A stretch of DNA of 64,000 nt, from positions 48,268,001-48,332,000 of the forward strand of contig CM069873.1 in assembly GCA_036172665.1 (NCBI GenBank), in the 5' to 3' direction. The first letter of the stretch is position 1. The number at the start of each line of letters is the position of its first letter. The notes below the pieces were generated by a model. The model ran no database searches, was not told the origin of the DNA, and saw only the letters and a program-made list of their open reading frames with translations. Shown here piece by piece: positions 1 to 64,000 of the stretch. This DNA is from Prosopocoilus inquinatus (lineage: Eukaryota > Arthropoda > Insecta > Coleoptera > Lucanidae). The position numbers were made by a program, and so were the translations under genes.

Positions 1-846
1 AGCGATATGACTATAGTGAAAATTATGCATCAGAACTAGTCGCAAGACTGAATTCTACCTTCGAAGTCGTTCGCCAAAAACTGAAGAAATCAGCAGGAAA
101 AAGGGAAAGACAGTACAATAAGAAGACGAGACCTACTGAATTTCAACTAGGAGATCTACCTGTACAACCCAGCCGTAAAACCAGGTTTGTCAAGAAAGCT
201 GAGTAAGAAGTGGGAAGGACCGTATAGAATAATGGAAAGGGTAGGTCCAGTAACATACAAAATCTCCAGAATAGGCAGAAATGAAGAACAAATAGTTCAT
301 GTTAACCGGTTAAAGTGGTATGAAGATAGTGAAGACGTTCAATCGGCACCTCCAAACCAAAAAGACAAGGAGGATGCTCCACCATCAGAGAACTCGAGCG
401 GCCCAGAGTCAGAAATAGAGTCGGAAGAAGACACTAGAATTCCTAGAAACCTAGAAGAATTGGAACGAGTGTATTTCGGTGGAGAGCCACCACAATTCCC
501 ATGGGAAAATGTCATGAACCCTCCAGCAGGAGAAATAGAACCCTGGATAGGAACCCCGGTATCATTAAACGAAGAACCGGCCAGGCAACGAGTGGTAATT
601 TTTAACCCAAATGCTTTGGATGAAATTCCCGAAGACCATCAGCTACAAGACGAAGAGCCGCCAGATTTGGTGAGTAATAGTAGTGCTGATGATGTCGGGA
701 CGGATGAAGAAGAACCAACAGCAGATCAGCAAGAAACGGAGCAGATCCAAGGAGATAATGAAAATAGCAGACCACCCGAACCATCCACTGACAACGAACA
801 CCGCTACGGGACAAGGAGTAAAGGCCCTGCAGAAACCCAGCCGTGA
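1..846 (+). pseudogene. 3' end of a Ty3/gypsy polyprotein (integrase C-terminus plus acidic tail), frameshifted
   Basis: The reading frame entering the window (about 1-186) encodes the end of an integrase, and the frame at 187-846 continues it with the GPY/F-type module (KKWEGPYRIMERVGPVTYKI, then a VHVNRLKWY motif). The change of frame near position 153 is a small deletion, because the tyrosine/asparagine/proline motif normally before this module is readable in the second frame. After the module comes an acidic, proline- and glutamate-rich tail of about 150 residues ending RYGTRSKG, as in the C-termini of many gypsy polyproteins. The start of the element lies outside the window and no 3' LTR could be delimited. 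It differs clearly from the intact gypsy at 50521-57059 and has no macro domain. It is a relic and not expected to be functional. Confidence 0.8.
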
Positions 847-1881
847 GTCATGCCAAAAACACTCGTTGTTGAGAATGAGTACCTAGACATCGTTGAGGAT
901 GAGTTTTTGGATATCGTTGAGGATGAGTACCGTGACAGAAAGGAAACTGTGAAACCTGAAAGGAAAAGTAAGAATTTTAACCCCATGAATATAATATACA
1001 TAACTTATATATTTATTTTCATTATCATAATCCAATCCTTTTAATCCCCCCCCCTTTAGCAAGGTCAATGATTATTTCAAAATTTAGCAATGGATTGTTT
1101 TGTTGTTTACCTATTTTCTTTTTAATATATTTATTTCATTAATCATGGGATTTTTGTGTGTAACTGTCATTTACTTGGTTGATCGATCGATTTGATTGAT
1201 CGATCATTTGCTATGCCTGTTTCTAGACCAACAATGATTTGTGGACAATCAGCCTACGAAACCGATCACCCAAAGTTTTTCGTCGTCAAACCCTCTGAGA
1301 ATGGGAAGTTTTACTTTAAAGAAACAACTCTTAACGTCTTAACCATGGATCCAACAGCCTATACTAACGCGAAGGTAGTATTTGTTGAGAGGCACATACA
1401 AGGCCAGGTTTCTGCCTTATACGTCGGTTTACGGATAGCCTGTATAAGGCACCTAACTGTGCAGTAACAACATCTTTGTTAGATCCTCCAACCTTTTTAA
1501 AGGGTAGTTTTGTAGGGGGAGCTTTCAATAATTTATCCCTAACTTTTTATTCTTTGCATATTTTGTTAAAAATTTGTAAAAAAAAATATTCTTTGAATTA
1601 TTTGGCACAAAAAGGTTCTCTTATTGCATTTCGATAAACTCAACCGTTTTGAAGTAATAGAAGTTTAAAAGTTCGTTTGCACCTATTACGTAATATTAAT
1701 ACCCTAAAATTTACTAATTTGTTATTGGTTTTTACTAGTAGTAGGGAAATAGTAGGTAAAAGTACCTAAATACTGGTAAATGTTGGATTTCAGCGCAAAA
1801 CGGCAAAGGAAAAAGTTGTTCAGGTTTTTAAAATCCAATTTAGACATAATTCAATTGAGGAAACAATACATGCACGTCATA
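847..1881. other. Non-coding stretch after gypsy relic
   Basis: This stretch is AT-rich and shows no recognisable gene. At 876-930 a unit resembling GTTGAGGATGAGT is repeated about three times in tandem. An open frame at 1192-1467 (91 residues) has no domain I recognise and ends in a hairpin-like stretch at about 1415-1455. It could be an exon relic or chance. Confidence 0.4.
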
Positions 1882-2330
1882 CAGTGTGGGTCATTGGTAT
1901 CGATTTCTTCAAATGTGCCTTAACTATTAATTATAAAAGAAAATGTCTTCTACAAAAGTTATCGCCTATAATGAGTTCTATCTCAGCAAATTATTTTGAC
2001 ATATACAGCATGTACCATAAGTGAGTTATCTATCAAACTTATACTTTTTTTAAATTGAATTTACCAGTTTTTATTGCAGACTTCGATAGACCTCTTAAAA
2101 ATAAGTATTTTTTATTCAGCAACTATAGCCCAGAATAGAACCATTCGCAATCTACGTCTGTTCAGCGGATAAAAAAAATTTCTTCAGTGTACCTAACTAA
2201 TTACAAATATCATGTAGAATAATCCCTATGAATAAGAATAACATTTTTTTATGTACGTTTGCACAGAAACAATTGAAACTTAAAAGTTTAAATTTCTCAA
2301 AAAAAATAAACGGAACTCCCTATATATTTT
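1882..2330. repeat. MITE half-copy, same family as 27628-28165
   Basis: The sequence starts CAGTGTGGGTCATTGGTATC and then follows the left arm of the fold-back element at 27628-28165: the shared stretches 'ACAAAAGTTATCGCCT', 'CATAAGTGAGTTATC' and 'CTCTTAAAAATAAG' come in the same order. It also keeps the 'ATGTACGTTTGCACAGAAA' segment of the loop. The second arm of the fold-back is missing, so this is a truncated or one-armed copy. It is non-coding. Confidence 0.65.
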
Positions 2331-2754
2331 AACATATTCAAATAGCTCGTTAAATTCTGTTTCTAACAAATGCAACTTGTATTGGTCTGAAGTTTACGTT
2401 TTCGATATATCTGCACTTTCTGTTAGAATTACTGGGAAAAACCATATTTCAAGAAAATAAACAAAAACGAAAGAGCACAATTACGTTTATCTGTTAATTC
2501 TCAAGGAAATATTGACATTTATAAATAATCCGAGAACTTAAGTTCACAATAAAAACTAATTACAGCTGAAATTAACTAATTGCTAAAAGTTCTAACAAAG
2601 AAATTCAGTGTAAAAAAGTAACTTCTATTTTTCATCGCTTCCTTAATTTAAAATTAAAATATAATCGTTTTTGATATTATTTTATTTACATATGGGTTAT
2701 GACACACGGTTGAAATGAGAAAGGAAAATGTTATTTAATCGAATAAATTCAAAT

Positions 2755-2895
2755 TTAAATTTTCCTTCACATTTTTTAAACATTCTCCTTCACTTTTTCT
2801 AAACATTCTCCTTCACTTTTTTCAAACATTCTCCTTCGCTTTTTTTAAGCATTCTCCTTCACTTTTATTTAAACATTTACCTTCATTTTTTCAAG
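2755..2895. repeat. Minisatellite, ~28 bp unit
   Basis: About five head-to-tail copies of a unit of roughly 28 bp built on 'AACATTCTCCTTCACTTTTT', with single-base variants (CGCT, AAGC). The array ends in a GC-richer stretch at 2897-2990. It is non-coding. Confidence 0.75.
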
Positions 2896-3019
2896 TTCCT
2901 TGCTGCCGCAAGCCCCCACAAAACCAAAAACGAAGCGAAGCGCTTTCTTCTCGTCTGACCGAGAAGACCTCTGTTTAGACGCCCCCCCGTTAACAAACGA
3001 AAATTACAAAAATTAGACT

Positions 3020-3740
3020 TTTAATTGCCGCAGTTAACTGTTCTATTTTAGTCGACGTTTTGCCGTGAGGTTGACTAGTAATACTAAGGGAACCCCGGGC
3101 GAATCCTGCTTCTAGAAGGAAGAAATTCTGATTTCGCTTCGTTTTCGTTTTATGACTTAAAGAACTCGTACATAAAACTAGTAATACTAAGCGAACACAA
3201 GCGAACCCCGAGGGAATCCTGCTTTTAGAAAGAAGAGTCTGTTTTCGTTTCGTTTTCGTTTTATGACTTAAAGAACTCGTACATAAAACTAGTAATACTA
3301 AGCGAACCCCGGACGAATCCTGCTTCTAGAAGAGAGAAAGTCTGATTTCGTTTCGTTTTCGTTTTATGGCTTAAAGAACTCGTACATAAAACTAGTAATA
3401 CTAATCGAACACGAGCGAACGCCGGGCAAATCCTGCTTTTACAAGGAAGAAAGTCTGATTTCCTTTCGTTTTCGTTTTATGACTTAAAGAACTCGTACAT
3501 AAAACTAGTAATACTAAGCGAACCCGAGCGAACCCTGGCGAATCCTCCTTTCAGAAGGAAGAAAGTCTGATTTCATTTCGTTTTCGTTTTATGACTTAAA
3601 GAACTCGTACATAAAACTAGTAATACTAAGCGAACCCGAGCGAACCCTGGCGAATCCTCCTTTCAGAAGGAAGAAAGTCTGATTTCATTTCGTTTTCGTT
3701 TTATGACTTAAGGAACTCGTACATAAAACTAGTAATACTA
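3020..3740. repeat. Satellite, unit 103-113 bp, about six and a half copies
   Basis: The landmark 'ACTAGTAATACTA' recurs at about 3074, 3177, 3288, 3391, 3504, 3616 and 3728, giving periods of 103, 111, 103, 113, 112 and 112 bp. Each unit also holds a GCGAACCCGAGCGAACCC-like microrepeat, a 'CCTGCTTTTAGAAG' block and 'TTTCGTTTTCGTTTTATGAC'. The array is broken by the insertion at 3741-5650 and its last partial unit resumes at 5654-5705. The lead-in (about 3020-3073) resembles 50234-50291, so part of this unit is also dispersed. Confidence 0.85.
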
Positions 3741-5650
3741 GAGTGCGTTCAAAAATGGAGAGTGTAGGGTAGAGCGCAGGAGAGAGGTTTATTGGCAATT
3801 GAAAATTTTTGTCCAGGCTGTTTTAGTAACGTATTTATATACGCGGAGATGGCGCTAGGAGTAATTGTAAATTTGGCGCGAATGAAATGTCACATGTTGT
3901 CAATGTTAATTGCTTTAGTGATGGCGGTGTTGGTGATCATTTAAGTAAATTATAGAACTGGCACAAAAATAATGGGTTAAATCAAATTATCCGCTAAATA
4001 AACATTATTGATGATTAAATTATTTTTGTGTGACCAGAGAATAGTCTCTAATATAAACAGATTTTGAGAAAAATGGACCTCGCAAGATCTGCAAAAGAAG
4101 ATTTAAATGTGTAGTTATTGGATGCAATTCTTGTTCCAATCAGACCAAATTTCCTTCAATTTGAAATTGGGGCTGCTAATTTAGGTAACGAAGCCCTGTG
4201 ACAATTTCGATGCAAGAAGATGTGTATGCGTCATACTGATGAAAGGTTAGCATTACCGTTAGCATCATAACAATCCATAATAAGGTTTTTATTTTACCAA
4301 GTTAACAATGGCAGTAAAATATAAATTGTTACAGATATGTGTATCCAGGACATGAATGTAGGAAGATTAAATTAATATGGAGACTTAACCTGTATCCTAC
4401 ATCGTATTGCCTACCGAGACAATTCATCATTTAAATAGAAATGAAAATGCAGAAGGTAGGAGCTACAACTATGAAATCACTTTAAATAATTTTATGAAAG
4501 TGTAACAAGTATTATTATGTGTGAGTGATTAGCTGATTTATAAAATTTAAAGTTGGTGAAAGTACAACAAGTACAAGTATTCTGAATAAGAATTGTTAAA
4601 AAAAAATTAATTTGCAGTCATTTTGAAGATATTCACACTTAAAGTCAAAGATAATGTGTACGGATAAAGAAGGTATTGAATTGCAATTTTGAAAGCATTT
4701 CCATAACAATGTACAAATAATGTGTTATTACTTGCAGTTACTTTTGCAGTTAAATATAGTAATTTGAGAATAATATGTGGTTTGTTTTATTAGCTTAAAA
4801 TCAAGTAAATATCATAATTTACGCATGATTTTCCGTATCTTTAGGTTTTCTTCTCCATACATTCATTTAGGTAATACGTTATATTCTGTAAAGACTTGTA
4901 ATATATATTACAGCATATTAGAGTCTTTCCAGAATATAACGTATTACTTAAATGAATGTATGGAGAAGAAAACCTAAAGAATTATTTAAATTAAAAAGGC
5001 GCGTAAAAAGCGCGCGTAGAATAGTGACGCCATTGCAACAGATAAATACGTTACTAAGTACTATTACGTCATATTACGTGGACAAAAAATTTACATGGGA
5101 ATTGGCTCTCTCTCCTGGTAGAGCCTTACCCTGAGGGTAATGACGGCTGATTCACGCAGAGCGTTGCGAGTGCGTGGTAAAATTCTGAACGATGAGAGAC
5201 GTCCTCCGAGTGGCGCAATTTTTTATTATTACTTTTGTTACTATTACTACATGAATATGAGTATTACAGACATCGTTTAATATTTAAATCTTATTTATAT
5301 CAACCCTTGTTCCATATTTAATTTTGTTGGTTCCAAAAACAAATTATATCAAAATCCTTAAAAAAAATTATTACATTCAGTAGGGAGAATAAGTATATTT
5401 TATTTTATAAGTTATTCAATTTGTCTCGCTTCACATCTATTACACACCTATGATTTTACATATTCCGCATATCGGGCGAAATTCACCTCGCTCCTGACCG
5501 GGGAGTTGGGAGCCCACACCGAGCGGAACGCCCTTGCGATTTTAGAACGCTTCAAGTGCGAGGTGCGTCTAGTTTGAAATTGAATTTATTAACGGCTTTA
5601 GCGCACCTGTATAACTCTCACCCGTTCGGGCGTCATTTATGAACGCACCC
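3741..5650. mobile_element. Non-autonomous TIR element inserted in the satellite (Harbinger-like)
   Basis: The ends are inverted repeats: GAGTGCGTTCAAAAATG on the left, and the complement of the right end reads GGGTGCGTTCATAAATG. Satellite sequence stops at the left end and resumes at the right end. The flanking trinucleotides are CTA and TTA, consistent with a degenerate 3-bp TWA target duplication typical of PIF/Harbinger. No transposase is readable inside. It contains the fold-back at 4835-4982, and its part 4650-5115 recurs inverted at 31645-32115. The superfamily call rests only on the ends and the duplication size. Confidence 0.6.
4835..4982. repeat. Fold-back MITE with ~58 bp arms
   Basis: Two nearly perfect inverted arms (about 4835-4895 and 4921-4982) begin TCTTTAGGTTTTCTTCTCC and end with its complement, around a short loop rich in TAATATA. 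The same fold-back, with the same flanks, lies inverted at about 31798-31945. Short open frames crossing the arms on both strands arise from the palindrome and are not genes. Confidence 0.8.
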
Positions 5651-5705
5651 TTACGCGAACCCGAGCGAACCCGGGCGAATCATGCTTTTAGAAGGCAGAA
5701 CGAAA

Positions 5706-6566
5706 TTCAAGGCATGTTACGTAAAACAAGTGTTTTCTCAAAGAAAAGTTGGATAAGCGAAAACCCCTTCGCGTAAATCCAGTAATCGTTATTTATGGGG
5801 CGTCTTGGTATTATTTTTACTTGTAAAATCATTTAAAATAGTGATCAATGAAATTAATTTTTAATGCCTCCTAGTGCTGCCATTTTGGAACGACCAACGT
5901 GAACTTTCAGATAATCAATGATCACAGGTTCCTGCAGAATTACAGGAATCTGTAATAATCGACGCGCTCTAATTGGTTGTACGTTCAACGTACAGATGGT
6001 GCATCCATCCCTCAAGTGCGTTCAGTAATACTCAACGATGGCTTCAACGCTTCGCTGCTGTACTCAACCACCCCAACGTTAGCGACAATTTTCAGCGTTG
6101 AGGTGAATGAACAAGCGTGTTTACGTAAAATATACGTTGTCAGTGAGTATAGATCTTATATACTCACTGACGTTGTTCAAAAATTAAAAAATCACCACCT
6201 GTTGCATTATGTTGGTATAAAACATAAGTCCCCTATGGAACGTTATCAAAATACTAAGTTGGCAAAGTATTGGAAATTTCATGTCAAAGTAATTTTTCAA
6301 TTTAATTTTACCATTAGATTATTTACATTTATATTCATTTTAACGAGCCGTTCCAATTAATTACAGTTTGTCTGTTATAAAATTGCTTGCGTATGATAAG
6401 GTAAAAATCATGAATTTATCCATGGGTAAAGGGTGGAACAGAATAGACGGTGCTAGCCGGTGATAAGCGGTCGTAGCCGTTTGTTCAGTAAACAAGTGCA
6501 CAGATAATTCGGTTACCGAGTGTGACATTTGACATTTCTGATTGAGATTCTAACCTTATTTTGAAA
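5706..6566. other. Non-coding: CAACG-rich stretch and a perfect hairpin
   Basis: From about 5980 to 6120 the motif CAACG/CGTTG recurs many times in both orientations, as in subterminal repeats of DNA transposons. At about 6137-6174 lies a palindrome whose arms read GTCAGTGAGTATA and its complement around GATCT. The stretch probably includes the left end of the Harbinger element whose genes follow, but I could not align exact terminal repeats. Confidence 0.45.
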
Positions 6567-7830
6567 ATGGACGTGTTTGAATTATATTGCATGTTGTACA
6601 TTCTCTATTTATTTTATGTTACTGCATCTATTGTAACAAAAAACAAGAAACGGGTACTGAATAGAAGATGGTGGGTCAGAGAAATATTTAGGGACCGAAA
6701 TATAGCAGGGTACTTTGCCACAACGTTTTTAAAAATAAAAGAAACTGATCCCTAACAGTTTTTTAAGCACACTAGGATGACTAGGCCGCTATATGAATTA
6801 CTTCTTTCATTAATGAAAGATGACTTAACAAAAAGTCAATGTGTCCCCCAATTGATTTTGAATGTAGATTGGCTTTAACTTTATCGTAAGTATTAATTGC
6901 TTATACATTAATAATAGTACAGCATTCATATAGCTCAAGTTTCAATCATTTTATAGGCATCTTTCACAAGGTGTATCTTACCAGTATCTTTCTTGGACCT
7001 TTCATATGGGGAAATCTACTGTCCATGAAATTATATTAGAAACATGTGAATTGCTTTGGAAAATACTATCACCAATGTACGTTCCGCCACCAACATTAGA
7101 CGATTACCAACAAATATCAAAGGATTTTTGGAGAATGTGGAATATGCCGAATTGTGTGGGTGCAATAGACGGGAAACACATTAATATACAATATCCAGCA
7201 AATAGTGGATCAACCTTCTTTAATTACAAAAAAAAGTTTTAGTGTTGTTCTAATGGCTACTTGTGATGCTGTGATGATGATGAATTATTGTTTTACGACT
7301 GTTGAGGTCGGTGCGTATGTTAGTCAGAGTGATGGAGGTAATAATAATAATAGTTTTGTAATTCAAAATTGTGCTCTTCAGTTACATTTATTGCAGAAGT
7401 TTTTGCTCAGTCAACAATGGGGAAATTATTGTTCAGTGGCAGATTGCCTTTACCACATGATACTGCTCTCCCAAACACAAACATAATGTTTCCTTATTAT
7501 TTTGTGGGAGATGCAGCGTTTCCATTAAAAAATAATATTATGAGGCCCTTTCCAGGGAGATTGCTAGGAGATACGAAACGAATATTTAATTATAGACTCT
7601 CAAGAGCCAGGCGTACGATTGAAAATTCGTTTGGTATTCTCGTTGCTCAATGGAGAATTTTGAAAAATTCTATGATATGCTTTCCCAAAAATTGTGAGAA
7701 AATTGTACTAGCGTGCATTGCATTACATAATTTCATAAAAGTCAACAACAGAGGGATTTATTGTCCTAGAAATTATGTAGACTGGGAAGATGATGAAGGA
7801 AACCTACATTTAGGAGACTGGAGAAGATAG
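6567..7830 (+). pseudogene. PIF/Harbinger transposase (HARBI1-like, DDE_Tnp_4), decayed
   Basis: Pieces in several frames make up a Harbinger transposase. There is an N-terminal RRWWVREI stretch (about 6650-6750), an RLALTL-like segment, then VGAIDGKHI (first catalytic Asp, about 7157-7185), VEVGAYVSQSDG (second motif, with Glu where Asp is usual) and VGDAAFPL (third motif, about 7507). The C-terminal RARRTIENSFGIL block follows at about 7600. A 62-bp GT-AG intron is plausible within 7330-7395, and another ends near 6957. Lesions: an in-frame stop near 6754, a frameshift near 6850, and a frameshift in an A run near 7232. The gene faces the MADF gene at 8067-9019, the usual two-gene arrangement of PIF/Harbinger elements. 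It would have been the endonuclease/strand-transfer enzyme and is now inactive. Confidence 0.88.
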
Positions 7831-8066
7831 GTAAATGCACTTGATAGCATCAGAGTGGGATCAAATAACGCCAGCAGACATACATTTCTTCTAAGACAGA
7901 CTTTAGCTAATTAGCAAAATAATAGAATGTAAATTAAAATGAGACTTCGTTGAATGTGTAATTTTTTCATTGCTAATGTTTATGCACTTAATTTCTTTCA
8001 TTAATAAGATATGTCTAATTAATTTAGGTAAGTGTGACTAATAAACATACATTTGCATGTGTTTCT

Positions 8067-9019
8067 TTATTCATTTGACTCATCCATTAACAATTCACTG
8101 ATATACTTTAAAATTTCAGCCTTGGCTTGTTTCTTTTTGTGGTTGCTTAATAAGCTCATAAAACAAGCTAATGATTTAGCAAACTTCTCTTCATCTGTTT
8201 CTACTGGTGCAGGTTTACTGTGACAAGCTACTGCAAAAGCATCTACTGCTCTTGTGAAGTCTGCATTAAGGACATTTAAGTCATTCAATTTTTTTTTCTT
8301 TGCTGCAGAGTCTTCTCGTTGACTGGAAGACGGAGTCCCTTGTGGTACAGGCTCTGCTATGGCTGCTACATTTTCTTCCACATTCAAAATTTCATTTTCA
8401 GATGTATCTTCGTCCTCTAAATCAAAGTTACTCTTTCCCCTAAAACAATAAGAATTTGTAACAGATTTTCATTCTGATTAAATTAAATACTACTTTGGAA
8501 CTAATTCTGAAATATTTGTAACTACTTATGCCTTGAGTATTAATTTTACAACATTAACAAACAATTAAAAATATGTATTCTATACTTACTTCCTCACAAG
8601 CGTATGAGGTGCTAAAAAGGTCATCGATTCAAATAATGGCCACACTGGGTGCCACTCGCTACCACTACCTGAAGGCAAGTTCTTTCGTTTTGATTCTTTT
8701 GTGAACCGGTCTCTCAAACTTTTCCAGCGCCGCAAACATTCATCATCTAAATAACATAACAATTATACACTTTGTAATACAATACAGGACAAGAGTAGCG
8801 AGGTTCATATATCAAAAATTATGTGAACACAAAATCAAAACTGTAATTTGTGAGCAAAATTTAAAATAATTCAGTAAATAAATTACCTGTTACTCCTAAT
8901 TTAATGGATATTTCGTTCCAAATTCTACTTTTCTGGATTGCATTTCTGAAACCAGGTGTAGTTTTATCATACAATATATAATGCTTTCTGACTTCTTCGA
9001 TTAAGCGTTTGTCATCCAT
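8067..9019 (-). CDS. MADF (Myb/SANT-like) protein of the Harbinger element, three exons
   Basis: Three exons fit on the minus strand: 9019-8887, 8746-8590 and 8439-8067. All junctions are GT-AG and phases match, giving about 220 residues without a stop. Exon 1 opens MDDKRLIEEVRKHYILYD and exon 2 continues CLRRWKSLRDRF, together a MADF/SANT-type DNA-binding domain (about residues 1-95). Exon 3 carries an acidic and Ser/Gln-rich linker, a KKKK basic patch and a C-terminal helix (KFAKSLACFMSLL...) like the BESS-type interaction region of such proteins. In the family this partner binds the element's ends and helps bring the transposase into the nucleus. Its frame is intact while the transposase beside it is broken, which suggests recent decay or, less likely, retention by the host. 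Confidence 0.8.
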
Positions 9020-9848
9020 GATGTACGACACGTGCTAAACAATACTGACTGTCACTAGTCACTGTATAAAAGCAGTAAAGGTTAGGTTTGTTACGCTTAC
9101 CGCCGTGAAAGTAGAAAGTCGACGAACTTTCTTCGGTTACTACCGGCTTGTACCGGTGAATGACTTTCGTTCTGTTCGTCATAATCGGCAAACACATGTT
9201 TTAACTTGATGCGACGCAGCTATCGCCGCTTAATAGAGTGCCTTAAATCGAGTGTGGACATACGTGGAGTCGATTTCTATTGGTCGCGAGCGATTTTCCA
9301 CTTTACTTACCAAGGTCGGTAATCATATTTGTTCTAAGCGTATTTGATGTGGTAAGAGAAATGTTATTTCATATGGTTATTCGTTAATTTAACCTACATT
9401 GAGACGATTGTGACTGTTTAATGGTGTTGTTAATTAATCAGTTAATTGTTTTTGTTAATAGTGTATACTATATTGTTGTTGACTTTACTGTTACTAAGAA
9501 ATTAGTTGTCAGATTCGTAGACAAGAATTTTTGTTATTTATTGAGTGTGACACAAAGGTAAGAATTTCTTTTAATATTAACTACAAACATTTTTTAAAAA
9601 TCCTAGCCCAGAAGTATAGTATTGTGTAACAACTAATAAAAAGAAATAACAATTTGATACTGTCCGTACTCTTATAACCTCGTAAGTTATTTTTGGGTAA
9701 TATATACCTACATTTATTAATGAATAAAAGTTACAGAAAAATTACAGTTTTTTTTTTTTTTATCTTACAAAATAACGCTGATGAGATTTATAAGTACTGT
9801 ATCGAAATGTGCACTTATGGTATTTATAAAACAATTCTTTACAGTACT
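9020..9848. other. Non-coding: right flank of Harbinger element
   Basis: Apart from the 5' flank of the MADF gene I see no gene. At about 9110-9230 a GC-richer stretch has 'ACCGGCTTGTACCGGT' and 'GCCGCTTAAT', faintly like the left flank at 6450-6480 in inverted orientation. This is a candidate for degenerate terminal repeats of the Harbinger element. The rest is AT-rich. Confidence 0.35.
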
Positions 9849-10290
9849 ATGGTTGGGTGTGGCAATTGGTTGTTTGAATCAGTCATCGTAGGGATTTCTG
9901 ATGAAAGCTTTTCCTCGAGATCGTGTAAGGAGGAAACAATGGACTGACCAAGTAAATCTAAGGGACTGGGAGCCCACGAATTATTCATGGCTGTGTGAGG
10001 TACGACTTGTGCCAATGTATTAAAATAAACACTGTAACATATTAAAAATATCAAACCAACTAAAGTGTGTATCTTTTAGGTAGTATATTTTACACCTGAA
10101 ATATGAGAAAAGCCCAGAACTGATGGCAAGAGAGTATTAAGAAGAACGAGCCGCCTGCAAAAAAACGGAAACCACTTGCCGAAAGAACAATTCCACAGCC
10201 TACAGTTCTTGTACAGCAGGCGGCATTACAAGCATAGCCTACAGTTCCTGTAGAGCAGGCAACATTAGAAGCACAGCCTAGTTTGAAAAG
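9849..10290 (+). pseudogene. THAP-domain gene fragment, two exons, broken
   Basis: Exon 1 (to 9999, donor GTACGA) starts MVGCGNW. After a frame change near 9900 it reads FPRDRVRRKQWTDQVNLRDW followed by EPTNYSWLCE, which matches the middle of a THAP (C2CH) zinc finger. Exon 2 begins about 10081 and starts V(V/Y)FTPEI, the usual continuation after the third metal ligand, but has a stop where Trp is expected. A short repeated Gln/Pro/Val/Ala motif follows. The second Cys spacing and later ligands are not intact. THAP domains occur in P-element transposases and in host DNA-binding proteins; nothing further of a P transposase follows here. It is non-functional. Confidence 0.6.
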
Positions 10291-11129
10291 TTTTAAGAAA
10301 AATTGCTTATTTTATAGCAATCCAGAAACATTTAATTTTTTATGAGGCTAGAAACTGTATTCCAACAGTATTTTGAATTTCTTAATTAAATAAAAATATG
10401 AAACATGAAAAATGTAATAATATAAAAGACAGTGAATCTATTTTAAATTGCCGATTAAAAATGAAAATAAAAAGATTCATTACATTTATGGCATCACAGT
10501 TATAATACAATATAAATACTATGTCGATGGTATTTGCTGTAAATTATATAATTATTTTTATTATATAAGTATTTTAGTGTCTACATATTAGCATAAATGT
10601 TTATTTCATTTCATATTTGTTTATGTTCTTTTCTTAATTGTGTAATTATGTTCTATGAATAAATATACTTAAAAGTGAAGCGCTTATGTTTTTCTTACTT
10701 GAAATGCAGTCATGGTTATAGTCGGAGGAAGAAAATGGCAAATTAGGATAAGTCAACAGACGCCTGCCTAATTTCAAATTTGCAATTTTAACACTTATTT
10801 GGTTACAAATAAAGACAAAATACTTCTTTAATATATATTGTGGTATTCTGTGAAGTGTAAAAGAGTGAAATTGTTAAAAATGGTATTTTACTGTTGTATA
10901 CCTCATGCAAAAACAATAACAACCAACAAAAAATGCACATGTTTCCAAAGGATGAAAAGGTATTATTTAATAATAGTTTTGTTAGAACAATACATGGTCT
11001 GCAAACTACAGTGCTTTTTTTTAACTGTGGCCATAGGGTACGTGCTAAAAATTTTGCCTCGATGTTCTGGTGAAAATTGCAAGCAGATTTTGGTTTCTAA
11101 TATTCAGTTACATAATTTATTAGAAAATA
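10291..11129. other. Non-coding AT-rich stretch
   Basis: I see no gene here. An open frame at 10838-11203 has no recognisable domain, unusual composition, and runs through the MITE that starts near 11130, so I do not call it. Confidence 0.5.
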
Positions 11130-11375
11130 CACAATACCAGAATAAGAGGTGCGTCATTAATTTAATTATTTTAATATTAAAAGACAAAATTTTTATTGAA
11201 TAAATATGAATCGAATAGGTTCACGTTGGAAATAAATTAGTCACTGACCTCTAAAATGTCTGGATGACGAATTAATTTTTGACTTTGACCTATTCGGTGC
11301 AGATTTACCCGTTAATAATTTCAGCTTTTCATATTAAATTAACTAAAATAATGACGCACCTCTTATTTTGGCAAT
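11130..11375. repeat. MITE with ~22 bp inverted ends
   Basis: The left end reads CCAGAATAAGAGGTGCGTCA and the right end is its near-perfect complement (ATGACGCACCTCTTATTTTG), 245 bp apart. The interior is non-coding and AT-rich. The superfamily is not clear from the ends and no clean target duplication was found. It sits directly upstream of the decayed EnSpm-type transposase and may have removed its 5' part. Confidence 0.65.
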
Positions 11376-14129
11376 TTTGGCTTATTTGCAGTAAATTATG
11401 CAATTGAATATGCATATATAAAATGTATCAAGTCACATTCGGGATATTCAAGTTGTGATAAATGTACTGATACAGGAGAATATTATGAAGGAAGAATTAT
11501 TTTTCAAAATTTTTCAGCTCATGTTAGACGAACTGATGAATCATTTTTGCTCCAATGTGATGAAGACCATCACCTCGGGGTATCCCCTCTTGTAAAATTA
11601 AATATAGGAATGGTCACAAAATTTCCAATAGATTATATGCATGCATGTTGCTTAGGTGTTTGTAGAAAGCTACTGAATTTTTGGATTTCCGGGAATGCAA
11701 AGACTCGCTTATCATCTAGACAAGTCCATAATATTTCAGATTATGTTTATTAAATCTAAGACCATATATTCCATCAGAGTTTAATCGAAAACCCCGATAG
11801 CTTCAAGAATTACAAAGATGGAAAGCTACCGAATTTCGTACTTTTTTGTTATATTTGGGACCTATCGTATTAAAAAATGTAGTAGACTTAGCTGTTTATG
11901 AGCACTATTTAATATTCCATTGTGCAATGACAATTCTTTTGTCACAGAAGAATATTTCCAGTTTTAGAGAAAATTTTCCAGATCAATTATTGTCGTTGTT
12001 TATTTCTCACTCACAAGTTTTATATGGTAAACAGTTTTTAATATACAACGTTCATATATTATGTCACTTAAATGATGATGTTAAACTTTACGGTCCATTG
12101 GATAATTTTTCAGCTTTTCCATTTGAATCTTATTTGGGCTTTATTAAAAGCTTGATCAAATCCCCAACTCACCCACTTCAGCAAGTACACAGACGCTTAA
12201 TAGAAGCTGAAAAATGTGTTCACGGAGATCTCCAAAGACAAATTACAATTGAAAAAACTCCTATTTGCTCTTTGAGTCATGTAGATGGTCCTCTTTTAAA
12301 TTTTAATAAGTTCACGCAATTTAAGAAGATACAGTTTAAAAACTTGTTGCTTCAAATTAACTCGCATCATAAAGCCGATTCATATTGCCACAGACAACAA
12401 CTAAAGCAGACCTGTCAGCCCTGTAGAAATTTTGCACCAGATTTATGTATTAAAATTTTACCGCGAGATGGCATACACTTAGTTGGTTGTACTTCGGAAA
12501 TTAATTTTGAGCCTAGTGCAACCGAGAACTAAGACCGGAGGACTTAAAAATATCTTCCTCCCCTTCTGCGCGGATGTTTTAAAATTGAGATAATCTATGA
12601 TTGAGATTGAGAATATGCCCACTAGAGTCTAGCCACTATCAGACCCGAAGGCGCCACGAAAATTGCCGAGCGAAAGATGATGGTATTTTCATACATATTG
12701 AATTATGTAAATATTTTTCCCAGTGATTCAAAAGTACATTGCCAAATTTTATGGCAAGCGTTAATAAACATTTTAAAACATTACATTTGATATAAAAAAG
12801 AACAAGGCTAAAGAACATAAGATTCTGTCTTAACATGAGGCAAAATATTTCCCACATAAAATAAATTTAAAGTCGACATTTCGAAGTTTTCTGACACTTA
12901 AACGTCGCAAACGTCAAATGCACATTTATGACAGTGCAACGGTGCGAATTAATTAAAACTACTTTGTTATAATTATTAAATTATTTTTATTGAAAGGAAT
13001 AACGTAATGGAGCACGAAATTACATTATAAAGCTTCGCAAGCCAGGATCAGAATAAATTTGTCAAACAGGGCAAGTAATTTTTACGTTACATTATAGAGT
13101 TCCTCTTTGTGCCACAACAACCAAAGAAGAAAGAAGACTAAAGAAGTTTGAGTAAGGAAAGTTAAGAAAACGATTTTTTTATTTTGTACCTACCGTGTAA
13201 AATTTCAAACTACTTTACCCTTAAATTAAGATTTGGCCGTAATTAAATCATTTGTAGAATTAGTAGTGTCTACCAATACCGCCAGAAAACTATACCTGAG
13301 CCAACCTGAGCAAAGAAACACAACTTTACTGAGCATATACGCGAAACTGTCAAAGAAGCCGACATCTGTCAAAAATGACGTCACTGATATACATCCGTTT
13401 CCAGTTTCTGGCGAAGTGGCGTCAACGCAGAAACACTTGAACTAACAAATTGCCCAGGCCGTATAGGGACGTCGTCTCGTGAAATCTAGTAGGTCGTGAA
13501 TAAAACAATCATATGTCGTTTATGTCCAATGATGTAATAAGGTTAGATGGAGTCTAGCGTCATTTTGAATAAGTTTTAACATTACAGAGAGAAAGATAAT
13601 ATGAGCATTCCCTAAGAGTAACAAAGATCAGAAATGGCAGATACCTCGTGGTTTGGGGCAAATGAAAGCTTAGTTCAGATGCATCCGGATACGCAAAAAA
13701 CTAGCCAATTAAAAATAAATCGCAATAAATATTTTGCATATTCGGAATCACAGGGGTTTATATCTGTTGCCACAGTTTTAAACGCAATTATAATTCCCCC
13801 CAGGTCGCTGGGATGGCAGTGATGGCACTGTATTTACAGTAAGCTGTAATCCTTAGCATATTTTTAAATTATCATGGTTATCTTTTATTGATTTTGAAAA
13901 GTTTGGAATCGGTTGTCAGAAGCCAAAGTATTAATTCGATTTCTTATTTAATTGAACGTTTAAATTTCGTTTGCGGCCATCCCAGGCGAACGAACAGGAC
14001 AATTTGTGATAAAAATAAGGTAAGAGAGAATGCTAAGCGAAGAGTGCACTTTTTCGGCTATCATGGCCGCGCGGCCTTATTAAGCGCCGGAGCGAAAAAC
14101 GATCCGAGCAAACGTGGTCGTAATTTATA

Positions 14130-14456
14130 GAAAGAAAATCACAAATTGTCCGTTTATTCTTCTGGAATAGCCCTAAAGTTTTTGGGTTGCAGTGAGAATG
14201 TTGAGCTACGTCTCTGCTGATGAAGCCCCAAACAGGGCTGAAACAGATGTACAGAAGCTGCTGGAGGTTTTCACTGCAATCAAAAACGATTTGCAACAAT
14301 TTTTTTTAAAACTTTCATTATGCTTTGACAGCAAGCATGGCCGCCTTGCATGGAGGACTTATTAGGAGCAAATCCGCTTTAGTTTGTCTATCCTACTGCA
14401 ATATCAGGTAAAAAAAATGTAGGATGTCGCTGTTTTATCTGTTCAATACTTAAACC
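14130..14456 (+). repeat. Hammerhead-carrying retrozyme-like repeat, copy inside the 3.4 kb element
   Basis: The copy reads, in ribozyme sense: lead-in, hammerhead (14203-14266), a CACTGCAATCAAAAACGATT tail, a short A/T run, then the body landmarks TTTGACAGCAAGCATGGCC, TTGTCTATCCTACTGCAAT and GTCGCTGTTTTATCTGTT. The same copy occurs at the equivalent position of the second 3.4 kb-type element (33517-33800), so it was present before that element duplicated. It is non-coding. Confidence 0.85.
14203..14266 (+). ncRNA. Hammerhead ribozyme (type I fold, minimal stem III), partly degraded
   Basis: The core CTGATGA (14217-14223) is followed by stem II AGCCC/GGGCT (14224-14228 with 14235-14239), GAAA (14240-14243) and a 3-bp stem III ACA/TGT with a GA loop. 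The predicted cleavage site is after A14251 (GTA). Stem I next to the core keeps four pairs (TCTG with CAGA); the distal part, which pairs fully in the 49916-49980 copy, is mismatched here. The catalytic core is complete, so weak activity is possible. Confidence 0.75.
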
Positions 14457-16009
14457 GTTAACGCAGAAATATTTTTAAATTACGCGCCTTTTTTATTTTA
14501 ATTCCCCCCAGGCCGCGCGAGGCGCGCATTTTGTTGCTCCACATATACAACCTTAGCTTTGATATCTAATATATCTTTTATCTATGATTCGGAATGCATC
14601 TGAACTAAGCTTAATGCGTTTGCAAACACCGTTCCATGGCGAATAAGCGGTAGCGAATTGTCAAAATGAAGGCTGCGGTAAGTGAACGGTCGAAGTGGTC
14701 TGATCAAATCACGTGATCACTTTTTTCAATTGCTGATTGGTCAGAGGGTTTAGTCGGACCGTTGAATTGACCATTTTGTGCAATTTGACCACTCATTTAA
14801 CTCGGCCTTAATTAACTTCGTAATTTATAGTTCATATTCCAATTTTAAATTAGACTATCTATTTTTACAATTTGCACATGCGTGTAACACGAAATATATT
14901 CAATATTTTAAGTAATTTTAAAATGCGTCTACCCTCTCTGTAGATGGATATATTTACATCTTCTTGTCGCATATTTATGCAAACATCAGCGAAACAAGTA
15001 GGTATTCTGCATTTTATTAACGCGATTATTGAAATAATATAATAAAAAATAATTAAGAAACCTGCTTATCTTTTTAGAGTAAAATATTCACTCACATAAA
15101 ACTAAAAATCTAATAAAATGACATTCAAAATCAATTTAAAACATCCCGTAAAAACTAGAAGCTAAATCAATGGATGTTAAATAATAAACAAAAACTTGAT
15201 AAGTCACTTTATATAACTTAAAATCGAGAAAACGACCCCACAAAATCCAAAAAACTGGCTAACTAAACGCGCAGACAACGAATGTTTTCACGTTTTGCCC
15301 CGACTCAGCTGATCGAGGCTAGTTTTCTCTCTCTCTGATGTTCGTCGCGATACCTCTCACTCTACATCCCATCCACCCCATACCAGGTCATTGTTTATGT
15401 CACACCTCTCACATGTAGATTATGTAGACGTATATTTTTAAGTTCTAACTTCTATGTAATTGCAACTCAATTTAAATTTCCTTCAGCGTATGCATTAAAT
15501 ATGTTTATACAAAATTTGCTAAAATTATTTACAATCTTATGATTCTCGTTCTCATGTTGCGAATGTCGAGATGTGTGAAGTGTAATGTTTACAAATACTA
15601 CAAAAATACAGTGATCGTGCCTATTCGGAACAAGTCGTCATTGCTTGGCGGAAATTGAACTGTAATGGTGGGTTGTGTAGACCAGAAGAATAAAAGACCT
15701 GTTGACAGATGACAGTGACACCTAGTTTAGTTGTAGACAATTTTCGATTTAATGGGGTGCATAAAAGTGCATATAGGTGGTACGTCTGCTTTAGTTGTTG
15801 TCTGTGATATTGCATAGTAAATAATAATGATTTTATTGAAGTCCATAATATTGTTTCAGATGATTCAAACAATACACATTTAATTGGCAAGCGATTTAAA
15901 ACTAAAAAAGAGTTCTATAATTACCCATTCAGTTCAAATTTACTAAATATTTATATTGTTGACGACGACTCGGACAATTTATATAATTGGCCAATTGAAA
16001 ATTTCGCAT

Positions 16010-16385
16010 CAAAATGTTTATTGTTGCCATTCAATGGACTTCATGTTGCCTTGCCTATTTTACATTCTTTGGAATAGTTATTGTTAAGTACTATAATATA
16101 TATTTATAAACATATTTGATACACTTTTACTTGGAAATCACGGAATGTTATCATTTAAATAATAAAAAAAAATTGGCGCTTTTAATATTCGTTTCAAATG
16201 TTTAATAATGCCATTCAATGGACTTTATGTTGCCTTCTTTGTAATAGCTTTTATTATGTATGAATGTAGTATATAAATGTTCTTATGAACATATTTGATA
16301 TTGTTTTACTTAGAAATTACGGAATGTTATGATTTAAATAACAATAAAAAAATTGGCCCTTTTAATATTCGTTTTAATTAAGGTC
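16010..16385. repeat. Tandem duplication, ~185 bp
   Basis: The segment starting near 16015 (TTGCCATTCAATGGACTTCA) is repeated from about 16203, diverged but collinear through 'ATCACGGAATGTTAT' and 'CTTTTAATATTCGTTT'. The first copy includes the transposase stop codon at 16075-16077, so the duplication covers the very 3' end of the gene and its 3' flank. Confidence 0.75.
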
Positions 16386-16439
16386 CTTAATAACTCGTCA
16401 GAAGTAGTAAATTTTATGTACGATTTAAGGTCTGAACAT

Positions 16440-16642
16440 ACACGCGAATGACGTCATTTTGACTCGATTTTCGACATTGCCCATACGTCGTATTAGACGT
16501 TACCACGACGTCAAAAAAACGACGTCGTGGGATGTGTCTTTAGACCGTCACTGCTACGTCAAAATGACGTCATTTTTTTCGTCATTTGACGTCAGATATG
16601 ACCAAAAAGAAACGTCATTTGGACGTCATTGTGCTAGTTGGG
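16440..16642. repeat. Subterminal repeats and right end of EnSpm-like element 1
   Basis: ACGTC/GACGT occurs more than ten times in about 200 bp, in both orientations, including full TGACGTCA-like sites. The stretch ends GTGCTAGTTGGG, whose complement CCCAACTAGCAC resembles the CCCACACAGCAC end of the 17283-26640 element. Clusters of short repeats next to the termini are characteristic of CACTA/EnSpm elements, where they bind the element's own proteins. No matching left end was found. Confidence 0.6.
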
Positions 16643-16785
16643 TACAAACAAAAATTTGCTTGCAATTTTCAGTAGAACATAAGTTAACATGAGACAAAAT
16701 TTATAGCACGTAAAACCTTATGGCCATAGTTAAAAAAAGGCACTGTATAATGTTTGTTATATACTTGTAGATTTATAAATTATGG

Positions 16786-17048
16786 AAAAATTTTTGATTT
16801 GCAGTGAAAACCTCGAGCAGCCTCTGGACAGCTGTTTCAGCTCTGCTTGGGGCTTCTACAGCAGAGACGTAGCTCGACATTCCCACTGCAGACCAAAAAC
16901 GACTTGCCCAATTTATTCGCAATTGCTTTGACAGCAAGCATGGCCGTCTTGCATGGGGAACTTTTTAGGAGCAAATCCCGCTTCAATTTGTCTATCCTAC
17001 TGCAATGTCAGGTCAAAAAGCGATAGTAAGATGTCGCTATTTTATCTG
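16786..17048 (-). mobile_element. Hammerhead-carrying retroelement with 14-bp target duplication and 5' inversion
   Basis: The 14-bp direct repeat TTTATAAATTATGG flanks it at 16772-16785 and 17049-17062. Removing the insert and one repeat restores the reading frame of the P-type THAP exon, so the boundaries are well defined. In ribozyme sense (minus strand) the 3' part with the hammerhead is normal and ends CAAATCAAAAATTTTT. The 5' part (about 16925-17048) is inverted relative to the tandem reference at 49882-50190. A 5' inversion with a long target duplication is the signature of twin priming in target-primed reverse transcription. The hammerhead (16813-16877) is mutated in its core (CTGTAGA). 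Confidence 0.82.
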
Positions 17049-17282
17049 TTTATAAATTATGGTTGAAGAAAGTACAGAATCGTGAGCTTTTCTTAATGAA
17101 AGCCGAAGAAGTAAGAAAGAATTATCGGGTATGTGACATACCAGTATTTTATATACTATCATTTAATGCTTTGTAATTCATATGTATAATTATGTAATGT
17201 AATTACAGTTTTTGACTTAATGTGTGCTTATTTTTTAGTCTTTACTGAGCAGCAATTGTCCACAACTGAAACCGAGATGATT

Positions 17283-17700
17283 CCCACACAGCACAAGTAC
17301 ATCCATTAGACATACATTTCATGTAATTTATGGATATCCATGATATCCATTAGATGTCTATGGATATCCTATGGTTTTCTAATGGTTATCCAAATGTCCG
17401 CCTAATATCCATATCTTATTTGTATATCCAAGCAAATACGTCTTATGTATATACATTAGATATACAGGTATCCCTACTTTGGACTTTCTGTGGTCAGCAT
17501 AACGATATCCATTAGATATCCATCTACTCAGCACAAGTACATCCATTAGACATCCATTTCGTGCAATTTATGAACATCCACAATATCCATTAGATGTCTA
17601 TGGATATCCTATGATTTTCTAATGGATATCCAAATATTCGCCTAACATCCATATCTTTTGCGTATATCCAAGCGAATACGTCTTATGTATATAAACTGCA
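17283..17700. repeat. Subterminal repeat array, left end of EnSpm-like element 2
   Basis: Variants of ATCCATTAGATGTCTATGGA and TGGATATCC recur here about a dozen times. A unit of about 240 bp is itself duplicated: 'CAGCACAAGTACATCCATTA' appears at the terminus (17290) and again near 17525. The matching arrays at the other end (22440-22590, 26421-26640) carry the same words inverted, e.g. GACATCTAATGTATATTCAC. These are likely binding sites for the element's own proteins. Confidence 0.75.
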
Positions 17701-18774
17701 TATACATGTCAGTTTTCTATTAGATTTACTGTAGACTTATTTTGGTCATTGTAAAGATGTCTCAAAAAGAACGTTTTGTTTTTGTAATAAAAAGCAACAT
17801 TTATTCGAAAACAGGCGATTTTTATTTATGTTGAAATTATTGTGGAATATGGCCTGCATTCCTTGCACAATACAGCGAAATAAAAATATCACCACCTTTT
17901 GAATAAATGATATGCTTATTTATTACAAAGTTAGATCTAGCACGACAATTTCATACTTTATAAATTTGTTATATTCAGGAAGTGCAATTTTCTAAGGTTT
18001 TGGATTTTTTATGATACACTTAATGCACCCAATCGAAAGCGTTGTGAAATATGCAGACAGCATCCCGTAGGTACGTCAAATAAAAAAAATAGAGAGAGAT
18101 GTGTAAGAATGAAATCCTATAAAACAAACAAGAGATTATATTTGATTTTGTTTTATTATATTTTTAATTTTAACATGTACATGTAATTTCAATTTCAATT
18201 CAAAGTCTTCTTTAATTTAGCTGTCTCTTAAAAGTCTCTTCTCTCTAAAATAATTAAATAATACTAGAAAAAATAATAAAAAGACATATTTTGAATTAAG
18301 ACATGTGCCTTACGTCATTGTTATACAAGAAGTTCCGTAATGTAATGCCAGCACTCCACCCATGTGATCAATTCAAACCAAGTAAAAAAAAAAAACTCTA
18401 ATAAATGTTTGTTCTAAAGAAAACCGTTACAGAAATACTGGGTGTTAAATGTTCAAGTTTTTATTTTTTTAATTTTAAAGTTAATAATATATGAAAAATA
18501 ATAAAAACTAACAAAGCAAATCGTTTCTCAAGAGTACAACGTGTTTTTTAATTTTCGTTTTTGAAAACACACTACCACTGCTGACAGATATCTAAATTTT
18601 TTTGATAATCACAATAAAAACGTCGTATTCTTGAAATACGGTTTGTTTTATTAGTTTCTTTTTATTTGAGCTCCGTTTGCTCTTCAGCAAGCAATAACTT
18701 CTTTCTACCAACTTCATAAGAAGCTTAAAAATAATAAAATTTACTCTTTATTCTCCAACAAATGATATTCAAAC
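17701..18774. other. Interior of EnSpm-like element 2 without recognised gene
   Basis: The stretch is AT-rich. Later exons of the second gene (first exon 19152-19344) would be expected here on the minus strand, but I could not recognise any, so they are absent or too diverged to call by eye. Confidence 0.4.
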
Positions 18775-18786
18775 TAGCCAGATAAG

Positions 18787-19062
18787 AAAAAATTTAAATT
18801 TTTTTGCCGCAAATCGTTTTTGATTGCAGTGGATCACTCGAGCAGCCTCTGTACAGCTGTTTCAGGCCTCATTGGGGCTTCGTTAGCAGAAACGTAGCTC
18901 GAGAGTTCCACTGCAAACCAAAACGACTTGTCCCTAGTTATTCGCAAAAGCGAGTCATGAATAGATTAAGTAAAGACATCTTAATTAAAATCGCATGCTG
19001 ACCATCCTAATGCAATGTAAGGTCAGGATATGATTTTAAGATGTCGCTACTTAATCTATTAA
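18787..19062 (-). mobile_element. Hammerhead-carrying retroelement with 12-bp target duplication and 5' inversion
   Basis: TAGCCAGATAAG (12 bp) is repeated at 18775-18786 and 19063-19074. In ribozyme sense (minus strand) the insert ends in an A/T-rich tail (complement of AAAAAATTTAAATTTTTTT) after the CGATTTGCGGC landmark. Its 5' portion contains the TGACC/GACATCTTAA block in normal orientation directly followed by the same block inverted, i.e. a twin-priming 5' inversion. The hammerhead (18838-18902) keeps stems I and II but has CTAACGA instead of CTGANGA, changing an essential G, so it should be inactive. The copy is clearly diverged from the others. Confidence 0.82.
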
Positions 19063-19151
19063 TAGCCAGATAAGGTTAATTTGAAGTTTCAAAATATATA
19101 GTAATGAAAAAGTGTTATAATTATAGAGTAAATTAACGTCTATGTACTCAC

Positions 19152-19344
19152 AATAAGTTCCCAAAATTTTCATTTCATACATAGGCCAATCGTCTTGAGG
19201 TTGTTCAAAATTTTTAACTGCTGCAGTATATTTCACAGAGCTGTTAAATAAGGGCCAATAACATTGATCGGCTTTAATCCAATGTATTGGTACAAGTTGG
19301 ACGCCATCATTGAATTCAACAACACACCATTGCTTTTGCTCCAT
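19152..19344 (-). CDS. First exon of the second gene of EnSpm-like element 2
   Basis: The ATG is at 19344 and a GTGAGT donor directly follows 19152. The 64 residues (MEQKQWCVVEFNDGVQLVPI, then HWIKADQCYWP ... EQPQDDWPMYEMKIL) have the Trp/aromatic pattern of the N-terminal domain of insect proteins annotated with DUF4806, which are frequently transposon-derived. The gene lies downstream of, and co-directional with, the transposase. Downstream exons were not found. It may be a DNA-binding accessory protein, but I infer this only from position and composition. Confidence 0.5.
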
Positions 19345-19502
19345 AGCTGAATATATTAAAACATTTCAAGAAAAATTAAATCTAAAATAATCCTTAAATA
19401 ATTAATATTACTTACAGTTCAATGGATAACGTTTCCTCTCAGAAGAAGAAGTTATAAATTGAATATTATATTTATATGGACACGGAATTAATAAATAATT
19501 AA

Positions 19503-21683
19503 TTATAAATCTGTATGCAGAATCGGAAATATGGCGTAACCATTTCTATGAGGAATTTTAAAATATTTGCACGATATTTCTGCAATTGGCCATATTTCTA
19601 GATTTGTACTTAAATCTTTTACATATGCGCAGCCTATTAACGTCGAAGAACAAGGACTACTGTACAGTTCTGTAGTTTGTAAAAAATTTTTACCGATCAC
19701 CATCATGCAATCATTCAATGAATGATAAACAAAATTTAGAGCTAACACTACTTCTTCATTTATTTTACAACAATTATCTGGTGCTGAAGTTAACAGACAA
19801 TATGTTCCTGTTTTCATAACTTCGTATTGTTTCTCAGCGGTACAATTATCAAGAAGCGGTCCTCTTAAGTGTTTCTTTAAAAAAAAAGGTTTCTTGTCAT
19901 CTTCTTCTTCCCCACATAATAAATTATCTCGTTCTAAATACCTTTTATGTAATTGTTGTAAAGGTTTCTCATGTTTGCGTAACATACGTTTCAAAGTACG
20001 CATATAATTTTCAGAAGGAAAGGCACTAAAACTATCAAGTGATCCTAAATTATTAACATCATCTAGAAGATGACATAAACCATGAACATTATGTGATGTA
20101 GGCTCTTTTCCATACAAAATTTGAAAACACTGAATAAAATATTTTAAAAGGTTGTGTGCATATTCTCCATACTGATGTATGTGCTTGTTATTGCATAGTA
20201 TTCTTATAGCAACATGGAGTGACAGTAGGTGTTCATATACCTCCTTTGGTACTATACAAAATAAAACCACTGGTGAAGTGTACAATAAAAATTGTCGCAG
20301 TTCTGTGGCTTTCCATTTCGAAATATTTTTAATTTCTTGTGGTCGACGAGCAAATTCTTTTGGTATATGACGTCTTAAAGACAACAGATTGGTCGATAAT
20401 TTACAAATTTGTTTATGTTGAAGTCGTACGTTCAGACTACCATTCAACCATAAACCGATAACTTTTTTGACAACACCTATGCAAACTAAATGCATATAGT
20501 CCAGTGGAATTTGCGATACTAAACCGAAACTTGAAATATTTGTCAAAATTGTGTGTCCTAAGTGAAAATCTTTGTCTGTTTGTAATACAAAGCTTTCATC
20601 TGTACGTTTTAAACAATCCACTTCAGGAAAACATATTCTCCTGTCAAGATATTCTCCTTCTTGAATACATTTTGTACATCCAAAATAACCGGTATGTCCT
20701 TTAGTTTTCGTTATGAACGACTTGGCCGGCGCATCGCATATGATGCAACGAAGTCGTATGTTAAACTTAAAGCCTTTATATAATATACCACATTTTGTCA
20801 GATGAATCATTTCATCGACAAATTCTTGTAAGAATTGATTTGGATTTTCTGGTTTTGCGTATCCATGACACGCACCAATTAAAAAAACTTTTCCCTTTGG
20901 ATAAATACTGCCTAGGATTGGCCAGAGCTGACTATTGTTAGAGTTTGAAAGTGGTAAACCATCAATGCCAACATCAATTTGTATATCAGAATTTACTTCT
21001 GCAAAATGACACTTACTTAAAATATTCAATATGGCGTTTTGTATTCCAAAATGGCAATAATAACCAGAATCGATGGTTTTTATTTTTGTAACTCTTGGTG
21101 TCTGGAGTAAAGTTCTAGCATCCTTTGGCAGAGACAAATTATTTTCTTGTTTTCGTAGGACAACTAATATATCGGATATAGCTGTATGGCAAATATTATA
21201 TTTAATTGCCCACGCGGCCAATTCATGTTTTATATTGAACGCAATACTGTCACCTTCATATATTTGTTTTCCATTTTCATCTACTTCCTCAGAGTTTTTT
21301 ATAAAACCATCACTAGTATGGATGTTTAATGAATTGTCATGAGTTGTATTGAAACATTCATCCTCTGAGCAACATTTTTCTTGCTCAAATGAATTATTAT
21401 AAAATTCATTTTGTAGTTCTTCTTCAATGAAAACCGAACAATGTTTTTTATTAGCTTCCACGCTTTCCTTACTGGCTTCTGGTTGTAAATGAGGATTTAA
21501 ATGGTTGACATGACGTTGGGATACTCTTGCGTTTCTACTGTCTTTAGAAACTAACCTGCGCAAATGTCTTCTAGATATATTTATTATATCTTTCTTCTTA
21601 CGTGTCCTCATTGAAATGTTTAACGGGTCAATTTTCTGAAGCTCTATCTTAAAAAAAATCGGTTCAAGTCGGCTAATAAACAT
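19503..21683 (-). CDS. EnSpm/CACTA-like transposase, intact frame
   Basis: A single frame of 726 codons. The true start may be the internal Met of MRTRKKKDIINISRRHLRRL (about residue 25), since that basic stretch opens relatives of this kind. Landmarks in order: acidic linker (about 90-160), HELAAWAIKYNI (helical), IDVGIDGLPLSNSNNSQLWP (first catalytic Asp region), IGACHGYAKPENPNQFLQEF, RCIICDAPAKSF followed by KGHTGYFGCTKC (probable zinc-binding pair), TDESF, DYMHLVCIGVVKKV, RWKATELRQFLLY-like, YGKEPTSHNVHGLCHLLDDV and SAFPSENYMRTLKRMLRK. This is the layout of CMC-superfamily (Transposase_21-like) enzymes found in insect genomes. The relic at 11390-16077 is a relative. With perfect element ends this copy could have been active until interrupted by other insertions. 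Confidence 0.82.
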   Translation of the reverse strand: MFISRLEPIFFKIELQKIDPLNISMRTRKKKDIINISRRHLRRLVSKDSRNARVSQRHVNHLNPHLQPEASKESVEANKKHCSVFIEEELQNEFYNNSFEQEKCCSEDECFNTTHDNSLNIHTSDGFIKNSEEVDENGKQIYEGDSIAFNIKHELAAWAIKYNICHTAISDILVVLRKQENNLSLPKDARTLLQTPRVTKIKTIDSGYYCHFGIQNAILNILSKCHFAEVNSDIQIDVGIDGLPLSNSNNSQLWPILGSIYPKGKVFLIGACHGYAKPENPNQFLQEFVDEMIHLTKCGILYKGFKFNIRLRCIICDAPAKSFITKTKGHTGYFGCTKCIQEGEYLDRRICFPEVDCLKRTDESFVLQTDKDFHLGHTILTNISSFGLVSQIPLDYMHLVCIGVVKKVIGLWLNGSLNVRLQHKQICKLSTNLLSLRRHIPKEFARRPQEIKNISKWKATELRQFLLYTSPVVLFCIVPKEVYEHLLSLHVAIRILCNNKHIHQYGEYAHNLLKYFIQCFQILYGKEPTSHNVHGLCHLLDDVNNLGSLDSFSAFPSENYMRTLKRMLRKHEKPLQQLHKRYLERDNLLCGEEEDDKKPFFLKKHLRGPLLDNCTAEKQYEVMKTGTYCLLTSAPDNCCKINEEVVLALNFVYHSLNDCMMVIGKNFLQTTELYSSPCSSTLIGCAYVKDLSTNLEIWPIAEISCKYFKIPHRNGYAIFPILHTDL

Positions 21684-22595
21684 ATTTTAAAAGGGGTGTT
21701 TCCTTTTTAAATGGATCACACTGTATGGTTTACCCTGTCCCCATTAGAAATGAATTCGAAGTACTACTCAAGAAATACGATGCGCTAATAAATTATTTAG
21801 ATCAACTCTTGCTATGAAATTTTTATCACTGCATAGTGAAAACCATTTTTGCACTTTTTTATGAGTTTTATGCCGTAAAAATTAGCAAATTTGACACTTT
21901 GAAAGTTCATTCGAATGAAGCGATACTTTAATAGACCATAAAAATCTGTCTAGTTAAATTGCACAGCAAGAGTTAATTTAAATAATTTAATAACACAATG
22001 TGTAAAGAAACAACGTTCCAAATTTTCTCAAGAGATTCATTGTCAGTATTAAAACACTGAAAATGGTAATGATGCATAAAATCAAGACATAACCACGATT
22101 AGTGATTATCAACGGAAGAAATTCACATAAAAAAAATATATTCCTGTGACTATTTTTTGAAGGTTAAAATCACTGCCAATTTTATTATACGAATATCTAT
22201 AATAATATCAAATAATTAATTATCTGTTTCATTTAAAAATCAAACACTCAACTTTATTGTAATCTCTTGGATAAGTACATGTATAAATATAAAAGAATTT
22301 ACTTGCCTTATCAAAATAATTGAACACACATCGATCACTCTTTGAGTTCAGAAGCGAAGAGAACGATATGCGCCAAGCCGCCAAACGCTTAGCGAATGCA
22401 GTTACGGAACACTCGAATATATGCGATTAGATACGATTAGATACGATTAGCCGCACGTACATACGTGTATATCCACATGACATCTAATGGATATTTACTG
22501 TGGACTGGATACGACAGACATAAGATATGTCTAGTCATGAATATCCATAGGACATCTAATGTATATTCACTATGGACTGGATATGATATAGATAT

Positions 22596-22777
22596 TGTAA
22601 TGGCGATTGAATGGACTGTATTTTAATTTTTGTAGAAAGAAAGAATTTTTACTGTGACATGTTCTAAAGAGCTTTTTTTATTATTTTTTTTTTAATTCAT
22701 GGCATTCTTAAATACATATGCATAATTATACATAATACGTATGCATTCATACAAAGCACTCTATTTACATCGTAACA
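22596..22777 (-). repeat. 3' LTR of BEL/Pao element
   Basis: 182 bp, starts TGTAATGGCGATTGAATGG on the plus strand and ends CGTAACA. It is flanked outside by GATAT. Near-identical to 26234-26415, the visible difference being length and composition of a T run. Confidence 0.9.
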
Positions 22778-22844
22778 TGCTCCCCGGGTTGAAGGACAAA
22801 AGTCTTTAAAACAATTAATTAATACATTCGAAAAATTTTAGTCT

Positions 22845-23871
22845 TTAAGTTGGCACTGGTAACGGACACAAATTCGTTATAGTTCTTTTGTAAACGCCAC
22901 TTGGAGTTTTTACACTTACAACTCGAACTTTGCCGTCAGTTCCAGGAAACACTTCAACAATTCTTCCTAAAAGCCATCGTGCGGGAGGTAAATTTTCATT
23001 TTTTAAAATAACCATGGTTCCTACTGTACAACAATTTTTGCCTTGCTGCCATTTCTTTCTTTGTTGTAGATTACAAAGATAATCTCTACTCCATCTTTTC
23101 CAAAACTCTGACACATTTGTTGCATTAATTGATATCGGGATAATTTATTTATTGGTAAATGCAATAAACTTGGATCTGGAAGCATTATCATTACTTTACA
23201 AATTAAAAAATGTGACGGAGTCAGAGGTGTTAAATCAGTTGGATCTGATGACATGGCATGAAGGGGTCTTGAATTCAAGATTGATTCCACTTGAGTTAAC
23301 ACAGTTGAAAATTCTTCGTACGTCAAAATCGTTTCTCCAATTACTTTGGTGAGATGGAGTTTTACAATTTTTATATTTGACTCCCACAAACCCCCAAAAT
23401 GTGGAGATTTTGGTGGAATAAAATTCCATTTTACATTATATTGTGAGCAAAAATTAACAATAGAATCATTCGATTTTTTTAGAAATTGATTTAATTCTTT
23501 TAGTTGATTTGCAGCACCAACAAAATTTGTACCATTATCAGACCATAGTTCATTTGGGAAACCTCGTCTTGCTGAAAATCTACGTAAACATGAAATAAAA
23601 CATTCAGTTGTCAAATCAGATACTAATTCAACGTGAATTGCTTTTACAGCAAAACATATAAATAAACAAATGTAAGCTTTTGAAGTTTTATAACCACGAC
23701 CTTTACGATCCTTAATAATATAAGGACCAGCATAATCAATACCGGTAACTGAAAAAGGATGTAAAGGCGTTACTCTACTTTCAGGAAGATTACCCATTAT
23801 ATTATTTAAAAATACAGGCTTAGCCTTAAGACATATTAAGCAATTTCTGGTTATGTCTTTTTATTGCTAGA
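22845..23871 (-). pseudogene. BEL/Pao integrase, N-terminally truncated and frameshifted
   Basis: The frame opens within the zinc-binding region (NCLICLKAKP; the His pair is lost). It continues MGNLPESRVTPLHPFSVTGI and DYAGPY with the catalytic core: Asp in the TGIDYAGP block, Asp in LWSDNGTNFVGA, Glu in GGLWESNIKIVK. Near 23115 the frame shifts; the rest (SEFWKRWSRDYLCNLQQRKK, VGTMVILKNENLPPARWLLG) is the C-terminal DUF5641-type module typical of BEL/Pao, ending at 22845. The enzyme would insert element cDNA into host DNA; as it stands it needs a frame change to be made whole. Confidence 0.88.
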
Positions 23872-25877
23872 TTTTTTGAGTCACCTAACTTATTTTCATT
23901 ATATTTAAGCGGTAATCTTACAATGAAACGACCATCATCATTTCTTGTATAATTATTTATAAATATTTTTTCACATTCTTCATCATCATTAGACATAAAT
24001 TTAACAGAAGGACAATCCTCAATTGTCCAAAATTTATTTATTACGTCATGTAAAATTTGATTTTCATTTATGCTGAATAAACAATTGGAATTCGTATTGA
24101 ATGAATTAATCTGACCAGCTGTAATATAACCAAAACTAGTGTTTTGTAATATGGGCATATTTTTTCCCAAGAAAATTTTACCTGATCTGATTAAATTCCA
24201 AAAATGACTACCACCAATCAATAAATCAATTTCCTTTGATGTATTAAAATTAGGATCAGCTAATTTAACATTAGCTGGAATATTCCAACCAGAAATATCA
24301 ATGGTTCTAGATGGTAAATGATTTGTAATTTGTTCTAAAATTAAACAAGGAAGATTAAAATTGAAATTATTGTACATTGATTTCACACGAACATTACATT
24401 TTTTATTTATTTTGGAAGAACTTTGATTAATTCCAGTAATGTTCATGTTTATATTCTTTTGTGGTAACTTTAACTTGTTTATTAATCTTTTTGAAATAAA
24501 ATTTGATTGTGAAGCACTGTCTAATATTGCATTACAAATATTAGCATTTCCATTAGCATCATAAATCAACACCTGTGCTGTTGATAAAAGTACATAAGAA
24601 TTCAAATGACTATTTGTCAAAGCCATATCATTTTTATTAAAATTCTCCTCTGAAGGATGTAATAATGTATTATGATTTTGGTTGCAAATTTTACATGACT
24701 TTGATTTACAATCTTTAGTTTTATGACCTACACATAAACACTTTTCACATAATTTATTTTCTTTTACTTTTTCTAATTTCTGGTCGAACGACAATTTGGA
24801 AAAATCAAAACATTTATAAATTTTATGATTAGGTTTCTTACAATAATTGCAAGAAATTTTTCCTTTTGGAAGATTTTGAGACAAATAACTTTTTGAAATT
24901 CGAATATTTTCTTTATCATTATTCTTAGAAATCTTATTGTCCCTTTCTAATGACTCTAAAAGGTCAGCATGTTGTCTCAAAAAATCTTGCATATCCTTTA
25001 AGGATGGCGATTCATCTTTAAAGTTTTTAAATTTTTCCCATTCTATAGATGAATTTTTCTCAATTTTAGAAGAAATTAGAAATATTAATAAAGAGTCCCA
25101 TTTGTCGGTAGGTTGTCCCAAAGAATATAATGCACGCAAATGCTTTAAAATATTATCATTTAAATGACGTAATGCATGAGCATTCTCAAATTTAATAATG
25201 GGTAAATGAAATAGTGCTTTTATATGATTATGTACCAATATTCTTGGATTATTATAACGATTGCACAATAAATCCCAAGCTATTTTATAATGAGAAGCAG
25301 TGAATTCTAATGATTTCATTATTTCAAGTGGTTCACCTTCTAAGGTTGCCTTTAAATAATGAAATTTTTGAATTTCATTGATATAATCATTTACATGAAT
25401 AAGACTTTCAAAGGTATCTTTAAAATATAACCATTCATCATATTTACCATTAAATTTTGGCAAATTAATTATGGGCAATCTAATGTTATTTTTAATATTC
25501 TGATTTGACACAGAAGACTTTGACATTTCTGAAATATTTTCATGATGATTTGAAACTGTTTCATTACTTTTCAAAATTCTTTTTGCCATTGCAAAATATT
25601 TATTGTATTTATTTACAAATTCATCTCTCTCATTATACTGAATTTCAAGTACGTCATCATCACAACTTTGTTCAATATTTAACTGAACAGTTTCAAACTC
25701 ATCTAAAATTTGTGGCAAATTTTGTAATCTTATATCCATTTCTATTGCTTTTTGCTCATCAATATCATTAGAATCATTAAATTCATTAAATATGGGAGTT
25801 ACAAAAGTTACAAAATTAGTTAATTTACGTTTAACAGCTCCTCTGTTCCTCACCAAAGTATTGTATTCTTGCGCCAT
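23826..25877 (-). CDS. BEL/Pao gag-protease
   Basis: 683 residues from the ATG at 25877. N-terminal helical region, then a DUF1759-type gag domain (about residues 135-280: LPKFNGKYDEWLYFKDTFES, LKATLEGEP). Three Cys-rich nucleic-acid-binding motifs follow near residues 345-410 (CNYCKKPNHKIYKC, CEKCLCVGHKTKDC, CKICNQNHNTLLH), and then a DUF1758-type aspartic protease. The protease catalytic motif reads DSAS, where DSGS is usual, so activity is doubtful. The frame ends within the segment that normally leads into reverse transcriptase (GRFIVRLPLKYNENKLGDS), at the deletion junction. It packages element RNA in the family's life cycle. Confidence 0.88.
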   Translation of the reverse strand: MAQEYNTLVRNRGAVKRKLTNFVTFVTPIFNEFNDSNDIDEQKAIEMDIRLQNLPQILDEFETVQLNIEQSCDDDVLEIQYNERDEFVNKYNKYFAMAKRILKSNETVSNHHENISEMSKSSVSNQNIKNNIRLPIINLPKFNGKYDEWLYFKDTFESLIHVNDYINEIQKFHYLKATLEGEPLEIMKSLEFTASHYKIAWDLLCNRYNNPRILVHNHIKALFHLPIIKFENAHALRHLNDNILKHLRALYSLGQPTDKWDSLLIFLISSKIEKNSSIEWEKFKNFKDESPSLKDMQDFLRQHADLLESLERDNKISKNNDKENIRISKSYLSQNLPKGKISCNYCKKPNHKIYKCFDFSKLSFDQKLEKVKENKLCEKCLCVGHKTKDCKSKSCKICNQNHNTLLHPSEENFNKNDMALTNSHLNSYVLLSTAQVLIYDANGNANICNAILDSASQSNFISKRLINKLKLPQKNINMNITGINQSSSKINKKCNVRVKSMYNNFNFNLPCLILEQITNHLPSRTIDISGWNIPANVKLADPNFNTSKEIDLLIGGSHFWNLIRSGKIFLGKNMPILQNTSFGYITAGQINSFNTNSNCLFSINENQILHDVINKFWTIEDCPSVKFMSNDDEECEKIFINNYTRNDDGRFIVRLPLKYNENKLGDSKNLAIKRHNQKLLNMS

Positions 25878-26233
25878 GCTTGAAACGTAGGTTCTTCTTC
25901 TCTTCTTAACAGCTAAGGACCTTCATTATTCATCAGGCTATCGTTCAGTCTTCATGAAAACATCGTAACGAATATCAGCGTCACACCGACGATATGCTAA
26001 GATGTCGTGGACTGTTCTCTTCAGAACGTATATATATAATATTTAATAATCAACAATTCAGAAGATCCTCGCTTCTTTGAATTTTGAACAGCAGTAGGAG
26101 GCAGCAATCAACTCTACGGTAGCAATACAATAGAAATTTCATCATGTTTCATTTACCACTCATCAAGAAATTATTCCATAGTTATCATTTATGCGGACCG
26201 ATGTTACCAAATTATCCGGCTCGTTTGGACCAA

Positions 26234-26415
26234 TGTAATGGCGATTGAATGGACTGTATTTTATTTTTTGTAGAAAGAAAGAATTTTTACTGTGACATGT
26301 TCTAAAGAGCTTTTTTTATTTTATTTTTTTAAATTCATGGCATTCTTAAATACATATGCATAATTATACATAATACGTATGCATTCATACAAAGCACTCT
26401 ATTTACATCGTAACA
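26234..26415 (-). repeat. 5' LTR of BEL/Pao element
   Basis: 182 bp with TG...CA ends, flanked outside by the GATAT duplication at 26416-26420 and inside by the presumed primer-binding site. In element sense it would carry the promoter; no clear TATA/initiator pair was recognised. Confidence 0.9.
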
Positions 26416-27028
26416 GATATTATGGATATAGATATGTGTAGTCGTGAATATCCATAAGACATCTAATGTATATTCACTGCGGACTGGATATGATAAAGAT
26501 TTTATGGACATCTGTATGTCCAGGCGTGTATATCTAAAAGATATCTAATGTACATTCATCGTGGTTTGGACATGATATGGATGTACATGATATGAATGTA
26601 CGTCTAATGTACATACAATGGACGTTTTGTGCTGTGTGGGTTTACAATGTACATAAAGAATCTGTCTCTAATTTCATAATGGAAATTGATCAAGCTTCTT
26701 CATCTAGTATAAATCTTATGCTGGAGCATGAGGAAATGGTAACAGAAAGTGGAAGACCTTCCACCAATGTTGTAGAAATGGATTTAGACACAGAAATTCC
26801 TGAATTAATAGTCACCAATAAGGTAACAGTAGGAGAAGGTATGGTTTTTTTTAAGAGTACGGCAAAGTGTCATTGATTGGATCTCTCTAATTCACAGTTT
26901 ACAAAAAAATTCAGTAAAAAGATAAATAAATTCGACATGTCTCAAAAAAGATGACAAGTAAACTTTAATTTAGTTCTTATTTTCTTAAAGGTCGTTTATT
27001 AAAATCACAAATTATGTGAATTGCTATA

Positions 27029-27415
27029 CAGGGTGATTGCGAAGTAAGTGCACAAACTTAAACCTGTCGTGTACCACCGTAAATGAGAAAGATTGAACTC
27101 ATATGACCTTAACCAAAGTTTTACACTTTTCGAGAAAATCGAAAGATAAGAAATAAGCATACGCCTATGCGTTTGAGATTAGTCAGGAAACATTTGGCAC
27201 AAAAAAAATTTTGTCAGGTCAGGAAACATTGGCACAAACATTTTTTTTGTGCCAATGTTTCCAGACCTATCTCAAAAGCATAGGCGTACGCTTATTTCTT
27301 ATCTTTCGATTTTCTCGAAATGCGTAAGACTTTTGTTAAGGACAAGTTCAAACTTTCTCATTTATGGTGGTACATTACAGGTTTAAATTTGTGTACTTAC
27401 TTCGCAATCAGCCTG
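27029..27415. repeat. Tc1/mariner-type fold-back MITE
   Basis: The ends are CAGGGTGATTGCGAAGTAAG and the complement of CTTACTTCGCAATCAGCCTG, with TA on each side. The arms extend about 180 bp each and pair almost throughout, around a short loop of mirrored GGAAACATTGGCACAAA. It lies in the intron between the P-type exons ending 26838 and starting 27501. Confidence 0.82.
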
Positions 27416-27627
27416 TATTTGTCACACATTGAACAAAGCCAAAGAAAAAAAAACTGTGAATAAAGGCTTCTTTTATATTAATTGCAACTGTTGTTGTAGG
27501 CAGAAATGTCAACTCCTAATCACTCAGTAAATTTTGGGAGATGCAAAGGTAATTCTATTAAAATACCATATAGCATAAATAATATTCTATCAAATTAAAT
27601 TCACTAATATAACTTACGTAACATATA

Positions 27628-28165
27628 CAGGATGGGCCATTAGTATCGATTTCTTCAACAGCGCCTGAACTGTTAATTATAAAACAAAACGTCCTCTACA
27701 AAAGTTATCGCCTGTAATGAGCTCTATTACAGAACATTATTTTCACATATGCAGGATGTTCCATAAGTGAGTTATCCACCAAACTTATGCTTTTTTAAAA
27801 CGGAATGTATTAATTTTTATTTTACATTTCGATAGATCTCTTAAAAATAAGCATTTTTTTTTATTAAGCAACTATAGCCCTAAATCTAAGCATTGGCAGT
27901 CTACAGCTATTCAATGTACGTTTGCACAGAAAGAATTAAAACTTAAAAATTTACATTTCTCAAAAAATTTAAAGCTCTTCAATTCCATTGAATAGCTGTA
28001 GATTGCGAATACTTCGATTTAGGGCTATAGTTGCTGAATTGAAAATGCTTATTTTTAAGAGATCTATCGAAATGTGCAATAAAAATTAGTACATTCCGTT
28101 TAAAAAAGCATAAGTTTGGTGGATAACTCACTTATGGAACATATCGATTTCAATGGCGCACCCTG
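27628..28165. repeat. Fold-back MITE, 538 bp
   Basis: The ends are CAGGATGGGCCATTAGTATC and the complement of GATTTCAATGGCGCACCCTG, with TA duplicated outside. Long arms pair through 'CATAAGTGAGTTATCC' and 'AAATAAGCAT' blocks around the TTCAATGTACGTTTGC loop. It lies in the P-type intron 27549-28236. A truncated relative is at 1882-2330. Confidence 0.78.
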
Positions 28166-30505
28166 TATTATCAGTAACTAAATTTGAAGTCATCTGTATA
28201 TGAGATTTATTACTAAATGTTAATTATGCATTTCAGATCTATCAAAACGAAGCAATGTTCTTCGTTCTTTAGGAGTGATAACAAATAATCAATTAACCCC
28301 AAGAGCAAGAAAGCTTTACCGAATAGTAGGTGACTTGAGGAAAACAGCAAAACGTTTATTTGTAGAACGAGCAAACCTCAAGACACGTCTTAAAAAAGCA
28401 GAGGAAGTTTTAACTTCATCAACGTATTTAAGTTTGAGACTTAATCCTACATCATACAATTTTGTGCACATGCATTAAGGTTTACAAAAAAGAAATCCTA
28501 AAGGTAGAAGATTTTCTGTTGATAAACTCCTTGCATTGACCTTAATGAAAAACAGTCCAAAGGGCTATCGATTACTCTGTAATTATTTTGCTCTACCATG
28601 TATAAAAACGTTAAATAATTTGTTGAAGAAAATTCCTTTACAGAATGGTATTAACAGTGTTATGATGAATAGCTTGAAAATACAAGTAGAAAAACTGAAA
28701 CTAGAAGACAGATATTGTACAATAATATTTGATGAAGTTGCACTGGAACCTTCATTATTCTATAGTAGAAGCAAAGATATTATTATTGGCTTTCAAGATA
28801 ATGGATTTAGTGACAGAGCACCTATACTTGCAGATAAAGCTATGGTATTCATGGCAAGAGGTATACATAAAAAGTGGAAACAGCCTTTATGCTACTTTTT
28901 TAATGATGGAGGTATGAAAGCTGATTACATTTCAAAATACGTCAGACTTGTCATTCAAGAAGCAAGATCAGTAGGATTAAAAGTTATAGGAATCGTCTGT
29001 GATCAAAGTAGTGCAAACATGAAAGCAATTAATATGTTCTATGAAGAAACGAAACAATACTGCATTTCAAATAGCATGGAAAGTACATATTTTGGGGTTT
29101 CTTGTGGATGGAGAAGAAGCGGTGCCCTTTTTTGATCCACCACATTTATTAAAGGGAATCAGAAATAACTTATTTGCAAACAATTGTCGTTTTACTTGGC
29201 GAAATAATAAAACTGAAATTGCCTCATGGGAAGATATAAAGAGATTATATGAATTGGAAGAGGACAAGGAAGAATATAGAATGTGTAACAAACTAACAGA
29301 CGTTCATATAAAGGACTTAAAGAAAATGAAAGTCAGTGTTGCGGCTCAAGTTCTTAGTCAAGGTGTTGCAGCTGTAATGCGTGGATTAGCACGATTAGGT
29401 GGTTACATTTCTATACACAATTATACTTCTTTCGAAAGGGAAATCAGAAATTATTTTTATTTTGCAGGTTTTCAGCACATGCCTACTCGCGCTGCTGAAA
29501 CAGCCGAATTTTTATTATTTATGGACCAAACGTTTGATAGTGTCAATGGTGCAATTTTATGAGATAAAAGTGGTAAGAAGCTCCTGTGTGCTGTTAGTGA
29601 AAACAGTAAGCATGAACAGTTCTGGCAAGGTGCAATAAATTTGCAATTTTTTTAATGAAGAGAAAGGAGAAATAAAGTTGTGCCTCCTTCGGTAAGAAAC
29701 TAGTACCATACATTAAAAGCATTTGTATACATATGGAGAAAATTGAGAAATGAGGGTTTTAAATATTTATGCCCACGTAACATAAATCAAGATCCCGTGG
29801 AAAACTTTTTCGGTCGTCATGGGGCCCGCAATGTTTACCCTACGTGTTATTCGTTCATTGCATCCTTCAAATCGATTATTGTAGGTAATGTTGCCTCAAT
29901 TAGCTGTAATGCAAACTGTGAAGATGACACTGCACAAATACTGCGTCCTTTAAAAGAATTTTTATGTGAAGAACGTGAAATTGTCCAAGGACTCAATACT
30001 CTTGGGAGATATAACTGAAGAAATTATTATACCTGATAATTTAAATTATTCTTTAATAAAAACTAGTACACTGAGCTACATAGCTGGTTACATAGCAAGA
30101 AAAATTTTTAAAAAGGTTAAATGCTGTAATACATGTAAGTTTGATTTAATTGGCAATATCAACAAGCTCAATGAGGAGGATGGTTTTATTATCAAAAATA
30201 GAAGTTTTCGCCCAAATTCCTTGCTGTCTCCTTCAACAACATTTAATAAATTATTTAAAAAATGCATATATATTTTAGATAATACTCTACCGCGTATTTG
30301 TTGCAAAAGTAATGTTGCCAGCACATTAAAATTTATATTATTGGCAAATATAAAAAATGAAATGTTAAGTTGTAAGGAACACGATGTCTTAGATTTAGTT
30401 ATTACTTCTACAGTAGAATTTCATTTATACACGTGGTGCAAGAATATTAATAAAATTTTGAAGGGTAAAATTCAATATAATAGTAATGACCTATTAAGTT
30501 ATTAG

Positions 30506-31644
30506 CACACCAAAAATTTTTGAAGCACGGGAAATATTCGCAGAAAATTCGTCACACTTAAATTTAACATTAATTAATATTATAAATTTCTTCACTAGTT
30601 TTACTTTTTATATGTTAGCAATGGTACAAGAGTATCATACAAGCCAACTGCCAACTGTGATAACGTAGTGAACGAACGGATTATTTTTTTTTAAATAAGA
30701 ATTGTTCGTTGTAAAATTGGTATTTTTCATTTTATTTGAATGAATTATTGGTATGTTACTTTGATCCCAAAGTACATATTGTTAAATTTTGCACTGCATA
30801 TTAATATAAGTACACTTTTTATGGTAAGGTTTGATTGTGAAATATGTTATAGTTATTAATTTTCTTATATTTTGTAATCTGTAGTTCATAATGTGAGATT
30901 GTGTATATTTCACAAATTTCAGATTTTGGTAGGCCGTGAAAAAAATATGTAAAAGCTACAACACATGATCATTAATTTATCACAAATGTTGAATTAGTAA
31001 TTTATTAAACTTCACATTCAAGATGTCAATGTGACAACATATTAACTAAGACAAGAAATTAATGAAATTATGTTTCATGGTCACACAAAAATTGAAACTA
31101 TATGACTTTATGTTTAATATGTATATCTAAATAAGTCAAATTTTCATACGAATATAAATACATATTATAAAATGTTTATTTGCAATAAATTATATCTGAT
31201 ATATACATATTTTTATTTTATTACTGTAATCGGAAATGTCAAGTATTTTAATAGAATTATTAGTGTTGTACATAACAGTGGTCCTATTAAAATAGTATTT
31301 TCTTTTTCCTAAAATTGAGTTAAAATTATATTTAAATAATAAAAATAAAATCCATAATCAACTTTAAAACTTTTACTTAAACTTCATTTTAAAGTGCGAT
31401 TATGAAAAAGGCCGTAATACTTGAAATAATGAAAGAAATCTGTATTGAAAACTAAAATAGTACGTGACTAGAGACACGAGATGGGGCTGTTCTCGTGCAA
31501 AAAGAATATATTTTATCTTTCCCATCTATATCTTTCTTTATTTATGAATTTATCATAATTATTAAATTTAAAACCAGGGATTTGTTCCGAACGTATAACC
31601 TTATCGTTCATTTCAAACACTTGCCAATTTTGTTACAAAATTTT
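30506..31644. other. Non-coding AT-rich stretch after P-type relic
   Basis: Very AT-rich, with no gene, no clear P-element terminal repeat and no other repeat that I could match. Confidence 0.5.
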
Positions 31645-32115
31645 TAACTAGGACAATGTTCAGGAGAGGGAGCCAATTCCCATGTACATTTTTTGTCCAC
31701 GTAATATGACGTAATAGTACTTAGTAACGTATTTATCTGTTGCGATGGCGCCACTATTCTACGCTCGCTTTTTACGCGCCTTTTTAATTTAAATAATTCT
31801 TTAGGTTTTCTTCTCCATACATTCATTTAAGTAATACGTTATATTCTGCAAAGACTCCAATATGCTGTAATATACATTACAAGTCTTTACAGAATATAAC
31901 GTATTACCTAAATGAATGTATGGAGAAGAAAACCTAAAGATACGGAAAATCATGCTTAAATTATGATATTTACTAGATTTTACGCTAATAAAACAAACCA
32001 CATATTATTCTCAAATTACTATATTTAACTGCAAGTAATAACACATTATTTGTACATTGTTATGGAAATGCTTGCAAAATTGCAATTCAATACATTCTTT
32101 ATCCGTACACATTAT
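31645..32115. repeat. Inverted copy of 4650-5115, including the fold-back
   Basis: On the minus strand this stretch matches 4650-5115 nearly base for base, through 'GATAATGTGTACGGATAAAG', the fold-back and 'GTGGACAAAAAATTTACATG'-like sequence. Similarity ends near 31655 and at the start of the TIR element at 32123. So a part of the 3741-5650 element, or a smaller element inside it, has been dispersed. Confidence 0.75.
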
Positions 32116-33147
32116 CTTTGACCACAGACAACAACTAAAGCAGACGTTCCACCTATATGCACTTTTATGCACCCCATCAAATCGAAAATTGTCTACAACT
32201 AAACTAGGTGTCACTGGCGTCAGTTGTAGATACAGTAAGTCTGTAAAGTAGTCAACAGGTCTTTTATTCTTCTGGTCTACACAACCCACCATTACAGTTC
32301 AATTTCCGCCAAGCAATGACGACTTGTTCCGAATAGGCACGATCACTGTATTTTTGTAGTATTTGTAAACATTACATTTCACACATTTCGACATTCGCAA
32401 CCTGAGAACGAGAATCATAAGATTGTAAATAATTTTATCAAATTTTGTATAATCATATTTAATGCATACGCTGAAGGAAATTTAAATTGAGTTGCAATTA
32501 CATAGAAGTTAGAACTTAAAAATATACGTCTACATAATCTACATGTGAGAGGTGTGACATAAACAATGATCTCGTATGGGGTGGATGGGATGTAGAGTGA
32601 GAGGTATCGCGACGAACATCAGAGAGAGAGAAAACTAACCTCGATCAGCCGAGTCGGGGCAAAACGTGAAAACATTCGTTGTCTGCGCATTCAGTTAGCC
32701 AGTTTTTTGGATTTTGTGGGGTCGTTTTCTCGATTTTAAGTTATATAAAGTGACTTATCAAGTTTTTGTTTATTATTCAACATTCATTGATTTAGCTTCT
32801 AGTTTTTACGGGATATTTTAAATTGATTTTGAATGTCATTTTATTAGATTTTTAGTTTTATGTGAGTGATTATTTTACTCTAAAAAGATAAGCAGATTTC
32901 TTAATTATTTTTTATTATAATATTTCAATAATGGCGTTAATAAAATGGAGAATACCTACTTGTTTCGTTGATGTTTGCATAAATATGCGACAAAAAGATG
33001 TAAATATATCCATCCACAGAGAGGGTAGGCACATTTTAAAATTTCTTAAAATATTGAATATATTTCGTGTTACACGTATGTGCAAATTGTAAAAATAGAT
33101 AGTCTAATTTAAAATTTGAATATGAACTATAAATTACGAAGTTCATT

Positions 33148-33290
33148 AAGGCCGAGTTAAATGAGTGGTCAAATTGCACAGAATGGTCAAGTCAACGGTC
33201 CGACTAAACCCTCTGACCAATCAGCAATTGAAAAAAGTGATCACGTGATTTGGTCTGACCACTTCGACCGTTCACTTACCGCAGCCTTCA
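33148..33290. repeat. MITE-like repeat within the TIR element
   Basis: Imperfect inverted ends: AAGGCCGAGTTAAATGAGTG, and the complement of the right end reads AAGGCTGCGGTAAGTGAACG. Between them are a CCAATCAGCAATTG block and a TGATCACGTGAT palindrome. The same repeat is in copy 1 (about 14672-14815), and a diverged relative lies near 37862-38035. Confidence 0.5.
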
Positions 33291-33516
33291 TTTTGACAAT
33301 TCGCTACCGCTTACTCGCCATGGCAACGGTGTTTGCAAACGCATTAAGCTTAGTTCAGATGCATTCCGAATCATAGATAAAAGGTATATTAGATATCAAA
33401 GCCAACGTTGTATATGTGGAGCAACAAAATGCGCGCCTCGCGCGGCCTGGGGGGAATTAGAATAAAAAAGGCGCGTAATTTCAAAATATTTCTGCGTTAT
33501 CGGTTTAAGTATTCAA

Positions 33517-33800
33517 CAGATAAAACAGCGACATCCTACATTTTTTGACCTGATATTGCAGTAGGATAGACAAACTAAAGCGGATTTGCTCCTAATAAGT
33601 CCCCCATGCAAGGCGGCCATGCTTGCTGTCAAAGCATAATGAAAGTTTTAAAAAAATTTGTTGCAAATCGTTTTTGATTGCAGTGAAAACTTCCAGCAGC
33701 CTCTGTACTGCTGTTTCAGCCCTGTTTGGGGTTTCATCAGCAGAGACGTAGTTCGACATCGTCACTGCAAACCAAACCCTTTAAGGCTATTTCCCTGGGC
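33517..33800 (-). repeat. Hammerhead-carrying repeat, copy inside TIR element copy 2
   Basis: Orthologous within the duplicated element to 14130-14456. The hammerhead is at 33692-33756 (minus): core CTGATGA and GAAA are intact, and stem I next to the core pairs perfectly (CTCTG/CAGAG). Stem II has one mismatch and stem III (ACA/AGT) is weakened. Confidence 0.78.
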
Positions 33801-33936
33801 TATTCCAGAAGAATAAACGGACAATTTGTGATTTTCTTTCTATAAATTACGACCACGTTTGCTCAGATCGTTTTTCGCTCCGGCGCTTAATAAGGCCGCG
33901 CGGCCATGATAGCCGAAAAAGTGCACTCTTCGCTTA

Positions 33937-34485
33937 AGCCGGCAATACATGTTCAAATAATTTCACGTAAAAATTCATGTAAACACGTGTGTATAAATTC
34001 ATGAATTGTAATTCGCAATACACGTTTCAATTATATTAATAAAAAATGTTCCGCTATATAGTAATTTAGAATGTTAATGTTGATGAAAATGGTAACTCAT
34101 TAATGCTTCTAACTTCAAGTTATTTTCTTTGAATAGCTGGGAATGTTGGATTATGTTATCAAGGGTATCATCCAAACGGAGAGCACTTGGTTATCAATGA
34201 TTAAACTATCTTGAAGCTAAAATTATTTATAAACATATACCCACAAGAACTAGCTGAAGTCGTTCTTCATTCATCTGAGTCAACAGCCAACAGCAACAAT
34301 CAAAGCCACTAGAATTTACTAAAATTTCACGTCAAAAACCTTGAAAAATAGAACTTGCTCTATGTTGTCAATTTTACACTTATAAATTCATGTAATTCTT
34401 TTTTCTCGCTATACACGTTGAAAAATAGGTTTTGTCATAAATTACATGTAAATTTCATGCAATTTATGATCATGTATTGCCGGCT
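33937..34485. mobile_element. MITE present in copy 2 and absent from copy 1 (Harbinger-like)
   Basis: The ends are AGCCGGCAATACATG and its exact complement. The target TTA is duplicated at 33934-33936 and 34486-34488. Copy 1 of the host element has a single TTA at the corresponding site (about 14031-14036) and uninterrupted sequence, which proves the boundaries. A 3-bp TTA duplication fits PIF/Harbinger. It is 549 bp and non-coding. Confidence 0.85.
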
Positions 34486-36001
34486 TTAGCATTCTCTCTT
34501 ACCTTATTTTTATCACAAATTGTCCTGTTCGTTCGCCTGGGATGGCCGCAAACGAAATTTAAACGTTTAATTAAATAAGAAATCGAATTAATACTTTGGC
34601 TTCTAACAACCGATTCCAAACTTTTCAAAATCAATAAAAGGTAACCATGATAATTTAAAAATATGCTAAGGATTACAGCTTACTGTAAATACAGTGCCAT
34701 CACTGCCGTCCCAGCGACCTGGGGGGAATTATAATTGCGTTTAAAACTGTGGCAGTAGACATAAACCCCTGTGATTCCGAATATGCAAAATATCTATTGC
34801 GATTTGTTTTTGATTGGCTAGTTTTTTGCGTATCCGGATGCATCTGAACTAAGCTTTCATTTGCCCCAAACCACGTGGTATCGGCCATTTCTAATCTTTG
34901 TTACTCTTAGGGAATGCTCATATTATCTTTCTCTCTGTAATGTTAAAACTTATTCAAAATGACGCTAGACTCCATCTAACCTTATTATATCATTGGACAT
35001 AAACGACATATGATTGTTTTATTCACGACCTACTAGATTTCACGAGACGACGTCCCTATACGGCCTGGGCAATTTGTTAGTTCAAGTGTTTCTGCGTTGA
35101 CGCCACTTCGCCAGAAACTGGAAACGGATGTATATCAGTGACGTCATTTTTGACAGATGTCGGCTTCTTTGACAGTTTCGCGTATATGCTCAGTAAAGTT
35201 GTGTTTCTTTGCTCAGGTTGGCTCAGGTATAGTTTTCTGGCGGTATTGGTAGACACTACTAATTCTACAAATGATGAAAATGTAACAAATGATGAAAATG
35301 TAACGTAAAAATTACTTGCCCTGTTTGACAAATTTATTCTGATCCTGGCTTGCGAAGCTTTATAATGTAATTTCGTGCTCCATTACGTTATTCCTTTCAA
35401 TAAAAATAATTTAATAATTATAACAAAGTAGTTTTAATTAATTCGCACCGTTGCACTGTCATAAATGTGCATTTGACGTTTGCGACGTTTAAGTGTCAGA
35501 AAACTTCGAAATGTCGACTTTAAATTTATTTTATGTGGGAAATATTTTGCCTCATGTTAAGACAGAATCTTATGTTCTTTAGCCTTGTTCTTTTTTATAT
35601 CAAATGTAATGTTTTAAAATGTTTATTAACGCTTGCCATAAAATTTGGCAATGTACTTTTGAATCACTGGGAAAAATATTTACATAATTCAATATGTATG
35701 AAAATACCATCATCTTTCGCTCGGCAATTTTCGTGGCGCCTTCGGGTCTGATAGTGGCTAGACTCTAGTGGGCATATTCTCAATCTCAATCATAGATTAT
35801 CTCAATTTTAAAACATCCGCGCAGAAGGGGAGGAAGATATTTTTAAGTCCTCCGGTCTTAGTTCTCGGTTGCACTAGGCTCAAAATTAATTTCCGAAGTA
35901 CAACCAACTAAGTGTATGCCATCTCGCGGTAAAATTTTAATACATAAATCTGGTGCAAAATTTCTACAGGGCTGACAGGTCTGCTTTAGTTGTTGTCTGT
36001 G

Positions 36002-37553
36002 ACTTAATATTTTGAAACTGAACACGGTTTTCGACTTTATAATATATATTTTCGATAGTACATACTAAGGTGTACAAGATACCATCAAAAGCAGAAAATC
36101 AAAAATTTTGGACTTAGCACGTTCTTTTCCTGGACCCTTCACATTGTTAAAGCCAAACAAATTTAATTGCTTTTTTCTTAATTTATAAAAAATTAACAGC
36201 TAAAATCCAGCAAATTTGGTATTAAAATGTTTTAAATTTTATGATCTTTCTGACTAAGTACATAGGATGTACTCATGTAAATTTATTCAGGCAGATAATA
36301 TAAAGCGATTTCTGTTCCTCGATGTTAATCGTTATGTCCTAATATCAGACGGGCATACGGTATATTTTCTCGTCCTCTGTGCAAAGGATACCATTGCAAA
36401 CCTAACTAGGATAAGTCATGTTTAACTGTGTAAAGCTGTTACCAACCAACAATTTAAAACCTCTTCGTATTCTCCGTAAAATTATTTCAGGTGCGATACG
36501 TGTTTCGTAAAATATGTGTAATTTTATTAGCATATATGTATATATAGGGTGACTTTAAATTCCTTGGACATGGCTTAACCACAAATTCCTGACCTCAAAA
36601 TACGACGATTTAACCGAACTTATCTATATCTACAACCGCCTCGTTAAGTCGGTATTCTTCTTCAAAATTCTTGAAGAGAAAGTTAATTTTTCTTATAACA
36701 AAGGAACGCCCGAACCGATTTGGATGATATTTGGTATGAGGTCCTACAATAAAATAAGTCACAAGGTGGTTTTAGTTAATTGCCGTCAACTGCTAGCGTG
36801 AAAACCAGGATTGCCACAACACATATTTTAGTATAACATTTTCGAGGTTAAAAAGTCAGCTTTAGTTAATAAATTTTTAGAAAGAAGCATTCCATATGAT
36901 TTTTTTTGTGTCTTTGTTAACTTTGATATTTAAAATCTAATTGGCTCCAGCAATTCTTATTGAAAACAGGTGTACTTTATTGCATTTTACGTGATTATTT
37001 AATTTATTTTCAAAATGAGTTATTCATTTGTAAACTAAAAGGTATTTGTTTTTCTGTGTACGTAGAATCTGCTGACTTAAAATTCTAAATTAAAGTTTTT
37101 CAAAAAAGACACTACAGGCATTTAGATTTTTCTGTTTTCTGACTAAACAGTAACAGATAGCAAAGTTGGCAATGATACATAAAAGGTTACTAATGAAAAA
37201 CTCTTTCTGAAAATAAATTAGTTATACACCTAGAAGGCACTAACCGTTTTCAATAAGTACCTCTGCAGCCATTTAGATTTTCTTATTCCGTGCCTAAATG
37301 GTAAAGTTATTTTCCTAACCTCAAAAAAAATATGGTAAGATATGTGTTGCGGAAAACTAAGCAGCGGATAAATTCGTCGATATTTTTAAGGCGATAAATT
37401 TTTAAAAAATTATGCGGACACGTCAATTTCGCCTAATTTTTTTCTTGCCCCTTCCAGGCACTATTTTTAATACTACAAGGTATTTACAAAAAGCTGGGCG
37501 AGTGTTTATTTAATTTTTTTAATACTTCAACAGGAACAGGAAAGGTGTGCGAG
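36002..37553. other. Non-coding stretch
   Basis: No gene is seen. Near 36547 'TAGGGTGACTTTAAATTCC' and the sequence to about 36850 look like an old transposon end, but I could not pair it with a second end. Confidence 0.4.
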
Positions 37554-37556
37554 TTA

Positions 37557-37684
37557 GGTCCGGTTTCACCATCACAGTTTAACTTTAAACTTCGCTTTAT
37601 CCCCATGGCAACAATTGCAAGGATAATTGTTTCCATAGGAATAAAACTGGGCTTAAAGTTAAACTGTAATGGAGAAACCGGACC
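37557..37684. repeat. Small palindromic MITE (Harbinger-like)
   Basis: The 128-bp element has ends GGTCCGGTTTCACCATCACA and the near-complement, and flanks TTA and TAA. Internal blocks AGTTTAACTTTAAAC and GTTAAACTGTAATGG pair. A diverged member with the same layout is at 48723-48850, where TTA is duplicated exactly. Confidence 0.75.
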
Positions 37685-37687
37685 TAA

Positions 37688-38719
37688 CTCGTACACCTTT
37701 CCTGTCCATTCAAGGGCTATTAGAAGCATCGCAGCCGCGCAAAGGTGGAAGGAGTGAATAGTACATTCGGTGTGAAAAGCGTTTGTACTAAGTGGGCCCA
37801 ATTCTTAAGCTTGATAATGATGAAACAAAACCTTAACCTTAGATTTTGGAATTACTTCACAGACCGCACCTATCCGGATCTGTCAAATTGGTCCGACTAA
37901 CCACTTAACGTTTCAGACCATGCTGGTCACATTTTAAATCGCGACCAATTTTTCCAATCAGCTGATTGATCACGTGGTGGAATCTGACCATTGACTTAAC
38001 GATTTTGCTCAAAATAACCTTTCACTTAACGCAACCATAATCTCTTCTTGATCTCAGAGACATCTCTCGTTTTTGAAACATATCACAGAGAGGTATCACG
38101 TAGCCTTAATTTTGATTTATACGATCGGCGTATAAAGATAAAGAAAAAAACAAAGTTTAGGTATTCGTACAAATTACATCGAATATTGTGTAAGTACTGG
38201 AAGTGATAATTTTCGTAAAACGGGTTTGAAGGATTTGATTCATTAATTAGTCCTCCGAATACGATTCGTAGTCAATGTTGTACAGATCATTGACGTCATG
38301 CCACCATTTCGGGGTTTTGAGACCCCTATGTTATTTCTTATGGGATTTTGGCCCCGAACCGGCATAGCTTATCTATTGAAATGCAAATAAAAATATCGAT
38401 ACAAGAAAAAATTAGCCGCTACAGTCAACACTAAACAATATTTAAAATAATTGAAATTAATGTTGTACAACTCATTTTTGCAGTGCTGTTACTCATGTCA
38501 ACAGCGCTTTTGAATTTGCGCACTTGTCAAATTTTTAGTTAAATTCATATCCCAGCGCCGTTGACCACAAAAATAATCGGCATAACATTGACTACTCATC
38601 GTATTACATCTGAATATTTTAACTGAACGACATATTTTATAGCTAACTAGATTCAATGAACAGAATATAAAACTACATATCAAGTTTATTTCTTATTAAA
38701 TTAAAAAAAGATTAAAGAA
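37688..38719. other. Non-coding stretch between MITE and hairpin pair
   Basis: No gene is seen. About 37862-38035 resembles the repeat at 33148-33290. The remainder is AT-rich. Confidence 0.4.
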
Positions 38720-38833
38720 GATACAAATTTTTATCAGACAGGCAGACTCCTATCTGATAAAAATTTGTATCCTTCTCCAAGTAAAATAGGGGAAATTAGT
38801 CTGATCTATTTTCCCCTATTTTACTTGGAGAAG
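38720..38833. other. Two abutting perfect hairpins with complementary loops
   Basis: Hairpin 1: arms 38720-38738 and 38753-38771 (19 bp, perfect, starts GATACAAATTTTTATCAGA), 14-nt loop. Hairpin 2 starts at the next base: arms 38772-38795 and 38810-38833 (24 bp, perfect, starts CTTCTCCAAGTAAAATAGGG), 14-nt loop. Loop 1 contains CAGACT and loop 2 contains AGTCTG, exact complements, so the loops could kiss. The pair lies about 110 bp downstream of the aladin stop codon, beyond its likely poly(A) signal. Function unknown. Confidence 0.8.
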
Positions 38834-38945
38834 AAACCAGAATTTCCAGAAAACATAAAGAGAACTTATTGTGTTCGTGGCAAAATTGCTTTCTTCGTTT
38901 CTTTTCATTATTTTTTTTTTAATTTTATTCTTTAATCAGCATTTT

Positions 38946-39943
38946 TTAAGAACCATATAAACTATTATTTAGAGAATTTGAACGAGCAACGTCAGAATAA
39001 ATCAAAGGAAAATATTGAAGTCTTCCACTGGACCAGGCGATGGCTAAACATGCTCCATACTCAATTTTTTTTTTAAACTGTATTGTACATGGAATTTCCT
39101 CAGGAGCTCCGGCAATCAAGCAACTAGAAAAAAAATTGAATAAAGCAAAAAAAAAGGAAGACTTTAAACATACCTGGCATTTAACTGCAAACTAGGCGAA
39201 AACGTGACTGTAAATACAGCCACATAATTTGTTTCCCGAAAAACGACTGCCAAGTGGTTTCCAGAGGAATCCCATTCCATGCTTTGAATGATCCCGCCCA
39301 CAATAACTCCATCAATATCGACTTTACTTGCATCGTATATGGGAATTGCTTGGTTAGGGGAATTGCTCGCATCTTTCGCGAAAATGTAGTCTGATTTTAT
39401 AAATGACAGGGCGTATATTGTTGGTTCATCGTTCGTTGTAAACAAGAACATTGTTCCGTTTGGCGACCAACATGCAGCTTGCACGTTTCCTGTAAGAACA
39501 TTCCAGCGTTCTGCTTGCCAAGTCTGACATTCCCATACCCTAAAGTAAAAAAAAATCCCACGAATGAAAAGAAAATGTAAAATTGATCACTTCATGAAAA
39601 GAAATTTACTAGTGGTAAGTGATGTCCTTTGGTATTTTTGAAACGAATAGTTAAAGAACTCATTCCAAAACAATAAAATATTAAATTACCTAAATATCAA
39701 GGAATTTGTAGAGCTAAACATTTTCTCGCCAGTCGGTGACCATTTCAATAATGTGTTTCCAGTACACCCTGGTTTCTTCAGATTACTAGTTCTATTTAAC
39801 TCAACATTCCAAAGTAGTATAGACGAATCGTAGGCAGCAGCAGTAGCAAGGACATCACCTCGAGGGCTCCATGCAATACTTACAATTGGTCGATGTTCAG
39901 TCTTAGATAAAATAATAGCACTACTAATTGAAGGGCGTGTAAC
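38946..39943 (-). CDS. AAAS: Aladin (AAAS) nucleoporin, last three exons
   Basis: Exons on the minus strand: 39943-39690, 39539-39174 and 39123-38946, all GT-AG with matching phases and no stop until TAA at 38948-38946; together about 265 residues. The sequence shows WD40 repeats in the order and wording of aladin: SIAWSPRGDVLATAAAYDSS, LLKWSPTGEKMFSSTNSLIF, RVWECQTWQAERW, CWSPNGTMFLFTTNDEP, SMEWDSSGNHLAVVF, and near the end FKKKIEYGACLAIAWSSGRL. Aladin is a beta-propeller scaffold protein of the nuclear pore complex. An AATAAA lies 17-22 nt after the stop (38929-38924, minus). The N-terminal half is not found upstream to the 177-residue gene: a mariner relic occupies 40171-40855. So the 5' exons lie farther away, or this is a truncated copy. 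The intact splice sites favour a real gene. Confidence 0.85.
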
Positions 39944-40170
39944 CTGAAAGTTCCACCTATGTACACGAGTGGCTCAATCTCTTTGACTGCCTAGGAAATC
40001 TCAGTAAATATCTTTATAATTAAGTGTATTAGTGGCCTTCCTCTAAGTCATTTACGAGAATGTACTGATGGAAAAAGTACAATGATTGCCCAAATTGATA
40101 GTAATTGACAATATTGCCACTAATGTCGTGCCAATAATGCCAGTAATGCTGGTCGTACTGCTAATAACTA

Positions 40171-40855
40171 TTAGGTTGTTCGGAAAAAAATGTCGTTTTT
40201 TCTTCTAATTTATAATGCTTGTATTAAACGAAATATATTAATTTTCATTAAACTATGCAATTGCCATTTTGATTAGTGATCATTCTGCCAGCATTTGCAT
40301 TCGTCGATGATACCAGTAAACTTCTCTAGAGTTAATGAATTCTTGATATGCCGTATCGACTTCGTGATATTCATTAAAATTTCTGTCTTTAAGGAAATGT
40401 TTCATCGAATAAAACATATTGTAATCCGAAGGAGCAATGTCCGGACTATATGCCGAAAGAGGAAGAAAAGTCCATCCAAGCTCCATCAGGTTTTATTGAG
40501 ATCTAATTGTATTTTGCGGTTTTGCATTATCCTGGTGGTGGATCACGTGATTTATATTTACTAATGCAGGGTACCCTACATGTAAATTTTCGTGTACTTT
40601 GGTAAGTTTAGCACAACAGACTGCAGCATTAACTATATGGACATTTGAACAAGTTCAAAATGGTTCACGCCAAAGATATTCCACCAAACACTGAACATTA
40701 CTTTTCTTCAAAAACGATCTTTGTCCAAGACTGAAAAAGATACTTGTCGGAGATTAAGCCACTATTTATACCAGTAGGGATTCTTAAGATTCGAACTATC
40801 TGCAAAATTTGAGGTGATAAAGGTTTTTTTTTGTTTTCCGAAACAATTTTAATTA
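40171..40855 (-). pseudogene. mariner relic with transposase C-terminus
   Basis: The left end reads TTAGGTTGTTCGGAAAAAAA after a TA, a mariner-type terminus; the right end near 40855 is a diverged complement. On the minus strand the C-terminal part of a mariner transposase is readable: HQDNAKPQ (second catalytic Asp), ELGWTFLP, YSPDIAPSDYNMF (third Asp) and a KHFLKDRNF segment, with a stop between the first two. The N-terminal half is deleted. It lies upstream of the visible aladin exons. Confidence 0.8.
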
Positions 40856-42066
40856 TTTAAAGTAAGATGTCTGGTGTTGTCTGGTGTATTTGAAAATAAT
40901 AACATGACAAACAATTATTTCTGTAATAGAATATGTAAAAGTATATATTAAACGCTTTAGAATTTATGAACAAAAGAAAGCAGCTATTATTGTGTGGATT
41001 ATTAAGAACAGGATATAACTTTGTTTTGAGAATGTGTTCAGATGTTTGCATATTGTTAACATTCTAGTTATTTCACTTTCTTTTGCATTAAACTTTGTAG
41101 CTAATTCTTTCAATGCATTTTGTTTTTCTTTTTAATTATGTTTCCATATTGTTTACATTTTGCCTTCCATAATTATTAAGGATATAACTCCCAGTGAGTA
41201 ATTATATAAAATGTTTCATCTTTTTGACGAAGACTTCTTCTCCGTCCTTATTAAAGGATATAAAAATGACAAATCTCGCTCCTAATTTCCAACATGTTTT
41301 GAAATAAATTCTTTATCTCTGAGAGAACACTATTTAGTGTTTACACTAGAAACCATTTACTTGCTGAAACTAACTGTCGCAGTACAAGTTGAACTAGTAG
41401 ATCTCATGTGTGTTTACACAGGCACTGAGATTTACTCTCCCAATAAATCTAAATAAATTTATCGCTAGTGTCCACGTAGCTTAGCGTATGTTCCTCAGTA
41501 AAATGTACATATTACTTATACACTTTTAATTGCAATTTCTTTTTTCATAAGAATTTCTGCTGGCAAAAGCAAATTTCGATGACAAAAGTTCTCGACGATT
41601 AAGCCTGAGACGATGATCGTATTGACGTGACGTATTTGTGGAATGCTAAGTAAACAAATATAAAATACTCGTGTTGAATTTTGTGTAAAACTAAAAGTAA
41701 GAAACGAGTTTAGAATATTATTTTTTTAAACGTGACAATAATTTGTACAATAACCCCTTGTTACAGCTTATTGCTCTGGACTTCGACTTCACATACAAAA
41801 GAAAACTTAAGCAAAATTGCTTTTTCAGAATTTTAGAACGCACTGATGTAAAACAAAAAGAAAACATGTTGGTAATTATTATCAACATCGTTATCATTAC
41901 ATAAAGTTATTAATTAATGTTTTCAAGATTGGTATATGTTTAATAGATGCTGACATAAGAAAAAAAAATGCCTATGTATACATTTTTAAAATATATATTA
42001 ATTAAACAGAATTTAACGGTTTTATTCTGAAATAATTTTTTTGTGTGCATAGTGCGGCCGTAAGAG
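40856..42066. other. Intergenic stretch upstream of the 177-residue gene
   Basis: AT-rich with no exon recognised on either strand, in particular none of the missing 5' exons of aladin. The last 60 bp before 42067 would hold the 5' UTR of the next gene; GCATAG|TGCGG at 42048-42058 could be a splice acceptor of an upstream non-coding exon. Confidence 0.4.
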
Positions 42067-42664
42067 ATGGCTACTATACCCAGCTATTTACTCATTGACA
42101 CAAAAGAACCAGAAAATCTCACAGTGAAAATGCTCTACGGTATATTAAAACAATTATTCAGGTAAATTTTCAATTTAATTAATTATTCATCAGTTTATTA
42201 ATTTTGTTTTCTCTTTTCTTGTTAGGTTTGGTGTAAAGAGTATTAAAATCCGTGGTAATAGAGGAGTGCTTGTATCCCTTACATATTCACCAAGAGGTGA
42301 AACATTAAGAAAGAAACTAGGAAATGTTCCTGTACATTGCGTTCGATTGAATTTGGAAAATGAAAACGATTTACTTCTCCTAGAAGAAGTAATCATGAAA
42401 TTTCAAGTTAAATTGGGAACCGAGGAAAATTTCAAAGCATTAGGAGATGATAAACCGCAAAAAAAGAAAATTAAATGGCACGAAGAAGAAAAGAATGAAG
42501 AAAAGAATGAAGAAAAGAAAAAGAAAAGAAATTCAAAGATAACGATTTTGGAACAGAAGATATTTCCTCCTCCAGAACCCGCATTGCCTGAATTTATTAC
42601 TGTCTATGACGATGATGCGGACCTTTTTTGTACCCACAAATTTCATTATGAATATAAAGTATAA
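42067..42664 (+). CDS. Two-exon gene for an unrecognised 177-residue protein
   Basis: Exon 1 is 42067-42161 (ATG in the context GAGATGG; donor GTAAAT), exon 2 is 42226-42664, separated by a 64-bp intron with a pyrimidine-rich acceptor. The frame is phase-consistent. Residues 1-100 look like a compact alpha/beta fold (SYLLIDT, MLYGILKQLFRFGVKSIKIR, GVLVSLTYSPRGETLRKKL, VHCVRLNLENENDLLLLEEV). Then comes a highly charged Lys/Glu stretch (about 120-145, EEEKNEEKNEEKKKKR) and a short C-terminal segment ending FHYEYKV. AATAAA motifs start directly after the stop. The exon layout, the intact frame and the lack of TE similarity suggest a host gene. I do not recognise the family; the N-terminal half might be an RRM-like or other small RNA/protein-binding fold, but this is a guess. 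Confidence 0.7.
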
Positions 42665-44215
42665 ATAAATAAAAGAATTATTACATTTTTTTAATTTTAG
42701 TTGACTTTTTTTCACTTTCCAAATTCAGTTAATCTTCAAAAATTATTTTAGCTGTGCTTGATAAGCACTTAAGAAACTGCACCTTTCCACTTAGGGATAA
42801 ACATGAAAGCGATCGTAGGATGTCGCTGTTTCATCTATTTGATAAACATATTGTTCCAAAACAGGTATCTTAATAATAAAATATTATTTTTCATTTTTTT
42901 ATAACTTAGAACATTTTTACATTTGTAAGACGTCCACATCACCCGCTTTAGGAAACTTGTTCTGTCGGCTAGAATCTATGACTAATGGTGTTAAATCTGT
43001 AAATTTTGAAAAACTGAAACACATTACCAAAGGCTTTACAGATTGCTGAAATTGCAAACATATCATATGAAATAAAAAAATGTGCTTATCAAAATCTAAA
43101 ATTTAAATTGTCATAAGGATATACTTAAGAATTAAAACAGTGTAAAATATGTAGAAATGACATGAATACAAATTATAGGTATTATTAAGTGTAGTTCTTG
43201 CTCGGTGAAATAGATGAAAAAATATAACGTTTCGTATGGAACTAGTACTAATAATAAACTAAATTATCATTTTTAAGCATGTTTTTGCGTCAAAAATTAC
43301 ATAACATATTTATATTATTTATTTTTAAATTTGTATAATGATACGAGCAGCGGAAATCGGTTTTTTTCTAATTTCGGAGCTTCCAGTTGTAAATTTATTA
43401 TATTCAGATCCGGTCTTAAAAATACTTTTTTAGAAATTATTTCTTCTGATGACTCTTAACATAGATACGGTCGATATCTTGAAAATATTTCAGAAAAATT
43501 TCATCTGTCGTTTTTGTACTAATCCTCATTGTAACGTCACAATATTTTTTTAATTAAATAAACAAAACACTCATGCTCATAATAAATCAAATGTAGAAGT
43601 TTAATAATTTTTGGTTTTATACAAAATTCAGCATGCGCGTTTTGGTTTGACAAAAATTGTATTAATTAGCATTTTACAAGTACGGCAGTCGACTGAAGTT
43701 TAATCAACTCAATTTTTCTTGAAACCACTACTATTAACTAACAGTATCAGGCGTCCATTTTATTTTTATTTTTGACGTTTCTTCACTCCCTGCTTCTAGC
43801 ACACGTTCTACACCATCATCATGATTCACGATATTAAAATTAAGCAATGTTATTTTTCACTTAATAAGAAAATAAAACTGTAAATATACTTTAAAGTGTG
43901 TTTCATCAAATCAAGTGTAGCATCAAATAATGCAAAATTTTAAAAGAAATTTGCGTTTACAAGCAATGTTATAATATGTAAGTCGATCTAAATCAACAAC
44001 GTGGTTGTTTAAAAATCTGTTTAATACGTTCTTTTTGTTAAATCCAATTTCTGATCGTGATTTATCTTTTTATAAATTTATAATTGTTTCTAGCGAAATT
44101 GATAGTGTATTCCTTTCTATTTACGGTAATGTAAATATGTATAAGAAAAAATCGATAAAAAATCAACATTAAAAATATTCTTCGAGAAAAATTCAACAAA
44201 TAACAGTTACCTGTT
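42665..44215. other. Non-coding; contains a short hammerhead-repeat fragment
   Basis: No gene is seen. 42795-42845 (GCGATCGTAGGATGTCGCTG, then TTTCATCTATTTG) matches the 5' body of the hammerhead repeat but has no ribozyme. The rest is AT-rich. Confidence 0.5.
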
Positions 44216-46215
44216 TAAATAACAGTTAAATGATAGGTAGGAGATTATTGACAACAGTCATCAATTTACCAATAACAGCTATCAGTTCATAAATAACAGG
44301 TTAAAAACAAGTGTCAGTTTATAAATAACTCGTAAATAACAGCTTATTAATATTATATTTTATTTATTAGTTTTGTAATATAAATGTTTCTTTTGTTGAA
44401 AGACACATTGATATTATAGAAAGCTGTAATAAATTATAAGAGAAAATTGTTTTGAGCATAGAATAATTGTTTGCATCAAACTTAAATGATACGACAGAAA
44501 CAATTTTCTCTTTTTACCTAAATTATTTTCTCACATCATTCTTATACTTAAAGTAATTTTCAAATTATTTCTGTCATTTCATTTAAGATTGACGCAAACA
44601 ATTTTTCATGTTATTCTATTCAGTTTTCTTGAAAGGAACATTGATATTTTCAGGAAGCACTAATAAAAATTTGCGAACACGAACAATTAGTTTTTTATTT
44701 CACAAGAACGAAAATTCTCAAATCATTTAGAATTTAGATAACGTCAAGCATATAAGAAAATAATTTTCAATTTTGATTTCATAAACTGCGTATGATTACG
44801 TAAAATCACATTGTTTTACTTCCTCATTATAAAAGTCTAACAACTTCAGAACAGTTATTTTGTGCAGTTTTTATTTTACACAAATAACAGGTAGGAGATT
44901 ATTCACGACAGTTATCAATTTACCAATAAAAAATAAAAGATATAAATATCAATGTAATATATACCGAGTAAACATTGTAATGAATTCTAATATACATGTG
45001 CTTGCTATTAGAGTTTATTCACTCTAACAATATTTCGAAATTCGTACGCTCCTCTGTTATAATACTTCTCCGCGTGATTAGATGAAACTTTCCTATAAAA
45101 AGAATATATTTCTCGGGAGGTCAACAGTGAACTGTTCTTGGTAAGTATTTAAAAAATAATTATAAATAATTAGCAGATAAACAAAGAAATAATAATATTG
45201 AGTGGTTTTCACTGTTTCCTGTATGCTGCCTGTTCTAAAATTTCACTTAATGAAAAATAGTTTTTATTTTCCGCTTTGCTATTTAGCAACGTTTCTAGTT
45301 TTAATGACACACGTTAACGCAGGCGACATTCCAATACAATTTTTTGCTAAATGTGCATAGTTTATTGACTCGACAATACTATACAATATTTCTGAATGAA
45401 GAATAAAACACTTTAATTTCAAATGCAGCGAAAGAACATTTAAAGGGAGATTATTGATAACAGTTATCAATTTACCAATAAAATTACACAGAATGTCTCA
45501 AAAATTAATATCTGAAGCACTCAAATGCACTTAAAGTATGAAAATAAAATTCCAATTCCTATTTAATAATATTCATCTTTTCCCAGAACATTTTCAAATA
45601 CTGCTGTGCTTAGGTCGAATCATCCTAAATGCTAAAGAATAAATCTTTTGACATTAATAAGATATTATGAACTTTGCGAAATATCGTATCTGACAATTTT
45701 CTGTTTTAATTATGCATGTTTCTAAAACCTCTAAAGTATATGGGAAACCTAGACAAATTTGTCCAAATATGTAATAATGTATACGGCGTTCCGTTAGAAA
45801 TAAATGTATTCGGTACCCAAGAAACTAAACACTTAGTAAAGTGCTAAGCGCTTCGCGAAACAACTTTCTGACTCGTCGATTTAAAAGTGTGATTGACCGA
45901 GGCTCGTTCGAGTTGGCTACTTTAAATTACGGAAGAGAACACAGCTTCCTGTAATGTATTCTTATAATCAATTAATTTTTTTTTATTTTGTTTTTCAAGT
46001 ATTTAATTCTTTTTTCAAAAATTTTTAAAAGATTTACGAGTTATCAATTTAGCTATAAAATTATACAGAAATGCCTCAAAATTAATACCTAAATGCATTT
46101 AAAGTACGAAAATGAAATTCCAATTCTTATTTAATAATATTCATTTTTGTAGAACATTTTCAAATACTGCTATGCTTAGGTCGAATCATCATAAATGCAG
46201 AAGAATAAATCTTCT
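44216..46215. repeat. Dispersed direct repeats in AT-rich DNA
   Basis: A block like GGAGATTATTGACAACAGTT plus ATCAATTTACCAATAA occurs at about 44238, 44890 and 45440, with a diverged copy near 46040. A block of about 160 bp ('TTCCAATTCCTATTTAATAA', 'CTTAGGTCGAATCATC') occurs at about 45480-45650 and again at 46060-46210. This is a degenerate higher-order tandem structure with a unit near 0.6 kb. No coding potential is evident. Confidence 0.6.
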
Positions 46216-48250
46216 CAAAACGTGAATAACCAAATAAATAATTTTGAACCTGAAAGTAGCGTAAAATTATCAATAAAAGTTACTGTTTGCAATTATAAAT
46301 TCACAATGCAGTACCGACCCAACCGGATGTTATTACTTGTTTCGTTCAAACACGTTGAATCCTGTCTTTTCAGGTACATGACCTCTTTCTTTATTTTCTC
46401 TCTTTTTGTAATGCCGAGGCTTTAAAAAATCAAAAAATGAATTACTTAACCACACAACAGTTTCAATTCTTTGCAGTTGCTCAAAGATAACTTTATCGGG
46501 TAAGCTTCTCAATATTTTTCTTTTTCTTATCTCTACAATTACATTTCTGTACATTTTTCAAAGTTCAGTTACTCGTTATACTGAACGAACACGCCTGACA
46601 AAATTACAACCCTTCTTTACGAACTAAACGGGGGGTTAGATTTATTTTTTTCCTTAACAATCTCTTCTAGTATTATGACGTCATTGTCAACATTCTTCAG
46701 AGCTGCAAGAACTATAGATTTTTCTGCAACGGCCCCTTCAGCTCAAAAACTAAAGGGGTAACTTCTTCACCTCTTAAACCACTCCCCTAACTTAGGAGAT
46801 GACCTTCAACGATGGTCACTTCGGATGGACACATGCCATCCGCAATTTTTTTCAAGGTCAAATTGTTCCAGGATCCCGCTAGCTATACCACTGTACTACG
46901 ACCTCTTAAGTGGCACCAAATGGTTGAATTTGATTTTGAAATGCACCCAACTCGACTGTCAATCGATCTGTTGTAGTAACCGGATTTTCTTTAAAAAATT
47001 GCGAAAAAAATCTTGTTTAATCTTTAAAAGGCAACCCGAGGTACGACTCCTTCGAAGAATAAAATTTCTAAATTTTGTAAATTCACGTTGGGCATGTCTT
47101 ACATTAAGAAATTTTTTGTCTTCTTCTTCACAGATATTCTAAGCCACTTGTGCAGCCGTACTTTCCTTTTTAAACTCGTATAACAATAGGTTCAAGAATT
47201 CTTCGTTTTTGGTTATTCTTTGTAAGAACACGCAATTAAGTACGGGTTAACATTTGCGTAGTATATTGTTTAGAGAAGTATACTCTTCAATTTGCAAATA
47301 AAAAATTATATCTGGCTACCTTCGAAAAAGAATTAGTTGATAAAGAAAAAAAAACATTTTTCCGAACAATCTAATATTTGCCTGCAATGCGAGCAGTATT
47401 GTCCATATTGCGAGTAAACGCAGCAGTACTATCAGAATTACCAGTATTGGTAATGCATATAAACTACAAAAGGTCATTTTCAATTTTGCATTTGTACGGT
47501 TTACAGCAAAAACACGACACGTTCAAAAAATATGAAAATTAATTAATAGCGTATTCTCTCAGATTAATTCAGAAATAATCATCTTATGTATCCACTTTCT
47601 TCAAGAATTTACAAAAATAGAATTTTACTTTAATTCTGAAAATTTACTGCTAAAGCGAAAACAAACGGGATTTTCTTTAACTGGTATATGAAACTGTTCT
47701 GTGTATGAAACTTTTGAAATTCAATCGCAAATTAGGAAGCAAGTACGCAGTTTTTCAACTTAAAACCCAGCAAAAGGTGCTTTCTTTCGCTCACAAAATC
47801 GTGATCCAAACGTGTTTTGATTCAAAAACAGACATTCTTTTCTTGGAATCTCTCTATTTTTAAAACTTATTTGCATTGAATTATGGTTATTTACAAATGA
47901 ACTGTCAATCAAAAATTCAAGTTTTATTGCAACAACTACGAAATTCAGGTCCAAACTATTCAAAACTCGATTCAAACTTTTAAGAAAGAAAGAAAGCATC
48001 TTTAGATTGTAGACATAACGCTTCTGCATTCATTCGAGTCAAATTGGGAAATATCAGATGAAATTCATGTTAAATGGTATACAGTGTGGACACCGAGAAA
48101 TGAAGACTACTGAAGAGTAAAGTGATACAGGATATAAGATACAGGAAAATGTTATAAGAATAAGTCGTTCAGAATTAAAAGTTGTAGCTTGTACATATAT
48201 TATTATATGTTATTGAATTTCTCTTTGTAACGCAAACAAAACAAGATATA
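46216..48250. other. Non-coding stretch
   Basis: No supported gene. Near 47360 'TTTTTCCGAACAATCTAAT' is the complement of a mariner terminus like that at 40171, probably a solo end. The open frame at 46825-47142 has no recognisable domain. Confidence 0.4.
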
Positions 48251-49553
48251 CAGTGATGGCCAGAAAGTCGGCATTAAATGTAGAAAATCTTTATTTTTGA
48301 TTTTTCGAAAAAACTAATTTCTGCTTGTCTGAAAACCTATTTAGGCTGTTTCAGATATACCAAGTGAATTTTACTTATTTAGAAAATTGAGTTTTTCGAA
48401 ATGGTCGAAATCATAAAATTATTTCGCGGAAACTAATCAAGCTTTTAATGAGATTTCTTTAAATTGGGTTAATTTCGATAACAGCAAGGTCAGAAAATAA
48501 CTTAGTTTTCTTTAAATTCCGCTAAAATTGAATTTTTCAATTTTTAGACTATTCCCATAAATTCACATACTAAAACTTAAGAATACTTAAAGAATTTATA
48601 CTAAAGGGCTATTTCATTAATAGGATTTGACTTAAATTACTTTAAAATGTAAAACCATCTTTGCTTCTGTATTGTAATGTGATTTGAAGTCTTCTTTAGT
48701 CGTTTTATGAAAGAGACCTTTAGGCCCAGTTTTACAATGACGGTTTAACTTTGAGCCGAAGCTTAAATCCTTCACAACAATTGTTGAAATAATCGTTGCT
48801 AAGGGTTTAAGCCTCGGTTCAAAGTTGAACCGCATTTGTAAAACTGGACCTTAGTGATTTCCGTTGACAATTCATGACCATCTCATATTCTGCCTACTTA
48901 ATTGACTGAACAAGTAAAACTAAATAAGAAAAAAATCTCCTCATTTAGACAGCCGTAAAAGAATATTTACAGCGTTTTTGTGAAAGTAAATCATTTGCAG
49001 AGGTAGATTAGAGTTTCTGAGAGTCATTTAAATGCATATTAGGTATCGATGAGAAATATTTCTCTTAAAAAGTACCTTGCATCAAAAACGTAAAAATTAG
49101 GTCAAAATATTGCTTTTCTCTAAATAATTCAATATCTGAAGCAGTAATTAATCTTCTTTACTATTTTCTACAATTATAAATATTTGAAGTTTTCACCCCA
49201 AAAAAATTGAATTCTGAAATTAAGTTTAAGTATGTTAAATTTTGAGAGTATTCTAAAAATTGAAAAATTTAATTTTTCGGGAAATTAAAGAAAACTAAGC
49301 TATTTTCTGGCTTTGACGCAATAAAATGAAACTAACCCAGGTTAAAGAAATCTCATTGAAATCTTTATTAGTTTCCCAATAATAACAATTTTACGATTTT
49401 AATAATTTCTTTTCTAATTAAGTAAAATTCACTCGTTATTATAGCAGCTAAATAGGTTTTCAGACAAACAGAAATTGTTGCTGTAAAAAGTTTTCTGGAA
49501 AAATCAAAAATAAATATTTTTCCCTTTTGATGCCGAATTTTTGGCGATCACTA
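48251..49553. mobile_element. Tc1-type element with long (~300 bp) inverted repeats
   Basis: The left end is CAGTGATGGCCAGAAAGTCG and the right end is its diverged complement, with TA outside on both sides (48249-48250, 49554-49555). Arms of about 300 bp pair imperfectly, e.g. GTTTTCAGACAAACAGAAAT on the right against TTTCTGCTTGTCTGAAAACC on the left. There is no transposase. The loop contains the Harbinger-like MITE at 48723-48850. Confidence 0.78.
48723..48850. repeat. Small MITE nested in the Tc1-type fold-back
   Basis: The ends are GGCCCAGTTTTACAATGACG and the near-complement of GCATTTGTAAAACTGGACC. TTA is duplicated at 48720-48722 and 48851-48853. It has the same architecture as 37557-37684. 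Confidence 0.8.
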
Positions 49554-49881
49554 TAATGCCAGCGGCCTATCCTCGCAATGGAACGCAAACGGAATAAAGC
49601 CAAGATTAGGAGGAATCCTTGCGAAGGTACCCCTCTCGGGTTGGCATTTTACTTGCTTGTTAATCCCCAACACTACGACATTTAAGGAGAAATGTTTCCA
49701 ATTTTTATGATTGGTTGTCCTTGGCTGCACATGCGCTCCAAACATTTCATTGGTTACCCTTTAGCACGTTGTTGCATCCGTCGGCGTCGTCGGCTTCTAA
49801 CAAAATTTAAGCCTCCACATACAAATTGTAAGAAAATAATCTTCGGTAGTACCAGCATGTTTACAATATTTTTACAAAATT

Positions 49882-50233
49882 TTGATGCAAATCGTTTTTG
49901 ATTGCAGTGAAAACCTCGAGCAGCCTCTGTACAGCTGTTTCAGCCCTGCTTGGGGCTTCGTCAGCAGAGACGTAGCTCGAAATTCCCACTGCAAACAAAA
50001 AAGACTTGTCCAATTGATTCGCAATTGCGATGTAAGAGTGATGAACAGATAAAACAGCGACATCTTACGATCGCTTTTTGACCTGACATTGCAGTAGGAT
50101 AGACAAACTGAAGCAGATTTGCTCCTAATAAGTCCCCCATGCAAGGCGGCCATGCTTGCTGTCAAAGCATAACGAAAGTTTTAAAAAAATTTGATGCAAA
50201 TCGTTTTTGATTGCAGTGAAAACCTCGAGCAGC
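49882..50233 (-). repeat. Tandem hammerhead retrozyme-like repeat: one full 309-bp monomer plus a partial second
   Basis: The landmark TTGATGCAAATCGTTTTTGA occurs at 49882 and 50191, so the monomer is 309 bp. The second monomer breaks off at 50233 inside the hammerhead. In ribozyme sense (minus strand) the unit runs: hammerhead, CACTGCAATCAAAAACG, an A/T run, body (TTTGACAGCAAGCATGGCC ... GTCGCTGTTTTATCTGTT), TTGCAGTGGGAATT, next hammerhead. A dimer with one hammerhead per unit is the arrangement of retrozymes, whose RNAs self-cleave into monomers and circularise. There is no protein in the unit. Confidence 0.85.
49916..49980 (-). ncRNA. Hammerhead ribozyme, all paired elements intact
   Basis: On the minus strand: stem I 5' strand TCGAGC ... 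CTCTG, core CTGACGA (49964-49958), stem II AGCCC/GGGCT with a 6-nt loop, GAAA (49941-49938), a 3-bp stem III ACA/TGT with a GC loop, and the cleavage triplet GTA. Cleavage is predicted between 49930 and 49929. The stem I 3' strand CAGAG ... GCTCGA pairs perfectly with the 5' strand around an asymmetric internal loop (TACGT opposite GCT). Every invariant core base is present. Very short stem III is typical of the hammerheads in Penelope-like elements and animal retrozymes. Confidence 0.88.
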
Positions 50234-50520
50234 TACTTTTAATTGCCGATGTTCTGTTCTATTTTAGTCGATGTTTTGCCGTGAGGTTGACGGCTTCATC
50301 AAAACTTATGGCTAGTTTTTCAAATAATTTATACCAGACAAGAAACTGTTTCCCTTTATTTTTCTTTTCTTGGGCGAAAAAATGACAAAATATGTCCAGT
50401 GACCAAGAAGCTAATTGCCGTCCCTTGAACATGGCGCCCCCGTGCACTGCACGCTTTGCACACATGGTTACGGGAGCCCTGCAAGCATTGCGAGCAGATA
50501 ATCCCGCTTACGAAATGTAT
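50234..50520. other. Left flank of the young gypsy element
   Basis: 50234-50291 resembles the lead-in of the satellite at 3020-3073 (AATTGCCG, TTCTATTTTAGTCGA, GTTTTGCCGTGAGGTTGAC). The rest (to GTAT at 50517-50520, the target duplication) has no gene that I recognise. Confidence 0.55.
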
Positions 50521-50847
50521 TGTGGCGAGCCAACCTGACTTAGCGCAAGGCGTCAAGAAGTCGGTCCGCTTCGATGTGTCATCGGCCGTCACGCGTTCGG
50601 GGCCTATATCGAGCAAACTAGAATCTTCCAGCATAGAGACTTCCAGACGCCAGCAGTAAATATAAAATCGCCCGGAGTTGACTCACCAGTCAGTCGAATT
50701 CGAACAGCGATAGTCGAAGTTAGATTTTAGTGTGAAAATAAATTGTTAGAAATAAATTAGTTTTTAAGCTTTATTAAATTACGGTTAAGTTTTTATCGAG
50801 TGTTTTATTCGTTTAAATAAATAAACTCAAACCCTAGAAACGTAACA
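50521..50847 (+). repeat. 5' LTR of young gypsy element
   Basis: 327 bp, TG...CA. It carries the promoter at 50661-50695 and AATAAA-type poly(A) signals near its 3' end (several AAATAAA between 50735 and 50825). Confidence 0.95.
50661..50697 (+). promoter_or_regulatory. LTR core promoter: TATA box and initiator
   Basis: TATAAAA starts at 50661, and an arthropod-type initiator TCAGTC lies at 50690-50695 with its A at 50692, 31 bp downstream of the TATA start, the canonical spacing. The same pair exists in the 3' LTR (TATAAAA at 56873), where it could drive transcription into the right flank. Confidence 0.7.
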
Positions 50848-50936
50848 GTGGTGTCGGTGTGCGGGTTTGTGAAAATAAATAAACAATTTAAAGTAAATTA
50901 AATTTAATCAGATTATTAAATTATTAAAAAAAAACA

Positions 50937-53900
50937 ATGGCTACGAGAAAAGTTTTGTTGAAAGACTTAAAAGTGGCCGAATTAAAAACCGAATTGGAAG
51001 AACGAGAGTTAGAAACCTGTGGTTTGAAAGGCGCACTTCAACAGCGTCTCCGATCCGATTTGTTGACAGCTGGTGAAGATCCAGAGACGTTCCTTTTCGA
51101 AATTTCGTGTGGTCCCGTCGATTTTAATAAAATCTTGAAGGATGAATTTCGAGAACAATCCAGAAATTTCAAGGACGAACTTCGAGAACAATCCAGAAAT
51201 TTGGACGAGAAGTTTCTAGAACAATCTGGAAATTTCAAGGACGAACTTCGAGAACAATCCAGAAATTTGGACGAGAAGTTTCAAGAACAGTCTGGAAATT
51301 TAGAGAAGAAACTTCTAGAACAATCTGGAAATTTCAAGGACGAGCTTCGAGAACAATCCAGAAATTTAGAGGAGAAGCTTCTAGAACAATCTGGAAATTT
51401 CGATAAATTACAGAATAAATTGTTGGAACAATCTAGAGACTTAGACGAGAAATTTCTAGAGCAATCCAGAAATTTCGACGAGAAACTTCTAGAACAGTCC
51501 GGAAATTTGAAGGGTGAATTTCTAGAACAGACGAAAGGACTCGAAGATAAACTAGTGGTAAAAATATCGGAAGAAACAAGGAACTTGCAAGAAAATGTGG
51601 AAGAAATAATATTCCAGCAGGATAATAAAATCAAAAATCTGGAACAAATCATGGCGGGGTTGCGAGTGTTCGGGGATCAGCCACCAATAGAAGTACTAGA
51701 AAATAATGAAACCCGAATTGTGGAAGGACCAGCAGAAAATTCGAAATTAAAAATAAAACCACCGACGTTCGATGGAAAATCTTCTTGGCCCAACTACTTC
51801 AAACAGTTCGAAGCAGCAGCAAAGGCGAACAGATGGACGGCCAGCGAAAAAGCCACTTCGTTAATTGTGGCCTTGAGAGGGGACGCTATCGATGTGCTAC
51901 AGACGATGCCGCCAGAGGAACAAGAAGACTTCGACAAGCTGGTGAACAGGATGGAAATGCGTTACGGACAGGCCCATCTGACCGAGGTATACCATGCGCA
52001 GTTGAGGAATCGCTGTCAGAAATCCGGAGAAACTCTTCAGGAATTCGAAGCAGACGTTGCGCGTCTGGCCCAGTTGGCATATCCCACAGCTCCTGTTGAA
52101 TTCCTCAAATGTTTGACGGTGCAGGCCTTCATAGATGGAATCCGTGACCCAGACAACCAGCAGGCATTGAGAATGACCCATCCGAAGACGTCCAAGAACG
52201 CATTGGCTTATGCCTTGGAATTTGAAGCGGCGAGACGAGTCTCAAGAGGGCATGTCAAGGTGCGAGCGGCTATGGACTTCCAAGAGGAAGAAGAGGAAGA
52301 ATCCGCTAACGCCAAGGTGGGATCTGCTATAAAGGAGCGACCCAGGGAGTATACCACCGCCGAGGATGTTCGCCGCATTGTGGAACAGGTCTTCAAGCAG
52401 AAGAAACCGCTGGTGTGGCCAGGAGGAAGGACATGTTCGCAGGCGATGTCCAAAGCCCAGACAGGATCCAAGAAAGCCACAGTTAAACTAAGCCGGGTCG
52501 GTGCAGAGGGGCAAACGTCGACCCGTATTCAAAGGCCCCCAAAGACGAAAGCCAACCAAGTAATATCCCTGCGGCAGTTAACCAGCAGTATCTTCGTGGA
52601 TGTTACCATTGATGACATTCCTCACACCATGTTGTTGGATACGGGTGCGACGAAGACCATCCTAAGACCCGACGTCATTAAGTCATCTGGACGCACCGAG
52701 CCGACCAAGTGGAAACTGAAAACTGCAACTGGAACATCAGCAACTGTCCACGGTGAAGTAGAGGTTATCATCACCATTGGTTCAACTCCAATAAAACACC
52801 GTGCACTGGTGGCAGATATAGAGGACGAGGCAATTTTGGGCATAGACGTCATGTGTGCCCACGGGTTCCAATTGGACTTAAAGCGTGGCGTAATGGCGGT
52901 CAATAATGAGGAGTTGGTTCTTCATCAACGAGGGGACGTGGCCGCTCGAGTAGTCCTCGCTGAAGACGTTGTATTACCCAGCAGGACTGAGGTTATCGTC
53001 GACGCAAAACTGGACGGTGTTTTTCAAGATGGGCAAGTCATTATGGTTGAACCTAATACTGATGATCAAAGGATTGGAAGAGGAGTCCTCGTTGGAAAAA
53101 TGTTGTTGACGGCGAAGAAGGAAGTACCTGTCCGCCTGATGAACGTCAATTGTTTCTCCGTCAATATCAAGAAAGGAACAATCTTGGGAAGCTGCACCAT
53201 GGTGTCCTCCATCTCCCGCCAACTTGAAACAAACGTGCCAGAAGCGAAAGTCCCAAAGAAATTATGGGAAATGGTTATGTCAACAGCCCAGGAATTGACT
53301 CCAGACCAGAAGACAAAAGCAAAGAATCTGATCGGCCGCTATCAAGATGTATTTGAGGTAGAAAATGGATCCAAGGGAAGAACTGATGTCGTGAAACACA
53401 AAATAGAGACTGGAGAAGAAAGACCTATCCGTCAAGCTCCAAGGCGATTACCGTTGGCGAAGCGTGAGGAAGCGGAACGCATTATTCGCGAGATGGAAAA
53501 GGATAATGTAATAGAACCATCAAGCAGCCCGTGGGCGTCACCAGTAGTGCTTGTGAAGAAGAAGGATGGGTCCACCAGGTTCTGTGTAGACTACCGGTTA
53601 CTCAATAATGTCACCAAGAAGGACAGCTATCCCTTGCCACGGATTGATGATACCCTGGACACCCTGGCCGGCTCAAAGATCTTCTCAACTTTGGACTTAA
53701 AGAGTGGATATTGGCAAGTGGAGCTGGCGCCCGAAGATCGAGAAAAGACGGCGTTTTCCATTGGTATGGGTCTGTGGCAGTTCACAGTGATGCCATTCGG
53801 ATTATGTAATGCCCCAGCGACATTCGAGAGGTTAATGGAGACGGTTCTGAAAGGTCTGTCCTGGACAACGTGCATGGTGTACCTTGACGACATAATTGTC

Positions 53901-56750
53901 GTGGGAAAGACGTTCGACGACCACCTAAGGAACCTGGAAGGAGTGTTCCAGCGGCTTCGCGGAGCTGGACTAAAGCTTAGCCTCAAGAAGTGTCACCTGT
54001 TCCAGAAGGAAGTGAATTACCTGGGGCACATTGTTAATGGAAATGGAATCGCCGTGGACCCTGTGAAGATTCAGGTGGTGAAAGACTGGCCAACTCCCAG
54101 AAATAAACACCAAATAAGGAGTTTCCTTGGCCTGTGCACTTACTATCGGCGCTACGTTCCTGGATTTGCAGACATTGCTAAGCCGTTAACAAAACTCACT
54201 GAAGAAGGTCGTCCATTTGAATGGGACCAACAGTGTCAAATTGGCTTTGAACAACTAAAGCAGTACTTGGTTAGTGCTCCTATTCTGAGTTATCCTCTCC
54301 CGGAAGGCAAGTTCGTCGTGGACACAGATGCTAGCAACGTTGGGATTGGTGGCGTACTCTCCCAGATACAAGAGGGGCAAGAGAAGGTGATCGGCTACTT
54401 CAGTAAAGTCCTATCAAAGCCGGAACGAAACTATTGCGTCACAAGAAGGGAATTGCTAGCCGTCGTAAAAACGATAGAACACTTCTACAAGTACTTGTAT
54501 GGTAGACGCTTCCTGCTGAGGACCGACCACGCCGCTCTAAAATGGCTTCTCCGTTTCAAGAACCCAGAAGGGCAAGTTGCACGATGGATCGAACGACTTC
54601 AGGAGTACGATTTTGAAATTCAGCATCGGGCAGGAACTAGCCATCGAAATGCCGATGCTCTCTCGAGAAGGCCCTGTGCCGAAGACTGTAAGCACTGTAG
54701 TCGTTTGGACGAGAAAATAGCCACGACTGCGAGGACAGCCATTGTTGATGACAAATGGCAAGGCGAAGAACTGCGAAGAGACCAGGAGAACGACCCGGAT
54801 TTGAAATTAGTGCTAGAATGGAAAAGCAGGGACGCGAGGCCTACCTGGGAAGAGGTAGCACCATGTGCACCGTCCGCAAAATCATACTGGGCGCAGTGGG
54901 ACTCCATAGTGTTGGATCGTGGTCTTCTGAGACGAAGCATGGAGAATCCAGAAGGCATGGAAGAGAAGACACAGTTACTAATCCCCAAGAATAGGGTGCC
55001 AGAAGTTCTGAGGGAACTTCACGATGGAACTTCGGGAGGGCATCTGGGAGTTAAGAAGACTATGGAGAAGGTGCGCGAAAGATTTTACTGGGTGAACTGC
55101 AAGGAAGACGTGAAGGATTGGTGCAGAAAGTGTGCAGTCTGCGCAGCCAGTAACGGCTCCCACAGGCGGGGTAAGGCTCCCATGAGACAGTACAACGTTG
55201 GAAGTCCTTTTGAGAGAGTTGCCATCGATGTAGCCGGCCCGTTTCCAGAAACGAATGGTGGAAACAAGTACATCGTCGTGGTAATGGACTACTTTAGTAA
55301 GTGGGTTGAAGCTTACGCCCTACCTAACCAAGAGGCGGTCACTATTGCGGAAGTCCTTGTCAGGGAATGGATCAGTCGGTATGGTGCACCTATGGAACTG
55401 CATTCAGACCAAGGAAGGAACTTTGAATCGGCCTTGTTCAAGAACGTGTGTACTCTGCTCGGCGTACGAAAAACTAGAACAACTGCACTCCACCCACAGT
55501 CGGACGGAATGGTGGAAAGGTTCAATAGAACCATCAACCGACATTTGTCCAAGGTCGTTTCCAATCATCAGAGGGACTGGGACACGTACATCCCCCTGTT
55601 TCTAATGGCATACCGCTCATCTGTTCATGAGACAACAGGGGAGACTCCCGCGAAAGTGGTATTCGGGCGAGAGCCGAGACTGCCCTGCGACCTGAAGTTT
55701 GGTGTGAAGCCTGGCGAAGTCTCTGCCGACGAAGATTACGTGAGCAAATTACGCAGGAAAATGGATGATATCCACAACCAAGTGCGTCACAATATACAGA
55801 CGGCCAGCGATCGGATGAAGGAGCACTATGACATCAACGCTCAACACGGGGGATACCAACCTGGAGCACTGGTCTGGCTTTATAACCCCCAAAGACGTCG
55901 AGGCCTCTCCCCAAAATTACAGACCTCTTGGGAAGGTCCTTACAAAGTGATGAAACGGATTAACGACGTCGTTTACCGCATCAAGAAAGTCCCCCATGGC
56001 AAACCCAAAGTAATCCACTTCAACCGGATAGCCCCTTACCATGGAGAAGCAGATGAAGGGACAGTACAAAGGGCGCAAGTTTCCGAAGTGAACTTCGAAA
56101 CCTTCATGTCTCATCACGCCGAAGGAAGCAAGGCACGGTTTGGAGTGACCACGGAGAAGCAACAAGATCTCTTTAAAGTGCCACTGGAGTACAGTCTGGC
56201 CCACTGCGTAGCAGAAGACCTGAAAATGTCCAAAGGAATCGCTCAGGTGTTTAGGAAGAAATTTGGCCAAATCGAGGAGCTACGAAGACAGCATCCCGTG
56301 GTAGGCAAGAGCTTGCAGATCATTGATTCGACGGCAGATCGGAGGCGCCACGTGCATTATTTAGTCACTAAGAAGACATCAAGCGGTAAACCTGACTATG
56401 TGACTATGTGGAGAGCCCTATATAGCCTGAGGAGACAGCTAATAGAGAACCATCAGATGAAGTTAGCCATCCCCAAATTGGGCTGCGGATTGGACGGACT
56501 AGACTGGAGAGTAATTCGAAGCATGCTGGAAGTCATCTTCCACAGAACGGGAATTGAAGTCCTAGTCTGCAGCCACCACCCACAGGCAACAGTCAGCAAC
56601 AGCAAAACCGTAGACTGTTACTTCTTCCAGGCGGGAAGTTGCAAGAATGGGCCAGCATGTAGATTCCGACACCCTCCTTCAAGACTATCACCAGGAACAT
56701 TTCGAGACGAAACGTTTCTAAGAAGGGGGCAGTGTGGCGAGCCAACCTGA
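50937..56750 (+). CDS. Gypsy gag-pol polyprotein fused to a TARG1-like macro domain and CCCH finger
   Basis: 1937 residues, start context AACAATGG. Order: SAP-like N-terminus (LKVAELKTELEERELETCGL); about twelve 11-residue coiled-coil repeats (EQSRNFKDELR type, residues ~73-207); gag (~270-450) without a CCHC knuckle; protease DTGA (Asp568); reverse transcriptase FCVDYR (882) and YLDD (982-985); RNase H DTDAS (1129); integrase HHCC finger and D1431, D1491, E1527 (D-D35-E), then the GPY module. In frame after it, residues ~1734-1881 form a macro domain of the TARG1/OARD1 type: SLAHCVAEDLKMSKGIA, VTKK (Lys1812) and GCGLD (Asp1853), the two catalytic residues 41 apart as in TARG1. A C-x7-C-x5-C-x3-H finger starts at Cys1894. 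In the family this macro domain removes ADP-ribose from glutamate/aspartate. I infer a role in countering host ADP-ribosylation or in RNA binding. The stop codon is at 56748-56750, inside the LTR. Confidence 0.95.
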   Translation: MATRKVLLKDLKVAELKTELEERELETCGLKGALQQRLRSDLLTAGEDPETFLFEISCGPVDFNKILKDEFREQSRNFKDELREQSRNLDEKFLEQSGNFKDELREQSRNLDEKFQEQSGNLEKKLLEQSGNFKDELREQSRNLEEKLLEQSGNFDKLQNKLLEQSRDLDEKFLEQSRNFDEKLLEQSGNLKGEFLEQTKGLEDKLVVKISEETRNLQENVEEIIFQQDNKIKNLEQIMAGLRVFGDQPPIEVLENNETRIVEGPAENSKLKIKPPTFDGKSSWPNYFKQFEAAAKANRWTASEKATSLIVALRGDAIDVLQTMPPEEQEDFDKLVNRMEMRYGQAHLTEVYHAQLRNRCQKSGETLQEFEADVARLAQLAYPTAPVEFLKCLTVQAFIDGIRDPDNQQALRMTHPKTSKNALAYALEFEAARRVSRGHVKVRAAMDFQEEEEEESANAKVGSAIKERPREYTTAEDVRRIVEQVFKQKKPLVWPGGRTCSQAMSKAQTGSKKATVKLSRVGAEGQTSTRIQRPPKTKANQVISLRQLTSSIFVDVTIDDIPHTMLLDTGATKTILRPDVIKSSGRTEPTKWKLKTATGTSATVHGEVEVIITIGSTPIKHRALVADIEDEAILGIDVMCAHGFQLDLKRGVMAVNNEELVLHQRGDVAARVVLAEDVVLPSRTEVIVDAKLDGVFQDGQVIMVEPNTDDQRIGRGVLVGKMLLTAKKEVPVRLMNVNCFSVNIKKGTILGSCTMVSSISRQLETNVPEAKVPKKLWEMVMSTAQELTPDQKTKAKNLIGRYQDVFEVENGSKGRTDVVKHKIETGEERPIRQAPRRLPLAKREEAERIIREMEKDNVIEPSSSPWASPVVLVKKKDGSTRFCVDYRLLNNVTKKDSYPLPRIDDTLDTLAGSKIFSTLDLKSGYWQVELAPEDREKTAFSIGMGLWQFTVMPFGLCNAPATFERLMETVLKGLSWTTCMVYLDDIIVVGKTFDDHLRNLEGVFQRLRGAGLKLSLKKCHLFQKEVNYLGHIVNGNGIAVDPVKIQVVKDWPTPRNKHQIRSFLGLCTYYRRYVPGFADIAKPLTKLTEEGRPFEWDQQCQIGFEQLKQYLVSAPILSYPLPEGKFVVDTDASNVGIGGVLSQIQEGQEKVIGYFSKVLSKPERNYCVTRRELLAVVKTIEHFYKYLYGRRFLLRTDHAALKWLLRFKNPEGQVARWIERLQEYDFEIQHRAGTSHRNADALSRRPCAEDCKHCSRLDEKIATTARTAIVDDKWQGEELRRDQENDPDLKLVLEWKSRDARPTWEEVAPCAPSAKSYWAQWDSIVLDRGLLRRSMENPEGMEEKTQLLIPKNRVPEVLRELHDGTSGGHLGVKKTMEKVRERFYWVNCKEDVKDWCRKCAVCAASNGSHRRGKAPMRQYNVGSPFERVAIDVAGPFPETNGGNKYIVVVMDYFSKWVEAYALPNQEAVTIAEVLVREWISRYGAPMELHSDQGRNFESALFKNVCTLLGVRKTRTTALHPQSDGMVERFNRTINRHLSKVVSNHQRDWDTYIPLFLMAYRSSVHETTGETPAKVVFGREPRLPCDLKFGVKPGEVSADEDYVSKLRRKMDDIHNQVRHNIQTASDRMKEHYDINAQHGGYQPGALVWLYNPQRRRGLSPKLQTSWEGPYKVMKRINDVVYRIKKVPHGKPKVIHFNRIAPYHGEADEGTVQRAQVSEVNFETFMSHHAEGSKARFGVTTEKQQDLFKVPLEYSLAHCVAEDLKMSKGIAQVFRKKFGQIEELRRQHPVVGKSLQIIDSTADRRRHVHYLVTKKTSSGKPDYVTMWRALYSLRRQLIENHQMKLAIPKLGCGLDGLDWRVIRSMLEVIFHRTGIEVLVCSHHPQATVSNSKTVDCYFFQAGSCKNGPACRFRHPPSRLSPGTFRDETFLRRGQCGEPT

Positions 56751-57059
56751 CTTAGCGCAAGGCGTCAAGAAGTCGGTCCGCTTCGATGTGTCATCGGCCG
56801 TCACGCGTTCGGGGCCTATATCGAGCAAACTAGAATCTTCCAGCATAGAGACTTCCAGACGCCAGCAGTAGATATAAAATCGCCCGGAGTTGACTCACCA
56901 GTCAGTCGAATTCGAACAGCGATAGTCGAAGTTAGATTTTAGTGTGAAAATAAATTGTTAGAAATAAATTAGTTTTTAAGCTTTATTAAATTACGGTTAA
57001 GTTTTTATCGAGTGTTTTATTCGTTTAAATAAATAAACTCAAACCCTAGAAACGTAACA
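56733..57059 (+). repeat. 3' LTR of young gypsy element
   Basis: 327 bp. The polyprotein stop codon falls 16-18 bp inside it, so the last few residues are LTR-encoded. One substitution relative to the 5' LTR. Confidence 0.95.
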
Positions 57060-57063
57060 GTAT

Positions 57064-57553
57064 TTAATCTGTCTGTACTAAAATTATTTTAAATTAGGGG
57101 TACACGAAATTAAATAGAATAAGTTGATGTGACATCATCGATAATTTTTAAAACCAATAATACAATTTTTTTCTGGAATCCTGTACTTTAGCTGTTTCTG
57201 ATGGCCATGGTGCGTATTTATATTTTTGTCTTGGAAATAAAAACCAAAAATGTATATCTTTGTTATGAAATAACTATTTACAGTTTGTACCTCAAAATCA
57301 TGATCTTAACCTCAAATATCAAACTTTGTACTTCAACACTAGTTTTTCATAGCCATTTCATTCGCGTATATTTACAAACAAAATGACTGCGTTATTACCA
57401 TTCAAATAAAATCAGAATAAAACGCATTAATTGTCTTAAATCAATGGTAAGCATACGGAACTATTTGAATTAAGCAGGTAGAGTGACGTAATTCCCACAC
57501 CCAATATCAGATGCTGATTGATCGAAAGTTACGAGACAGCCTGTTTAAGTATA
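57064..57553. other. Non-coding stretch
   Basis: AT-rich, no gene or repeat recognised. Confidence 0.45.
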
Positions 57554-59394
57554 TAGTGAGCCCGGATTTCGTAGGGACAGCATGGGTAACTTCTGTATTT
57601 GAAGAGATAGAGTGATGATTAAATTAGCAAAAAGGTGCAGGTTCGAGAGCTCATTAAGAATCCATTTTCAAATATTACTTGTCATGGCCAACTTGGTTAA
57701 AATTTTACAAAAGCCAAAATCTCGTAATTTCTTTCATTTGCCGTAACTTTTTTGTTACTTAAGATATTGAAATGAGATTCAAACTAATTTACATGATAAT
57801 TTAAGTACTTTTATGGGCACTTAATAAAATTAATTTCATTTCTGCAAATTTTCAGTAATCTAATCTAACCTTAAAATTTTAAATCGGTACCCTCTAATTT
57901 TTTTAGCCCTTTTAAGAAAGAATTTTTTTCTGAATATAATGATGTATCACATGATATGGAAACTTCTTCAAAATTTTGAAAAACCGAACTTATTCTTTTT
58001 AGGAACAGAAATCGCTAGTGCCATGATCACAGAAACTTTGCTTTTTGTTTTACAAGTTACTCTTCAGCGGCACTGACCGTTTGCAGTCAATGATGTGCGA
58101 GCGATTCAAATTTTAAACCAATATCACATCAGCTAGGGGTATGTTGTGCCAAAAATATAGAATTTCATAGGTGAAAATTTTAATCACTTGTACACGGATT
58201 GTCCACGAACGATCAGTGCGACTGCAGCTTCATCTGTGTAGCGTTTTCTGGATATTCAGCTTCGTATATTTCACGAGTAAGTTCTACGTTCTTGTAGCAC
58301 TTGGTATACGTATAGTCGCCATCAAGTGAATCGAAACCTATTTACAGTTCTGCAATCCTTAAGGGGCGCTTACATTTACATACATATGTTCAATAAATTC
58401 AAAAACATATCTTTACAAAACTGTCTACTTGTCGCATACAAATCCTGATGAACCTTTAGCACAAGTCTTCGACAAATACTAGCGCAAGACATCTTTTACA
58501 TTGCGTGACTTGTTCGCTATATATCTAGTATTTAATAATAACAAAAAGTGTCGCTTGTCGATCAATTTTTGTTTTCACTGGATCACTCCATCGTCACAAA
58601 CAAATGTAATACTTGTATGAGACAAATTTCAGATTCGTTCCAGACTTATCAAAGAACATGAAGGATACATGTATAATACAAATATGTATGTAATGTAAAC
58701 GCCCCTTTATTACCAACGTTAACAAGGGCGCGGTTAGCTTGCAAGTCTCGATAAAGATGATTGGGATAAAATTTTTTAGTTTTCAAAATTTTCCATTATA
58801 AGATAAAGTAGGTAATAACACTGACCGTATTGACATGAACGTATTATAATAAACGTGGTTCTTGTTTCGAAACATAATTTCACAGGTAATTTGATTTGAA
58901 ACAAAAAATAAACTTTTGTGATCATGGCACTAGCATTTCTGTTCGTAAAAAGAATAAGTTCGGTTTTTCAAAATTTTCAAGAAGTTTCCATATCATGTGA
59001 AACATCTGTGCATTCAGAAAAAAAAATCTCTCTTAAAAGGGTAAAAAAATGAGGGGGTGCCAATTTAAAATTTTAAGGTCGGGTTAGGTTAGTGAAAATT
59101 TGCAAAAATGAAATTAGTTTAATTAAAATCCCATAAAAGTACTTAAATTATCATGCAAGTTAGTTCAAACCGCATCTCAATATCTTAAGTAACAAAAAAG
59201 TTACGGCAAATAAAAGAAATTAGGAGATTTTGGATTTTTGTAAAATTTTAACCAAGTTGGCCATGACAAGTAATATTTGAAAATGGATTCTTAATGACCT
59301 CTCGAACCTGCACCTTTTTGCTAATTTAATCATCTTTCTATCTCTTCAAATGCAGAAGTTATCCATGCTGTCCCTACGAAATCCGGGCACACTG
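57554..59394. mobile_element. Long fold-back Tc1-type element, ~480 bp arms
   Basis: The right end in complement reads CAGTGTGCCCGGATTTCGTA and the left end matches it with a few changes; TA lies outside both. The arms (about 57554-58035 and 58910-59394) pair nearly base for base, from GGGACAGCATGG through GAATAAGTTCGGTTTTTC to CATGATCACA. The loop has no transposase and contains the MITE at 58362-58706. Confidence 0.82.
58362..58706. repeat. MITE nested in the loop of the fold-back (Harbinger-like)
   Basis: The ends are AGGGGCGCTTACATTTACAT and the near-complement of ATGTAATGTAAACGCCCCT. TTA is duplicated at 58359-58361 and 58707-58709. It is 345 bp and non-coding. Confidence 0.8.
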
Positions 59395-59564
59395 TATAAA
59401 CTTTGAGAAAATCTAACTTCACTGCACATGTCAAATGTTGATTGACAAACAATAATTTTCATGGCGTTCAACGGCTCCAACTGGTTCAAACCAAACATAA
59501 ATTAATCATGTTTCCGGTTTTAATCGACTGATGGGGCCGCCCAATGACTGTTAATAAGAAGGTA

Positions 59565-60535
59565 CTTTTCGCGACTAACCGGTTAGGTGTGGTCAGGCGA
59601 AATATTTGACCATTGCATTTTTGTGAGTTACCGGTAAATGTTGATAAGACGTCACGTATGTTACTCCGGCATTGCTGTCTCTCTCATATTCAGTGGATTC
59701 TATACGGATCCCTAGTTTTGCGTGCTAACCTCAACTTGTTTCAATTACAACTTTTTTTTTTGTATTAGTTAAATACACAATTCATGGTTGGACTGTTGTG
59801 AAATTTAAAAATGCGATCGCCACAGAGCCTGTAACTGTAACCGTTCATTTTGGCGAATGTTAATAACCGTGACGTATTCTCATGACCGTGACGTCACTAC
59901 TGCTAACCATGCTATTCGTAACCAGTTAGTTACGTCATACTTTAAGGTATTTTTCGCGACAAACCGGTAACGTGTGGTTAGGCGAAATAAGTGACTACTG
60001 CATTTTTGTGAGTTACTGGTAACTGTTGATATGTCACGTACGTCACTCCGGTTACTAGTTTCCTAACCTGGTCAGAGAGTTGTGGAACATTGCTGTCTCT
60101 CTTCTATTCAGTGAGTTCAGTAGCGGCTCGATATGATTTACTGCAGGTGGGCAGCAACTGCAAAAGAGGAAGATGGTTGCATTTTCCAAGTAAATTTGTT
60201 TCGTGGGGCTGTCCCGACGTGGAACCGCAACGTGCAAGATTTATATATCGGAACGGTTCCGTCACAGAGTTCATTGTAACTTCTGTGGGACAGGGTGGGC
60301 ACTGCCCACTTTGCCCAACCCGACGAGCCGCCACTGAGTGAGTTCTATACGGATCCGTAGTTCTACGTGCTAACCTCAACTTGATTCAATTACAACTTTT
60401 TTTTGTAACAGTTAAATACACAATTCATGGTTGGACTGTTGTCAAATTTAAAAATACAATCGCCACAATCGTGACCGTGACGTCACTACTGCTAACCATG
60501 CTATTCGTAACCAGTTAGTCACGAAAAATATCTGA
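59565..60535. repeat. Tandem duplication of a ~375 bp unit
   Basis: GGTACTTTTCGCGACTAACC at about 59571 recurs as GGTATTTTTCGCGACAAACC at about 59946. Both copies continue collinearly through GCATTTTTGTGAGTTAC, CTAACCTCAACTTG, ACAATTCATGGTTGGACTG and ACTGCTAACCATGCTATTCG. The second copy is lengthened by the hAT MITE at 60118-60336. Confidence 0.8.
60118..60336. mobile_element. hAT-type MITE with 8-bp target duplication
   Basis: The ends are CAGTAGCGGCTCG and the complement of CGAGCCGCCACTG, hAT-like. The duplication AGTGAGTT is at 60110-60117 and 60337-60344. The corresponding place in the first tandem copy (about 59690-59700, TTCAGTGGATTC) is empty, which confirms the insertion. The 219 bp interior has no gene. 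Confidence 0.85.
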
Positions 60536-60601
60536 ATGATTTAAAAGAATACTTATCATGGTTGGTAATGATAAGGTTACAGAAAATTAAATAATTCATA
60601 A

Positions 60602-60931
60602 TGTTACGAATTTGAGGGTTCACAAATTATAGTCGTTAAATTTCAGAACACTTTAATTAAAAGCTGTCGCTTTACACAATTAACGACACAATAGTAATGA
60701 GCTTGTCTATCAAATAACACTTTTACAAAATGTACTTTCTATTTATTCGAGGTACGAACCCTTCGCTCGCTAACTTCATCACTAAACTCAGGGCGGACCG
60801 TATGGCTTTTATAACAGAGCCCTCTTTTGCTCGAACGTACTAGAATGAACGCGTAGCTTCGGTAACGTTCTGTGACGCAAGGTGGCGTATTGATGCTAAA
60901 ATAGATCTGTTTGCACGTCATGGCTGTAACA
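60602..60931 (-). repeat. 3' LTR of the second gypsy element
   Basis: 330 bp. On the plus strand it starts TGTTACGAATTTGAG and ends GGCTGTAACA. In element sense it is directly preceded by the purine tract AAGAGGGGGATAG. Its length and ends resemble the 327-bp LTR of the young element, but the sequence is different. No target duplication can be checked because the other LTR lies beyond the window. Confidence 0.75.
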
Positions 60932-63900
60932 CTATCCCCCTCTTAGTTCTGTTCGTCACGAACAGAGTACGGAGCCAAACGGTCGACGTGGATCACTCTC
61001 ACCTTCCCATGGAGTAGCTTTTGTATCCTATAGACCACATAATTGATCCTCCTAATTATTTGATAGGGTCCATCCTAAGCCGCCTGTAGTTTGGGGCACA
61101 GTCCACGAGTCCTTCTGAGGTTGTATAGCCATACCTGGTCCCCTTCTTGGAATACTGTTTCATTGGCTCGTCGATCGTAACGGGTCTTCATTTTGTCTGT
61201 CACGAAACTGATGTTACGTCGGACGTATTCGTGAATGTTCTAGTCGCCCAAATTTTAAGTCACAAGCAGACGCATTCGTCTTCCGAATAAGACACTGTAT
61301 GGAGTTCGTTCAGTAGTGTCATGCTCTGCAGAACGGTACGCCATCAGAAAAAGGGGAAGATGTTCGTCCCAGTCCCGTTGGTTCTTCGAAACACTGACGA
61401 AACGCTCCACGATTCCATCTGACTGTGGGTGCAAGGGAGTTGCTCACGTTTTGAAAATTCCTAGTAACCTGGTCAATTTCTGGAAAATGTGTCCTTCAAA
61501 GTTTCTGCCTTGGTCGGAATGAATCTCCATAGGTACTCCAAATCTTGTTATCCAATTCTCTATCAAGGCATTCACAACGGTTACTGACTCTTGGTTTGGC
61601 AAAGCATAACCTTCTGGCCGTTTGGTGAAATAATCAGTCATTACCATAATGTATTTGTTTCCATGGTTGGTTTCTGGAAATGGACCAGCTATGTCAATGG
61701 CAATCCTCTAGAATGGTGCACCAACGTTGTAAGGGTGTAATTTTCCGCGAATCTTTTTCACGGGTCCGGATACTGCAACACATGTAGTACACCTGGCACA
61801 CCAATTTTCCACATCAGTTCTACATTTCGCCCAGTAGAACCTTTCTCATACTTTCGACAATGTCTTGTTGATGCCCAAATGTCCACCGGACGTACCGTCA
61901 TGAATCTCTTCCAGGACTTCAGCGACCCTTACCCTTGGAAGAACGAGTTGGTCCTTCATCTCACTCCCATCAGGTGTTTCCTATTTTCTCATTAGCAACC
62001 CATTCTTCAACTCCAGAGAATCCCATTGTGCCCAATAGGTTTTAAACACTGGATTCTTCCCGGATATCTCTGCCCAGATGGGACGTTGCTGTCTTTCCTT
62101 CCATTCGATTATGGTTCTTATTTCAGGATCTTCTCGCTGTTCCATTTTAATGGTCACGATTTACCACCTGTCTACTACGACGCCCGGTTTTCTGATGGGA
62201 ATTATCCCTTCTTTATTTTCTGCTTTGGAGCAGTGCCGACAATCCTCAGGACAAGGTATTCTGGAAAGTGCATCCGCATTATTATAGACTCGACCTGGAC
62301 GATTGTTGATTATAAAATCATACTCCTGTAATCTTTCTATCCATCTGGCAAGCTGGCCTTCTATGATCTTAAACTGAAGCAATCATTTCAATGCTGAATG
62401 GTCTGTTCGAAACTCTCGGCCATAAAGATACTTGTGAAAATGCTCTGTTGTCTTCACCGCGGCAAGAAGCTCCTTTCTGGTTACACAGTAGTTCCTTTCG
62501 GCTTTCGACAAAACTTTACTGAAGTAACCAATAACACGTTCTTGCACTTGTGACAGTACGCCTCCAATCCCGTAGTTGCTAGCATCACTATCAATAATAA
62601 ACTTGCCCTCTGATCTTGGATAAGATAATATAGGAGCAGTCATCAAAAGATCCTTCAGATTGTCAAAGGCTTCTTGGAAGTCCACGCTGCCTCTGCAAAG
62701 TCCTTAACGAATCGTCTGTAATAGGTGCAGAGCCCCAAGAAACTTCTTAATTCGTGCACATTCTTCGGTGGTGGCCAGTTCTTAACAGCTAAAATCTTGT
62801 CCGGGTTGTTCGCAACTCCTGCCTCAAAGATGACATGTCCAAAGTATTTCACTTCCTTCTGGAAAACTTGCATTTCGCTGGATTTAATTTTAGCTTCGCC
62901 TCTTCAATCCTTTGGAAAACGTTCCTCAGATTTGCAAGGTGTTCTTTGAAGGTTCTTCCAACCACAATTACATCATCTAAGTATACGAGGCAAGTCTTCC
63001 AGCTAAGTTCGCGCAATACCAATTCCATAAGTCGCTAAAAATTGACTGGGGCATTGCATAGATCAAAAGGCATCAACTTCAACTGCTATAGATCAGTACC
63101 TGCAAAGAAGACTGCCTTTTCCTTGTCTTCGGGATGCATTCCAACTTGCTAATAGCTATTTTTCAAGTCCAGAGTAGAGAACCATCTAGCACCGGATAAG
63201 ATGTCAATTGTGTCATCAATCCGAGGTAAGGGATAGCTATCCTTTTTCGTGATATCATTTAATCGCCTGTAGTTCACACAGAAACGCGTGCTGTCATCCT
63301 TTTTAGTTACAAGTACAACAGGAGATGCCCATGGACTTTGCGATGGTTCAATAATTCCTTGGTCCTGCATCTTCTTGATTACTTGTTAGCCTCTTCTCTC
63401 CTCGCCAATGGCAGTCTTCGTGCGGGTTGACGAATTGGATTCGAATCGCCAGGGTTAAGTCTTCATCGGTAAAGGCGAAGATTCTTTTGAATTTTCGAGA
63501 CAGTCCTCCTATGTCTTCTGTTTCCGTGGGTGTTAACGATGTTGATACATCTTCCAGGAAATTTTTCTAATAGTGATGGTAGAGTATCAGACTCATGCCG
63601 AGCACCGTTTACTTGAATGTGGTTTACACAAGCAATTGCTTCACATTTATCCACCACTGTTCCGCTGGATATGGTCACTGGGTAACTGTTGACATTTGCA
63701 AGACGAATAAGAATTGTTTCTTGGATCTTCACCAGAGTCCCACCCAGTAAAATTCCTTTCTTGACTCTGCTGATCTAAGTTTGCTCTATGATTCCGGCAG
63801 GATAGCTACCAAGGTTGCCTTCCAACTTCGCCAGAATTAACTTATCGGTTAAGGCTGGAATGTTTACCGTTTTTCCTCATGAAGTCCACTCCCAGGATGA

Positions 63901-64000
63901 AGTCGTTAACAATGTCTGCCACTAACACCCTGTGTCTGAATTTCATACTTCCCATCTTCATGTCAATTTCGGCTTCACCACAAACTTGAGTAACCTCGCC
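60932..64000 (-). pseudogene. Decayed gypsy gag-pol (protease to integrase), cut by the window end
   Basis: Minus-strand pieces in order from the window end: aspartic-protease and linker region (about 64000-63460), reverse transcriptase (63370-62880: SPWASPVVLVTKK, FCVNYRRLNDITKKDSYPLP, YLDDVIVV), connection and RNase H (62873-62390: SFLGLCTYYRRFV, DSDASNYGIGGVLS), spacer (62382-62000), integrase (about 61990-61000: DQGRNFEG; GPY-type module near 61100). The frame is broken by several frameshifts and stops, and FCVDYR has become FCVNYR. It is a clear relative of the 50937-56750 polyprotein but ends shortly after the GPY module, next to the LTR, without macro domain or CCCH finger. Confidence 0.88.

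What the first reader, a model, noticed from the sequence alone, without database searches (positions are those of the whole stretch)
56104..56610. TARG1-like macro domain at the C-terminus of a retrotransposon polyprotein
After the integrase GPY module the same frame continues into a macro domain whose closest family, by motif wording, is TARG1/OARD1 (terminal ADP-ribose protein glycohydrolase). The catalytic Lys (1812) and Asp (1853) are kept with the TARG1 spacing of 41. LTR elements sometimes carry an envelope, chromodomain or dUTPase here, but an ADP-ribose eraser is unusual. Macro domains of RNA viruses counter PARP-based host defence, so a retroelement could use one against ADP-ribosylation at DNA damage or integration sites.
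Basis: partly seen in the sequence, partly recalled or inferred. Interest (0 to 1): 0.92.

Follow-up and report, generated by a model that had tools for sequence, protein, structure and literature searches.

The report
Jumping gene carrying an ADP-ribose eraser
This virus-like jumping gene, sitting in what is likely a beetle genome, carries behind its DNA-inserting enzyme a domain that matches the human ADP-ribose-removing enzyme TARG1 and keeps its two catalytic residues, so it would likely strip ADP-ribose marks from the element's own DNA ends or nearby proteins while it copies and inserts itself.

The parts
50517..50520 (.). target-site duplication GTAT (left)
50521..50847 (+). 5' LTR, 327 bp, TGT...ACA
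   Evidence: one mismatch to the 3' LTR
50937..56750 (+). single gag-pol ORF, 1937 aa
50958..51059 (+). SAP domain at the N-terminus of Gag
   Evidence: PF02037, 27.3 bits, cut-off 23.9
51106..51562 (+). 33-bp tandem repeats in gag (11-residue repeat)
   Evidence: family D1
52596..52850 (+). aspartic protease
   Evidence: PF13650, 38.2 bits
53553..54167 (+). reverse transcriptase (Pfam match 53553-53996 within the piece scanned)
   Evidence: PF00078, 115.6 bits; end set by me for the comparison with relatives
54222..54608 (+). RNase H
   Evidence: PF17919 and PF17917
54981..55487 (+). integrase zinc-binding (H2C2) and core (rve)
   Evidence: PF17921, PF00665
55935..56036 (+). integrase C-terminal GPY/p58_C module
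   Evidence: PF22938, 45.7 bits
56043..56141 (+). linker to the macro domain; partly disordered in the model
   Evidence: pLDDT under 50 at residues 118-127 of the piece 55698-56747
56142..56576 (+). TARG1-type macro domain
56370..56372 (+). Lys 1812, at the place of TARG1's catalytic Lys (number K84 recalled)
56493..56495 (+). Asp 1853, at the place of TARG1's catalytic Asp (number D125 recalled)
56616..56672 (+). CCCH zinc finger, C-x7-C-x5-C-x3-H; among solved chains most like residues 121-143 of CPSF4
56720..56732 (+). polypurine tract AAGAAGGGGGCAG, read as the ..RRGQ.. tail of the ORF
   Evidence: RRGQC in 114 of 240 proteins
56733..57059 (+). 3' LTR
57060..57063 (.). target-site duplication GTAT (right)

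Best explanation
This is a Ty3/gypsy LTR retrotransposon whose Pol continues past the integrase into a TARG1-type macro domain and a CCCH zinc finger, and that domain is predicted to act as an ADP-ribosyl hydrolase that would keep the element's cDNA ends, integrase or nearby proteins free of host-added ADP-ribose during reverse transcription and integration. Shown: the fusion, the fold match of the model, the kept residue pair, its spread over many element families and its presence in most of the young copies sampled. Inferred: that it binds and hydrolyses ADP-ribose; that it stays tethered to the integrase by a flexible linker (or is cut free by the protease) and so works where the cDNA is; that the host modifies those targets; that the CCCH finger binds RNA. 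The macro tree fits a single uptake in this lineage, possibly from an insect TARG1.
For: Fold and residues. Conservation: among 145 records with integrase or CCCH beside the macro (window included), K in 143 of 144 with a letter there and D in 142 of 145; over 27 clusters at 80% identity K in 25 of 26 and D in 25 of 27, although cluster representatives are only 45-64% identical to the window (which corrects). Macro identity to six relatives is 57-62%, the linker before it 25-48%. Own-genome copies chosen by RT DNA: 33 of 39 keep an intact macro with K and D; macro pN/pS 0.29 (27 nonsynonymous, 26 synonymous), integrase 0.43. Element macros form one clade (100/99; 100/98; 87/86). Other retroelements hold a TARG1-type domain. 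TARG1 is reported to remove ADP-ribose from Glu/Asp and from phosphorylated DNA and RNA ends in vitro (passages of PMC8385414).
Against: No activity, binding or expression was tested. P0012 (K to R, D to G) and P0021 (K kept, D to S) form one element lineage (86/93; 99/91) that keeps macro and CCCH; the Diabrotica protein P0027, inside the element clade, has R and E; so hydrolysis is not always needed. The macro is no better kept than the RNase H-integrase linker (53-64%) and less than RT and integrase core. In variants shared by two or more copies the macro is looser than integrase: pN/pS 0.28 against 0.14, and 0.85 (9 N, 3 S) in the macro-chosen sample. K and D are not the best-kept columns: 27 and 35 of 147 columns are at least as conserved. 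A decayed relative 4 kb away has integrase but no detectable macro. Origin from an insect TARG1 is backed (85/92), weak (77/73) and not seen, where insect TARG1s group with other animals' (81/84).
Confidence: 0.55

Rival explanations
1. Reader, not eraser: the macro domain would bind ADP-ribosylated chromatin or proteins and steer the integrase, in the way chromodomains at the same place in the polyprotein steer chromoviruses (recalled); catalysis would be incidental.
For: Position behind the GPY module; flexible linker in the model; a lineage without the full pair keeps the domain.
Against: K in 25 of 26 and D in 25 of 27 clusters, more than a pure binder should need (inference). 18 of 24 different 3' flanks start with RTAY, a DNA-level preference that needs no reader, though it excludes none.
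Confidence: 0.2
2. Counter-defence: the domain would erase ADP-ribose that host PARPs put on element RNA, Gag or silencing factors, as macro domains of RNA viruses are held to do against PARPs (recalled).
For: TARG1-like folds among predicted proteins of insect-associated viruses, the best hit a Kadipiro virus VP8 model at 42% identity; TARG1 removes ADP-ribose from RNA ends in vitro; CCCH finger suggests RNA contact.
Against: No PARP restriction of insect retroelements stood out in the one search made (listing of 12 of 13 papers only). It overlaps with the main reading; only the target differs.
Confidence: 0.17
3. Passenger: a host exon picked up by chance and carried without use.
For: Chance capture explains presence in one element; the macro evolves faster than RT and IN core and no slower than the RNase H-integrase linker.
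Against: Kept in frame with both residues over families 45-64% identical to the window; stops inside in 3 of 150 scored copies (sample chosen by this same protein); 33 of 39 intact in the RT-chosen sample; several retroelement groups carry the same enzyme type.
Confidence: 0.06
4. Assembly or annotation chimera.
For: None found.
Against: Many near-identical copies at different places of one assembly, 24 different 20-base 3' flanks among 28 copies read, and the same fusion in records of other species.
Confidence: 0.01

Closest known systems
TARG1 / OARD1 / C6orf130 (human; PDB 4j5s, 4j5r)
   Different: Stand-alone host enzyme; here a C-terminal domain of Gag-Pol followed by a CCCH finger
DarG macrodomain (bacterial DNA ADP-ribose eraser; PDB 5m3i, 5m3e, 5m31)
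   Different: 21-25% identity; antitoxin in bacteria
Macro-domain proteins of fish epsilon-like endogenous retroviruses (Basta et al. 2009, cited in PMC4977317; that paper itself not seen)
   Same: Retroelement with a macro domain; P0244 from a loach joins a PFV-like integrase to a TARG1 match at E 1.4e-40
   Different: Retroviral integrase; reported there as additional open reading frames. Whether P0244-P0246 are the elements of that paper was not checked
Ty3/gypsy elements with accessory domains (chromodomain, SF1 helicase, DnaQ exonuclease; part 1 of 4 of PMC6338049)
   Same: Extra domain carried in the LTR polyprotein
   Different: Accessory part is an ADP-ribosyl hydrolase type; the part of that paper read names no macro domain

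Membership tests
TARG1/OARD1 macro domain | TARG1 fold rather than another macro class | tested here: met
TARG1/OARD1 macro domain | Catalytic Lys and Asp, spacing 41 | tested here: met
   K1812, D1853, aligned to the TARG1 chain
Pfam Macro PF01661 (general family) | Score above the curated cut-off | tested here: not met
   17.4 bits, cut-off 22; 2 of 9 other records scanned reach it, P0103 and P0028. Read as a limit of the general model, since the TARG1-specific match is strong
TARG1/OARD1 macro domain | Hydrolysis of terminal ADP-ribose | not testable with these tools
   needs an assay
Ty3/gypsy (Metaviridae) | Order protease-RT-RNase H-integrase with GPY/p58_C | tested here: met
Ty3/gypsy (Metaviridae) | LTRs TGT...ACA with short target duplication | tested here: met
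   327-bp LTRs, GTAT duplication
Ty3/gypsy (Metaviridae) | tRNA primer-binding site behind the 5' LTR | tested here: inconclusive
   TGGTGTCGGTG starts one base after the LTR; the tRNA was not identified
Chromovirus | Chromodomain behind the integrase | tested here: not met
   none listed at E up to 1 in the two pieces 55101-56102 and 56001-56747
Errantivirus (gypsy with envelope) | env ORF between pol and the 3' LTR | tested here: not met
   the pol ORF itself runs into the 3' LTR
CCCH zinc finger | C-x7/8-C-x5-C-x3-H | tested here: met
   PF00642 27 bits, cut-off 20.5

The most novel reading that the evidence does not exclude
Animal retroelements have taken up TARG1 again and again, at different places of their polyproteins (behind integrase in insect gypsy, behind a retroviral integrase in fish, between protease and RT in a second gypsy family of the same insect genome, behind RNase H in others), because ADP-ribosylation of retroelement cDNA ends or integration complexes is an undescribed host restriction that these elements erase.
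Probability: 0.3. Interest if true: 0.9.

Novelty: new variant of a known kind. Interest (0 to 1): 0.74.

Why it matters
If the domain is active, it implies that ADP-ribosylation acts against, or at least on, retrotransposition in insects, a link for which the one search made here listed no clear support. It turns an open question (does any host ADP-ribosyltransferase restrict retroelements, and on which substrate?) into a simple enzyme test, and it warns that gene catalogues may name pieces of these elements 'OARD1-like' host genes.

Tried and rejected
Errors of mine: the RT query was out of frame (stops set to X); redone in frame, whose numbers are used. The CCCH pattern was wrong (x8 for x7), also redone. 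The labels missed some element records (for example the Molorchus cluster); the counts were redone by a clearer rule (27 clusters, where one search had 23), and those are used.

Macro remnant behind the decayed relative (60967 downwards): a resemblance seen by eye was tested with a profile of element macros in six frames; best score -1.3 bits, below the best of 200 block shuffles (4.4 bits); rejected.

Retroelement fusion among viral contigs: the single-sequence query found no relative (11 stretches matched a pattern); the profile query kept 80 of 136 loci, and none of the 80 has a match to the integrase or RT-RNase H piece at E up to 1e-3; they are likely phage-type TARG1/DarG relatives (inference).

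Proof of independent captures by the macro tree alone failed: a joint clade of beetle-type and fish macros is not rejected (p-AU 0.218), nor one of beetle-type and the second gypsy family (p-AU 0.305). The claim of separate captures rests on position and on the different retroelements, and stays likely, not shown. P0103 (behind RNase H) lies on the insect side, and elsewhere; its branch is long.

pN/pS is biased because copies were picked by macro protein similarity; the RT-picked sample is preferred but small and very young. The macro-only P0028 type was not found as a distinct family in this genome: best 50% identity among 141 scored of 1553 candidates.

Literature (CC-licensed PMC only): searches showed no paper on a macro domain in Ty3/gypsy elements; only 20 of 3,379 papers were listed, 20 of 63, 20 of 21. 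Repbase and subscription journals were not searched. Seen: passages of PMC4977317, PMC8385414 and PMC7217437 (irrelevant), part 1 of 4 of PMC6338049; the rest only as listings. The TARG1 paper PMC3642678 is not held, so the numbers K84/D125 are recalled.

Full report
What is there. The window holds a Ty3/gypsy LTR retrotransposon at 50521-57059. Its LTRs are 327 bp, begin TGT, end ACA, differ at one base, and are flanked by GTAT on both sides. One frame of 1937 codons runs from 50937 to 56750. Scanned piece by piece, it holds a SAP domain, aspartic protease, RT, RNase H, integrase zinc-binding and core domains and the GPY/p58_C module. No stop separates the integrase from what follows.

A CCCH finger (C-x7-C-x5-C-x3-H) follows at 56616-56672; among solved chains it is most like residues 121-143 of CPSF4, a short match from which only 'likely RNA-binding' can be taken. 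The ORF then reads through the polypurine tract into the first 18 bases of the 3' LTR; the resulting RRGQC tail recurs in 114 of 240 related records. No CX2CX4HX4C knuckle was found in the window copy's Gag, while the relative P0211 has one.

Spread. Two database searches (126 and 220 proteins at E up to 0.001, 120 listed each) gave 240 records, all with a macro match. Of these 133 also match the integrase or RT-RNase H piece, 130 with integrase before the macro, and 124 of the 133 carry the CCCH finger. Named hosts in the element group are beetles (Aromia, Molorchus, Brassicogethes, Gonioctena, Callosobruchus, Exocentrus, Acanthoscelides, Pyrocoelia), and a macro-only branch includes two leafhopper proteins catalogued as OARD1-like. 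Taking the 145 records with integrase or CCCH beside the macro (window included), K is kept in 143 of 144 with a letter and D in 142 of 145. Two clusters dominate (102 Aromia, 16 Molorchus), so the fairer count is by cluster at 80% identity: 27, K in 25 of 26, D in 25 of 27, representatives 45-64% identical to the window. Exceptions: P0012 and P0021, one lineage; P0223, an Aromia copy with D to G; P0037, cut short before K; and, outside this set but inside the element clade, the Diabrotica protein P0027 with R and E.

How well is it kept? Against six relatives the macro is 57-62% identical, the linker before it 25-48%, the CCCH finger 46-57%; but the RNase H-integrase linker is 53-64%, and RT (77-83%, four relatives) and integrase core (74-82%) are kept better. 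So the macro is constrained, but not more than other non-core parts of Pol.

Own genome. The window's assembly has 649.6 Mb in 173 contigs. The macro-CCCH piece gave 1482 candidates, of which the best 150 were scored: all 98-100% identical, 3 with a stop inside. To avoid picking by macro, the best 40 of 1129 candidates were taken by RT DNA. Of the 39 other than the window, 33 have an intact macro with K and D, 1 has a stop, 2 have a 3-bp deletion (one takes the Lys codon), and 3 lack all or most of the macro in the best alignment block. pN/pS against the window copy, 38 distinct copies: macro 0.29, integrase 0.43, CCCH and tail 0.46, linker 0.69; for variants shared by two or more copies macro 0.28 and integrase 0.14. 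Counts are small and the copies young. Among 24 different 20-base 3' flanks (28 of 30 loci read; two of the 24, from L084 and L101, look like one duplicated insertion), 18 begin RTAY. The best match to the Aromia protein P0029 (61%) is a two-unit host-type locus on C5, so this genome likely belongs to a beetle and has its own TARG1 (inference).

Other captures. In the same genome a different gypsy family (L211-L215) holds a TARG1-type domain (L214: E 1.3e-32 to TARG1) upstream of RT: in L214 one frame runs from a protease-like stretch (weak PDB match, E 0.008) through the macro into RT, and L215 has the same 834-aa frame; in L211-L213 the frame breaks behind the macro. In fish, P0244-P0246 (two loaches, a barb) join a retroviral-type integrase core to a TARG1-type domain (P0244: TARG1 1.4e-40, PFV integrase 5e-23). 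P0103, P0107 and P0243 put one behind RNase H; the last two end inside the macro. Trees place these outside the clade of integrase-macro gypsy domains, but joint clades are not rejected (p-AU 0.218 and 0.305). Separate capture is therefore likely by position and host element, not proven by the macro tree.

How it likely works. TARG1 is reported to remove ADP-ribose from glutamate/aspartate and from phosphorylated DNA and RNA ends in vitro (passages of PMC8385414). An enzyme of this type joined to the integrase by a linker that the model leaves disordered would sit where cDNA ends, integrase and target chromatin meet. The simplest mechanism is that it would keep these free of ADP-ribose added by host PARPs. 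Each step beyond the fold and residues is inference. A reader role and an anti-PARP role on RNA or Gag are the main rivals; the lineage without the full pair favours at least some non-catalytic use.

Known or new. Fish epsilon-like ERVs with macro-domain proteins are in print (passage). Eight literature searches showed no Ty3/gypsy case, some of them seen only in part; the library is limited to open licences and Repbase was not seen. I file it as a new variant of a known kind: an LTR retrotransposon with a captured accessory domain of a type not found in print for this group.

Noticed in passing
window 60967-63355, minus strand: Decayed relative gypsy (integrase 51%, RT-RNase H 53-64% identical to the window element), broken by stops; no macro domain detectable behind its integrase.
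   Followed up: partly
L211-L215 (own genome): A different gypsy family with a TARG1-type macro domain between protease-like stretch and RT.
   Followed up: partly
P0244-P0247 (two loaches, a barb, Triplophysa): Predicted fish proteins with a TARG1-type macro; P0244-P0246 also hold a retroviral-type integrase core by Pfam.
   Followed up: partly
P0012, P0021: Element lineage that lost one or both catalytic residues but keeps macro and CCCH finger: a possible ADP-ribose reader.
   Followed up: partly
P0023, P0024 (Macrosteles), P0027 (Diabrotica): Catalogued as OARD1-like but fall inside the element clade: likely element pieces or co-opted copies.
   Followed up: no
window 51106-51562: 33-bp tandem repeats in gag give an 11-residue repeat; weak apolipoprotein-like Pfam scores.
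   Followed up: no
window 23021-25877, minus strand: DUF1759 and integrase-core ORFs, likely a BEL/Pao element (label recalled).
   Followed up: no
window 28536-29559: TNP-like RNase H and GTP-binding insertion domains, likely a P-element-type transposase (label recalled).
   Followed up: no
window 187-846: ORF beginning with an integrase p58_C module, remnant of another gypsy-type element; no macro match.
   Followed up: no
BFVD A0A8E0KJF2 (Kadipiro virus VP8): Top viral structure match, 42% identity over 165 columns against 35-37% for human TARG1: viruses found with insects may use the same enzyme type.
   Followed up: no
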